From NCBI GenBank assembly GCA_036852015.1, contig JAANDG010000287.1:62001-126000 (forward strand): 64,000 bases of DNA. The letters are read 5' to 3'. Shown piece after piece: positions 1 to 64,000 of the stretch. Below the pieces are notes generated by a model. It saw only the letters and a program-made list of their open reading frames with translations, did no database searches and had not been told where the DNA came from. A program made the translations under genes and the position numbers. The first letter of the stretch is position 1; each line of letters begins with the position of its first letter. This DNA comes from Pelodera strongyloides. Its lineage: Eukaryota; Nematoda; Chromadorea; Rhabditida; Rhabditidae.

Positions 1-354
1 CCAATTGTGGAAGAAATGTCTTACAACGGATGTTATACCCCTTTAACACAAAAATGAACCATGTATAAAATAGATCATCGGATTATTTATAAGATCAAAC
101 ATTAAAGTGGCAAATCAATAGAAATTAACGAAACGCAACGCTAGGTTATTTTATTTCATTTTTGGTATGGAACGCATGCAGGACAACCGTGCATAATATG
201 CAAATTTCTGTCTTTCTGGACCGTTTTTTTAATCAATAAACCTTTGTATATTTTCGGCATATAATGGTACACAATTTGCTTATAATCTTCTTATCATATA
301 CGGGAGAAAGGTTTATTTGTAACGGAGTCGGCAACGAAAATTAGAATACCTCAA
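1..354. other. no gene seen
   Basis: AT-rich sequence without an exon-like open frame, RNA gene or clear repeat. Confidence 0.5.
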
Positions 355-618
355 GAGGGTATAAATGTATAAAAGGAGAGTCGGAGATCAGTGTTGAAGA
401 AACCAAAGAGCTCAGCAATTACTTTTTCTACGTTTCATGCGCTTGGTATAAGTAAGCCATCATTTCGCAACTCTCTAAAATAAACACAATCTAGTCTTAT
501 TACATAAACTTTGAAAAAAGCGTTTCAGAAGTTTCATAAAGCATTTCTATTTATGCCTACTTCGAAGTATCGCCCGATTGCTATTGGAAAGCAGGCTCAG
601 GCGGCGATAGTCGTCTGA
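355..618 (+). mobile_element. Helitron-like element, 3' end clear, 5' end not resolved
   Basis: The right end carries the hairpin-rich tail GGCTCAGGCGGCGATAGTCG and stops at CTGA followed by T, which fits the Helitron CTRR terminus. Near 370 lies TATAAAAGGAGAGTCGGAG followed by a TCAGT initiator-like site. The same TATA block recurs in the Helitron-like copy at 15518-15755, so this is one family. No coding capacity is seen, and the left boundary is a guess. Confidence 0.55.
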
Positions 619-3407
619 TACATAATAATGCAGTCGCGCAGCATATGTTTTAAAACCACATGTAAACGCTTTCGTTACCACCCAGTCAGTGTGTGGCTGT
701 TGCAAACGCTTTACAGTGTTCTTCCCCGAGGGGGCGCTCGCTTTTTGATGATCACTTTTGATTCAACAGTTGACACTATCTACCGTAAACTGGTTCGTTT
801 CAAGACCAAATACGTATGATGACGTCACACAGATGTGTTCTTTGCCTCGGGCATTTTCTTATAGAAAATGGCGCTGTTCGACGAATAAATCACGTGAAAA
901 GGAGAGGATTTGATCAATTGATGGATATATACAAGATTCGCCTTGACAAAGATATATGAGATGATTTAGAGGGATATAGTGGTCAGAAGTACGCTTGTAT
1001 GCGCATTGCAGGGAGATAACACCGCCAGAGTTTGGCCATATGAAGTTCCAGTTTCACAGTATTGTTTCGGGAATTCTCCACTACTTGCGCAGGAAAATTT
1101 GAGTGGACTTTTCCCGGTGGCGCTAGCGCTTTAAATAATAATGCGTTCCATAGTCCATCCGTTTTTTTTCTCATTAAGATATGAAAAATGGATACTTACT
1201 AGTGTACCGTACATTTCACATAAACCAAAGAACGCACAACAAGTAAAAATAAGCAGAGATCCCCCCCCCCTTCTTACCATTCTAGTGCAACTTGAGTACT
1301 CACAAGTTGGGTACTATATTTCCTTGCTCTTATAATTCGATTAAATGAATAAATCGGTTCGTGAAAGAAACTGTTACTGTAATTAAAGATTTCGGTAAAC
1401 AAACAAATTACCGTCAAACTTTGGAACCATACATGTTTATGTTTCCTAGTCAATCATAATTTATTGGTAAGAATTAAACAACCTAATTGCAAGCATATTG
1501 CACAGAAAATAGAAGAATAGTCAGTACAAAATGTAGTTTATTTCACGGGCTCGACTCAAAAGTAAGGGCATTTCATTCCGTTTCCTGGCTGTATTTTCAT
1601 GAATGATTGCGCGTTTCCTATTACAAAAATACAAACACAGCAACAATATGTGTTGTTCAGGTACTAGTTTGGTAGGCAAGTTTTGTGTAATTATTTGTTT
1701 AAGTTCTGTTGAGTGCAAAATTGGAACAAACAAGTGTTGTGTATTATATCTTGTGATTCCTAGCAAAAAGGGCATCTGTAATACTCGACGTCACACATTG
1801 TTTCCATTATAAGGTGGTATATTAACGGCACTGTAGTGGGGGACGTTATATATTATCTTTACCCCGCATGCCCATGGTGAATGCTAGCGTGCTGAAATAA
1901 AGGTGGTGCACCAAGTTTACCCAGCGAAAACCTATCACGTATATTGTAAGTGTCCGTTTGTCCGAAACCACATTGAATTGCAAAACACTTATTCTTGAGT
2001 CTCTGGAGATACAGTACACCAAGTGATATTGCATGGACTATCAAGGGGAGTGAAGCACCTTTTTAGGATATCTGATAGTATTTTTGTCGGTTTGCATCAC
2101 ACACCATAACTTTTAATTTAATAAAGTGAACCTTTACTGCTTGTGTTTGCAGAACTTGCAGTGTAATCTGAGGAACTTCCGATATAAGAATAAGGGCATG
2201 TCAAGGGGGATTCTGCGCAGAAAGGCATCTCCTGGCGCAGACTAAGTAAATCTCGAAAGGCGCCCAATACAGTAACCCATAAGCCAGAATAAAATATTTG
2301 AGATGTTGTCATAAACGTGAACAAAACCCGCCGCAACGCACACAAACGGGTACGTTGCGGCGAGCCGGTAATTCAAACCGTCCCGTGGACAGCGATTTGG
2401 CTTAGCTCTGTCCACACGACTAGAATCCCATACTGAAGGAGTTTTTTGGAGGGTTTTGAAATTGTTTTTCTTCTTACATGAAAGTTTTTGTTTATTTTTA
2501 TTTTCACTTTCCTTACCTTCAAAACGCAAGCTTTTTTTTGAGCCCAACATGCAAAACCGGCTTGGCATTCCCTTTCATATCATGTTCTATATATGCTAGA
2601 CTATTTTACGTTACACTTTCGCGCTAATTCGCCGTGAAAGTACCATCCAAGGATCCACGCGCAAGTTTCACATTAGGTGTATGCAAAACACGCCGCAGGT
2701 GTATGTAAATTTCTTACTGTATGTAAAATTCCACTAGTTTCCCACTATAGAAACTGCAATAACATGGATGATACTTTCGCATGCGAAAGTGCGCGAAAAC
2801 TTAACATAAATACTCTATCAGTATCTGCTTCAAGTTGCGGTCATAGTCAGACTGTCAGACTCTAGTTACTGACAGACAATAAATTGTCACATACTGCCAA
2901 GTTTTCACATGATATTGCGAGAACTTGATTAATATGTTTACAACACATAATTGTGCATATTTGTACAAGAATTCATAAACACACTGCCAATATTTTACAC
3001 AATATTTCCACACGATTCTTCATGATGAGGTGTGATTGGTGATCTCTGTGTTATTATTAAACTCTGTTTTTGTTTCCAGAAAAACACACTACATGGGATG
3101 TACTCTTACAATAACACAGTAGTTGCCCACCCATAGCACACATATTTACGCTACCAGAGGGAAACTACCGTATATAACCAACCGTCATGCCGCAGAGGGG
3201 ACAACACAACCCACCGTTGCCTAGAGTTAGAGTAGAAATTACCAAAATACGGTACTATATGACAGTCAATAAAATGGAGCACTTTTTCTCGTTTTTCCTA
3301 TGATCAGGCTCGAACTAAGTGACAGACTCGCAAACAAATAGCACATGTTCTGCATGAAATTGGCATCGTCTCCGAACGTTCTGGGTTGAAAACTGCATTC
3401 TTTTCTC
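619..3407. other. no gene recognised
   Basis: Several open frames of 60-108 codons occur on both strands, but none shows exon structure, recognisable motifs or codon bias. The longest (minus strand, near 2242-2568) runs through Lys-rich, AT-rich sequence and then a GC-rich block near 2330-2420 that looks like a dispersed repeat. Confidence 0.5.
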
Positions 3408-3809
3408 CTAGTTATCAATCATGCTTTGTCTCTAGTTCATTCGCCGTAGCTACACCCGAAAGCACGTGAAGTGCGCAAGCAGTATCAGCTTGCGCACATC
3501 GAGATCAAAATGAATTCGCTCAATCTGTTATTAAACGACTGAACTTTGCGGAAAAACTTCGAGAAAAAACTCATAACGTCACAAGCTCATAGACTATTGT
3601 TTTGCGGTGCAAGCGGAGAGTGCATATTTTCATTCAAGAGAATCGCAAACCCGAAATTTATTATGACCACCAACAGTTCAGCCGTTTCATAACAGATTGA
3701 GCGAATTCATTTTGATCTCGATGTGCGCAAGCTGATACTGCTTGCGCACTTCACGTGCTTGCGGGTTTAACGGCGAATGAACTAGAGACAAAGCATGATT
3801 GACAACTAG
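3408..3809. repeat. foldback element with long inverted arms
   Basis: The left arm begins CTAGTTATCAATCATGC and the right arm ends with its near-complement GCATGATTGACAACTAG. The arms run about 150 bp and include GTGAAGTGCGCAAGCAG and its complement. The centre is about 100 bp of unpaired AT-rich sequence. TA lies at both edges. It has no coding capacity. Confidence 0.8.
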
Positions 3810-4051
3810 CTTTGACAGTTGTTATTGGTTTCAAAAATCATGTCTTATTATGTTGGTTAAAGTCTACCATTGAAAATCCTATTGTGTCATCTTTCTACAT
3901 ATAAAGTTAGCACAACAAGTATAAAAAATGTACTGAAAAGCAAATTTTCCGAGAACCCACGTGACAAAACATAATATATACCGATTTACTTCTTCAAAGT
4001 TATAAATAATAAAATATGCCATGTGAAATATTCAATGTTCTATATTTATAT

Positions 4052-7000
4052 TCAAACAACACTGGTCGAGCATTCCATGATTCCGAATACTTTTCTGTAG
4101 CAATATCCTGTGGGGAGATGATCGGTAAACTGAATATAATCGGCCACACGACCACTCGGTTTCCCATTGTTAAGATCTGAAATAAAGCAATTAGCTTTTG
4201 AATTAGTTCAGATGATTAGTCTTTGAAACGTTAAATAGTAAGTTTGTTCTTACTTTCATTTCTGGAAAAATACTCCTAATACGAAAAAAACACTAATGAA
4301 CGCCTGTAGGGGTTTTATTTTCGATTATGTCACTTACTTTCGAAAAACAAGTTAGCTGCTAATTCGTGAACAAACAAAAAAAGACAAGTTAACAAAGAAG
4401 TACTGTCTGATTGCGTTACTGTCAGACTCAGACAATTCAAGAAAAATACGTTCCTTTCTATTTATAATAATAGGAGGAGCCGTCAAAAACATTTAGATGA
4501 AGTTTCGTCCACAAGTTGAAAAATATTACCGTCGAACAGGCGATTTGCATCTTTGCAACTCTCAGGACACATCGAGTGGAAATAGCTAAATGCTCGCCAA
4601 TTTGCGATAGAAGAAACTGTGTCGTGGAGGAGAGTCTGAGCTGCCTCCTGGAATTTCCATTTTTTTTTTCGAGTTTCAAAGGGCCCACTTAGGGGACAAT
4701 AATTCAGACGTTACATTAATTCTATTCTTACAACTAGATTAATCCATAAATAAAGAAGTGTGAAATGTGACATAATTACCAGTGAGTCACCGTAAAGTGG
4801 AGCAATTGCGAGTGCGTTTCTGATCTTCCGAATGCAACAGATTCCGACAGCTTTTCCAGTGGTGTCATAGGCGACCTACGACACAAACGTAAAATACACA
4901 ACAAGAAAGATAAAGGTTTTCGATATGTTTAAAGCGAAATACCGGCCGGTTTTTGAAACGCATCGTGATCGTGGACAGCTGTATTCTTACGTATTTATGC
5001 AAAGTTGCTCGAATTTATCTCTATATTTTTTTATTCTAGTTTATGTTCATTTGCATAAGCTGCATAAGAATGCTGGTGTACTCGATGTGTTTCAAAAACC
5101 GGCAGGTATTTCGCTTAAAGTTTCCCAAAGGATAAATATTAATAAATCGTCTCACTCTCGTAGTGGAAATTGGACTTTGCGTCCATCCGAGGACCTGCTG
5201 AGAACGCTCAATTTCTTGAGCAATTGTTTTGTCGTAATATATTAGGTCCGCCGCGTTTGCACCTGAAATTACGTTACTCTTTATAAGACACAAAACAAAT
5301 TGTGCCTTGGCGCTCATTTAGCGCACAACTGGCGCACGTACAGGTTTTTTGGCCATTGATTCTACCTTTTCCTTGACAATTGAGCGCACGACCCATTTAT
5401 TGCATAGTCCCATCAAAAAGGCAGTTCGATAAAAAAAATCATATAAAAGCATGAACTACAATAATCCGGCCACTATTTGAAATGTCTAAGGTACCTGTTA
5501 ATTCACACGTCTTGAAAGAACGACATGGTTTCGGCAAAACAGCCTCTTTACATTCAATTTTATAAATCCAAAAATGGTCGTCCAGAATTTTGTTCATTCC
5601 GTAGCAATTCGAGTACACTGGGCTCATTTTGATCGCTAAAAAGTTCATAGTAATTATTATTGCATTCTCCAATTTGCAATAGTATCACCAGAAATCTTAT
5701 TATCTTATTATATAAAGTTGGGAGCTTTGTTTGTTTGTTTGTTTGTTTGATTGATTGATTGATGTGTGTTTGGATGATGTGCGTTACGCTCAAGAAGTAG
5801 GATTGGTTCAGTAGTTCATGTTCCCATGCACTGAGCCATCTCAAATCCCGAGCGCCCCTCTCACAAAAGTCCAAAAAAGGCTGCATATACAGAAAGTGTG
5901 TGGTATATCGTTCGGGCGCGTCCGCGGCGCTCAAAGTATTTCGATTAAAATACAAAGAACATGCAAATCTAGAGCAACAAAAGAAGCATGTGCTAATTTT
6001 TTGAATCACTTTTGAATCCACGTTTCACGTATGTATGAAATAAAAATGTACTAGAAGGTCGCCTCAGGCGGCGCAGCCGTCTGGTTATTATATAAAAGAG
6101 TAACTGTAGCCTAATTTGCATACCGATGTGCGTTACGAAATGCAAATTTCGTGTTCGGGTATAAAAAGTTTCGCAGCTCAATATCGATGTATGCATATGC
6201 AATTGTTTCCTATTATGTTAATTTTTTATGATACGTTTGAAGCGTTGTATATAAGTATGCCCATGCTGAACCAATCATATTTCCATGTAAGTCGCCTCAG
6301 GCGGCGTGAGCCGACTGGTCTTATTATATAAAAGAGTAATGGGGTTTGCAAGTATGCCCGATTTTCCTTGCAAGTATCGAAAAATTTACCGTATCTTGGC
6401 ACTACACGAACATATCTACAGGCAGTTTTTACGACCGATCGCCACGGGACCAATTGTTCAACAAAAAATGTCTTTGATGGCGGATTTTCTATAGTGCGGA
6501 TGTGTCAAAATTACAGTAAAAGTGTGTAAAAAGCACACGATTTTGCGAATTGATACTTGCAAGGAAAACTCGCGGTTTTTGGCATACCTACGTTCCTGGG
6601 TGCGCAGCGCCCCTTCTGCCAGCCGCGCAAATTGGAGTGCACGCGTAGCCAGCCGCGCAGTTTCCAGTGCGGGCGTAGTCAACCGCGTACCGCGCAGAGG
6701 GGGGCGCACCCAGCCGCGTAGTATGCAAACTACGCGGCTGGGTGCGCGGTGCCTCGGGGAGCTCAACCGCGCAGCGCACCCCCAGCCAACCGCGCAGGGG
6801 GCCCCCGGCCAGCCGCGTAGGCAACGAGAAAATCGGTGTGCAAGCGGCAACGTCACGGCGTGCAGGCGGCGCGGAAAAATTTGCAAGCCGTTGGGTTATG
6901 GCGTGCAGGATTGCACGCCGTACCCACGCGGCCTGCACGCCGTACCCACGCGGCTTGCACGCCTTAACCACGCGGCCTGCACGCCGTACCCCCGCGGCCT

Positions 7001-10000
7001 GCACGCCGTACCCCCGCGGCCTGCACGCCGTACCCACGCGGCCTGCACGCCGTACCCACGCGGCCTGCACGCCGTACCCACGCGGCCTGCACGCTGTGAC
7101 GAGGCCGCTTGCACGCCGAAAAAGAACCGTGCGGGTCAGGTCCTGACCCTGTACTAAACTGGACTAAACAATCACTGGTTGCTAAAAAACAATTCAATGT
7201 AAAGTTTTTATTCTCCCAATAATATAGGTGAAACAACCAGGGTAACAAAACAATAAATAAAGATTCAACAACAAACCAAAAAAAAAACAATAATAACAAG
7301 AAAACTAGTGATAGCACAAGCGAGGACATTGTTATAGCACAAGCGTAACAACTAGAAACAAAATAGGACAAGAAAGCAGGATGCGGACTCGTAACCTAAT
7401 ACTCGTTTCATCGATAAAATAATTTGCTAACCAAGTGACAACTATAGAACTATACGCCTATAAATTACTAAAAAGGTGCTAGAATAAAACGAGAATGGGA
7501 AGAAAATAGTGTCGTTTTAGTAAGATATTGAGCGAAAAGTCTTGGTTGGAGAGAGACAGAGATCTGCGAAGTGATCAGAAAGGAATTGAATTTTAGACAA
7601 CTAATCGCCAACGAACACAAAATTAAACGCTAATTTACGACTGAGGCACGTACGGTGGTCAAAAAAGAATAGATTTTGAGAAATAAGTTAACTACTAGTT
7701 TTGAGAAATAAATCACAAGCTAGAACTACGTGCACAGTTTAGAAACACCTTCGGTACAAATTACCAAACTAGACATCGGAACATATTAAAACAAGCATTG
7801 GAAACTTAGGTGAACACTCCTAATGCTGCTTTATCCAGGATACCCTAATTCTTCTTTTGATCGACCATAATGGGTTTCCAGTGTGAGAATGAACGAAGCG
7901 TACTTCTCGTCGTCAAATGGCTCCACACGGCCTCGGGAATCACGACGCAAATCCGCCCTAAACACACAAAAAATTGTTTGTCAATCACGAATTTAAGCAA
8001 AAGTTAAAATATGTACATTTTGGGAATAGTCAAGTCTCAAGTAGACAATAAAACAGAAAAGTAAATGAAAAAAGCAGACAAATAAATTTTTAAGCTAATA
8101 GTCATAAAACTATAGAAAGCACTATAGAAAGTAAATACATCAAGTGAACTGACGACGTACAATGCTCTATTCAGGTGATATCTCCACTGGGTGATCCGTG
8201 TTAGCTTATCATCGTCTTGAACTGAAGGTTGTTTCTTCTGGATGATGAGGGAAGAGAGAGCTGAACAGTAAAGATGGTAAAATAAGAAGAGGGAAAAAGA
8301 GGACATACATTATCAGACGAATATTAAATGAAAACTAACCTATGAAACGAACGACCACATGATCCGGAAATCTCAATAAACGCTGTGCAGGCAAAGAAGG
8401 TGATCCACCTGAATTGGTGAAATATTGTAATCCCCAGAATCTACTGTAAGAGCGTAGGAGCGCAGTGTTAGATACGAATCTGATTCGTTAAAAACAATTT
8501 TTGCGAATAGAAACTACGTATAAATTAATATCAAGCTGACTACAATTGAAATGTACCTTCACTCCTTTCTTTCTCCGCTGGCCGCTTATCAGATAGTGTC
8601 CACAGCTTTGTGCTCCCTGAGGCCGTATTCACCACTACATTTACCCGGATAAAATCGTTTCCCGGGAAAGTATTTTACCCAAAATGACCATTTTTACCTT
8701 TTCCCGGAATTCACCACTTTTTCCCTTTTCCCAAAAAGCGAGCTGGGAAACGGAAAATTTTACCCGAGCTTGGCACGGGTAAACCAGAAATTACCCAAGT
8801 GTTGTGGTATATTTTTCGTCGAAAACATTTATTTAAACATTATTTCTGTGTTTTATTTGAATGTTTGACAATAATAACTATCTATTTCTTTAAGCAGCAC
8901 AAAAAATTAAGATATTTACGTTAGTTTTTTTCTATTCTCTTCCATTATAACGATAAGAAAATATGTAAGGGATATCTACTATATTAATACATGTTAGAAG
9001 GCAAATAATGCGACTTGAGCATTCGACAGACTTCCGAAGAGCTTGTCGTACTATGAAAATGCACGCGTCCGGCATATATTCTACCCTAAACAAATGGTCT
9101 GAGTGTGCTATGGATGGAGTCAATGGACTATTACATTTTTCTCAAATCATTGCAAAGGAAGATATAGCTTAGGAAGTCTTGTATAAAAAATATAATAGAC
9201 GTCCCCCATCTCCATAAAAAGGTTTTGCGGCGAGTACTACCAACACCATCCGTTGTGGTCTAGTGGTTAGGATTTGTGGCTCTCACCCACAAGGCCGGGG
9301 TTCGATTCCCCGCAACGGAAGCCTGTTTTTGCCCTTTATCTTACCGGGAGAATGTCTTTACAACACTATCTGTACAACCTTATTAGCAAGTTTTCGTTGG
9401 GTATTGTCCTTAAATCTCATCTAACGGAATTGTGTTGATCCGAACTCTAACTATATATTAATAATTATTGAGCGTGCTTATATTAAGCAACGAAAATATA
9501 CAAAATTATTATTACAATGAAAATTAAGCATAAACATATAAAATAATCATATTTTCCTTGAATTTCCCCTTGGGTAAAATTCCCCGTTTCCCAAATGGAG
9601 TGTGAATTCGGGGAGGGATAAAAAGTTTTCCGGAAAGGGCAAAAATATTTCCCGGGAAGGATTTTCGTTAGGAAATTGTCCCTGGGTAATTTGTTTTCCC
9701 GGGGAATTTTTTCCGTAAGAATGGTGAATACGGCCTCTGGTGAGAGAATCTAAAAAATAAGAATGAGAAATAAAAATACAATATAATATCAGAGTCGGGG
9801 AAGTGCCCACAACATACCATTGAGACAAAAGCGTCACAGAACAGTTTCATTTGGCAAGACACAGTTCGGAACCCTTGCCTTTTTCTCGAGTTAAATGCCT
9901 ATAAATAGAACAATGAGGATAGTCGCTATGCTCTGTCCATTGCGAACATGCGAAAATGTCAATGCCTGTCCATGTTCAGACCAAACTTACAAATGTCAAA

Positions 10001-13000
10001 TGCTTACCGTACCCATGCGAATGACGCGTTGGACATGTCCCGCAGCGAAAGTCTCAGATCCGTACTATTTGAATAGATCCGTACTATTTTAAAATAGATC
10101 CACTAATGCAAAGTCGCTGCGGACACATTTACATTAACTCGAACATGGACAGGCATTTGACATTTTGGCAAGTGCGTTTCGCAAACATGGACAGGGCAAA
10201 ATCGAAGGATATTGCAATCATAAAAGGATAATCTAAATAATCTGAAAACTAAGGCAACGTACCGACGTAACCATGTAGAGATGACACGGACGGAATGTGA
10301 GATCAGATGGATGATTTATCCACAACTTAGAGTGTGGAAACATAATCCCTAGAATAATTATTAAGAAGAATCAACCCGAAAAGTTGTAACGTATACTATT
10401 GGGCATACGTATATTTGGCCACACAAGTTCTAGAATTGCCTATTTCGACGTGAATATCTCGTGTGCAACGCATCGCAACGTGATATAACAATAGAAAGTG
10501 TAAAAAAGTGAATAGCAGGAGTTTTCCTATAGCATGGAACAGCGGTAAATTGGAACAGTTAATCGGTAAATTGGAACATGCAAAACAAGAGTTCTGTGTT
10601 GAATATCGCGAACATACGTACCTGAATTGGTAAAACGTCTACCCCGGAGATGCAATCAGAGAGTTTGTTCCACACATACGTGTACCACTGAAGATAGTAA
10701 ATATGTGTAACATAGAAAAATTGAAAGCGACACAAAACAGAATACTACACTCAGGAAAAACAAGCGCAACCCGAAGTGAACTGTATATCCTACCTTCGCA
10801 GTGGTTTCCTGTCCCTGTTCTGCCGAACTGTCCAATTGCTGCATTGAGGCAATAGCACTGTTGCCCCCTAGAGATGTGCAAAAGTAATAAAACATTAACA
10901 TTCAGCTAACAACCTATAAAGTGTGCTGGAAGCATACTAGTATGCTAACCAATGAAAATCAGTGTAAAACAAGAGAAAAAAATATATACTGAAACTAACA
11001 AATGTTAATACAAGCAAAAACGTTAGCGTGTTGTATAAGAGGAAAAATCTACCTTGCTGCGACTTAGGAGAAACTGTAGCATTGACCCGATTCTTACACT
11101 CTTTTCTTCTACTTCGGTTGTCCAGCTTCAACAAAAATGTGTATCGAGCAGATATAACATCAAAGGGTTAACACTATACTTCGCAATTCCATGCCTAATA
11201 GAAAAAAAATCAACTTCAGCAATTTTATCCACTAAACAAATTATAAATAGTCAAAATAGTAGTAAAATGAACTATTAAACTGAAAAAGTAGTAGTGGCTT
11301 ACTATCTGAATTTCTCTTCCTCATGCAAATTGAACTTGATCCTGCATCGTCATCATCGTCATCCTCTTCCTCATCAGTGGTCACTGAAAGGGACTCTTAA
11401 TGGGTACAACTATATAATTGGCTATATAAATATGCAAAGAGAATAATATGCTTGGTTCAGTACTGTATCCCATTATCATATCCATTCACATTAGCTTTAT
11501 TTAGAAAACAAACAAAGTACTCACCAGTTGATACAGATGGACTTGACCAATCATCCACACTTATACTTGATTGATCTAGGCAACTCTGATCACCTTCCAT
11601 TTCGCCTCTAGAATTTGCACGGCATCATTTTTAGTTGGCAATTGAAATAAGAGCATTCAACGTACTATATTCAAGAATGTTCATGACAGACCAGCAAAGA
11701 AAAAGCAGCAAAGAAAACCAGAAAGGTACCTATCGGCCTCATCTCGATCACTTTGCTCCGTTGTTTGTCCTTGTCCAGTACTTCCGTTGCTGTTTGGCCC
11801 AAAAATTGCATACAGTTCGCTTCTCGAAAATACGTCCAGGCTCCTCACGGGTAACATTCGCCTGTACATAACACAACGCTCCGGAAGACAATAGTACGGG
11901 TTTAATACTCGCAAACAAAGGAAATAAAGGAAAATGTTCACCCTAAAACATTCCAATAACATCACTAGGAGCAATTGTATACAACAAAAAAAAACAGATA
12001 TAAGTCAATGGTCAATGCATAGACACGTATATGGTACCACTACTGAACACACCAAAACTAATCATCAAATAACAAACAAACAAATAAATGTTATACCTCA
12101 CCTTTATTTTCGTCAAGGATCCTAATGCGCTTCACAATACAAATAACCGACTCGGCGTTTGGGCGAAACCTGGATAAAATAAGGGCTATAAATAAATTAA
12201 ATAGGAATATGAAGCAATGATCATAAAAGGGTTCATCCCAACGCCCAACAAATGGTGAGTATATATCACGAATAAGACAAATATTAAATGATCAATTTCC
12301 GCAATTTAATCCATTAAGCAAAAAAACAATATTACCGTGAGGCCTCTTCAATTGTTATGCGCAGAGACATATCCCCCTTTTAATTTGTCCCTTTCCTTTC
12401 ATACAATATCTGAGGTTGGAAAACCGTGATAAATAGGCCGTAAATCTTAGAGAATTGCTAATTATTCCTACCTTCAACCTTTCTTCAACAGTCCCCGACT
12501 GTAAAACCATGCAGGGTTTCCAGGGTATGGGTATTCTACTTGCGGGGTTAAATCTGTAAGCACATATAGATTTACTCTTAAAACAATAAATAATCAAATA
12601 ATCAAATAAAAATTAGCACACATGATTCCCGAAACACACAGGAACACAATCAAACATGCAGAACAATCCTTTAATTTATCATACTAAAACATTCTGCCTT
12701 TACTACAATATTTGTGTTTTAATATAAATTACTAGGAATCACTGTAATGGGAAAGTATGTGGGAATCATCGGTGGCTACAATAGTATTAAGATAAGAAGC
12801 TTTCTTGCAAATTCAGAAAACAACAGAACGTAATAGGAATAGGTCTCCAGAGAATTACTAGCTCCCAAAATGAATACACTGGTTGCTGATTTAGCGCTTA
12901 CATAATATATACAAGATAGTTCACAGACAACGTAGTTAGTAATCAAAATACAATAAATGCGCGCAAGACGCCATAAAGTGAATGTAACGAGTAACACGCA

Positions 13001-16000
13001 ATAAAAAAACCAATACATGCCAACGGATGTTATTCTATTAAAGAGCAAAGATATCACAATGCAAGGCGAGGACTGAAAAGGTAGTGAATGCCTCGCACCC
13101 CCTGCCCTGCCATCCATGCTCCTCCCATATTGCCAAAGGCGAATATGGTTATAGGCGAATATGGTACATAACTCCTCCCAAAGGTGCCAAAGGCGAATAT
13201 GGTACATAACTCCTCCCCCATCTCATATTGTGACAACGTACTATATCAACGAGAGAGAGGCCCAAAACAGGAATCAACCACGTAATGCACCTTGCATCGT
13301 TACAATGATCTTTACAAACAATGAAAATACTTTTTTTACAAACCGATAGCCGAACCGAACTGAAAATATAAAAATTTTGAATTTTTTAAAACACTAGCTA
13401 TCTGCACAGACACTGTACGTCTGTGGACTCAATCTGATTACGGTATGTAGGACTCTAATTTGGGAAACACTCGGTTGGCGTGCAAGCCGCGTGGGCACGG
13501 CGTGCAAGTTGCACGCCGTTGGGCACGGCGTGCAAGTTGCACGCCGTGCCCACGCCATTTCGCCTCCGGGCTTTTGGCGTGCAGGCGGCGTGGTAACGGC
13601 GGGCAAGTTGCACGCCATACCCGTCTGGCGTGCATTTTTCACGCCACCACGTTGCCAAATACACATTGCACGCCGTAGTCACGCGGCTTGCACGCCAAGT
13701 TTCGTCAGTGGGGGGGCAGAAAGAAGGGGCGTTCGCGGTTGAAGACCCGAGACTTGCAAACCCCATCACTGTAGCCTAATTTGCATACGGATGTGCGTTA
13801 CGAAATGCAAATTTCGTGTTGGGGTATAAAAAGAGTTTCGCAGCTCAATGTCGAAGTATGCATATGCAATTGTCTCCTATTATGTGAATTTCTTATGATA
13901 CGTTTGAAACTTTGCATATGTACGCCCATGCTAAACCAATCATATTTCCACGTAAGTCGCCTCAGGCGGCGTGAGCCGACTGGTATATAATGAAGTAGTT
14001 AGCTGAATTCCGAATAAAAAAGAATAAGAATGCTAAAATTAATAAAGTTTTTTTCACAGGCAGTACACAATGATTGTACTGCTTGTTATGGTTATTGACG
14101 TTCATTATGTTTCAAAATGCACACTTAAACCCCGGCAACCTGTAATGTGCAGTTTTTCAATACCTTACTACGTTGGTACAATCTAATAAGACTACGAACC
14201 GGCAGCGAGTCCAACGTTGTAACCGTTCATATGTTTGGCCACTTTATCAAAAAGACATTTTCCAATTCCAAGACTTCGATATTCGGGACGAGTATAATAG
14301 AAACCAATCTGAAGGTTAAAGCGAATTAGCGGTCGGTCTCAACAAAAAAATACAAAAAGAGGAGGAGTAAACAACCGTGCGTTGACCACCGTTTTCAAAC
14401 CACCGTTTTACTAGCCGAATTCAAAATATTTTGTCAACATTTCGTCATTTGGATGCTGCGGTATGCGTGATCATTTGAAAAGGCCATCCCTCGATTTTTC
14501 CAGGGCCGTGCTAGTATTAAAATCGGCAAATCGCCTGAAGCGAATTTTCCCATACAAAATCGCAAAATATGGTTGTTTGAGAACATTTTTGTGCAAGATG
14601 CCCTTATTTGTTTGTGTTTTTATGTTTATTTTCGTTTATAACTTTTTTCAAACTATTTTTGGTGAAAAAAACCCCAAACCGGGTGGTATTTCGCTTTAAA
14701 GGATCGCAGTCACTACAAATTCGTATTTTTTATTCGCTTTTCATTAATTGTTCAAGTATGTGAAGAAAACGACGATTCCAGCGCCAAAGTACGGCAAAAC
14801 GAACTCAGGGAGAGAAATCCCTGTTTATGACTTTTACTTATATACCGTAGTTTATAATTGCCCGTATAGAGTTTCATAATAAATACCCTGCAGTGATAAA
14901 CCACGCGCCAGGTGTAACACTGCAGGCTGTTCACTCTCCAAGTACCCCTGGCAATTGCATATATGCACCGGCGTCGGTCATTTATCAAAACTCATTCTCA
15001 TTGATTTCTCTCCCTGAGTTCCATTTTATGTGGATTTTTATGGGCTGCATATTGTTTTATAAATCTGCTTGCATCTAATAAAAATCGAATAAAAAAGTTG
15101 ATTTTGAAGTGACTGCCTTCCTTTAAACTTATAAACAATTATAAGTGACCCAATCCTAGCCTCAAAACAGCACTTGCTGGAACTCGATGCCTTTTCTCTG
15201 TCCGAAAGAGTGCCGATTACTTGAGAATAAACAGGGACCCAAGCGGCCTTATGCGATAAACTTATAGGCTGTTCTCTCTAGATAGGCCACTGCACCACCT
15301 TCATAACATATAATAAACAATCAAACTTTACCCCGAGAGATAAATCGGGACAGTTTGCGTAAAACTTACAAACTTGTCACTCGGTTGGTTCTTGTTCTTA
15401 TTTCTACTGGAAACGATGAATACACATGAGATGGCCTTTTTAGTATCTGTAATAAGGATACATATTTCAACAATTTGTGGCACACGGGCTGTAGTATAGT
15501 AAATTCAATGAAGCAAGCTTATTATATAAAGGAGAAGAGTTTGAAGGCGTGGATGTTCCGCCAAGCAAGTTAGAATATCTGAATGCTATAAAAGGAGAGT
15601 CGGAGCTCAGTCTTGAGCAAGCGAAATCGAAACTTATTGCATGATTTTTTTTTCAATATATGTTGCAAACGTTTCACATGAATGTGCACAAGTGTTAATG
15701 CATTTTGAACCTTGAATTACTGGAAAGTCGCCTCAGGCGGGCGCTAGCCGTCTGGTAATCAATAATGAACAAGTAGGTTAGTCAACGATCTGCATATCAA
15801 ATCGGTACCCTTCTCTACCGCTCCGTATAACACAAAATCGTCGAGGGTTTCCATCCAAAGTTTGAAATCATCTTTGTGAACGTGCCACGCATCAGACTCC
15901 CAATTCTAAAAAATAAAAGATGTTTTACAAAAAATCAATCAATAATAAAATTTTACTACTTCTCCGGCCTAGATTCCTTGAAGCAATTTAGTCTACGTCG

Positions 16001-16227
16001 ACGTCTATCTACTCTGCGGGTGTTATAAACTTTGCTATTGAAACAAAAACGACTATTTCATAATATGAAGTCCATTTTTGGTTTTGATGTCTGGATGTTT
16101 TTAAAACAAAAATTACGTAAAACAATGTAAAAAAAATCATTACCGCATCGACTATTTCGGCGAAAAATGGACTGTCAGGATCCGGATTTTCAACCCATTC
16201 GACATTATCGATTTTTGAAGAAATCAT
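4052..16227 (-). CDS. GNAT-family N-acetyltransferase (paralogue A) with an 8.6-kb intron 4
   Basis: Predicted acetyl-CoA-dependent acetyltransferase of 317 aa; the substrate is unknown. Nine exons join in phase: 16144-16227, 15809-15905, 15370-15446, 14200-14308, 5495-5635, 5156-5262, 4780-4875, 4530-4647, 4052-4176. Every exon except exon 3 has the same length as in the paralogue at 17545-20370, and exon 3 differs by one codon. Exon 4 starts IGFYYTRPEYRSLGIGK, holding the R-x-x-G-x-G acetyl-CoA loop (residues 97-102). From about residue 206 the motif IAPLYGDSL then EAAQTLLHD resembles the YitH/HolE-type second GNAT domain (Pfam Acetyltransf_18, from memory). The start ATG lies in MISSKIDNVEW. 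Intron 4 (5636-14199) contains Helitrons, a TIR element and another gene. No stop or frameshift was found in the exons, so the gene may still work if the long intron is spliced. The alternative is that A is two broken halves, but exact phase and length agreement argues against that. Confidence 0.85.
4933..5114. mobile_element. TTAA-flanked palindromic MITE (AGCGAAATACC family)
   Basis: The ends are TTAA then AGCGAAATACCGGCC, and GGTATTTCGC then TTAA. The two halves are largely complementary. It lies in intron 6 of the GNAT A gene. Related copies are at 18415, 55343, 57384, 57992 and 61222. A TTAA target site is typical of piggyBac-type insertion. Confidence 0.8.
5703..6084 (+). mobile_element. 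Helitron-like element, non-autonomous, copy 1
   Basis: It starts TCTTATTATATAAAGTTGGG immediately after an A, followed by a TTTG tandem run. It ends with hairpin GGCGGC-GCA-GCCGTC and CTGG just before T. TC start, CTRR end and A/T target are Helitron hallmarks. A copy in the opposite orientation, with the same A/T flanks, is at 20519-20917. It is non-coding and lies in intron 4 of GNAT A, 67 bp from exon 5. Confidence 0.75.
6085..6318 (+). mobile_element. Helitron-like element, non-autonomous, copy 2 (intact reference copy)
   Basis: It abuts copy 1 directly. It starts TTATTATATAAAAGAGTAAC (the leading TC is missing) and ends GGCGTGAGCCGACTGG then T. Inside are an octamer-like ATTTGCAT, GGTATAAAAAGTTTCGC and an initiator-like CTCAAT. 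This uninterrupted copy shows what copy 3 looked like before it was split. Confidence 0.75.
6596..7118 (+). repeat. GC-rich minisatellite, 22-bp unit
   Basis: From 6912 to 7109 there are nine head-to-tail copies of a 22-bp unit close to TGCACGCCGTACCCACGCGG plus two bases. The upstream part (6596-6911) has related but irregular GC-rich sequence. All three frames are open only because the repeat lacks stops; these frames are not genes. A related array lies at 13464-13700. Confidence 0.85.
7119..7830. other. no feature recognised inside the 7.4-kb element
   Basis: AT-rich sequence between the minisatellite and the stop codon of the cargo gene. It probably includes that gene's 3' untranslated region. 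No repeat or RNA gene was seen. Confidence 0.4.
7831..12553 (-). CDS. multi-exon gene of unknown function carried inside the TIR element (5' end not found)
   Basis: I do not recognise the family. Fourteen exons join in phase: 12479-12553, 12102-12169, 11730-11907, 11525-11607, 11303-11383, 11053-11073 (21 nt), 10794-10867, 10622-10687, 10263-10325, 9818-9898, 9749-8544 (interrupted), 8340-8443, 8161-8221 and 7831-7957. They give 388 codons after the first partial codon once the insertion at 8620-9736 is removed. Visible parts: VEERFRPNAESVICIV near the start, an acidic run EEEDDDDDD then MRKRNSD, a Gln/Ser-rich stretch MQQLDSSAEQ, and a basic/aromatic C-terminal part (RFPDHVVVRFI, ITQWRYHLNRAL, THYGRSKEELGYPG, stop). 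A few sites are weak (donor GTTGAA after exon 12479-12553; acceptors GCGAG and CTAAG). The first exon should lie upstream of 12553. No transposase signature was seen. It may be a captured host gene. Confidence 0.65.
8620..9736. mobile_element. 1.1-kb inverted-repeat element inserted in a coding exon, carrying tRNA-Glu
   Basis: The left end is AGGCCGTATTCACCA and the right end is its perfect complement. It is flanked by the 3-bp direct repeat CTG (8617-8619, 9737-9739). The subterminal regions are rich in TTTCCCGGG and TTACCC motifs that pair between the two sides. Removing the element plus one CTG restores an open exon of the cargo gene. A tRNA-Glu lies in the middle. No transposase frame was found. 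Confidence 0.8.
9249..9320 (+). tRNA. tRNA-Glu(CTC)
   Basis: 72 bp. The acceptor stem TCCGTTG pairs with CAACGGA, the D-arm is GGTCTAGTGGTTAGGAT, and the anticodon stem TGTGG/CCACA encloses loop CTCTCAC with anticodon CTC. The T-arm GGGGTTCGATTCCCC holds a perfect B box. No intron. It looks functional, yet it sits within the mobile element at 8620-9736. Confidence 0.95.
9931..10198. repeat. small inverted-repeat element
   Basis: The left arm CTGTCCAT...AAAATGTCAATGCCTGTCC and the right arm GGACAGGCATTTGACATTTT...ATGGACAG are complementary over about 50 bp with small gaps. It lies in an intron of the cargo gene, between the exons at 9818-9898 and 10263-10325. Confidence 0.7.
13464..13700. repeat. 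GC-rich minisatellite with inverted units
   Basis: Units such as GGCGTGCAAGTTGCACGCC and CGTAGTCACGCGGCTTGCA share the core of the 6.9-kb array, partly in alternating orientation so that they fold on themselves. The array ends about 65 bp inside the right terminus of the 7.4-kb element. Confidence 0.75.
15518..15755 (+). mobile_element. Helitron-like element in intron 2 of GNAT A
   Basis: It starts TTATTATATAAAGGAGAAGAG-like and ends GGCGCTAGCCGTCTGG then T. It contains TATAAAAGGAGAGTCGGAG followed by CTCAGT, shared with the element ending at 618. Confidence 0.7.
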
Positions 16228-16765
16228 CTGGCTCGATCAATAATGTTTAGTGGCCCTGGACTGGTTTTATTTATGGGTGCAGCTATACACTTCCGATATG
16301 CGGTTACTTATTTTTTTTTGACACTAGTATGCATGAAAAACTGAACGGAAATACATGCGGGACCGAACCGAGTAAACTTTTGAAGAACCAACCACACCGA
16401 AAAGTGTTTATTCACAAACAAACAAAAAACCAAGATAATATTAAAATAATAAATGTAATAAAATAAATATATATATCACACTGATGTAATTAAAAAAGAA
16501 ACGAAATAAATAAATTTACAGTAATAATAGGAAAAGTGTAAAGGAGAGTATTGATTGATAGATAAAGTGTATCATGTTCTTTAACATGATAACCCCGTTT
16601 CGACCCTGATCGTATACGAGGATTTTGCTGTAGTTGGGTCTCATCAGTACGATGACCACAGCTTTGGGATAGGGAAATAAAAAAATTAAAAGAGTATGAA
16701 TAAGACAGAAAAATTAATTACGTACAAAGAAAATTGACAGTTTGGTTGAAGATTGTGTGACTGAT

Positions 16766-17354
16766 TAGCCCGTATTCTCGGGCGCACGGAAATTTTCCGT
16801 CGCGGAACATGTTCCGTTCCGCGAAAAGTGTGGTATTCTCGGACAAACGGAGCGTGTAGTTTGTAGCCTGCAAATTTCCGTTCGGCCAAACGGAAATTTT
16901 TTCCATACAAAAATTTCCCCGAGGTTTTTGAGTGGGAAATCACGACGGAAATTTTCCGTTCGTTTATTTTTACTTTATTTCTTTTGTAAATTTTTGTTAT
17001 TTGTTTTTCTTTCACCTTTTTTATTTTTAAAGAATAATTTTCGTTAAATTTACAATTCGTTAATGAAAAATTAAGCACATATATGCTAGAAATTTGCTAT
17101 AACTCTTTAAACAAAGAAAAAATGTGTTAAGTTATATATAAAAACAAAAAAATATTATGATATAAACTCAAAATATGAAGGAAAATTAATGGTAAAGTCA
17201 AAGTGTTAAACTACATGGAACATTTTCCGTTTGATTCGTATTCTGGCACCCATCCAGAGCGGAATCAGTTCCGCAGCGGAAGATTTCCGTGCGGATATTT
17301 TCCCGGAACATGTTCCCATTTTTGAAGTTCCGTGCAGCCCGAGAATACGGGCTA
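16766..17354. mobile_element. inverted-repeat element (AGCCCGTATTCTCGGGC ends)
   Basis: The left end AGCCCGTATTCTCGGGC and right end GCCCGAGAATACGGGCT are perfect complements. Subterminal GGAAATTTTCCGT blocks recur. It lies between the two GNAT genes. A short relative is at 42293-42431. Target duplication not resolved. Confidence 0.75.
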
Positions 17355-17544
17355 TTATGTCAATTATGTGTAATTGTGTTGAGTGCAATTGTTATTGCAA
17401 TTAATTAATGTAACATCAACAATGAAAATTGGCAGTATTGAAATCAGGTCAAGTTAAAATCCAATCAAAATAAGTGATTTTCTCCTATAACGATGTATAT
17501 TCATACCATAAACACGTTCCAAACTAGAAAACAGAAATTCAGAA

Positions 17545-20370
17545 TCAAACCAGACTAGTTGAACACTCAAGGATACCGTAGACTTTTTCAAACGCATAAC
17601 CGGCGGGAATTTCATCAGTGAATTGAAGAAATTCGGTCGGTTTTCCGGATGGGTTTCCATTGTTCATAGCTGAAGAGAAATGGAGTTGAAATAAAAAAAA
17701 AACACACAAGGCCAGCTCAGCCTCACTACCACAATATTTTTCTAGCATAAATCATTTCCGGTGAAAACAAAATCTGCATATTATAAGAAATAGAATCAAT
17801 AGTAAACTCTAGACTTCAACTACTTACCCTCAAACATATGTGTTGCCATTGTACAGGTGCTTGGTGACATGGAATTCAAATGGTCAAAAGCCCGCCACTC
17901 CTTGATATCGGAAAGAGTATCATGGAGTAGTGTCTGAGCCGCTTCCTACAAAAAAAGATCTGTATTTAAAATTATGCACCGAGCGGGAATCGAACCCGTG
18001 ATGAGGTTCACAGTATTCAGTAACGTTAGCCACTTGACTAGAACAACATGAAGTATTACTCACCAGTGAATCAGCGTAAAACGGAGACATTGCGAGCGCG
18101 TCTTTGATCACACGAATACAACAGAATCCAGCCACTTTTCCATTACTGTCGTAGGCAATCTGTAATTATGGGAAATATATTCTATCTGACACTCAGTAAC
18201 CTCCAGGGCTTCTTTCAGGCTAGTATATTGAAGTTTCTCTAAACATCTTTGCATCAGAAAGTGACAAAGCCTCACTCTAGCAGTGCAAATTGGACTCTGC
18301 ATCCAACGGAGCACTTGCTCCTCGCGTTCGATATTTTGTACCACAGTTCTATCGAATTTCGTCACATCACCACGATTTGCATCTAAATAATATGCCATCC
18401 ACTCAAGCTGCGAAGGTTAAAGCGAAATATTGGCCGCTTTTTGAAACACATCGCGGACGAGTTCTTACGTATTTATGCTAATTTACGCGAATTTAGCTCG
18501 ATTTTTTGTTCTAATTCATGCTCATTTGCCTGAGCTCGTTTCAGAAACCGGCCAGTATCGAAGCTCGATCCTTTATCAATGAAAACTATAAAGAGGTATG
18601 GTACGCGGTTTGAAACGTATTATGTCACGCATATTATACGCAAATGTCTATGATGTGCAGCACATACAATACATAAAAATGCAATTGACGTTTCAGGCAT
18701 GGCCATTACAGGCAGCCAAACAAAATTATCGAAGTATAATGATAAAATATTTGTTTCACTAAAATACCCGTGAGGGGTTCGGTCTTGTAGGAGGCAGAGG
18801 GCTGCGGAAGAATGGCACTTTTGCATGTAATATTGTGCACTACAATACGAACATCCAAGAATTTATTTATTCCGTAGCATTTAGCGTACACGGGGCTCAT
18901 TTTGACGGCTGAAACATTTTTTTAGCATTTACTTGTCTCCAAAGATCTTGAAACGTTTAAACGAAAAGTTTTAAAACGTTTGAAAATCTATGCTGAATAT
19001 GAATAGAAAACTAGAACTGTAAGATACAATTTCCTGTAAAGTAGGCATGACATTGCCACTACTGTGATATAATAAAGAATATTATAAAATGTTAAAAATT
19101 ATAAAAATAAAAATAAAATAATAAAATAAATAAAATATAAATAAAATAGCTCACCGCCAGCCAATCCCACATTATGTCCCTCCATATGTGGAACGAGTTT
19201 GTCGAAGAGAACCTTTCCGATACCAAGACCTCTGTACTGGGGCCGAGTGTAGTAGAAACCGATCTACAATTTCTTATTCAAAAGCCTTCTTTCAGGGACA
19301 CTTATTGAAAGGACTAGAAACATCTGCACTGAAAAAATCCTCGGTTGCACTGCACGGCGCACCAAAGATGCGAGAAGTGTGCGCGGATAAAAGATGGCGC
19401 ACATGACTGCGGCAGATGCGCCAACGGGAATTGCAGTACTCGCGCACAACCCACGACATCTAGCCGCGAAGGGACGTAGACACATAGAAAGAAACTTTCA
19501 ATTTATTTGAAAACCACCATAGCTAACAATAAGTGTAAGTAACACACAATTCACAAACCTTATTCTTTTACCTACGACCTTGCCTTCTAATTATCTTATT
19601 ATATAAAGGAGAAGAGTTTACTTTTTGGTTTGTGTGAACGGAACGAAAAGCAAAACCTACAAATTTATCATTGGGTCGTTTTGTCGCAGATCGGATTGAT
19701 GCTATGAAAACACAGGAGACCGCCTTCCGGGTATCTTCAAGAAAATGTACAAATTATAGTCTTTAACTTTTCGGTAACATTTTTTAAACCACAATTTGTG
19801 AAACATGATAAAATAATATTTCTAATGCTGTGGAACATGTGTAATGAGAAGCAAAGCTGATCTTGCTTCCACATTTCATTTTGTAGTTTGTTGTTTATTG
19901 TTTATTGATTTAACAACTTTATATAAACTTATCCAATATTACATTGAATATGCATAAATTACCCTTTTCGACTGCTCCGTACATTACTAGATCGTCAAGA
20001 GTTTCGCTCCAAACTTTGTAGTCATTTTTGTCACAGTGCCATCCATCAGAGAGCCAGTTCTAAATTATTTAACAATTTATTTTTATTTAAGTTATTATTT
20101 ACTTTTAATTATTATTATTATTTCCTTTTAATATGAACATTTTGATATGACGTCATGTCTGGGTTTGAGAAATTTAAAAGTTTCATATATTATAAAATAA
20201 TTTTAATGCTTGAATTCTGTTTTCTCGGATGTACTCCGTTTCTTCATTTGTCAATTGTCTTTATAAAATGAAATAAACATTTGTACCGCATCTACTAATT
20301 CGCCAAAGAAAGGCCCGTCTGGATCGGGATTCACAATGAAATCGATATTTTCAAGTTTTGACGGTGCCAT
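17545..20370 (-). CDS. GNAT-family N-acetyltransferase (paralogue B)
   Basis: Predicted acetyl-CoA-dependent acetyltransferase of 316 aa, tandem paralogue of the gene at 4052-16227; the substrate is unknown. Exons in phase: 20287-20370, 19963-20059, 19661-19734, 19155-19263, 18768-18908, 18276-18382, 18064-18159, 17828-17945, 17545-17669. It starts MAPSKLENIDF, followed by the shared NPDPDGPFF. Exon 4 has IGFYYTRPQYRGLGIGK with the R-x-x-G-x-G acetyl-CoA loop. Exon 7 ends ALAMSPFYADSL and exon 8 begins EAAQTLLHD, the likely second GNAT-like domain. Both paralogues end ECSTS-x-V. Intron 4 is only 246 bp, which gives the ancestral size for the giant intron of paralogue A. A reversed Helitron-like element lies 148 bp upstream of the start and may include or displace the promoter. 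Confidence 0.9.
17971..18050 (-). other. tRNA-like sequence (degenerate, intronic)
   Basis: On the minus strand an A-box-like TAGTCAAGTGGCTAA is followed by a perfect B box GGTTCGATTCC in CGGGTTCGATTCCCG. The acceptor arms do not pair and there is no clean anticodon arm, so it is a tRNA pseudogene or tRNA-derived repeat. It lies in sense in intron 7 of GNAT B. Confidence 0.6.
18415..18570. mobile_element. fragment of the AGCGAAATACC MITE family
   Basis: It begins TTAAAGCGAAATATTGGCCG and continues with GAAACACATCG. The right arm (AAACCGGCCAGTATCG) has lost its terminal TTAA. It lies in intron 5 of GNAT B. Confidence 0.6.
19594..19625 (+). mobile_element. Helitron 5'-end fragment
   Basis: A|TCTTATTATATAAAGGAGA matches the start of the Helitron-like copies here, but no CTRR tail follows. 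It lies in intron 3 of GNAT B, close to exon 3. Confidence 0.45.
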
Positions 20371-20518
20371 TTTGTGCAGAAGGACTGAAATTTTAAGTGA
20401 TAATATTTATCGAGTTACTATCTCAATATATTTAAAATAAAAAATACATACACACATGCAAATATACATACATACATGCATACACGTATGTATCATCATT
20501 CATATTATTATATGTATA

Positions 20519-20917
20519 CCAGACGGCTGCGCCGCCTGAGGCGACCTTCTAGTACATTTTTATTTCATACATACGTGAAACGTGGATTCAAAAGTGATTC
20601 AAAAAATTAGCATATGCTAAAATCCTCGCTTTATTGCTTCTTTTGTTGCTCTAGATTTGCATGTTATTTGTATTTTAATCGAAGTACTTTGAGCGCCGCG
20701 GACGCGCCCGAACGATATACCACACACATTCCGTATATGCAGCCTTTTTTGGACTTTTGTGAGAGGGGCGCTCGGGATGTGAGATGGCTCAGTGCATGGG
20801 AACATGAACTACTGAACCAATCCTACTTCCTGAGCGTAACGCACATCATCCAAACACACAACCAAACAAACAAACAAACAAACAAACAAACAAAGCTCCC
20901 AACTTTATATAATAAGA
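20519..20917 (-). mobile_element. Helitron-like element, reverse copy of 5703-6084
   Basis: On the minus strand it starts TCTTATTATATAAAGTTGGG after an A and ends GGCGGCGCAGCCGTCTGG before a T. It is nearly collinear with the element at 5703-6084, with a variable TTTG run. It lies just upstream of GNAT B. Confidence 0.75.
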
Positions 20918-22918
20918 TTATCTATCATCAACAAACAAAACATTTGGCTAAAGATATTCTTTTATGAAAAGTGAAAGATTACAATGAGACTAGATTACAG
21001 ATAGATTACAGACTGAAAATGAGATTCATACAATATAAATATAGTTATTTATAAATTTTTGGCTAACAACTACTATATTTGACGCGGCGAATCAAAAGTA
21101 GGGTCTGACCCTTTAGCAGAAAATCCATATTTTAGATAGTTTACTAATCTTATAAGTGCCATTACTTCAATACCAAATGTTGAAAAAAAGGAAAGAAACG
21201 CCACAAAAGAAAATATACAATGAGACCATTTTCTTGCTAGCCAAAAGTCATCGCCAAAATTCATTGAAACAGATTTTGATGGAAAAGATAATTGATAAAA
21301 AGATAATAAAGATAATAAAGGGAGAAAACGGAAAGTATAAAACGAGAAATACAACTTTGTGAATCAAACATCAGAAAGTAAAAATGGTCAGAAACATTTG
21401 TTACTGTTTTATATTCAATCATTTCAATTCCTACAAGTATGGCTAAAATTTTATAAAATCACAACACCCATATTCTTTCTAATTTCCTTTGTTAGCGCGA
21501 TAGCGCTAACATAGTTTGGGTTATAACTGTAGGGTTTCGTATAAAATTTTTGTTTAAATTTCGTCTAGGAACCTTCAGTAAATTTTCTTTGCTGTAAAAC
21601 CATGAAATCTGATTTTTTTAGTTGATTTTTATTTCTTCCTTGAACACTATGTTTTGCATTTTTAGATAAGTAACAGTTGAATACATCATTACAAAGAATA
21701 ATTTTAAAAGATCAACTTAAAACACTTTATTTGTTATCAACAGTAGTGTATAGAGCAAAATACTACCTATGTACAAAAATCGAATAATAACAATGGTGCA
21801 ACAAGAAGGATATGGGGTATTTTCGCGGTGTTATACGTAAGTACGTTCTCAACAAGACTTTTCGTTCTAGAACCTGCTTATCACACCGGTGCAAACCAAA
21901 AACGGCGGGAGTTCGAATCATTTGAGGTGAGGTTAAGTAACACTGTACAATTAAGTAAATGAATATAGATCAAACAATAAAAAAAAGCAAATGTTATCTG
22001 CTATAGTGTCGTATCAAAGCAGCAAATATAAGCCGAATCTGTAATATTCAAAACAAATTAAAAACAACAATTATCCACCTAAGCATTGGCGGTTTTGCTT
22101 GGCATTTTGTGATTTAACATCCTAGAAACATAGAATAAAATCGATAAACTATCTTATAAAGGACATACAAAGAAATTAATGGACCCGTTTCTAGCTATGC
22201 TGATTTTGTTTGCAATTCCCAACTTGATATATGTATATTAGTTATTAACCATGAGTTGATATATTAGTGTAAAATTTCTTCGTACACATGTACTACATAT
22301 AAGTACCGTATCCAAGTAAGGGACTAGAGTGACTACGGTATTCTCAGCGCTGAATAAAATGACTAGAAACAACGGACTACGAACTACGAACCGGGTCTTA
22401 CAAATAAATATAACAGATAACATGAGATCATCAAGTGTTCAAAAAAAAGGAAAACTCAACAAATAAACATTTGTGTAAACTGAAGCAATTTTGTACAAGC
22501 GTGCCATTTACTAATAAAAATTAAGAAGTGAAAAACATAAAACCAACGGAAATCATGAGCCAAACGAGGCAATGTCTTTTAATATAATAATAATAATATA
22601 GTACCACAAAACGGAAAGGAAACTGTAGGCAACGAAACTCTAGAGCCAAAAAAAGGCAAAATGGACAACAGTCGGAGAAGTCGTTTTTCATGGGCATGTC
22701 CCTTGCTTGGTCCATGGACTTCAGAATTTTTTCCAGTGGGCCCAACCTATTAATTAGATAGTGAAACCTCTGGAAGTCAAAATTATGTTGAGGGTATTCC
22801 TAAGCATTCGTTTACCGAACGATATTCCAATTGATCAATACGACTGAGTGAAACCGGAATTTTAGGTTAAATTAAGCGCTCCGCCTCCCGAGATATACTG
22901 TATCGCAATGAGCACCGC
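20918..22918. other. intergenic, no gene recognised
   Basis: AT-rich sequence between GNAT B and the nuclear receptor stop codon. Its right part probably includes the receptor's 3' untranslated region. No convincing exon or RNA gene. Confidence 0.5.
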
Positions 22919-25900
22919 TTAGAATTCTCTCCTGTAGCGGTGCTGGCGAAGTTCCTCCGTCCAATCAGGAAACTGGACCACGTGAAGGATATCCGAAAGT
23001 TCCACATTGTCCGATGCCAAGTAAGTGAGATTCTGAAATGTATCCACTATTATGTACTGAATATGAATACTGATTACTGTAGATTATCTACAGACCTCTG
23101 ACAAAATGAGTGTTGTAAGGTACGGGACCCGGTTATTCAGTAAGATCTCTAAGATTTCGAGATCTTCGTACTACCCAGCATGAAAATCAGAAATATAGTA
23201 TGCCAATTTTCATGATTCTACTCCCATATAATGAGGAAACTTCGAATAGACCGCATCTTCGATTTTTATGATTTTGTGTATCTCAAACAGATCTCTAACA
23301 AGGCTAAAATAATCGAAAACAACTATAAGCGTCTCTAATAAGTTTTTTTGCCGTATTGAACATAGAACTCACAGAACAATCATAAACCTGTGTAAGTTAA
23401 TCAGCCTACCGTAATACTCGACAACAGTGCAGTGATATTCGCCATTCGATTCGCTGCGGCAAACTCGTTGCGGTGCCGCGAACAAACGGCGTGCAGCAGT
23501 TCCGTGTAGTGTCCACGAGCCTGTTCAAGATGATGAACACCCTCTGGTGTCAGGTTTGGAACGTCTGGAACGAGGTGAAAACATGATTCATTCTTTTTTT
23601 TTTTACAAAATATTAGATATTTGCAAATGCTTTATTCTTCACTAAATAAGCATGAAATAAGTGACATTCATAGTGATGAATCATGATTAATGCCCAACAA
23701 CAACAATTACGTTATACTCTCCTTATTGGCAGTTGCTTGATGAGAAGCGTTCAAAATGGGGCCTGAGGCTCCACATCCGCACTGGCGGATCCCTTCCTTG
23801 CGCGGCACAAAATGGGGCCTGACGCTCCGCATCCGCACTGGCGGATCCCTTCCTTGCGCGGCACAAAATGGGGCCTGACGCTCCGCATCCGCACTGGCGG
23901 ATCCCTTCCTTGCGCGGCAACTACGCGAAAGGTTTGCGTTGTAATTTACTTACTGTCTGCGAATATCACGAACAGTCCTCCGAGGATCACTTCGTCTTCG
24001 TCAAGCTGTAGTTCTTCAAGTGGCTCTTTTAGCAGAACCAGCGACTTTTCGGAAACCCCTCTGAAATAAGAGTAACATGTTGATCTAAGTTCCTATCCAT
24101 TCAGTAAATTTTGCGGCGAGTTCAGGCTTTGCGAATGATTTAGAATCTAGTTGGCGCCCATGCGGCGCACAATTGAAATGGGCGCGACTGGTGTGCCAAG
24201 AGGCCACCTACCGAAAAAGACTAGGTATAATTGTTAAATATTTAAATGATTCAAGCTACCGTATACTTACTTAATATCAGGGAAGGCCTGCTGGGATGCG
24301 TCGGCTGGGAAGTAGGTACCATTTGCATAACACACCTGAAATAACAGAGATAGACTACATAGTACAAACAACGAAATAATTGGACCACAAAGCACACACA
24401 TATTCTAATATATTCTAATGGAGTTTGCAAGTATGCCGAAAAAGTTGTCTTGGAAAAATGAGTCTTGGAACGATTTTATAATTTCTCATGTTATATATTC
24501 ATTCTTAGTTCCAAAGTACGGTACCTCGTGTACATACATACTTGCAAGGAATTGTTGCATACTTGCAAACCCCATAAAACTAGACACGCCGTGCGACTAG
24601 CCAAAAACTAAAGCAAAAAAATGTAAAGCAGGGTTGAAAGGAACAGACAGGCTCCCGGAAAATCAATCTGTGTATCCAAAATAGTCTCCTTAATTTATGG
24701 AATTGGAAAAATAGGCTCTGGTGAAAATATAATTTTCGGGAAGCCTAAGTTAGATTTTGGGTTTTGGTGAGTTGGTAGCAAACTTGCACAAGGTTGTTAG
24801 CTTTCTGTTAGCAATAAGCAATCGGGTTAAGCTTCTACTTTCAGCATTCTACAGAAAGAAATCACTCCGCAGTTTGAATATTATATCCAGGTAAATATAT
24901 TTCCCGAAAAATAAACCGCGGAACAACCTGCTCTAAATCTAGGAAAGCGTAATTGAAAACCTACACATCTGCTCAAGTTGTCGTGGTCCTAAAGTAAATA
25001 ATAAAAAGTTTTCTTTATTAGAACAAAAAAAAGAAGTTAACTATTCTATACTTCTATTTCTAACAATAAATGTAATTTCAAATAAACATACGTATAGCTA
25101 TGACAAATGAGCTACACCTGATATTGCTACAGTAAAAACAAAGACGAACTAAAATAAAATGTTTAATAAATAATAAATAAATAAATACAGTACCCCGTTG
25201 CAGTTGGCCTTCACTGCCCAGTTAGCTGTCAACCACCAATAATACGCGCCAAAACGCGACTTCGCTACCCGCATCTAAAAATAACAGTTTGAAAATAATA
25301 ATAAAAAACAAGCTGATTCGGAGTAAAATTACAATAAGCAAAAATAAAAATGTGGTACAGTACCCAAAAGAAGGCACGGAAATAATGTCACTCACCCTAT
25401 CCTCTTCATTCATAACACAAAAGTGTGGCAGTGCAATCAGAATATCAGCGTATAAGACGAAAACACGACGGAAGTCCAGAAAGACGTCGTTTAGTGAAGC
25501 GACACGCACACCGGACGTGTCAATCTAGAGTTGACGAGAATTAGAGAAAGAGGTCGCATTACGTTGCTTTTTTGAATTTTATGTAAGCGTAACGAACTGA
25601 TTGATTAGTGAAACGATGAACTGATTGTGCTCGGCAGTTGTAATAAGAAAGCGAAGCGCACTCAACTCAGCGTTGTCGAACACCAGTCAAGGCAGAAAGA
25701 TAAATCTAATCATATACTAATATGAAATTTATCTACCTTACTCCTCGTGCAGATCAAGTGTGGGTGATAGAAGGCAGTGTCAAATGGATATCGGACATTT
25801 TGTCGTTCCGGATGGTCAGTCGGGGCATCAGTTCGGGCGAATATTTGACGGATCAGACAGAGGGTTTGGTGGATGGACTGAATGAAATTATATAGAAGAT

Positions 25901-28900
25901 ATTAAAACACAATGATCTACCATCTAACTACTACTATGACAAAACTATAATCACATTATTATGACAAATAACCGACAACTTATTATAACGACGAAATAAC
26001 GATGCACCGTTTCCGCGGATTCGGTTGTTATTGGCTTTTTTTTTTGGCTTACTGTGGTGCTTGGCCTTATTGTTAGGCCACTTTTTACCTCGGTGAATTG
26101 CTCGGTGAAATCAGTTTTTTTTGTTTGATTTCTTTGAACACTATGTTCCGCTTATTATTCAGATAATAAAACACAACGTATACAAGGGGACAAAAGGTTG
26201 ACCGCGTGCCTTTAAATTTAAAACAAAGCAATACACTCCCACGATAAAGTAATAAAATAGAAACCTGTTCCTTGGCCGATCCGTAATCCCCTAAAGTCGG
26301 AAGTCCATGCTGATTCTGATGGGATCCGTTGGATTCGGTTGATTTCGGACCGTGTTCGAAGGAAGAAGTGCCATGACTCCAGTCCGATAAATAACCACCA
26401 TCGACACCTAAATAGACATCTTTGTTTTTAAAACAATCAATATGATCAGTGCGACAGCAATAAAGAGTAAGTAATAGCCTAGATAGTTGAAAATAGAGGG
26501 AACCTGGGCAGTAAACGTTTAAATCCGGTAGCCACTTGATAGAAGTACGCATTATGCGTAGATTACGCATATAATATAAGTCTATATGGTACAGTTGTTT
26601 ATACAAGGAAGACGCTCATTTATGCACTACAATTCAATTCGTGTGTTCACGCATATATTTTATATTTCTTAATATTCTAAATTCCGAGTATCTGACCTGA
26701 CGACGACTGCTCCTCAGTCTGAATACAAGTGTCCACCATTTCCGCCATGGTGGCAGAGTCTGACGGAGATATGGAACCTTCCTCACGCTAAAACTAGAAT
26801 GATCAATTATAATATATCCAAAATCACCTCTTATACATTGAACACTCACGACTCCGAAAAATAAAAGTTAAAGCCTTACAAAATTTTTCGCAAAAGCAAA
26901 CGCCCCGAGAGGAATCGAACCTCTGACTGGTTACGTCCCAGATGACTCCCAGATGACGAGCAATAACCACTGCACCACGCAGTGAAAGAAACGCGGAGGA
27001 ACCCCAATATGTGTAGCATAGGATAACCCAGTGATCAGCTATTTCTTATTTGTTCACCTTGATCTCCCGCTCCCGTTCTTGTATCAATTTCTGTTGTTTC
27101 TGTAGTTCTTGCTCCTTTGCTAGGTCCGCCTCACTCTGTACCGCCCGGGGATTCATTCCCACACGGAGACATGTCTCCAAACGACACGCACGACAAGTAT
27201 TACGGTGTTCTGAATCGAATTTGTTTGCCAATTGTAATGATTTTTTTTGTAAAGTGAAATTACGTGAGACCAAACCATATTCTAATCTTGCAATTATATA
27301 AGGAAGATGTGAAATAATATGTGAAAAATGCTAAAAGTTTGTGGAAGAGCATTTGAAAAGGCGATGGGTATACGAATTCAAAGTAAATCAATTTCTTCGA
27401 AATAGACTGTAATACCCATTTCCTTGTGGTACCGTTCTTCTATTTCACACTATCTTCCAAATGCTACCGTACGTTAACTACAGTTACCGTATTGTTACTC
27501 GCGGAGCTACAGTACACCTACATGTGTTACCGTACCTTTAGAAACTGGACATCGACCCCCAAATCTGCACACATACGACCGACTCTTCCAAATACTTCGA
27601 CGGAAGAATCCTTTGCAACTAAAATACATTAAATTCAATTCTATGTATTTAGAGATTTAAAGTGCTAAAAGAGCGTACCAAAAAATAATCCCACGCAGAT
27701 CATATAATACTTGGAAACTATTCACTACTGGGTTTCGCTCACGATCAGCGTTGAGGTTTCTAAGAATGTACAAGGTGTTTGAATGAGATAAACATCGATT
27801 GATCTTCACAAATTGTGCATTTTTTTCGATTGGGATGAGAGCGGAGTTAAAGCGAAATGCTAGCCCTTTTGGAAAATTTGCATATGATAAGCAAATCCTA
27901 GGTATCCTATGCTAATTTTGTACGATTTCCGTGGACGATCGTACAAAATTAGCATAGGATTTGCTTATCATATGCAAATTTTCCAAAGGGGCTAGCATTT
28001 CGCATTAAAGTAAAATAATCAAAGTTTTTCGTGCTTACCCATTACACGCGTTGACGCCATAATGTCGTCCGAGAGCCTGAAAGTTACGTAAGTTCAACAA
28101 AATGCTTTAAATTTTCATCAAAATAAACATTTTTCAATGATTTTTTTTTTAATTTTCTGACTGTATTCATATTAATCATATTGAAAACAAAAAAAGTAAT
28201 GACTTAGGGTGTCTTTTGATTATATGTTATTCATGTAATCAATAAACCTTTATTATGAAGTAATGACCAACCGTATCTCCACAAACGGCGCAGAACAATT
28301 TTTGTTTTATTTTTCCCATTCCGGGAGTAGATGGTGGTTGGGACTGAAAACAAAGAAATTTATGATGGACAAAAAAACTATTCTGAAAAAAGCTTCAACC
28401 AAAATTTATTCAGTCATGGATTTCGTACTTTTTTTTAGCGAATCTAAGCTACTTCGGATAGTATAGTAAAGTCTTTACAAAAACAAACGGCACACTGGTA
28501 ACAACTAATCAAAAACGTACAGGCAAAGCCGGCGGCGAGTTCTGCTGCATGACTGGTGTGGATCTTTGCTGCTGAAACTGCTGCTGCTGTTGTTGTTGTT
28601 GTTGTTGTTGTTGTATTTGATGCTGCCGTTGCATTTCCTGATGTTGTAATTGTTGCTGGTGATGCAATTGCTGCTGATGCACCATATGCTGCATTGAGGT
28701 CATACTGGGAGGCTGAAATTTACTCATTATCAAGGGTGAACAGTTAAAATTAGCCATTTTGTTTACATTCTGCAGATGTAAGATCCATTTAGCCGGTGTC
28801 AATTTCATGTGTGCAACGAATAATTACTTCTGTTGCAGTAAAAAGAAGCAGCAACAGTTTTTGCTTCGGTAGCATCAAAGATTTTAAACTTACATGGTGC

Positions 28901-30538
28901 AGCATCGGATGATGTGGTACATGATACGGTGTATGTGGTCCCGGCAGCGATTGAAGCGGAAATGTTGAACTTTGCGGAGTGTGCGACATTTCTGGATGCT
29001 GCGACGGAGCCGCTCCAGCACCGCTCATCGATGGCGCCATGGAAGGCGTGACCGCTGTGAAGGCGCTGGTTGTTGCGGAAGTTGCTGCGGCAGATGTTGC
29101 ATCCATCTGGAACGAAGATTCATTTTCATACACATGAAGTCATAAAGAAAATAACATCTTACATTTATTTATAATATATGCATAATTTTTATGCAGAAAA
29201 TTACATACCGTAATTATCTAGTTACACATTGGACGTGAGCTAGGGTCTAGAATACTAAGAATTGCTCTAATGGTAAGTATTAAATAACACCTAATCATCG
29301 AAGTGAAACTATGCAAACGATTGTACGTTAAAAGCCATCATAAATTTTACCGTATTAACAATTTTCCATAAATTATCAATAAAATAGGGGGAATATTACT
29401 TACTGGCTACGGTAATATTTGAAACATTTCACTAAAAAAGTGAGTACACCAATAAATGAAGTGTAGTATAGGCAAGATACGCAAATGAGACTTGGTTCAG
29501 ATAATCCGTTTAAAGTAACGGGAAATGGCTAATTTGTAAGTTCAAGAGATCAACGCCATGGTTACTACTGTATCACCTCTTTCTACATTCTAATTAGAAG
29601 CAATTTCCGAAAGATTTACCGGTTCCTCTAAAAAAAGTTACTCTTGTTAATAAAATAAATGAAAGGAAAAAACTGCTCAAACCACCAATCTATAAGTTCA
29701 TTTTCAAAAACACTTTTCAAAATGTTTAAGCTGTACACAAATGGAAAAAGCGACATGTAGCGCGTATTTTAAGCAGAATACCTTATTTAAATTCTTAATA
29801 GTAGACGTATAACATCTATAAAGTGGTAATAACGTGTAGAATTAAAAGAGCCTGGTCTAGTACAAATGGCTCCAATGGACGAAGAAAACCACGTGGTTAG
29901 GGCAATTTTTTGTGGAAAGGGGGGTGACAGATATGCGAAACCAATGCGATCAAAAGAGAGAACCAACTAGACTGAACTTGCTAGAAATGCAGACTAGAGA
30001 AGGCTAGATAACGTGTAATCAGAAGAGAGGGGAGAGTGGTTCTAGCCTGTAGTTTAAATTGTAGTCTATTTTTTCTAATCACTAACTATAAGTCGTGTCT
30101 GTAGACGTTAGTTTAATGGAACAACAAAGTAGTTCTAATGGTAACTGATAGTAACTGATAGTTCTAATGGCGTTAAGCGGGTGCGGACAGCTCTAAACGG
30201 TGCGCCGCGAGGGTTTGGCGGGTGCGCGGCGAAGAAAAAGCGGTGCCCCTCTCTTCTGCGAATTCACTGCGCCAGGCTTTCGCCTCGCACCGCCCAAGTT
30301 TTTCAGTGGAGCTACGCGGTCTCGTGCGGATAAAAGCTTGGCCATTATACTTATACATATTAAACTCTACCGCGTTCTATTATATGATAATTATGGTATT
30401 AGTTATTTATCATAATAAAAGCAAACTTACATGTATCGTGGGCTTGATGTGCGTGAGCGGGATTTCATGCTTCGGATACTTGATGGCGATATCGCCAAAA
30501 GTGTGCGCGCGGTCCCGAAACGCGACCTCGAAATCCAT
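22919..30538 (-). CDS. nuclear hormone receptor with Gln-rich N terminus
   Basis: Ligand-regulated-type nuclear transcription factor of 627 aa. Sixteen exons join in phase: 30431-30538, 28894-29106, 28521-28712, 28272-28343, 28039-28076, 27536-27618, 27058-27209, 26697-26787, 26265-26407, 25737-25877, 25396-25524, 25194-25274, 24271-24335, 23954-24060, 23410-23564, 22919-23032. Residues 108-171 are Gln-rich with a run of 12 Gln. The DNA-binding domain (about 189-255) has both C4 zinc fingers: [39 protein letters not shown] and [20 protein letters not shown]. The P box is CNGCKG, as in nematode supplementary receptors. A hinge of about 110 residues is followed by a ligand-binding-like region (about 365-627; [18 protein letters not shown]). 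Exon 2 begins exactly with ATG after the acceptor, and an in-frame ATG lies just 5' of exon 3 (MANFNCSPL), so shorter starts are possible. Exon 4 uses a weak donor, GTTGGT. Orthologue not assigned. Confidence 0.9.
23753..23919 (+). repeat. three tandem copies of a 56-bp unit
   Basis: Units begin AAAATGGGGCCTGACGCTCC at 23753, 23809 and 23865 and end near CTTGCGCGGCAC. The array is in intron 14 of the receptor gene and unusually GC-rich for an intron. Confidence 0.9.
24419..24574. mobile_element. MITE with the 7.4-kb element's terminal repeats
   Basis: The ends TGGAGTTTGCAAG and CTTGCAAACCCCA are flanked by TAA on both sides. It lies in intron 12 of the receptor gene. Its interior differs from the 39504 copy. 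Confidence 0.8.
26901..26985 (-). other. tRNA-like sequence (degenerate, intronic)
   Basis: On the minus strand TGGTGCAGTGGTTA (A box) and GAGGTTCGATTCCTC (B box and T-arm) are intact. The acceptor arms mismatch and the middle carries a direct duplication of GTCATCTGGGA. It is a tRNA pseudogene or tRNA-derived repeat in sense in intron 7 of the receptor gene. Confidence 0.6.
27851..28004. mobile_element. TTAA-flanked palindromic MITE (AGCGAAATGCTAGCC family)
   Basis: TTAA-AGCGAAATGCTAGCC at the left and GGCTAGCATTTCGCA-TTAA at the right. The arms are almost fully complementary around a short centre. It lies in intron 5 of the receptor gene. Relatives at 41645 and 61401. Confidence 0.85.
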
Positions 30539-30746
30539 TTTTTGAAGAATACTGTAGATCTAGCAGAATATAATCAGTATTTTCTCGTGTGCGGTTTTTT
30601 GCTGAGAGCCTGCCCTGAAAGCTTATAATGATACAAATAAATAATGATTTTAAATAAAATATATAACTAACACAAAACAAATACATTGAGCAAATAGACG
30701 GATGACATTCAGAAGGAATAGTGTTCCAGCCTACGTAGCCAGACTT

Positions 30747-31378
30747 TATACGAAAAGATGTAGTTATGCAACTACAAACTACAATTTGTAGCAAAAGATA
30801 CAATCGTATAATGTACAACACATTAAGTTAATAAAAGGCAAGTAATCCGCATGATATACTACATTAAATCGAGGAAATACTTAGAACATATAATTAACAG
30901 TGTAGTTATGAGAATACACATAAAAGCAGTTTAAACATGTAGTTTAGAAAAATACAGATGATGTTTGTTGCAAAGTAGACATACTTTTGCAGACAAGAGC
31001 AAGTCACCATTTACTTAAATAGAAAAAATGTTTCGTCAAGAAAACTATTTAGGGTATAACTATATACGAAAAGATGTAGTTATGCAACTACAAACTACAA
31101 TTTGTAGCAAAAGATACAATCGTATAATGTACAACACATTAAGTTAATAAAAGGCAAGTAATCCGCATGATATACTACATTAAATCGAGGAAATACTTAG
31201 AACATATAATTAACAGTGTAGTTATGAGAATACACATAAAAGCAGTTTAAACATGTAGTTTAGAAAAATACATATGATGTTTGTTGCAAAGTAGACATAC
31301 TTTTGCAGACAAGAGCAAGTCACCATTTACTTAAATAGAAAAAATGTTTCGTCAAGAAAACTATTTAGGGTATAACTA
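30747..31378. repeat. tandem duplication, 2 x 316 bp
   Basis: 30747-31062 and 31063-31378 are nearly identical; the only difference I noticed is CAGATGATG versus CATATGATG. The near-identity suggests a recent event or an assembly artefact. It lies just upstream of the receptor gene's first exon. Confidence 0.9.
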
Positions 31379-32396
31379 CGTGCATAAAGGAAGAATATTA
31401 ATCGGGGTACGAACATCATTTTTGTATACACACAGAATAGCATTTAGCTGCGCTAACAAGCTGAAAGTGAAACATAGATTGTGCTTATGTTGATTATGCT
31501 ACTGCAAAAAAGGTGCGCCGGGGGGCGGTTGCACGACTTGTAAGTCCTGATACACATACCCGCGACGAGCACGCCAACCTGCGAAACATGGGATAATTTT
31601 GTTCGCGCAACTATGGCGTGCTACTCGCACATTATCGGCCCACAAATTTTCCATCGTTACTGCCTTTCCCAAGAAATGGGGGCGAAGATTAAACAATGAC
31701 TCAAGAAGATCATTTATCAAAGTATAAAATTCAAGGGATATAGACCTACTACATAACTGCATACTAGGTATGAGGCAGTGTAACCGGAAATTGATTCCTT
31801 ATAAGCTACCATTTACGTCCAAAGGTGACAATTTAACAAATGATCAGCTCAAAATCCCAAGAAATCCCTGGGGTCTCAGGTCTGAGAAACACGTAAACGT
31901 ACGCACTCATACTTTTTTTCAGGACACAGACAGACATTTACAAAATGTTCAGCAAAAAAGTTCAGATTAACTTAGTAGAAGAACGTCGTGTTTCAGCGAT
32001 GTGATAATTAGCTGCAGCAAAGGGGGAACAAACGGTAGATGACGATTACAATAAAGTCAGCTTACTCAACGCAATTAAAATACAATGAGCCAGGAGCTAC
32101 TATACTATACAGTGTAGAGTATATGTATGTTGCATTAGTATGTTTCAATCAAAAGTCAAAACTGCTCCGTGCAGTAGAAGTGTAGAAGGTACACAAGTTT
32201 GATAACGAGCCTGAATAACTGACAACGTTTTAATTTAGATAATTCACAAAGAGCTAATTTAGATAATTATCATATAAAAAATGGCAGAGTACATAAAACA
32301 CTGTGCAATGATGTTACATATTAAAATATCTAATTAGCAGAAATAATACAGTATGACTGCGAAATTTACACAAAAGATTTTCAAGAGGCATGCCAC
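31379..32396. other. no gene recognised
   Basis: One GC-rich patch (31510-31600) and an 87-codon minus-strand frame without recognisable features. Nothing else is supportable. Confidence 0.45.
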
Positions 32397-32515
32397 GTGG
32401 TTTTGAACCTATGCTGGACAACTGCATCCGGTGCAGCATGCATCTGTACCCTCGTGCATGTCACACAATACATGGGACTGCAGTTATCCAGCTTATGTTT
32501 CAAAAACCACGTGCA
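32397..32515. repeat. short palindromic element
   Basis: Left CCACGTGGTTTTGAACC...GCTGGACAACTGCA pairs with right TGCAGTTATCCAGC...GTTTCAAAAACCACGTG. Confidence 0.65.
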
Positions 32516-32987
32516 ACCGCTTTAAAAAAAATACATCCGCCCTTCGGTAATCGATAAAAACGTTGGAATGAAAAATTTCAACATCAAAATTGCTAGGCTA
32601 GGCACGTGTGTGTTTCGCTCTGAGTTGTGTACACAAACATAACACAATGAATGGCTGTATTGTCACATAAAATAGACATAGACGTTATAAGAAAGAAGGA
32701 GGAGGAGGGATTTCATTAGTATAATACTTTGTTAGAACATAGTGTTTTTCAGCCGACCCACGAAAAATACTCAACTATGAAATGATGGGGGTATTCAACA
32801 GTTAGATCTCCGTGAAAGTGGATCGTTGCTTTTTCCATCTTCATTTTATGAAGGTAATGCTTGTGAATAACTGAATAATCGACCGAGTTAGGCTAATTAA
32901 AATTATGAAACAACAACAAAATAGCTTCACCGAGGGCTGGTAATGTATTTAAGAAAACTACAGAAACACAATTTTTTAAATCAGTGG

Positions 32988-33353
32988 CCAGCAACGGCAC
33001 CTGATTTGCAATTTGCAGATTGCTTCTTATAATGCATATTTAATCTTACTTCAGACAGAAAAAAGCCAGCCTTACTTTTTTGGGTCTAATGTGCGTACTG
33101 CCATATTTAAAAAAAACGAATTAAAACACAATAGTTTTAAAATTTACTTAGTCTGGTTATTCCAGCAACGGCACCTGATTTGCAATTTGCAGATTGCTTC
33201 TTATAATGCATATTTAATCTTACTTCAGACAGAAAAAAGCCAGCCTTACTTTTTTGGGTCTAATGTGCATACTCCGCAATTTATTAAAAAAAAACGAGGA
33301 ATTAATAAGCAAAAAAAATAGTACTTAAAATTTACTTAGTCTGGTTATTCCAA
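32988..33353. repeat. tandem duplication, about 174-bp unit
   Basis: CCAGCAACGGCACCTGATTT begins at 32988 and again at 33162. Both copies run to ACTTAGTCTGGTTATTCC with small differences. Confidence 0.85.
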
Positions 33354-33846
33354 ATGGATGTTAGATTAAAGTTAAAATCAAGAAATTAAAGTACCTAGAT
33401 CACCTACTACAAGAAGCTCACGGCACAGCTTCCCTACAAACTACACGAATAGCAAAAAATCAAAATTCAAAGTAACGGAAATGCGAATGAAAGTGCAAAG
33501 TCTAATGTTAAAGTCTAGTTTCCGCGACTGAGGTCCTGTGCTCTCGCTGTGCGTTTCTCTCAAAGGTCCTGTGCTATCTCGTCTAGGACCTAATAAGGCA
33601 TCCCAGACATACATATATACATACACAACACTGGGCCCACGCGAGACAGCAAGAGCAATGAAACACTCATATCATAGTCTCAGAAAACCAAGGAGGGATA
33701 ACTCTAAGTCTAATATATCATGAGATTCATGATACAAATTTAATTAGGCTAATTGGTTTTAGCAATTAATGTGCGTGATGAGCTTTTTTAGAGTATTTTT
33801 TTACAAGCATAAACGTGCTAATAGGCAGGCAACGCGAAATTATTAA

Positions 33847-34026
33847 AGAGGTATGGCATACGATATCGTTTGAAGCATGCTGGGAAAGAGCATTTTCGTG
33901 TAATACATGCAAACTTCTCTTTTTAGCCCAGCAGGGCACAAAATGGAACATAATTTGCATATAATACATGCAAATGCAATTGTCCAGCACGTTTATGTGT
34001 TTGAAACACCGGGTGCCATACAGCTC
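33847..34026. repeat. degenerate palindromic element
   Basis: TTAA-AGAGGTATGGCATACG at the left faces GTGCCATACAGCTCT at the right, with GTTTGAAG/GTTTGAAA blocks inside. The right TTAA is lost. Confidence 0.4.
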
Positions 34027-34213
34027 TACGATAACAACCCAGTAGCAGTAGGTGTTAGGGAAGACACATTATTTTATTATCATCAAAGACATAAAACACT
34101 AGTAAAGAACCTGCCAAAGTCACAAACAAAAAAAGACAGCATTAATGCTATTAATACTCAAATATGTGCGGGTAGGTGTGTGAGTGTGGTTAAAAATGGG
34201 TAATGTATTCTGT

Positions 34214-34630
34214 CTGACACAGCCGGGAGAGAGAGAGAAAGGGAAAGAGAAAAAGAAAAAGAAAGAGAAAGAGAAAGAGAAAGAAAAGGAGATAGAGATA
34301 GAGAAAGGAAGAAAGGGAAAGAAAAAGAAAGAGAGAACGAGAAAGAGAGAGAGAGAAAGAGAGGACGTGGAGAGAGGAAAGGGTTAGAGAGACAGAACAA
34401 GAGAGAGAAGACAGAGGGCCCTCAAAAAATGCAGACATCTCAGGGTAAAGGGCTTCCTGTCGGGCTTCTCTGCGTCTACGCCAACTTTTTGTAGTCTCCC
34501 TCAAGCTCGATGATGAGGCTTCTCCCCCCCCCCTTTCTCTCTCTCTCTCTCTCTCTCTCTGTATCTCTCTCTGTATCTCTATCTCTATCTCTCTCTCTCT
34601 CCCTCTCTATAACTCTCTCCCTTTCTCTCT
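34214..34630. repeat. GA array facing a CT array
   Basis: 34225-34400 is a GA/GAAA-rich tract and 34530-34630 a CT/CTAT-rich tract. They can pair as a large imperfect hairpin. Frames through it are low complexity only. Confidence 0.8.
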
Positions 34631-37127
34631 CATAAAATTTTTCATTTCCCGAGGGCTAACGAAATAAGTCCTCCCTCGGACAGGACAGGACACAGACTTG
34701 AGGGAAAAGCACGTTTCGTTTTTGAGAAAACTCTCATCAGACAGGGCAAACAGCTGAAACATTTTATCAGATAAAGATGTATCTATGAGAAACTCCATAA
34801 ACACCTAAACAGGGTTAACAAAGCTTATTGTTAGGCCACTTATTAGACTGCTTCCTGACCGTTCCTATACTGACGTAAAACTAGTAGTGCGCCGCGCAAC
34901 GCTGGCGCAAAAATTAGCGCGGCGTAAGATAGACGTCACTTACCATCACAAAACAGACTGAACTCCTCAGAATACGCTGCACACCAAACAAATCAGCATT
35001 GCGAAGACTTTACGAAAATGCGAAAAATGATGCAGCACCATGTAAAATGGTGGGGTTCGCCCTATCCTCGCCAGTTTTCGCGAATGCTTACTACACTCGT
35101 GAGAGCCTGGCGAGAGTCTGGGCGATGTTGGCGCACCTATTTTTTTTTGCGCGCACCATCATTGTTTCGCTTTGTATGATAGACACCGTTTCTAACAATC
35201 AAGTTATTATATTTTAAACACTCCTTATAATATGTGTGAAAAAGAACTAGCACATTTTATAAGCTCCATTTGCCTGTCCAAGAAAAGTGTTTTAACAATT
35301 AGTGATTCAAGGAATCGAAAAAAGTTCACTAAACGAAAATACTAAAAACGTGAGTGGCAGTGTGTTTATCGAAGAGATTCTCTGTACATTTCACGTTTTG
35401 TTTCTGTTTCAAACGAGAACCGCGTAATCCAGCTTACGTAATGCATATTTAGAACAGAAAAAAGCGGGCATTAATAGCGGTAAAAATGACAACAATGCTA
35501 CACAATGTTTTGAACAATTGTTTGATGAAGAAAAGAAGCCAGCAAATCGTAATTTACATAGAAAGAGCATTTAAACCAGCACAGGCGCAAGTACAGATCA
35601 ATCCCCCATAATGTACATCATTCTCTAATTAAATGTAGTCTAATACTTCAATGATTAATTTACTTTTCAGGATTAACCAACTTACGACTTATAATTGTCT
35701 GGGCAAATCGCAAGTTGCAATGAAAAGGTTAATGCTCTTCCGATCTCTGACAAAGTGTAGGAGTTGCTCGAATACTAATCTTATACTAATCTCATGCACA
35801 TCGGAAGTCCGTCTGATCCGCGTATTTTATTTTTATATTTGAAATTACAGATCAATCCCTACATGCGATTTTTAATTTGAAGAAACGGATGATATGGAAC
35901 TTGGCATTTATTAAAAATGTACGTGTAAAAATTCTAAATCTTAGATAGTGTGCCGCACACGCGAGACAAGCAGTGGGTGGCTACAAACAAAGAGTAGTGC
36001 GCCGAGGAGTGGCTGCTCGCACAAAAGTGAGTCCAGTGCGCGCGGCTTACAGGCAATGTTTCCTCCTATACTATAGAGAAAACGTGAAAAATTAGCCTCA
36101 TAAAAACGATCTAGATTTAAAAAATGATAAATTGAAATTGGAGAGTTTAAAACGATAACCCAACGGAACAAAGTACATGATACTGTATATGCGAGCATAT
36201 ATGCAAACATCCTTGTCACTAATTGTAAGACTATTATCGCGAGCCTCATCCTATAAAACTTCCTCGTATGTTTTCAAACCACAACGGAACACGCTAAGCA
36301 ATAAAGTACTCCGCATACAGTGTGGATAGGAAGTAATAACTCTTCATGGTTATCATAAGGAGCTTATATATAACTATACTTTATGTATCTCATTTTCTCG
36401 CATACATTTCTTGTCGTGTAATTGATACTAGAATGAGTCAGACCACAAAAAAAAGCCACATAAGATCTCAGAATACCAAAAATATAAACCACAAAAAAAA
36501 TGCCGAGGTTATGACAAGCTATATGTTAGATGTTTTAAAGGTACAAAATCGCCTACTTTTAGGTTCCGTTGCGTGATAAAGAATACAAATAGCTACAGTA
36601 AAACATTATAATTTGAGTGGGGAAATCTCAGTATTAAAAGTTGAAAAAATATATAAAAAAAACTCGCAAAGTAAAAAGATTGGCAATATAATAGGATAGA
36701 AGAGAAAATAAAAATAAATCCAATACATAAGTGTTAATTATATGACCGCAAAAACATTGCGTCATACTTTTCACATCAGTGTTTGATAAAATGAAAAAAA
36801 AAAGTAAAAAGCGAGAAAGTGAAAAAACTTAAGGCAGACAGGCAGAAATAAAAATTTCTCAATTCTAAATCAATCTACCATGTGACCATTTCACAAAAAG
36901 AGGGGGCAGAAACCTGTTTAATCTATTTTTCAAATCATTACGGACAAAAATTTCGAAAGATTTACGAAAGTAAGTTTTTTTATCGCGATTGTAGTATATC
37001 AATGACGTAAAGTGTCTATTAGCTTGCGAAAGCAGGTTTAAATATGTTAAGGTAAGGTCCACTAAAAAGATAAGCCGATTCTACTCTTAGAAAACTACAG
37101 GAACTACAGTATTACAAAACTAAAACT
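34631..37127. other. no gene recognised
   Basis: AT-rich with scattered GC-rich GCGC patches near 34890, 35130 and 35960. No exon-like structure. Confidence 0.45.
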
Positions 37128-37225
37128 GCATCGCGTTTCTAGCAAAAAAAAAGTGGATAAGTTAGATTCACACAGATGTACCGTAGCCACAATCCAAAAC
37201 TGGTACTCGGAGCTAGAAACGCGAT
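37128..37225. repeat. small palindromic element
   Basis: ATCGCGTTTCTAGC at the left and GCTAGAAACGCGAT at the right. Confidence 0.6.
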
Positions 37226-37775
37226 ATAAACTAAAAATTAGTGGAGAACGTAGGAATCTTATAAACTATACAAACCCACTTCAAAAGAAAAAGAAAGAAT
37301 TAGATCCAAAAAAATAAGAATAAAAATAACAATAATTAGACTCACAATCAGACACAGAAAAAATTAATTCCACAAGAAAAATCTGATCCGATGTACGAAG
37401 AAAAAATAAGTAAATCCTTTTTTTTTTCTTTTTTTTTTAATAAAAAACGAAAGGATTACGAGCTACGTTCGAACTTCAGTTGGGCATCAAAAATTTGGCA
37501 CTGCAATTTTTTTATGCACATGCGTCAATGAAAAGAATAACTACATGTACATGGTTTTAATTAGAAAAAAATAATAGTTTAAACTAATGGTTAGTGTACA
37601 TCATGTCATGCGTCAGGCTTTTATTACTTATACATGTGATATTTTTATCTTACTTGGAATAAAAGTGTTTTATCTTTCCAGATACACGGGAAAGGATTAT
37701 TTAAATCGATTGATCATGGATAGAGTAAACAGTAAATGTATCAATACACCTTACTAACACTTTTGAAAAAAAAAA
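37226..37775. other. no feature recognised
   Basis: AT-rich with poly-A and poly-T tracts; no gene or repeat seen. Confidence 0.45.
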
Positions 37776-37828
37776 AGAGAGAGAGACAGAGAGATAGAGA
37801 GAGGAGAGAGAGAGAGAGACAGAAAGAT

Positions 37829-37878
<50 letters not shown>
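37776..37878. repeat. GA microsatellite
   Basis: Almost pure (GA)n with occasional CAGA and TAGA interruptions. Confidence 0.9.
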
Positions 37879-37881
<3 letters not shown>

Positions 37882-38215
37882 TATGAATATGCGGAATAGA
37901 ATACAGTGTACATGTAGTATGTATGTCCGTGTTATGGTACTTTATCCTGGTCGATATTTTTTCTTCCTTTTTTTATGGATTCTACCGGATGAGCAACAAC
38001 TGTGATGAAACATAAGGCAGTGTAGAAATGGGTACACGTATACATCGACAAACGGAGACAAAATCCCGCAGCTCCTCCGGATAGTATGTATTATCCTATT
38101 AAGTTACGCCGCCTGCGTAAGTACTGGTTGTAAAAAGAATGTGCGTTTTCAAAGCGGTGGCGCAGTCTGGGAGCCTGGGAAGTGTGCGTATGTTTGGGAT
38201 TCTACTTCTCTGTCT

Positions 38216-38352
38216 ATCTTTCTCGCTTTTCTTTTTTCCCTCTCTTCTCCAACGATCCTCACTCTCTCTTTCTCTCTCTCCCTCTAACTTCACTCCCTCT
38301 GTCCTTCTCTCCATTCGCTCTCCCTCTTCATACCTTCTCTCTTTTCCTCTCT

Positions 38353-38416
<64 letters not shown>

Positions 38417-38440
38417 TCTCTTTCTCTCTCTCTCTCCTCC
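38216..38440. repeat. CT microsatellite
   Basis: Long CT tract, purest at 38340-38440, opposite in sense to the GA array at 37776. Confidence 0.9.
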
Positions 38441-39503
38441 ATCCCCTCCCGTGTTTACCACTTTGCACTTTGTCACAGCCCCATTTACTACCCGGGGAGC
38501 TCTCGGGAAAGAATAGAAACTAGTAACACAGAAGTGAACGAGAGTAGGTACTTGGTGGGAGGGCTGTCTGGTGATGAACATATTCACTTTTCTTTGTATA
38601 TCTTCAAAAATAACAATATTTCCATTTTAAATTTTATGAATAACTTCAAAATACGTTCTTGGGTTTCACCTGAACATGTGGCTCCCATTTGTGGAAGACA
38701 TCAGCTTACGACATGGCACTGCGTTAGAGCCTTCAGAAGATCGTTGGCAAGCTTAGTAGGTTGAAAGATACGGTATGAGCATACATAACCATAAGCTCCC
38801 ACTTTTGGCCCACTTCTGTTTGTTTCGTGTTAGTCGAAAGGGGTGATAATGCCCTACATCATCATAAGATATACCTTTTGGTTAACTGGGTCTTGCCTAC
38901 CGTTACTAACGGCTAACTAACGGCTTACCGTTAGTGAGATGTACCTTACGTCAGAGTTATTGTTTGCCAGTTCCAAAATTCAACCATAACCCATGGGGAC
39001 CACTAACATCGTGTATTCTTCAGTTCAGTGTATGTAATGTTGTATGGTGCCGCAAAGTTGCACTTTTGTCTTGAAAAAAGAAAGGAAAATCAATGCTACA
39101 AACTACATTCTGGCCTAGACGTTGAAAAGTGCACTTTTCAATTCACAAATTTAAAGGAAAAAATGCGTCAGTGTGAGACAAGAGTAACGTAAAGGTGGGT
39201 TACTACGCTATGCGTAGCACGTCATCGACGCACTTATGGTGCGGTAGCAAGATGCGTTAGGGTGTAGAAATTTAGAGCAAAGAAATCGATAAGATTCAGT
39301 TGCTGAAAACTGTAAATATGAAAATTCTGGACGTTATTGAGTATAAATACCATTAAAATGCTTTTTTTTTAGTGCGACGTGACGTCCGCGGCGTCCGTAG
39401 ACGAAATGATTTTTTCTGATTTTCTGATTAACGTGATGTTCAAAGAAATATGACTAAAATTGGTATTAACTACACATTTGGAATCATTCGTAAAATGAGC
39501 TAA
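38441..39503. other. no gene recognised
   Basis: Mixed AT-rich sequence. A short CTAACGG repetition occurs near 38890-38935. No exon seen. Confidence 0.45.
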
Positions 39504-39756
39504 TGGGGTTTGCAAGCATGCCCGATTTTCCTTGCAAGTATCGAAAAAATTACCGTATCTTGGCACTACACGAGCATATCTAAAGGCAGTTTTTACGACC
39601 GATCGCCACGGGACCAATTGTTCATCAAAAAATGTCTTTGATGGCGGATTTTCTATAGTGTGGATGTGTCAAAATTACGGTAAAAGTGTGTAAAAAGCAC
39701 ACGATTTTGCGAATTGCAAGGAAAACTCGAGGTTTTTGACATACTTGCAAACCCCA
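39504..39756. mobile_element. MITE sharing ends and body with the 7.4-kb element
   Basis: TGGGGTTTGCAAG and CTTGCAAACCCCA flanked by TAA on both sides (39501-39503 and 39757-39759). Its 253 bp match 6340-6592 almost throughout except the last TIR, which the large element lacks at that place. Confidence 0.85.
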
Positions 39757-41309
39757 TAAAGGGAAAGTCATTTCATGACGTCCCTGAGATTGAAATATAG
39801 CAGCAAATTCCAAGAATTCAGAGAATTAAAAAAAAACTAAAATTACAAACCAGCAAACACATTTGAGTTGCCAGCGGTTCGCGGTGACCAAAACCACCTT
39901 GATATGTTTCATATGCAACTTATAATAAAGACACACTTATATATTTTATATCCTTTGATCCATTATCAGAAAATTAATTAAATAATTAGAGTTCATTTCT
40001 GTAACTACATATTACTCACACTCAGACATATAATTTGTATGTCTACTGCTTTTTGTATTATACAAATTCAAGAATCAAACAAGGACAATTTTCACAAAAT
40101 GTACAAATGACTCATACATAGATAAAGACTATAGAGGATTGAAAATATCAAAAATATAATACATATAATTCTCAAGAAAGCAAATATTACCCGAAATTTA
40201 ATAAAAGACATCGCATTCCTGGAAAAAAGGCTAAAAAAAATGAAAACAGCCATTTTTCTGGCCTCGTGCAGTAGTAAATAAGACGTGGGTGAAAAACAAT
40301 TTTATCCCTTCCACCAGAGCAAAGCACACGAGAAAAAGTTGTTTTTCGTGTTCTTATAGACTATAGATTAGTTTTGGAAAAGAAATTGTAACAAATATTC
40401 AGTTATTGATGAACTTTGTTCCTAATAATCACGCATCATTTGGAACATGTTTTCGTATCAAAAACATATACGAAAAACTAAATTATGTCCAAAAATATAG
40501 AGTTTGGCTTCTAGATTTTCTTCTGGCAAGCATTAACTTTGACCAAGTCTTACAAGATGAACATGAAAATGGAAAAATGTTGTCATTTTATTTTGTAGCT
40601 TTCAACAAATTTAGTGGGCAGTTTCAAACAAGTGGGTACAGCTAATTATAAGACATTTAAAAGGTTCAAAGAAAGGTTATACCCATAATCGGATAAGCTA
40701 GGGTTAGCGTGTAGAAAAATTACATAGAAAAAATCCTATAAAAAATTAGCGATTAATAAGAATAAGCTATATTCATGTGGGTGTCTAATGAGTGGGTGTG
40801 TAAGAATTATTTTTCTGTTTTTGTCATATTCTATTCTTCTTCGTTTATGTTATTGTTGCACACTTCACAATTCAGGCTTCGGTGCGCTTTACAAATTTAA
40901 ACACACGAGTTGTTTGCACTTGCAAAAAGGACACATGGAACACCATGCATACATATACTGATAAAAACGTGGTAAATAATGGTGAGCAGCGAAAACATGG
41001 CGCACATGTGGCACTTTTTTGAGATGATGCGGTGGTCGCGCAACTTGCTCCACAGGTGCTCCACGCGTTCGCCAACTGAAATTGCACATCTTTAGTATAT
41101 ACATCAGAAATCTCAAAACCACTAACCACGGTTTTAAAGAGCGATGTTAAATTTAAATTTAAGTAAAAACAAATAATTAGGACGAAGTGTTTTGGGATTA
41201 ACAGAACTGAGTTATACTGGATTGCAACATGAGAGAACAATGTGCATTTCATGTGATGCGCTTTTCGTTTGGAAAGAAACGTGCAATTTCCTCTCAGCAG
41301 CTACACGTT
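39757..41309. other. no gene recognised
   Basis: AT-rich. Frames of 79 and 126 codons have no family features or splice pattern. Confidence 0.45.
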
Positions 41310-41340
41310 CTCTCTACTCTCTTCTTTCTCTTTCTCTTTC

Positions 41341-41412
<72 letters not shown>

Positions 41413-41420
41413 TCTCTCGA
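41310..41420. repeat. CT microsatellite
   Basis: (CTTTCT)n passing into (CT)n. Confidence 0.9.
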
Positions 41421-41644
41421 CAAGCGTTTCCTCTTTTTATTTTAGTTTATTTTTAAATCGTTTTTCTCCGCAACTGTTTGCCTATGTGTGTTTACAAACG
41501 GCGAAAAGCCGAAGTTGCAATGTCCCATTTTTCGGGCTACAAACCACAAACTACAATATTTTTTAATTAGTGAGGTCCCAAAGCAGCATTGTATATAATG
41601 GTTCGTGAACGTATACAGGACCCAAATTCCCGTATAATATTTAA

Positions 41645-41808
41645 AGCGAAATGCTAGCCTCTTTGGAAAATTTGCATATGATAAGCAAATCCTATGTACC
41701 CTATGCTAATTTTGCACGATTGCCGTGGACGAATCGTACAAAATTTGCATAGGATACATAAGATTTGCTTATCATATGCAAATTTTCCAATGGGGCTAAC
41801 ATTTCGCT
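41645..41808. mobile_element. TTAA-type palindromic MITE (AGCGAAATGCTAGCC family)
   Basis: TTAA-AGCGAAATGCTAGCC at the left and GGCTAACATTTCGCT at the right; the right TTAA is changed to GTAA. Confidence 0.8.
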
Positions 41809-42292
41809 GTAATCTGCGTCGCCCTTCCGACATAGAAAATTTGCATACGAAACATGATGGGAATGCAGTTGGCCCGTATATTTGTTTTAAACGTATTCAT
41901 TATTTACACACACTATGCACATGCCTTTCAGTATACATATTATATTGTCGTTTTTCGGTTCGAACGACACTGGCAAAACTCTGTGATCATATATGTACAA
42001 AAAATGTAGAATTCTGTTAGCCGCTTTATTTAATGAGACAGTGTTGAACTAAAGCACTGAGCCAAACCACAAGTAATCAAAGTTTTCCTTTGAGACCAAA
42101 ACTTTCAAATTGTTTCAGAATTTCAATTAAATGTAGGGGCTTCGGTGGGGGTCTCTTTCTTTGATATTGGCCCCAGACTCCAAAAAAAGAGCTCATAATT
42201 AAATGGAAAAAAGAGAAAGATTTACGTGCTGTCTGGAGGCGTAAGTATAAGTCTGAGGAAATTTTAAATTTGAGGGACATATTAGCCCGTAT

Positions 42293-42431
42293 TCTCGGGT
42301 CGACGGAAACGTTCCGTTTGGGAAATCCTTTGTATGCAAATTTCTCGACTATCTAAACTAGCTGGAGGAAAAATTTGCATACGAATGAGCTCCCAAACGG
42401 AACATTCCTGTCGACCCGAGAATACGGGCTA
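42293..42431. mobile_element. short relative of the 16766-17354 element
   Basis: AGCCCGTATTCTCGGGTCGA and its complement at the two ends, with CGGAAACGTTCCGTTTGGG inside. Only 139 bp, almost a pure hairpin. Confidence 0.75.
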
Positions 42432-42860
42432 ATGTTAGTACATCGTTGTTAAGAGTTCTTTCGAATATTAAAAAAAAATATATATAAAACACAAAAGTAT
42501 TGCAAAGATCTTCATAAATGGTACGTGAAACACACAGCTTTCAACACTTATAAAATGAACATTACGCTTAAAAACAGTAGCTGTGGGCCTAAAAACTGTA
42601 TACTTGGAAACTTGGAAGTAACTTATACGTTGGATTTAGATTTGATATAAAAAAGAAAATGGGCCTGACCCTAAATCGACAAAACACAACTGTTGTTTGT
42701 GCACTTTTTTCTTGTCAAAACCGCTCAAAGAAAGGATCGCATTTCAAAAAAGGCTCAGTTTTGGGGGAAACACATCAAATATCTGGTAGTGCATAATATG
42801 TATATAGAAAAGGAAAGAGAAGTGATGAGTTCGACCGGTTGGGAATTGGAAACTGGAAGA

Positions 42861-43000
42861 GGAATTCGGAAACTGGGAATGGAATTCGGAAACTGGGAAT
42901 GGAATTCGGAAATTGGGAATGGAATTCGGAAACTGGGAATGGAATTCGGAAACTGGGAATGGAATTCGAAAACTGGGAATGGAATTCGGAAACTGGGAAT
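42861..43000 (+). repeat. seven tandem copies of a 20-bp unit
   Basis: Unit GGAATTCGGAAACTGGGAAT repeated seven times in exact register with three single-base variants, preceded by a diverged eighth copy at 42841-42860. Long frames on both strands are a by-product. Confidence 0.95.
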
Positions 43001-43917
43001 GGAAATAATTGTTTGCGTAACGTTCTTATTCAAGCAATAATGCAGACCTCTTCGAGAAGTTGAAAAAACAAGAAGTTAAAAGAAAATAATTTACAGAAAA
43101 ACGTTTTTATTAACGAATAACAAAAAGTATAGTGCGTGGCTATGCCTTGCCCACATAAAACTGTCAAAACATGGCTCGCAGACATCAGTCCTTTATCAGT
43201 ACTGAAAATAGAAAGAAAAAAGATTCTTATCAACAAATTTATCATTGCCAATGTCTCGAGCACACTGTTTGCTTATTATGGGCATAAATTCACTACAAAT
43301 GCTTATTATACAAGGAAAATAACACTGAAAGGGGGGTAATTATTAAAGAAAATTTTGGTGCGCTTATGTTTTCCCGGAATATGTTTATACAATCACGCCA
43401 TGAGATGTATGCTATAATTAGGCATTAGAGAATTTATATAATAGTAATTGGCTGTTATGGAAACTTCAGAAAACGTGCCACAGTATATATATATGGAAAA
43501 GGTGTAGGTGTAATAAGTAGGAGAACCCATAAGGTCGCGAATTATTACGGTATCACAGCGCTTTTACTGGTATTAGCTACCTAACTAACAGTAGATTAAT
43601 TAGCATGAGCTGGATAAATTGGTATTGTTAATGTCTTCGGAAATATACCATTGAGTAACGCTCAGGAGTAGGTGAGGCTACCACTACCCAAAGAAGGTAC
43701 CCAGAGAAATACTATGATGGGTGGCACTCAAGTTATCCAAACCAATGTGTACATTTAGCAGAGTTCCAATCCCTGCTGCAGTCAGAGTGACACCAGTACA
43801 ACAATATCTGAGCAATGAAACTCAAAGGACATAAAATAGAATAGTGCACAAGCCCTTTATTTTTGTGTACACAGTCTGAGACAGACTGATGAAGAATTCA
43901 AACAACGCAAAAATCGT
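43001..43917. other. no gene recognised
   Basis: No exon-like frame or repeat beyond short AT tracts. Confidence 0.4.
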
Positions 43918-44042
43918 TCACTCTTTCTCTCTCGCTTTCTCCGTCGCGACTTCCCTATCTAGATATTTTCACCTCTCTCCTTTTCTATTTCTCTCTAACT
44001 CTCAGTGTCTCTCTTCCTCTGTTTCTCTGAGACTCTCTCTTC

Positions 44043-44091
<49 letters not shown>

Positions 44092-44095
44092 AGTA
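43918..44095. repeat. CT-rich tract
   Basis: CT-rich throughout, purest (CT)n at 44038-44090. Confidence 0.85.
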
Positions 44096-44917
44096 TCATG
44101 TGAATTGTACTCCAGCGTACATCAAATTTCACACGGTTTCATGAAGGGACCTGCGACATATAATACATGTGTTTATATATTTTGATTCGCAGACATTTGC
44201 GCTCTTCAAACAACACTTACAGTGCTTCGCCCATTACTCCAATGGATTCACAGTAATATCCCTATCGTCTGTGGCTGTGGTCATGTGGTGCGCATACATG
44301 TGGAAACTCCGAACTTCAGTGGAAACTCCGAACCAGCTATCAGAAACGGTGGTGTCGACATTTATATGGATATACTTGGTGTTGTGTATAATTAATAGCA
44401 GTCCCATGGAGGTTACGCTTGTCCGCTCGAAAATGGGAATTAAGTAAAAAAAAAATACTAATCAGGGTTTTTTTGTTCACCATTGTCAGAAAATGTTGGT
44501 TAAAAAAGGAACGGTCAAGTTTGTGTTGATGGGAGGGTTTGCAGATAACCCACCAACGAGCCCGCCATGTCAAACTGAACGTTCTTTGCAGTCGGAACAA
44601 AATGATTCTTTTCAATGTTATTTTCCCTAAAACTTCCCACCCATATGAATTCAACCACTAGTGAAATGACTTCTTCAATATATAAAGTTGTCAATCTTCT
44701 ACCACTTCTTTCTCCACCTGTCGCGGTTTTCTAGAAGGTGAATTGCAGAAAGAAACGTCGAACTTTCTCACGAAGGGATGAAAACTGAATTAATACATGG
44801 GTATGTATTTGTTGTTTCTTTTTGTTTTTGTTATGTGATCTGTTTTTGAAACAGATGCTGGACAGCTGCACTCATTGGGATAGGATAGATCGTCCAATAT
44901 AAACCTCTACCCTTAGT

Positions 44918-46013
44918 TGGCTCGGTCTAAATTCTATTTTATGGTACGATTACGGTACTTGGCCTTCGCGCCAAAATTCAATTTAAATCGGGCGGGTAGG
45001 TGCAAAATTAATCAATACAGAGAATGTGGGCCTTTCGCCGGGCCGGAGAGCATAAGTGCCTCTACCTTCCCCCGGTGCCCTTTCTCTCTTATTATGATTT
45101 TAAATAATAGATTATTAGCATTTTTGTTTTTCTTATTTGTTCAGCCACTGAACTGATGAGGATCAGGCTGGGTTTTTGCCCGTCTTCAGTAAGACCCGAA
45201 ACGGGATTAGACTATTTATTTTTATAATTTATTTGTTTATCCCCGCCCTTCAGCCCGCCATACCAAACATGGGGCCGAACCGGGAACCTCTATAGGCGTT
45301 AGCCATGCATGCTACGTCTATCAAGTTCATGCCAGTTGCGTTGATATATTCCGCTACTTTTTCACACATTCTGTTCTGGGGACTGCCATGGTCGTATTGG
45401 CACAAACCAATGGGAATGGTGAGGCATGAAGGGAGGTTCCGAATCTGTGGTTGGCCGGGTTTGAGGGAAATCTATTATTATTATTCAGGACCTAGGCCAG
45501 TGTTGTCATGCGAGAGGTTCGTCCCTGAGCCGCAAGGCCACACGTTCCCACCAGAACTCCAGTTATTCTGACTGAGATGGCAGAGCGCAGACTTCTCGCT
45601 AGGTTCCTTAGCGCCTACCCAAGACCCGGGACGTGTCCCTTGCTCAAAGGGGGCAAGTTGGCTCGGTCCAAATTCTATTTTATGGTACGATTACGGTACC
45701 TGGCCTCCGCGCCAAAATTCAATTTAAATCGGGCGGGTAGGTGCAAAATTAATCAATACAGAGACTGTGGGCCTTTCGCCGGGCCGGGGAGCATAAGTGC
45801 CTCTACCTTCCTTCCTCCGGTGCCCTTTCTCTTTTATTATGATTTTAAATAATAGATTATTATCATTTTTGTTTTTCTTATTTGTTCAGCCACTGAACTG
45901 ATGAGGGTCAGGCTGGGTTTTTTCCCGTCTTCAGTAATACCCGAAACGGGATTAAACTATTTATTTTTATAATTGATTTGTTTATCCCCGCCCTTCAGCC
46001 CGCCATACCAAAC
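44918..46013 (+). mobile_element. miniature LTR-like element (TRIM-like)
   Basis: Direct repeats of about 350 bp lie at 44918-45268 and 45659-46013. Both begin TGGCTCGGTC and end ACCAAACA, so each has TG...CA ends. The 390-bp interior begins TGGGGCCGAACCGGGAACC, as a primer-binding site adjoining a 5' LTR would, and ends with purine-rich CAAAGGGGGCAAG, as a polypurine tract would. There are no gag or pol frames. Flanks CTTAG and TTTAG might be a 5-bp target duplication, but the fit is imperfect. Confidence 0.6.
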
Positions 46014-46587
46014 AAACATTTAGCCAACCGGTCTCCGTCACTGCGGGACTCATGGCACACTGGAAACTTCAACCATTTGGCAACCACATAGAGACTGTGT
46101 GGTGGCCAGTTCTGCAGTGGATTTCGAGAAAATACGCCCCGTGGTTCGGCTCACGAAAAAAAATCGGGACCGTCGCCAAATGGTTCCCTCTGTAAATCTG
46201 TGATTAGTTTCCACCACCCCTGAACGAAAACCCTTTCTTAGCGAGTGAGGTAACTCCCTCTTGATTCTATAGCACTCAACGAGTACCGTAACTGTCCTTC
46301 GCGCCAAATGTGAATTTAAAGAAAAATCAATTATGGGCGATACAGGAGTAGTGCAGCGGGAAAGTTGCCTCCGCTTTCTCGTTCTCTCGTTGTTCAGCCT
46401 TTAATTTTTACTATAATATAATATCAATAATTTCTTTTTTATATCTTCAGTCCTTCTTTGAAACCAACAAACGTGCAATCGAGCTTTTCATTGTAATAAA
46501 ACACGTTCGTTGGTCTAGCTGTTCTTAACATTATTATGCCAGGCAAAAAAAAAGTTATTTTCGCAGAAAAACGTCTAAAACAAAAAT

Positions 46588-46936
46588 GGAACGGTCAAGT
46601 TTGTGCTGATGGGAGGGTTTGCAGATAACCCACCAACTCCGGACCAGCTCCATATTTGTTTCATTGTGCGAAGATTGATATAGGTGCCATTCTGTGACGG
46701 GCTATTTCAAACCATCAGTCAAATTGAACGTTCTTTGTGTCGTGTGCAAGACGAAGTCGTGTGCAAAATACATTAAACCAACGCAGGCAAAGAACGATCA
46801 TGTTGACGGGTGGTGCATAATAATCCGCGCGAGAGAGGCGCCTATATGTAGTGCCTCATTCACGTGAGTGAATAGGAGATGGTCCGGAGTTGGTGGGTTA
46901 TCGAAACCCTCCCATCAACGCAAACTTGACCGCTCC
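46588..46936. mobile_element. palindromic element (GGAACGGTCAAGTTTG ends)
   Basis: The left arm GGAACGGTCAAGTTTG then TTTGCAGATAACCCACCAAC pairs with right GTTGGTGGGTTATCGAAACC then CAAACTTGACCGCTCC. Single arms of the family recur at 44508, 47535, 48297 and 49917. Confidence 0.75.
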
Positions 46937-48010
46937 TCTTTTTTTAATCTAAACTAGGTTTAGCTCAATACAAATTAAACCTGATTTTATTATGCAATTA
47001 GTATGTCTGTTTCATAACAAATAATTTAACCCAGCTAGCAAGATAGAAAATGCTACCTCTATTTGTTCCAAGTATTATTGTCACCTACTTTGAAAAAAAT
47101 ATTGCAAAAAAAAGTTGGAAATCTTCAGTGAGGAGAATGCACTTACATGTATGTACATGCAGTTTTCGTAATAAATAAAAATAAATAAAATGTGATCCGG
47201 AGTCCTTGTGTTGCTGCATTCCATGTGGAGTTTCCATCATATCATATCGTGCCATTCTTTGCGGTCGAGAATGTTACCCTATCCTCCGTGTTGAATGTAT
47301 TACTTATATATTTTAACCGGATAATAAAAGCAGATGTTGCAACGTAGGATTCAAAATTCAAACGCTCGTTTATGGAGTATTCACATCAAAATTCAGTCAT
47401 TCTTCATAAAGAAGGGTCCGGTGCACTGGGATGCAAAGAACGGTGAACCCTCGTGACGGCTGGCATATAATAGTCCGCAAGGAAAAGGCAACTATATCTA
47501 TTTTCATAGAAACATGGAATTATGGAGATGGTCCGGAGTTGGTGGGTTATCGAAACCCTCCCATCAACGCAAACTTGACCGCTCCTCTTTTTTTTTTATT
47601 TAGGTTTAACTCAATACAAATAATGTTTAAGAGTACTAAACCTGATTTTGTTATGCAATTAGCATATGTGTTACATAAAAAAATTTAACCCAGCTAGCAA
47701 GATACAAAATGCTCCATCTAGTTGTTACAAATATTATTGTCATCTACCTTGAAAAAAATATTGCAAAAAAAAAGTTGGTAATCTTCAGTGAGGAGAATGC
47801 ACTTACATGTATGTACATGCAGTTTTCGTAATAAATAAAAGTGATCCGGAGTTCTTGTGTTGTTGCCGTCCATGTGGAGTGTGGAGTTTCCATCATATCG
47901 TGCTATAGTTTTGCGGTCGAGTATGTCACCCCCTCCTCCGTGTTGAATGTTTTACTTATTTAGAAACATATATTTTAACTGGATAATAAAACCAGATGTT
48001 GCAGTGTAGA
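46937..48010. repeat. direct repeat, unit about 640 bp
   Basis: 46937-47340 and 47585-48010 share the same order of blocks, including GTTGGAAATCTTCAGTGAGG / GTTGGTAATCTTCAGTGAGG, then CTTACATGTATGTACATGCA and a GTGATCCGGAG block, joined by the arm that ends in GACCGCTCC. Confidence 0.7.
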
Positions 48011-48296
48011 ATTCGTGAGCCTCTTGAATGTGCTCAGTATGTGTGTGTGTGTGTTTCTCTCTTTTCCATTCAATTTTTTTTAACCAAGAGTTTGATAAAA
48101 AATCAGATCTTTTAATACAAACGCTTGTTTATGGAGTATTCACAGGCAAAATTCAGTCCTTCTTCAGCAAGAATAGGGTTCGGTACACCTGACTGCAAAG
48201 AACGATGAACCCTTGTGACGGGTGACGGCTGGCATATAGAATTCCGCAAGGAAAATGCCTATATCTATTTTCACACAAACACGACAGTATGGAGCT

Positions 48297-48355
48297 GGTC
48301 CGGAGTTGGTGGGTTATCTGCAAACCCTCCCATCAACACTAACTTGACCGTTTCT
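48297..48355. repeat. single arm of the GGAACGGTCAAGTTTG family
   Basis: TGGTCCGGAGTTGGTGGG followed by CAAACCCTCCCATCAACAC and CTTGACCGTTTC. Another arm follows the reverse-transcriptase remnant at 49917-49973. Confidence 0.65.
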
Positions 48356-48423
48356 TTTTTGTTTTACAACGGATTTCAGTAAATAGTTTTTGCTAACAAT
48401 AAGGTTTACAATAAATCCAAGCA

Positions 48424-49740
48424 GTGGAAGAGCAGTCGTACCACCCTTATTCACAAGAAAGGCCCTACCGAAGACCTCGCCAACTACCGACCTATCAGTG
48501 TTCTCCCTATGCTCTACCGCATATTCATGAAATGCGTCCTGAGAAGAATAAAGATCCGACTAGAAGCTGCACAACCTGTCGAACAAGCTGCCTTCCGATC
48601 TGGCTTCAGCACGAACGATCACATCCACTCGCTCTGCCGACTAATAGAAGCAGGAAGGGAATAACAAATGCATTTGGTCCTGATCTCCGTCGACTACCAG
48701 AAGGCGTTCGACTCCATCGAAATCCCGAGTATCTTGGAAGCTCTGAAAAACCAGGAAGTCGAACCAGCATATGCCAACATTCTGGCCGAATGCTACAGTG
48801 GACTCTCCACGAAAACCAAACTGCTAGAAGAACTCGTCGAGGTACCAGTCTCCAAGGGCGTTCGACAAGGCGATCCGATATCACCCGCCCTATTCTCGGC
48901 GGCCCTCCAACACGTCATGAAGCAGTTGAACTGGAAAGAGAAAGGAGTCAGCATCAATGGCTCGTTCCTCAGTCACCTTCGATTTGCCGATGATTTGGTT
49001 CTCATTGGGCACTCATCACAAGAAGCCGACAACTTGCTGCGAGAACTGGACTCCTCAACTCTCCTCATTTATTGCGTATAAATATCCAAAAGACGGTCCT
49101 AATGCGGAATACGCACGCAGATCTACATCATGTCTCCTTCCACAGCAAACCCCTCCCGGAAACCGACCCCTTCGTCTACCTTAGACGGGAAATCAACATG
49201 TAGAAAGACCTTGCTTCGGAAATCCTGCGCCATCAGTGTGCCGGACGGGCTGCTTATCATCGCACCGAACCTGTGCTCCGAGTATGCCTAGACGTCAAAC
49301 TGAAGGCAAACCTTCATCCCAGCACTCACATACGCTGGTGAAACGTGGGCCTTCACGGAGAAAACCGAACGAAAGCTACGAGTAACCCAAGCCAACATAG
49401 AGCGAATAATGGTTGGAATAACGCACCGCCAACAACGAGAATAAAACCTCCACAAAACCGATCTTCGAAAAGCTCACACAAGTTCAGACGCTGTGGATCG
49501 AGTGAACTATTCGAGCACAGATGGGCAGGACATATTATGCGTCGCACTACATATCATGCGTTTACAAACGCCCCCGCGGAAGACCTCCTATGCGATGGGC
49601 TGATTCAATTCGATTGCGTTGTGCTCAGCAGACCGGTAACCCATATATCCCCTGGCAAAGCCTCGCCAGGGATCGTGTAGCAACGTGGGACTCACCAGCT
49701 GTCAAATCGACCTTGACGCTGCGCTGAAGTACGAGTCGTC
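48424..49740 (+). pseudogene. RTE-type non-LTR retrotransposon remnant (reverse transcriptase and C terminus)
   Basis: The translated frame shows LANYRPISVLPMLYRIF, VEQAAFRSGFSTNDHIHSL, VDYQKAFDSIEI, KGVRQGDPISPALFSA and the catalytic FADDLVLI, in normal reverse-transcriptase order. After a frame change come HRWAGHIMRRT and KRPRGRPPMRWADSIR, typical of the RTE C-terminal part. It is broken: an in-frame TAA at 48662-48664 inside the RT, a frameshift near 49080, further stops downstream, and no endonuclease domain because the 5' part is missing. Confidence 0.85.
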
Positions 49741-49973
49741 AAGGTAATCAAGTTTTGTGGAGTATCCACAAGAAAAATTCAGTTATTCTTCATCAAGAAA
49801 GGGTGCTGTGCACCTGACTGCAAAGAACGATGAACCCTTGTGCCGCCTGGCATATAGTAGTCCGCAAGGAAAAGGCAACTATATACTATAACTATTTCCA
49901 CACAAACAGGAGCTGGTCCGGAGTTGGTGGGTTATCTGCAAACCCTCCCATCAACACTAACTTGACCGTTCCA

Positions 49974-51180
49974 TTTTTGTTTTACAACAAATTTCAGCAA
50001 AAACAATTGATAATTTTTTTTATAATAAAACACAAAGAGAGAGAAAGCAAGAATGCTGCTTTCTTTTCGGTTTGTTTAAAGGGACAGGCCCATCAAAGTA
50101 ATATATTTACAAAACGTTCATAATGTATAGAAAGCAAATCCTATGTATCCTATGCTTTTTTTTGCGCACTCCTGGCACACCTGTGACTTGTGACACACCC
50201 TGACTGCGTGTGCCGCTCACACTGGACGAGGCAAGCATCCATGCATGCAACAGCCAATTTATTTGCCGCAATAAATAAACATACCTTTTTCGCTACAGCT
50301 ATTCTCTTCCAGCACATGCGTAATCCCAGTTTTTCAGAAGAATTCCCAACACTGCCATGGCATGGAATCGCAAACTTTTTCCGAAACTTTTACGGAAGCT
50401 TTTTACCGCGACATTCGGCTCGCGGCAACTCTTTTTGCCCCTTTTTGCTGTTTCGGTGCATGTTTTTCCTCGTAATGCGCCTATTGTATGTATGTTATGT
50501 ATTGTGTTGGATATTGCATGGATATCATAGCACTGGGTTGTCCAGAGACTGAAACTTCCTTGGCATTCTTTTTTGGAAAGATTTTTGGAACGTTCTAGGA
50601 ACCAGGCGATTGTGACGCTGTTCTGTACCTCCTAACGACTCACGCCTATAACGAGGTCCAATGAAATATGATGTCGCAGTATATCACACAGTGCCTCATT
50701 AAAGCAATTGCTCAATTATCATAGTCTTTTGGTCATAATTTATAGTTCCGATTGAGGGTCGCGTTACGACAATGTTGACTTAGACATTATGATAGTTGTT
50801 GCGGAAGGCTAGCGATTTGTGAATTCTAGATTATTTCCAAATTGTCTTCGAAGAAATTTAATATTAAAATTATTGAGCGAAGATCTGTGTCCTTTACACC
50901 TTATTTGCCATGCCTGATATCCACATTCTAGTTATTCTGAAAATGGAACAGTCGCTCCATTATTTTTCCAAAATAACATTGCTTCTTACAAATGATCTTG
51001 CAGTAACCTACTCCGCGAAGAAGGGGCGCGTCTGCGGCGCTACCACCGCGCAGCGACCGTCTGATTTCGCTTACGTATGTGTCCTATGTAAGCCTATATC
51101 TATCGTTCCACGTGTCTCTTATAAGCAGTTCCACTTTCGTTTTGTCTTCCTTCATCCGTTCTTTGCTTTGTTCGAACATA
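49974..51180. other. no gene recognised
   Basis: A partial relative of the AGGGACAGGCCC family lies at about 50088-50160. A 120-codon plus-strand frame (50190-50552) shows no known features. Confidence 0.4.
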
Positions 51181-51357
51181 ACTGATCCCAGTTCCTCGAT
51201 AGTCCACATTGTTATACTGCGTAGTTTCCCTTTCACCACCTCTGTCCCGTGCAAGAAGCTCAAACCAGAACTAATCCCAGTTCCTCGATGGTCCACATTG
51301 TTATACTGCGTAGTTTCCCTTTCATCACCTCTATCCCGTGCAAGAAGCTCAAACCAG
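51181..51357. repeat. tandem duplication, 2 x about 89 bp
   Basis: CCCAGTTCCTCGATAGTCC and CCCAGTTCCTCGATGGTCC begin the two copies, both ending GCAAGAAGCTCAAACCAG. Confidence 0.9.
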
Positions 51358-52342
51358 GTGGATGTGCTTAATACATATAAATCTCACAAACTGCATAAAA
51401 CCAGTTAGATATCCCCCGGTAGATAATTAGTGAAAGTCATTTTCCCTTTCGTTATGTGCGCGGAAAAATGACTGGTTTTTTCGCGCTTTTCGTTACTTCG
51501 TCAGCAATGACTATCCGTTTAATATAGCTTAAATATATTGAAAGAAATTACTAGTTTGTTTCGCTGTTATGTACCGAATTACAATTATTATATATATACA
51601 ATACTACTTACTCTTGTTTTTTTTTACCACCAAAACACAAGGCGCTCACTTTTTTTTTAGCTTTGCGCGACCACTCCTGCATTCTTTAGCACTTGTCTTG
51701 TGCAATGTATTTAATACGCAATAATATATGTATTTAATGAAATTAGGTGTTATTTAATAGATAAATAAATGTACTAGTGAAGGTTCGGGCAGGCTTAATT
51801 ATTTACAAATAATCTTCTGGTACATTTGATTGTGTGTTTGAGCAACCCATCTCGTTCTGTTACTTTGTAACTTTGTTGCCTAACGCACATGTCATATTAT
51901 CCTTGAGAAGTAGCGAAATATACATAGTGCAATGTAAAGTCTCATGCATCTTGTCACAAATTTTCTCCTACTAAAATGACTAAACTCACTATCTTCGCAA
52001 GTCAAACACAAATAATTTATATAAAGTACAGCAACAATTGTTGCAAATGAGATTTCGTCTTTTTCTCTCTTTTTCATTCGAAAACGGCGGTACGACAAAA
52101 CAAAACGGATTCCGGATTTGCATATAGTATTGTATTAGTTTTCTCGGATTGACATTCGCTCTTTCTATTACAACAATCAGCGAGAAATCTCAAAATTCTT
52201 GTTTTTCTCGCTTCGCTAAAACGTGTTTATTCGCTGACCGCGGGAACATATGCGATAGAACGGGACTGGTCAGCAGTAGCTGGTTAATAGAGAGATGAGA
52301 GGTGAAAGTTCGTCGAGATTGTTATAGTAAGGAAAGGATTAA
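51358..52342. other. no gene recognised
   Basis: AT-rich sequence, no supportable exon or repeat. Confidence 0.4.
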
Positions 52343-52811
52343 AGGAGGAGGCTCACGAGAATGAAGTGCTCGAATGGTTTCCTTTTATCGAAAGATGATG
52401 GTATTAAGTTCCGAAAGACATGCTTTACAATGCAAAGGTTTTTAACTGGAAGGAGTAAATCAATATAAAACTATGAATTATATCAAAATTTTGGATCGTA
52501 AAAAATAGTTGATTTCCATAGTGGGCATGCACATTTTGTGCTGGCTTGCAAAATGACTTGTAAATTTACATGTTTAGCTTTGAAGTCTGGCATGCACATT
52601 TTGTGCTGGCTTGCAAAATGACTTGTAAATTTACATGTTTAGCTTTGAAGTCTACCTTGCATACGATAGGTTATTTTATTTGACTTCGGGTTCTTAGATT
52701 AATTAATTCCTCCAAACTAAACTTATAATACTTGTTTTTTTGAAAGATAAACCCATTATCCTTCGATAAAAGGAAACTATTTGAGCACTTCATTCTCGTG
52801 AGCCTCCTCCT
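52343..52811. mobile_element. TTAA-flanked inverted-repeat element (AGGAGGAGGCTCACGAG ends)
   Basis: TTAA-AGGAGGAGGCTCACGAG at the left and CTCGTGAGCCTCCTCCT-TTAA at the right. The arms extend about 55 bp. Inside, a 63-bp block beginning GGCATGCACATTTTGTGCTG is tandemly duplicated (about 52525-52653). Confidence 0.85.
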
Positions 52812-53249
52812 TTAAGGGTTGTGGAGTTACAGTACCCCATAACAAATGGGCTACATACAAAACCAAAACCAATACGAAATCCTCCAAACCAAAACCAATG
52901 CGAAAACATCGATCACACCTGGAACTCGTCGTCTACTGCTTATGACCTACAAGTCCGATGTCCCGACGACTAGGTCCGATGGTGTCTACTTTAAATCTAA
53001 GCCGACAAATCGTAATAATTGCCCACCATGATGGGGCTAAAGAACGCATCTCACATGGTCACTGGTTGTGGAACAGTGTTAACGTCAAACTTGACGTCAA
53101 AATTTTCGAAGTTGACTTGAGACCCAACCGGTAGTCTAAAACGGCGTCATTCGATTTTAGTTTTACACGTATGTACAACATTAGCACTTGCTTTAATTGA
53201 ATTTCGGAATTAAACCGTTGCCAATCACATCCAAGCCGGAACAGATTTA

Positions 53250-53534
53250 TTTCTCTCTAATTCTCTCCCTCTCTCTCTAATTCTCTCTCTCTAATTCTCT
53301 CTCCATCTCCCTTTCCCTCTCCCTCTCTCTCTCTCCAATTCCCTCGTTCCATCATGTTTTGGATGTGTTGATCAGCTTTCCTACCTTTTAGTAATCAGGC
53401 AATATTCCTGTCTGGCTCGCTCTCGGCCACCTCAAGACGATGGAAATACGCTGCGAGGCATAAGTTGACTAAACTGGTTACATTTAGTGAAATATGCACG
53501 AGAGAGAGAAAGCGAAAGAGAAACAGAAAGAGAG

Positions 53535-53567
<33 letters not shown>
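53250..53567. repeat. CT array facing a GA array
   Basis: CT-rich 53255-53340 with TAATTCTCTCTC units and GA-rich 53497-53567, about 160 bp apart and able to pair. Confidence 0.8.
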
Positions 53568-54067
53568 TGCACTGCACCTGTAGACGCCCCATGCTGATCC
53601 TTACCAGTGTCTTATATGCCTTCAGGCTCGAGACATATCTCGTCTATAAGGAGTTTCTGCAGATTTCTATGTACCGCTATGTCCTCTGCCTTTCCTGAAC
53701 AGTAGAAACACGTCTACTTTCCGTTATGCATAAGAAATGACTATTACTTTACCAGCTGGGGTATTTTGCGAAATCATTCGGCCTTCGAATTCTAGCCACT
53801 TTTATGTCATTAATACTAAATAGCATGCTGCTAAAATATTGTTTTTGATGAAAAGAAGATTTTAAAAGTACCCGCTTCCTAAACAAACCCAACCAGTTTC
53901 TTGTTTAAAATATTACATCTGAACATTGTTCTTGGTGACCGGTAACTTTACAGTTTACAGTTTGCAAGACGGTTCGAAAATGGAGTTTCCTAATTGCGCA
54001 GCAGCATGGCATCCCACGGGCACACCTTTTGCCAAGTTCCCATCAGTAGCTGTAGACGTGTGAACCC

Positions 54068-54265
54068 GTAGACACCGAGAGCTATCACGTAACAACGGCC
54101 TAACCACGGTGCCTACACCTTGCGTACCTGTAGCTTTGCTTACCCCATTTTAGCGCTTATGGTTCAGTGGCTATAGACACCGAGAGCTATCACGTAACAA
54201 TGGCCTAATCAACGGTGCCCACGCCTTGTGTAGCATTGCTTACTCCATTTTAGCGCTTCTAGTTC
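54068..54265. repeat. tandem duplication, about 105-bp unit
   Basis: GACACCGAGAGCTATCACGT occurs in both copies, followed by the same CCATTTTAGCGCTT end. Confidence 0.8.
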
Positions 54266-55342
54266 TACTTGATGGGTTTTTGCGAGCTTTTGCCGGGGCT
54301 ATTTAGAATACCATTCTTCAAGTTGTATCTGTTCAACCCATTTCCTCCGTGGTTTTCCAACAATTCTCTTTCCTCTACTTTTGGGTTTTCTAATTTAAGC
54401 TCTTGTTTGTTCCAATAGATCAAATATAAGATAGTATTCAGCCGTGAGCTTACTATACGCTGACAACCAATGCACAACCATCCTATACAATCCAATTTAT
54501 TTGTTAATTATGTTTACTTGACCTCGCACATACTTGACCGGTCCACTCGACTGGAACAAAATGATCTACAATGTGTTGTAGACCAAAACCGGTACAGCGA
54601 AAGTGTGGCGCGCCCCCGGAGCGGCCCTGTTCTAAATGTAAGAGAGGGAGCGAGTTCGGCGCGAGAACCAGTATTGCGAGGGTGACACGCGAGTGTTTAT
54701 GAAGCAAATGATGTGTAGTTTCTTGAATTTCTTGACAAAACAACTATTTTGACCAGTGCACGACAGTTTGTCACGCGTGCACTAATTGTATGCGAAAACT
54801 TTAGGGCAGCAGCAGTCAAAGTTGAGGTAGGTAGTTTTTAAGGTTTTTTTATTGTTTGAAAAGGAATCTTCTCCTTTTTCGGGACATAACTAAACCCAAG
54901 AAGTAAACCCAATAAACCCAAAAAGTATCATAGACGAAGCGTAACGAGCGGAACCCACGTACACGTTGTAAAACATTTATTTGTACCCGAAATACCGAGC
55001 CAAGAAACGTTCCAATCCATGCGAAAAGTGACAAATTGACACGAAAATGGACTGATTTGTTAAACAAATTATCACCAGAGGTGGCAATAAGATGATTCGC
55101 AATGTTGACAAACTTATTTGCAAAGTTTAACTAAATCTCCAATGATTGTATAGCTGCATTTTGGCTTTTATTATGCTAACTAAAAGTAAAAATGCGAATT
55201 TCAAGCTGGTTGGAAACTAATTTTTCAGTTGAATTGTATACATTGCCTCTTTGTCGCTATCTATTGATATAAGATGCATTATACCACCGGCAGTATGAAT
55301 CTTATGCATGCTTTTCAAATGTTTCCTGGTTTCAAATGTTAA
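54266..55342. other. no gene recognised
   Basis: No exon-like frame. A GC-rich patch lies near 54610-54690. Confidence 0.4.
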
Positions 55343-55483
55343 AGCGGTATGACCGCCGCTTTTTGAAGCGTATTGTGTCTTCCCATATATGCAAATAACT
55401 GCGCGATACTTTGGTCTAATTATACTCATTTGCATGCGAATGAATATACGGGAATGAAGTTAAAAATCGGCCGCTATTTCTCT
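55343..55483. mobile_element. TTAA-flanked palindromic MITE
   Basis: TTAA-AGCGGTATGACCGCCGC at the left and GGCCGCTATTTCTCT-TTAA at the right. Diverged member of the AGCGAAATACC family. Confidence 0.7.
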
Positions 55484-55791
55484 TTAACAATTTTCAAAAT
55501 TGTCTTTGTAATCTGTATTTCTCATAGGTAACTATAAACTACATGCAATGTGCCTAAATTCATTATTTGCTGTTTATGTGCCAACGACAGATGAATTAAG
55601 TACATTAGATAGCCTAACTATAAATATATTTCCAGGCCGCGAGCAATGCAAACATTACTGGAACATTCTTATTGAAGACATAGAAAAAGACAAGAAATTG
55701 CGATGATCTCCCCATATGAGGCTCTTGGCTATCATCATTCACTGTTTGTGGTAAATGTACGTTTTTGACAATTCACTCCTTGATAGCGGAG

Positions 55792-55792
<1 letters not shown>

Positions 55793-55835
<43 letters not shown>

Positions 55836-55890
55836 AGAGATGGAGATAGACTGTGTGAGAGAGAGTGTTAGAGAGAGAGACATAAGGTAG
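55793..55890. repeat. GA microsatellite
   Basis: (GA)n, pure at 55795-55832, then imperfect. Confidence 0.9.
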
Positions 55891-56334
55891 AGAGGTAGAA
55901 GAGTGAGAAAATAATCCGATTGTTCATTACAGGCTCTTGACCCTCGTTCTTTCGTCAATCCCTCCAGCTGTTCCCTGCTACCGTATACCTCGTTGCCAAC
56001 CTTCCACGTGGGACACTTTTCGGCAGAGAACGATGAAAAAATCAATAATTCAAATACGCCGTCAATATCTTGTAAGTTCTCAGGTAACTCAGTTTGATGA
56101 GAGGACATGCGACACAAACCACAGGCGGTCAAACCGAACCCTGCGTAGAGAACTTGGTTGCTATAAGTTGAGAATGTGCCAGTTTGGACACCGGGACACT
56201 AAACGCTGCCTATCCTATATGTGGTACTGCTCTACATCGTTGATATAGCGGAGATTGCACACTTTTTACTCTGTATCATCGTATCATGTTTGCGTTTATA
56301 TCTCCTAACGTTTCACCAATACCTGTCTGTTTAG

Positions 56335-58206
56335 CCCGCAACAAACTAGGCAGATCCTACAATCCAGGACGACCGCTCGGCATGGCGGACCGGCAGAAAA
56401 TATTAGATTTATACGAAAAGGGGAGTTACCCTTTTTATTAGAGTGTAACTATGTTTACCATAGCCAATAGTGTGTTGGTATTCTCAATGATACGACAAAG
56501 TTGACTATGTCTATGTGCCCCATACTCTGCCTTATGCAGCTCAAGTTCCAGCTTCCGGATGATTTTGACAATTAATTGTGTTTTTCAGGGTCATAAGATC
56601 AGCCACATTGCACGTCAAATTGGTGTCACTCATAGTTGTGTGAGCAAAATTATGACAAGGTAGGACAAATGTTTATGTATTGTTGTTTACCATTCCTTAC
56701 AAATGTTTATGTATTTTTGTTTACCATTCCTTACAAATGTTTATGTATTTTTGTTTACCATTCCTTACAAATGTTTATGTATTTTTGTTTACCATTCCTT
56801 ACAAATGTTTATGTATTTTTCTTTACCATAATAGTTCAACAATTCTTAATATTGTCGCATTGTGGTCATGAAGCGGTCTTTGGTTGGGGTTCATACTGGC
56901 CAGAATTCTTTTTTAAAATGAATACAATTGCGCCACAAGTCATGCGCGATTTGAAGGGCGCACAACGGCCGATCAATGCTTGATTGCGTAAAGTATGGCA
57001 CGGGACTCTGGCCATAAAGTGAGCATAAATTCGTTTAGGGGAACCGCGTATTGGTAACCATATTTTTAATAAATCATCGACTTACTATTATATAGATTTA
57101 GTTTCTCACTTTCGCTCAGAGGGCCCAACATCATAGATGTTTGTCCAGCACAAAACATAAGGTGTTTAAAACATTGCCTTTGCCTCATTGTTAAAAAAAA
57201 AAACATTTATTTACATAATACTCTACCGTACTTACTCCAGATACCGTCGTACCGGGTCAATGTTTCCACGATCTTATACCGGGAGGGCGAAAAGTCTAAA
57301 CGACTCAGACACCGCATCAGAAAGCGAGGGGAAAGAAGAGGAAAAGAGTCCCGAACCCACAATCACTAATGGTAAACGGTTAAAGCGAAATACCGGACGG
57401 ATTTTGAAACACATCGAGTAGACCAGCATTCTTATGCAGCTTATGCAAATGAACATCAATTAAAATAAAAAATAGGGCTAAATTGGAGCAAATTAGCATA
57501 AATACGAAGAATGCAGTTGTACACCACGATGCGTTTCAAAAACCGGCCGGTATTACGCTTTAAAGGGTCAGTCGTCAGGTTCATTACAAAGTGCATTTTT
57601 CCCCATCCGCATGACATTTTATATTGAAGTTTTAGAAGACGCTCGGTCGTACGTGTTTAGTTTTTTTCGCTGTTCAAGAAAAGTATTTTTTTTACAAATT
57701 ATCAATTTCACTGATTTAGCAGTTTTTTTTAAGTTGTCAACCAATATGTTTATTACAACACTCATTTAGTGAAATGGGAGGCAGCGGATTTCGACATGAC
57801 GTCATCAAAAATCGATAGATTTATCGATCCGGTAACCGCATCGCCGCCAATCAATAAACCATTGGAAATCATAATCACCGAAAAGAAAAGGACCCCGACG
57901 TTGCACACCATTGAGAGGTATTCTTGATTTAAAAAGAGCTAACAGGATTGTTTAAATACTTCAAAATCCACATGTTACTTGTTCAAATTAAAGCGAAATA
58001 CCTGCCGGTTTTTAAAAAACCGAGTACACTATCATTCTTATGCAGCTTATGCAAATGAACATAAATTAGAATAAAAAATAGAGCTAAATTCGAGTAATTT
58101 AGAATAAATACGTAAGAATTCATTTGTACACGATGCGTTTCAAAATCCGGGTGGTATTTCGCTTTGACGTAACATATTTATTTTCAGTATTCTCTACGCG
58201 ATATAG
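56335..58206 (+). CDS. Pax-like protein with only the PAI half of the paired domain (first exon not found)
   Basis: Predicted DNA-binding transcription factor. Exons: 56335-56420, 56589-56659, 57241-57371, 57785-57917, 58188-58206; about 145 residues plus an unseen start. Exon 1 seen here reads NKLGRSYNPGRPLGMADRQK, exon 2 HKISHIARQIGVTHSCVSKI, exon 3 YRRTGSMFPRS. These are helices 1-3 of the N-terminal (PAI) paired subdomain. There is no RED subdomain or homeodomain. An acidic linker (SESEGKEEEKSPEP) follows, and the protein ends TLHTIESILYAI, where HTIESILY resembles the Pax octapeptide HSIDGILG that recruits Groucho-type corepressors. Phases agree throughout, but the first intron shown starts with GG (after GAAAAG) rather than GT; the nearest GT would give a stop. 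This is either a non-canonical site, a sequence error or a defect. The architecture is like C. elegans npax genes. Confidence 0.75.
56667..56828 (+). repeat. tandem 34-bp repeat, about 4.8 copies
   Basis: Unit AAATGTTTATGTATTTTTGT plus TTACCATTCCTTAC repeated from just after the donor of the 56589-56659 exon. Intronic. Confidence 0.9.
57384..57559. mobile_element. TTAA-flanked MITE in the Pax-like gene
   Basis: TTAA-AGCGAAATACCGGACGG and CCGGCCGGTATTACGCT-TTAA. It lies in the intron before exon 57785-57917, starting 12 bp after the donor. Confidence 0.85.
57992..58163. mobile_element. second MITE of the same family in the Pax-like gene
   Basis: TTAA-AGCGAAATACCTGCCGG and CCGGGTGGTATTTCGCT followed by TTGA. 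It ends 24 bp before the last exon. Confidence 0.8.
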
Positions 58207-61200
58207 TCTACTCAACAAGGAGATGAAAAAAAATATTTACTTTTCGAGCGTAATAGCTATATTTTATGCAATATGAACCTATACCTCCGAGATACTGTAG
58301 ACTTGGTGTCTGTGTAGTATGATTTGAATTGTAGTTATTAATAAGCCACACAATAGACAATAGACAAAGAATGGATGCAATTTTGGGCATGTACTTATAC
58401 CCAAATTTCATCTGATGATATGAATTCACTTAAAAAATTCAAGACCTTAGCAAGGTATTAACGCTCAATTAATTTGTTGAATTATTCACGTTGTCTGAAC
58501 ATACTGGGACTATTTTTCGCTTTGATTTCTTTTCTTTTTCTTGAATTTTTTCGAATATATATTTTTTAGAATTGCCATATATTACGGTTCCTTGTGTCTT
58601 TCAACGCCAGTTTTATGTTCAAATTTTCTGTGATCAAACGCAAATCTGTGATAGTTAGCATTTACATTTCTATTTCCTTTTTTCTTTTCTACTTTATATT
58701 CATAATAATCTTTTGATATGTATTTTTCTTTACATGGGTCAGATGTTTAAAGTTGATTAATAATGCTGTTGTGGTAACGGGTCAGGCTTACCGGGAAAAG
58801 CTTGAAGGTTTTTTGTTCGGAAGAAGGTAAACTTCAAAAAATATTACTGTAAAAAAACAATATGGACATATGGATATTACGTACACTGTAGATGTAGACT
58901 ACAAAATCTACTAAAATTGGTATTGTTCGCTGTGGTATCGCCAGTCCTTTGCCAGACTTTCGCCAGATCGTCGCCGGATTCTTTTTTCTTATCCCACATG
59001 TTTGCCAAGATTTGAGTGCTATTTTCAATATTTGTTTTGGCAATGAAATCCGCAAAGCAATTGGAGAAAAAGCTCAAGTGTTATTCAAATAACGAGCACA
59101 CGCGCTATTTATTTGGATGAGATGTCTTGTGCGCGCTTTTAGAATTTGTGATATTTGCTTGCGCCAGTTTGGAATAGCAACTTTGTTTTTGTTTTTCTAT
59201 CGCTTATTGTGAGCTGCCTTTGAGTTGAAAGAAATCAGCAGTCTCAATCATTTTCGAATAATGTGCGTTATCTCTGACCATGTGAATGCAACCATCAAAA
59301 TACTCATAACGAATAGCTTTAATTTCAGAGATTTATTTGCTAAAAGCCACCAACCAACCTCTATCGTAGCCCTTTTCTTATAAAGCAAAGCACTTTCCAT
59401 ACATATTCGAGAAAATTACCATGCGTGTGTTAAAAAACCGAAACTTAGTTATATCTTGCATCCACTGGATTCTCATGGTCAGCACAAAATTCGGGTGTCC
59501 CTTCCCTTTAAACAACAGTTGTTGAGGTCGAAGATTGCGCCAGCTGGGTGCGACACAGTTTGTTTTACAACACACACATCAATTGACGATTAATCAGAGA
59601 GAGCTAAAGGGGCTTTATTGGCTCTATGTCAAATTTTGGTAGAAACCTTTTTAAGGGATAGCGCAGTTTAAACAAGAGTTTTATTCTAGCTTATGTATAC
59701 ACTATGTACATTTCATTATTTTTGTAAACAAGGTATTTTTCATTGTGATTTTCATTGCAACGTCTTACCGTATAGTAAATTAGCACTCTACGTTATTTTC
59801 TAAGGTTTGTATTTTATTTATAAATAAGAAAACGGCCTTATTCTAACTAAGCCTCCGAATTTGTTCCTAGGGTCTCAACTCAAGGGCCCAAGAGGACATA
59901 ATGAAGCTATTACGGCGGATCTGCAGAGCGTTACATCACAACGGGTCCTGTGCGCGCGTTGGGCCCTTGCCTTGGACTTTGCTTGGGTCTCAGACACATT
60001 AAATTGAACAAAGATTGATCACAATATTAGTGAAATTTTATATTTTATTGCTATCTATATTTATGTGCACGTTCAGTCACCACATTAGTTTTCAACATTT
60101 TTCCAGAGAGCGGATCTGATTCCTATGTCAGAAGGAATCTTGCAAAGTTTCTTTCTTTTTTTTTCGATTATGTCTATCAGCGCAATCTACCTTTTGCAGT
60201 AAAAAAATGGTCCCGTGGGATTTTCCTTAGAGGAAATGAACGTTTCAACCTCACGTATTTTCTCTGCATCTAAAACTCGCAGATATATTCTATGCTAAAC
60301 AGTTCGGCCAGGCACCGTAGCATAAGAAATCGAGCTCAATTTATTTGCACATTCTGTGCAAATAAATTGAGGAACACTTTTTTCTCGTGGGCCTCTCCCT
60401 TTAAAGGAATAGGAATAAGATATAATGTAATAATCTTGCGTAATGCAAACTTCAAAGCGGAATTTCTAAAATGGCCGTCACATGAAAATTCTGCATACTT
60501 TTTTGAGGATTTCAACGCTAAGACTTTAAGCTTGCACACAGCATCCTTGAAACTTGGAAAAACAACAAAGCTACTTATCTAAATAGATGGCCCCCGAATA
60601 CAGGAAACGTATTCATATTTTGACATTTGACCTTCGTTCGTTATTGTTCTCTTATTATTTAATCCCATATCTTTGACTTTGATGACAGGCTGTCTCCGCG
60701 ACCTGTAGCAGTTTTAACTTTTAACCCGTAAAAGTTTTCCTGAATTCTCCTGCAAGAAAACGTTTTTCGTTTGACCTTACTGGTTACGCATTTTTAGCTT
60801 TCGACTACGGTCGGTACACTTCATTCAGTTTTCGCACAGAAGCAAAGATGCAGCGCAAAAGTGTCGCGACAGCTAAATCTCGTATCTTCCACACTGGAAA
60901 GCTTTTTTTGCTGGAAAGCATGAGCCTTGCAATTTTGCACGTTTTCCACCTTTTCTTCTTTCCCTCAACAAAGTCATAAATCATTAAAAGTGGGATAGTG
61001 CTCTGCTGCTTAACAAAAACGAATGTCTTTCCTTTCTATGTTCCTGAATGATACTAAACACATTGGTTTTGCATTGATGCGATATTTAACTTATTGTCAG
61101 ATGATGCACAGAAAGATAGGTAGCGCAATGTGATTTAATCAAAAAAGAATTTACTCAAAACACGCAAACCCGTTTGAGCATATAGATAGACGCTAAAAGT

Positions 61201-61221
61201 TTATCGATGTGAACATATTAA
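58207..61221. other. no gene recognised
   Basis: Several 60-96 codon frames on both strands lack splice context or motifs. A GGGCCC-bounded GC patch lies at about 59880-59970. Confidence 0.45.
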
Positions 61222-61396
61222 AGCGAAAGACAGGCCGGTTTTGAAACGCATCATGGGCAACTGTAGCCTAAAACGTATTTATGCTAAGTTGCTCGAGTTT
61301 AACTATATTTTTTATTCTAATTTATCCTCATTTGCATAAGCAGCATAAGAACGCTGATGTACTCGATGTGTTTCAAAAACCGGCCAGTATTTTGCT
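61222..61396. mobile_element. TTAA-flanked MITE, first of three abutting elements
   Basis: TTAA (61218-61221)-AGCGAAAGACAGGCCGG, right end GGCCAGTATTTTGCT-TTAA (61397-61400). AGCGAAATACC family. Confidence 0.85.
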
Positions 61397-61400
61397 TTAA

Positions 61401-61563
61401 AGCGAAATGCTAGCCCCTTTGGAAAATTTGCATATGATAAGCAAATCATATGTATCCTATGCTAATTTTGTACGATCATCCACAGCAATCGTACAAAATT
61501 AGCATAGGACACATAGGATTTGCTTATCATATGCAAATTTTCCAAAGAGGCTAGCATTTCGCT
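61401..61563. mobile_element. TTAA-flanked MITE, second of three
   Basis: AGCGAAATGCTAGCCCC at the left, GAGGCTAGCATTTCGCT at the right. It shares TTAA 61397-61400 with the element before it and TTAA 61564-61567 with the next. Confidence 0.9.
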
Positions 61564-61567
61564 TTAA

Positions 61568-61955
61568 AGGGACAGGCCCACCAAAGTAAACCTATATTTA
61601 CGATACGTTCATAATGATTATAAAGCAATTTTATTACAATATATACAAACCAAATTTCACCTTCATTCACCCTGGGAAACTTTTTTCCGATGCACTCAAC
61701 GCATATGTATACCATAAAACGAAAATTTCCAAGCTGCCTATGCAAATTTATCGTAAAATTAGACTGCGATCAAAATTTGCGTATACGGCTTTGAAATCTG
61801 CAGCTTTATGGTATACATATGAGTTGAGCGCATCGGAAAAAAGTGTCCCAGGGTGAATGAAGGTGAAATTTGGTTTGTATATATTGTAATAAAAATGCTT
61901 TGTAAACAGTATGAACATCTCATAAACAAAGGTTTAATTTGACGGGCCTGTCCCT
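61568..61955. mobile_element. TTAA-flanked inverted-repeat element, third of three
   Basis: AGGGACAGGCCCACCAAA at the left, GACGGGCCTGTCCCT-TTAA at the right. Long complementary arms include CACCTTCATTCACCCTGGG and its complement. Confidence 0.9.
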
Positions 61956-61959
61956 TTAA

Positions 61960-62762
61960 GGCTGTGAGGGTGTCTTCTTCGTCGAATTGAATATTTTTCT
62001 TCTTCTCTATCTTACGAAACTAATGTATTTTAATTTTGTTTTTCCCGGTTTTCTGGAGCTTCTCTCCAAACAAACTCCATATTATGTCACTACATTTCAG
62101 CTCATTTTCATTTTGTTTTTATACGACAAAACTGCAAACCATCCGATACTTTCTTGAATATTTCGACGTTTAAAATTATCATGCAATAAATTATTTGTTT
62201 ATATATAGCCTGAAATGAAAAGGATTGTTTCTAGTATCATATAACTTTCACAAACCGCCAAATTTAATACAAGTTTATCTTTTGAAATATTTTCTAGCTT
62301 TTTTCGTTGTGACTTGTTAAATTGATGCATACTTGGCCCCACTCAGCTCCACGAGCGCGCTGCGCGATTACTCCTAATAGTAAGCGGGTAAGCGCGCTGC
62401 GCGTTACCTTAGCGGATGCGCAGAGCGAGCTGATGAACGTAGTAGGAAGCAGGCTGTACCGTTAGATAAGCTATGGTTGCATACTTTGTTTTGTTCTTTC
62501 TCAATCACAGAAAATTTCAAATGGAAAATAAAAACCCTCGTTTTCGTTATGATTTAATAATTATTTTGAGTTAAATTATTACCAACCTCTTTGATTTTCT
62601 TAGGTAAGGTAATCTCCAATCTCGACGTATTTTCAAGAATATGACCCACATGACGGCAGTTTTCCGTTTTTGTCTCTTTCTGGGCACTCGGTTCTATAAA
62701 TTGCCCCCAAATGCAAACATAAGCTTGACTACTTCAATTACACACAGAGAGACAAGGATAAT
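61960..62762. other. no gene recognised
   Basis: AT-rich, with one GC patch of GCGCGCTGCGCG repeats near 62350-62420. Confidence 0.45.
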
Positions 62763-62932
62763 ATGAGGAGAGAGAGAGAGAGGGACAGAGACATAGAGAT
62801 ATAAATAATAGAGAGGGAGAACGCTCTCTCAGATCCAAGAATGCTCCAGAATACATCACTGGTCACGTCTCGTGTTTTCTAAGTGAGTAAGGAGAGAGAA
62901 GAGAGAGAAGAGAGAAAGAGAGAGAGAGAGAT
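62763..62932. repeat. two GA-rich tracts
   Basis: (GA)n at 62766-62818 and 62889-62932, separated by unique sequence. Confidence 0.85.
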
Positions 62933-63894
62933 GCTTCTGGCTAAATTGCATACATCACGTGGCTATAGGACCTTAAGCTTTTGCAGTTGTAACTTGAAAG
63001 ATGGATTGTCCTTTAAACTTTAGGGTCTTTAGCTTCAACTTTGAATTTCCCGGTTGCGGGTCTGGTAGGGCCGGCTTCAGCAACATTTCCGTGGGTCACG
63101 GATCTTCCGTGGGCGACGAAATAGAGCCCAACTTGGAGAGGCCCAGACAATTATGTTTTATTTCGCACGTAAATGTTGGTGAGCCCGTCCTTAGGAGAAG
63201 CCAGCCTTCTAGTAATTGTCTACTTGTTATTGCATGTCAAAAACGACAACATGCTTCTTCATCTAACAAGCTTTCTATAACACTCTATTCTCTCTAATTC
63301 CCCCTAATCCACTACTTTCTCTGTTTGTCTCTCATGTCTCTTCGTCCGGCCTTACGTTATATCCCTATCTCCTTCTCTCCGTCTTGTCTCTTCACGACTT
63401 TTCCGATCTTTTCGAGTAAACAACGAAGTAGCATCAAGTGATGAAATATCCACTGTGGTCGCCCAGCTAGCTGTTCTTTAAAAATCACATTTCTCTCTTT
63501 TTCTCTCGGTTTCGCAACTTTTGTGTTCTATCGTTTTCTTGTTATCCGTACCGTTGAAGCATGTGATGTAGGTTAACTTGCACTTATGCCCGAGCGTAGC
63601 AGCTGATCTTAACGTCATGCCTCAGGGTTTGCTTATACTTTACGCGGTGTACTTCTGTCTGTCTGATTTATAAGTGATTTGATGTTTATATCTGGTGAAC
63701 TCGGTTGTTATAGACAGACTTACGTGCATGTACTATGTCTAACAATCAGAGCTATGATGAACATTGTTGACGTAAATCCGCTGAGTATCTTTCCATTCTA
63801 TCTCTAACCAAAAGCCTAAAGCAGAGTGAATGATTATGTCTGTGTGACAAGTGAAGTTGAACGATTGTTAAAGTGCAAATAAACATTGTAGTCG
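62933..63894. other. no gene recognised
   Basis: A 98-codon plus-strand frame from 63001 has no recognisable domain. CT-rich sequence recurs near 63280-63400. Confidence 0.4.
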
Positions 63895-63990
63895 ACTCAC
63901 TCTCCCTCTCACTCTCTCTCTCACTCTCTCACTCTCTCTCTCTCTCTCCTTTTCTTTGTCAATTCTCTCTCTCTCTCTCTCTTTTCCGTC
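63895..63990. repeat. CT microsatellite at the window edge
   Basis: (CT)n with CACT interruptions. Confidence 0.9.
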
Positions 63991-64000
63991 CCCAAATTCC

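Follow-up and report, generated by a model that had tools for sequence, protein, structure and literature searches.

The window, a stretch of 64,000 nucleotides from the nematode Pelodera strongyloides, carries a GNAT-like gene, A, and its tandem paralogue, B. The joined protein of gene A matches Pfam Acetyltransf_1; a protein search with GNAT B gave no hit at E ≤ 0.001 among 194 candidates. The nematode SL1 leader is present in the sampled SL RNA loci of the assembly. Within predicted intron 4 of gene A lie three Helitron-type elements side by side (H1, H2 and H3) and four successively nested elements (Table 1), an arrangement that very probably arose by sequential ordinary transposition. The first-pass annotation counted four levels; the nest is five deep, namely H3 interrupted by MITE-A, MITE-A by MITE-B, MITE-B by a gene-bearing core, and the core by MITE-D.

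Table 1. Features in and around predicted intron 4 of GNAT-like gene A (window coordinates)
Feature	Position	Strand	Remarks
Gene A exon after intron 4 (predicted)	5495..5635	-	From frame and paralogue B
Predicted intron 4 of gene A	5636..14199	-	8,564 bp; donor GTTCGT, acceptor TTTTTAG
H1, Helitron-type	5703..6084	+	TC start after A; hairpin and CTGG end, then T; 7 related loci aligned
H2, Helitron-type without leading TC	6085..6318	+	Doubles as uninterrupted counterpart of H3
H3, left piece	6319..6339	+	21 bp, TAA at end; beyond its TC, identical to the start of H2
MITE-A, left 248 bp of 260	6340..6587	+	At 39 other places with 98-99% identity; ends and flanks read in 25 copies
MITE-B, left 234 bp	6588..6821	+	33 other places at 99-100%
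Core, gene-bearing element CAACGAG...CGTCAGTG	6822..13710	-	6.9 kb; predicted multi-exon gene; copies C14, C45, C339, C527
MITE-D, TIR AGGCCGTATTCACCA	8620..9736	+	1,117 bp; duplication CTG at 8617-8619 and 9737-9739
tRNA-Glu(CTC) within MITE-D	9249..9320	+	ARAGORN; Rfam RF00005, 64.4 bits against cut-off of 29
MITE-C, older part of core	9928..10204	.	35 other scored places at about 82-86%; present in C45
Core cassette	10402..11206	-	Other sequence in its place in C45, C527, C14
MITE-B, right 41 bp	13711..13751	+	First two bases are the GG duplication; follows left part in five copies
MITE-A, final 14 bp	13752..13765	+	First two bases are the AC duplication; completes MITE-A
H3, right piece	13766..13983	+	TCA at start, CTGG at end; blocks 89-97% identical to H2
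Gene A exon before intron 4 (predicted)	14200..14308	-	109 bp; size and phase as in paralogue B

Intron 4 of paralogue B (18909-19154) is 246 bp long; this length, and the coordinates originally given for intron 4 of gene A (8,564 bp), are confirmed. The exon preceding the intron measures 109 bp in gene A and gene B alike, and the exons flanking the nest keep the expected reading frame open and are similar to those of B. On the basis of the paralogue and the reading frame, the whole 8,564-bp region would be spliced out as one predicted intron, which is likely to have grown about 30-fold while its flanking exons stayed open. Subtraction of the Helitrons leaves 67 + 216 = 283 bp. The proposed closeness of this remainder to the intron of B holds for size but not for sequence: the two do not align convincingly (local score 32; 200 shuffles gave a mean of 22.8 and a maximum of 31), so the support for an original intron comes from similar size only. 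An empty intron site was not found, and with 4700-5702 as the query no second copy of the GNAT locus turned up (40 of 4,114 candidates scored).

It is conceivable, though doubtful, that the insertions broke gene A, in which case transcripts would end in the nest, and the exons at 5.5-5.6 and 14.2 kb would belong to separate transcripts or to a dying gene. Breakage would be in keeping with the frame-keeping donor of gene A, which is weak (GTTCGT, against GTGAGC in paralogue B), and with the length of intron 4, the other five introns measured in gene A being 135-1,061 bp long. The open, B-like exons on both sides speak against it. In the preferred reading, intron 4 of gene A would still be removed by splicing.

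The three Helitron-type elements all end in CTGG, and their 3'-end hairpin was read by eye as GTCGCC-TCA-GGCGGC. H1 and H3 start with TC, which H2 lacks. Insertion between A and T without duplication is seen for H1, with A before it at all eight best-scoring loci and T after it at seven of the eight. Helitron_like_N was found at six places on three contigs, four of them with internal stops, with no link to the ends of H1-H3. That H3 is cut after its base 21 (6319-6339 and 13766-13983) agrees with the initial description. The presence and coordinates of three Helitrons, said to lie head to tail, also stand, but only the H2-H3 join is exact; at the H1-H2 junction the TC start of H2 is missing.

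H1-H2-H3, or H2-H3, might have entered jointly as a tandem product of rolling-circle replication, a possible but rather unlikely history. A CTGG/TC junction lacking the host A, as at H2-H3, is argued in passages of PMC2267711 and PMC5876387 to indicate tandem Helitrons, and the head-to-tail maize Helitrons, as treated in such a passage of PMC2267711, have the same G/T junction. However, H1 belongs to a different subfamily, and although H2 follows H1 at six of the seven other best-scoring loci, their junctions are not constant, with 0-11 bases intervening, a pattern in line with repeated insertion next to a 3' end already in place. PMC2267711 itself, in the passage concerned, prefers consecutive insertion for the maize pair that it describes. 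Compared with that pair as it is described there, the present array has three elements rather than two and a join without TC, and no captured gene fragments were recognised in H1-H3.

Under sequential transposition, the Helitrons would have landed in an original intron about 283 bp long. MITE-A would have inserted into H3 with a duplication of TAA (now TAA/TCA), MITE-B into MITE-A, 12-14 bp from the right end of the latter, with a duplication of AC, the core into a G run of MITE-B with a duplication of GG, and MITE-D into a predicted exon of the core with a duplication of CTG. Each event would be a cut-and-paste or rolling-circle transposition that drew its enzymes from other genomic loci; the genome does contain transposase or Rep-type genes for two of the superfamilies. 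The halves of H3, MITE-A (248 + 14 bp of 260) and MITE-B (234 + 41 bp) complete each other across their inserts in mirror order, and duplications of 2-3 bp lie at the four inner junctions, one with a substitution (at H3). Since the assembly also contains an uninterrupted relative of every broken element (H2 for H3; copies of MITE-A; copies of MITE-B, five of them with the right flank; core copies C45 and C527 for the MITE-D site), the relative order of the insertions can be read. The split halves, duplications and uninterrupted relatives thus bear out the original idea that transposition built a nest in an intron and that the order of events can be read; its junctions, described as base-exact, are so where split repeats are completed, but not between H1 and H2. 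In this nest five insertions can be placed in relative order, and each of the four inner junctions has its control within the genome itself.

H1 and H2 diverge by several percent from most aligned copies, MITE-A by 2 of 248 positions from a 20-copy consensus, MITE-B by 0 of 234 from eight to nine listed copies, the core by 5 of 1,987 sites in two blocks common to C45, and MITE-D by 5 of 1,117 sites. These values agree with the insertion order, but the inner four layers are too similar in age to confirm it.

Every element involved is a repeat, and an assembly artefact in which repeats were misjoined around 6.3-6.8 and 13.7-13.8 kb has to be weighed. Compared with its other copies the core is a mosaic, with shared blocks more than 99% identical and differing middle cassettes, and a misjoin within the core alone is possible. 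An assembly join that made the nest is very unlikely, because it would have had to complete three split repeats exactly, in mirror order, on both sides, and with matching short duplications. Next to no credence is left for the original reading of 6340-13765 as a single 7.4-kb TIR element in H3, with the small MITEs as its deletion derivatives: the outermost 14 bp of this segment are indeed mutually inverted repeats, but MITE-A has both TIRs of its own within its 260 bp, its left arm alone being nearly a whole MITE since the right part sits at 6550-6587; other copies of MITE-B run straight on from 6821 to what lies at 13711 here; and core copies C14, C45 and C339 start at 6822 beside unrelated flanks, with neither MITE-A nor MITE-B. 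The segment is instead MITE-A split by MITE-B split by the core, and the gene formerly assigned to all of it is carried by 6822-13710 only.

Both ends of MITE-A were located in 25 of 30 loci. Its TIR, TGGGGTTTGCAAGT, is the one first assigned to 6340-13765. In a test for TWA duplications, 19 of the 25 copies had identical 3-bp flanks, 14 of these being TAA or TTA. In spite of these duplications MITE-A is not assigned to PIF/Harbinger, because its TIR (≤2 mismatches) was absent from the three transposase loci examined, of nine places. MITE-B is about 273 bp long; at six other sites, identical 2-bp flanks were found three times, one site fits as 3 bp only, and two misfit. Derivation of MITE-A and MITE-B from the core by deletion was ruled out, as their halves complete each other across it. 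Imperfect duplications are seen at H3, at the MITE-B sites without identical 2-bp flanks, and at core copy C45 (TG/TT).

The other core flanks carry the duplications GG/GG, AT/AT and CA/CA, and the right end of the core was found in six further relatives. That end reads CACTG on the other strand; the left end is CAACG. A 2-bp duplication with CACT-type ends is a feature of the CACTA/Mirage type. The core is not assigned to CACTA/Mirage; eight core open frames gave no Pfam match, to a DDE transposase or otherwise. The predicted core protein, with its pieces joined, gave no match at E ≤ 10 among 721 candidates, and against PDB sequences the best E for the pieces was 0.057, which is not meaningful. 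MITE-C is similar to the ends of a PIF/Harbinger element in L119.

Sequential transposition of the ordinary sort is enough to account for the nest, and structures of this kind are known. In the part of PMC2672092 that describes REANNOTATE on maize and wheat, nested clusters likewise consist of elements within elements, and temporal order is taken from which element splits which. Relative to the clusters described there, the present nest is made mostly of short MITEs and a gene-bearing element, in a Helitron in a predicted host intron, and for four of its levels an uninterrupted relative occurs elsewhere in the assembly.

The more unusual part of the locus is MITE-D. That a tRNA-bearing TIR element cuts a predicted exon, as had been proposed, is upheld by the CTG duplication and by the same exon being uncut in C45 and C527. 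MITE-D is present at 41 or more places in the assembly, and at least 37 of 62 close matches to its tRNA-Glu(CTC) sequence lie within MITE-D. It shares short TIRs and CWG duplications with PIF/Harbinger MITEs: 3-bp flanks are identical in 15 of 26 rows and CTG is paired with CAG in six more, two copies appearing twice and the second end not being located in 4 of 30 loci. A PIF/Harbinger element at C646:68451-72638, flanked by CAG/CAG and with DDE_Tnp_4 inside, has a TIR identical at 14 of 15 positions, although the likeness is restricted to about the terminal 25 bp. Unlike PIF/Harbinger MITEs, MITE-D holds a complete tRNA gene sequence, with cloverleaf, internal promoter boxes and T-run terminator. 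Among 24 aligned copies, the box A string is kept in 22, the box B string in all, and a T run (≥4) after the gene in all. The tRNA sequences are often identical; it is the 3' sequence just beyond the gene that separates MITE-D copies from the other tRNA loci sampled.

Tentatively, and judging from sequence, MITE-D may be a jumping tRNA gene: a PIF/Harbinger MITE would have taken up a host tRNA-Glu(CTC) gene together with its terminator and multiplied it, most such genes in this worm would be mobile, transcribed and kept by selection, and one would have landed inside another transposon's exon in a host intron. The tRNA in the 24 aligned copies has 7 substitutions where about 24 are expected. 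This conservation was not accepted as proof of selection, as 121 of 1,047 equally wide windows reach a value as low (199 when counted by distinct events).

No description of a tRNA gene inside a MITE, or of this nest, was recognised in open-licence PMC text. The closest case is an Arabidopsis tRNA-Cys cluster that overlaps Helitrons, where multiplication of a tRNA gene by a DNA transposon is likewise suspected in a passage of PMC10701932. According to that passage, the cluster is local and in tandem, and Helitron predictors gave no reliable call over the tRNA genes, whereas MITE-D occurs as dispersed full-length copies with short duplications and suggests one way in which a transposon could drive the number of tRNA genes.

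The nest is real and five deep, and known kinds of transposition explain it. Its outermost level is H3, the third of three adjacent Helitron-type elements (H1, H2 and H3) in predicted intron 4 of gene A, one of two GNAT-like paralogues. The middle of the nest, read in the first-pass annotation as a single element, is instead three: MITE-A, MITE-B within it, and within that a gene-bearing core, which in turn holds MITE-D. What speaks most strongly against an assembly artefact is that the two halves of the split repeats complement each other, in mirror order. The nest is also unusually well controlled: for four of its five levels the genome itself holds an uninterrupted relative. Below, numbers with C are other contigs of the assembly and numbers with L are loci fetched from them.

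Elements of the nest and transposase-bearing relatives
Feature	Position	Remarks
H1	5703-6084	
MITE-A in the window	6340-6587 and 13752-13765	first 248 bp and last 14 bp
Core	6822-13710	start resembles copies on C14, C45 and C339, which have other flanks
MITE-D	8620-9736	
Complete tRNA-Glu(CTC)	9249-9320	inside MITE-D; family loci L039-L068
MITE-C	9928-10204	part of core
C646 element (L120, L121)	C646:68451-72638	CAG/CAG flanks; DDE_Tnp_4 pieces inside
L119	C14:387500-392000	inverted repeats at locus 660-3678; DDE_Tnp_4 inside

For MITE-A, query 6340-6600 finds 39 other places at 98-99% across about the first 248 bp and one more at 94% (best 40 of 838 candidates). At full length the element is 260 bp, TGGGGTTTGCAAGT...ACTTGCAAACCCCA. 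In the 25 copies with both ends located, the flanks are an identical 3 bp in 19 (TAA or TTA in 14 of these) and one base apart in six. In H3 the flanks are TAA and TCA, and the uncut H2 counterpart reads gagTAActg. For MITE-B, query 6580-8619 finds 33 other places at 99-100% over about 6588-6821 (best 40 of 583 candidates), and in five copies whose right side was also retrieved (C200, C5, C318, C118, C10) this left part continues directly into the window's 13711-13751 sequence. The window has AC on either side of MITE-B, where MITE-A copies read GGCATACTTGC. At the six other MITE-B sites compared, flanks are an identical 2 bp on C5, C118 and C10, fit as 3 bp on C200, and fit no duplication on C318 and C427. 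Where the core enters MITE-B, the G run of the window is split into two and six, while four of the five right-side copies have six G and that on C200 has seven; the core duplication is therefore GG. Core flanks elsewhere are AT/AT on C14, CA/CA on C339, and TG/TT on C45, the last not fitting a duplication. Around MITE-D the window reads CTCCCTG and CTGGTG, and the uncut site on C45 and C527 is CTCCCTGGTG.

All three Helitron-type elements start with [TC]TTATTATATAAA, H2 lacking the bracketed TC, and end 3' in a hairpin and CTGG; H2 and H3 are about 236 bp each when whole. In the eight best-scoring loci, the window among them, A precedes H1 in all eight, T follows it in seven, and H2 lies 0-11 bases past it in seven, with variable junctions; these loci were chosen by score, so the sample is biased to H1+H2 pairs. 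This pattern is a better fit to repeated insertion next to an existing 3' end than to a single compound unit. Between H2 and H3 the junction is exactly CTGG/TC, the G/T junction reported for maize (PMC2267711). H1 and H2 diverge by several percent from most other aligned copies, and MITE-A, MITE-B and MITE-D by less than 1% from their own families; the core differs from its C45 copy at 5 of 1,987 sites compared in two shared blocks, with 59 gap columns besides. The oldest layer is the outer one, as nesting requires. The inner four insertions are all recent, and divergence gives no ranking among them.

The right end of the core is common to C14, C45, C339 and C527, and six further relatives terminate at the same CGTCAGTG. 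A home-made exon search predicts 13 exons on the minus strand with a score of 55, compared with 7 for the plus strand; the model as a whole is uncertain. Eight core frames have no Pfam match at E≤1, and joined pieces of the predicted protein have none at E≤10 in a protein database search and no meaningful one in the PDB. Among core copies the flanking blocks are more than 99% alike and the middle cassettes differ, with other predicted exons (10402-11206 against L069, L071 and L073); C45, C527 and C14 carry other sequence in place of this segment. Its part 10493-11206 has no other match in the assembly among the best 40 of 51 candidates. Within 10402-10492 there are two short matches to dispersed repeats, and in several contigs these repeats recur about 2.3 kb apart. 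MITE-C likely arrived before the core spread, since the C45 core has it too, and it is similar to the ends of the DDE_Tnp_4-bearing element in L119. At C527:91839-104319, a contig end, two core copies stand in opposite orientation, face to face.

The tRNA-bearing MITE family is the part of the nest nearest to new. Searches of the open-licence PMC literature gave no paper recognisable as a description of it. The nearest case is a tRNA-Cys cluster overlapping annotated Helitrons (PMC10701932); that paper states that non-coding RNA capture would be a first example for Helitrons. MITE-D occupies at least 41 places, counted from 46 pieces (best 40 of 133 candidates) with five short or interrupted pieces omitted. 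Of 26 rows, with two copies entered twice, 15 have an identical 3 bp on both sides and six more have CTG paired with CAG; the second end was not located at 4 of 30 loci. The MITE-D TIR is identical at 14 of 15 positions to that of the C646 element, which is likely a PIF/Harbinger relative. Direct tandems of MITE-D occur on C557 (L054, L064; three tRNA calls in a row) and C895 (L053, L066; two).

ARAGORN calls tRNA-Glu(CTC) in 27 of the 30 MITE-D loci, the exceptions being L057 (without a full anticodon), L061 (no call) and L067 (called Ala). A 71-nt tRNA pattern, at three mismatches or fewer and no indels, occurs at 62 places including the window's own, 45 of them exact. At least 37 of the 62 lie in MITE-D or relatives: the 41 MITE-D places account for 34 and a shortened MITE-D on C1 for one more, and the other two are in diverged relatives at 82-83% (L101, L109), whose exact tRNA proves little because it was how both were found. 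Sixteen of the 28 places beyond the MITE-D list were fetched; two are L101 and L109, and in the other 14 the match to MITE-D covers the tRNA plus no more than 22 alignment columns beyond it (for L097 the flanks retrieved were short). In 14 older copies (87-93% to the window's) the tRNA has a mean of 1.14 mismatches, where divergence over the whole element predicts 6.1, a mean excluding the seven of 41 places without a match at three mismatches or fewer (L067 with five substitutions; L055, L057 and L061 with bases missing; L043, L050 and L051 with ARAGORN calls one base longer). Across 24 aligned copies the tRNA carries 7 substitutions where about 24 would be expected, but 121 of 1,047 windows are equally low. 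Any one of selection, gene conversion from other loci and youth could explain this conservation.

The assembly containing the window is 160 Mb. An SL1 RNA family search gives 32 matches, the best at 47.7 bits and all under the family cut-off of 75; 14 control genomes have none. The SL1 leader string GGTTTAATTACCCAAGTTTGAG is present at both sampled SL1-like places, which makes a nematode host very likely; C857 and C26 (L094, L095) hold SL1-like RNA genes in arrays, scoring under the Rfam cut-off. The two GNAT-like genes lie in tandem on the minus strand, with Pfam Acetyltransf_1 and Acetyltransf_18, the latter scoring slightly below its cut-off in gene A. With exon boundaries placed by eye, intron 4 is 8,564 bp in gene A against 246 bp in gene B, and the preceding exon is 109 bp in both. 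Further downstream in gene B, the third exon with its chosen end leaves a stop, and another donor is seemingly needed. A downstream intron of gene A holds a palindromic MITE-like repeat (about 4929-5120), at 87-91% to 39 other scored places, and at 30743-31378 a 316-bp unit stands as two tandem copies matching at 99%.
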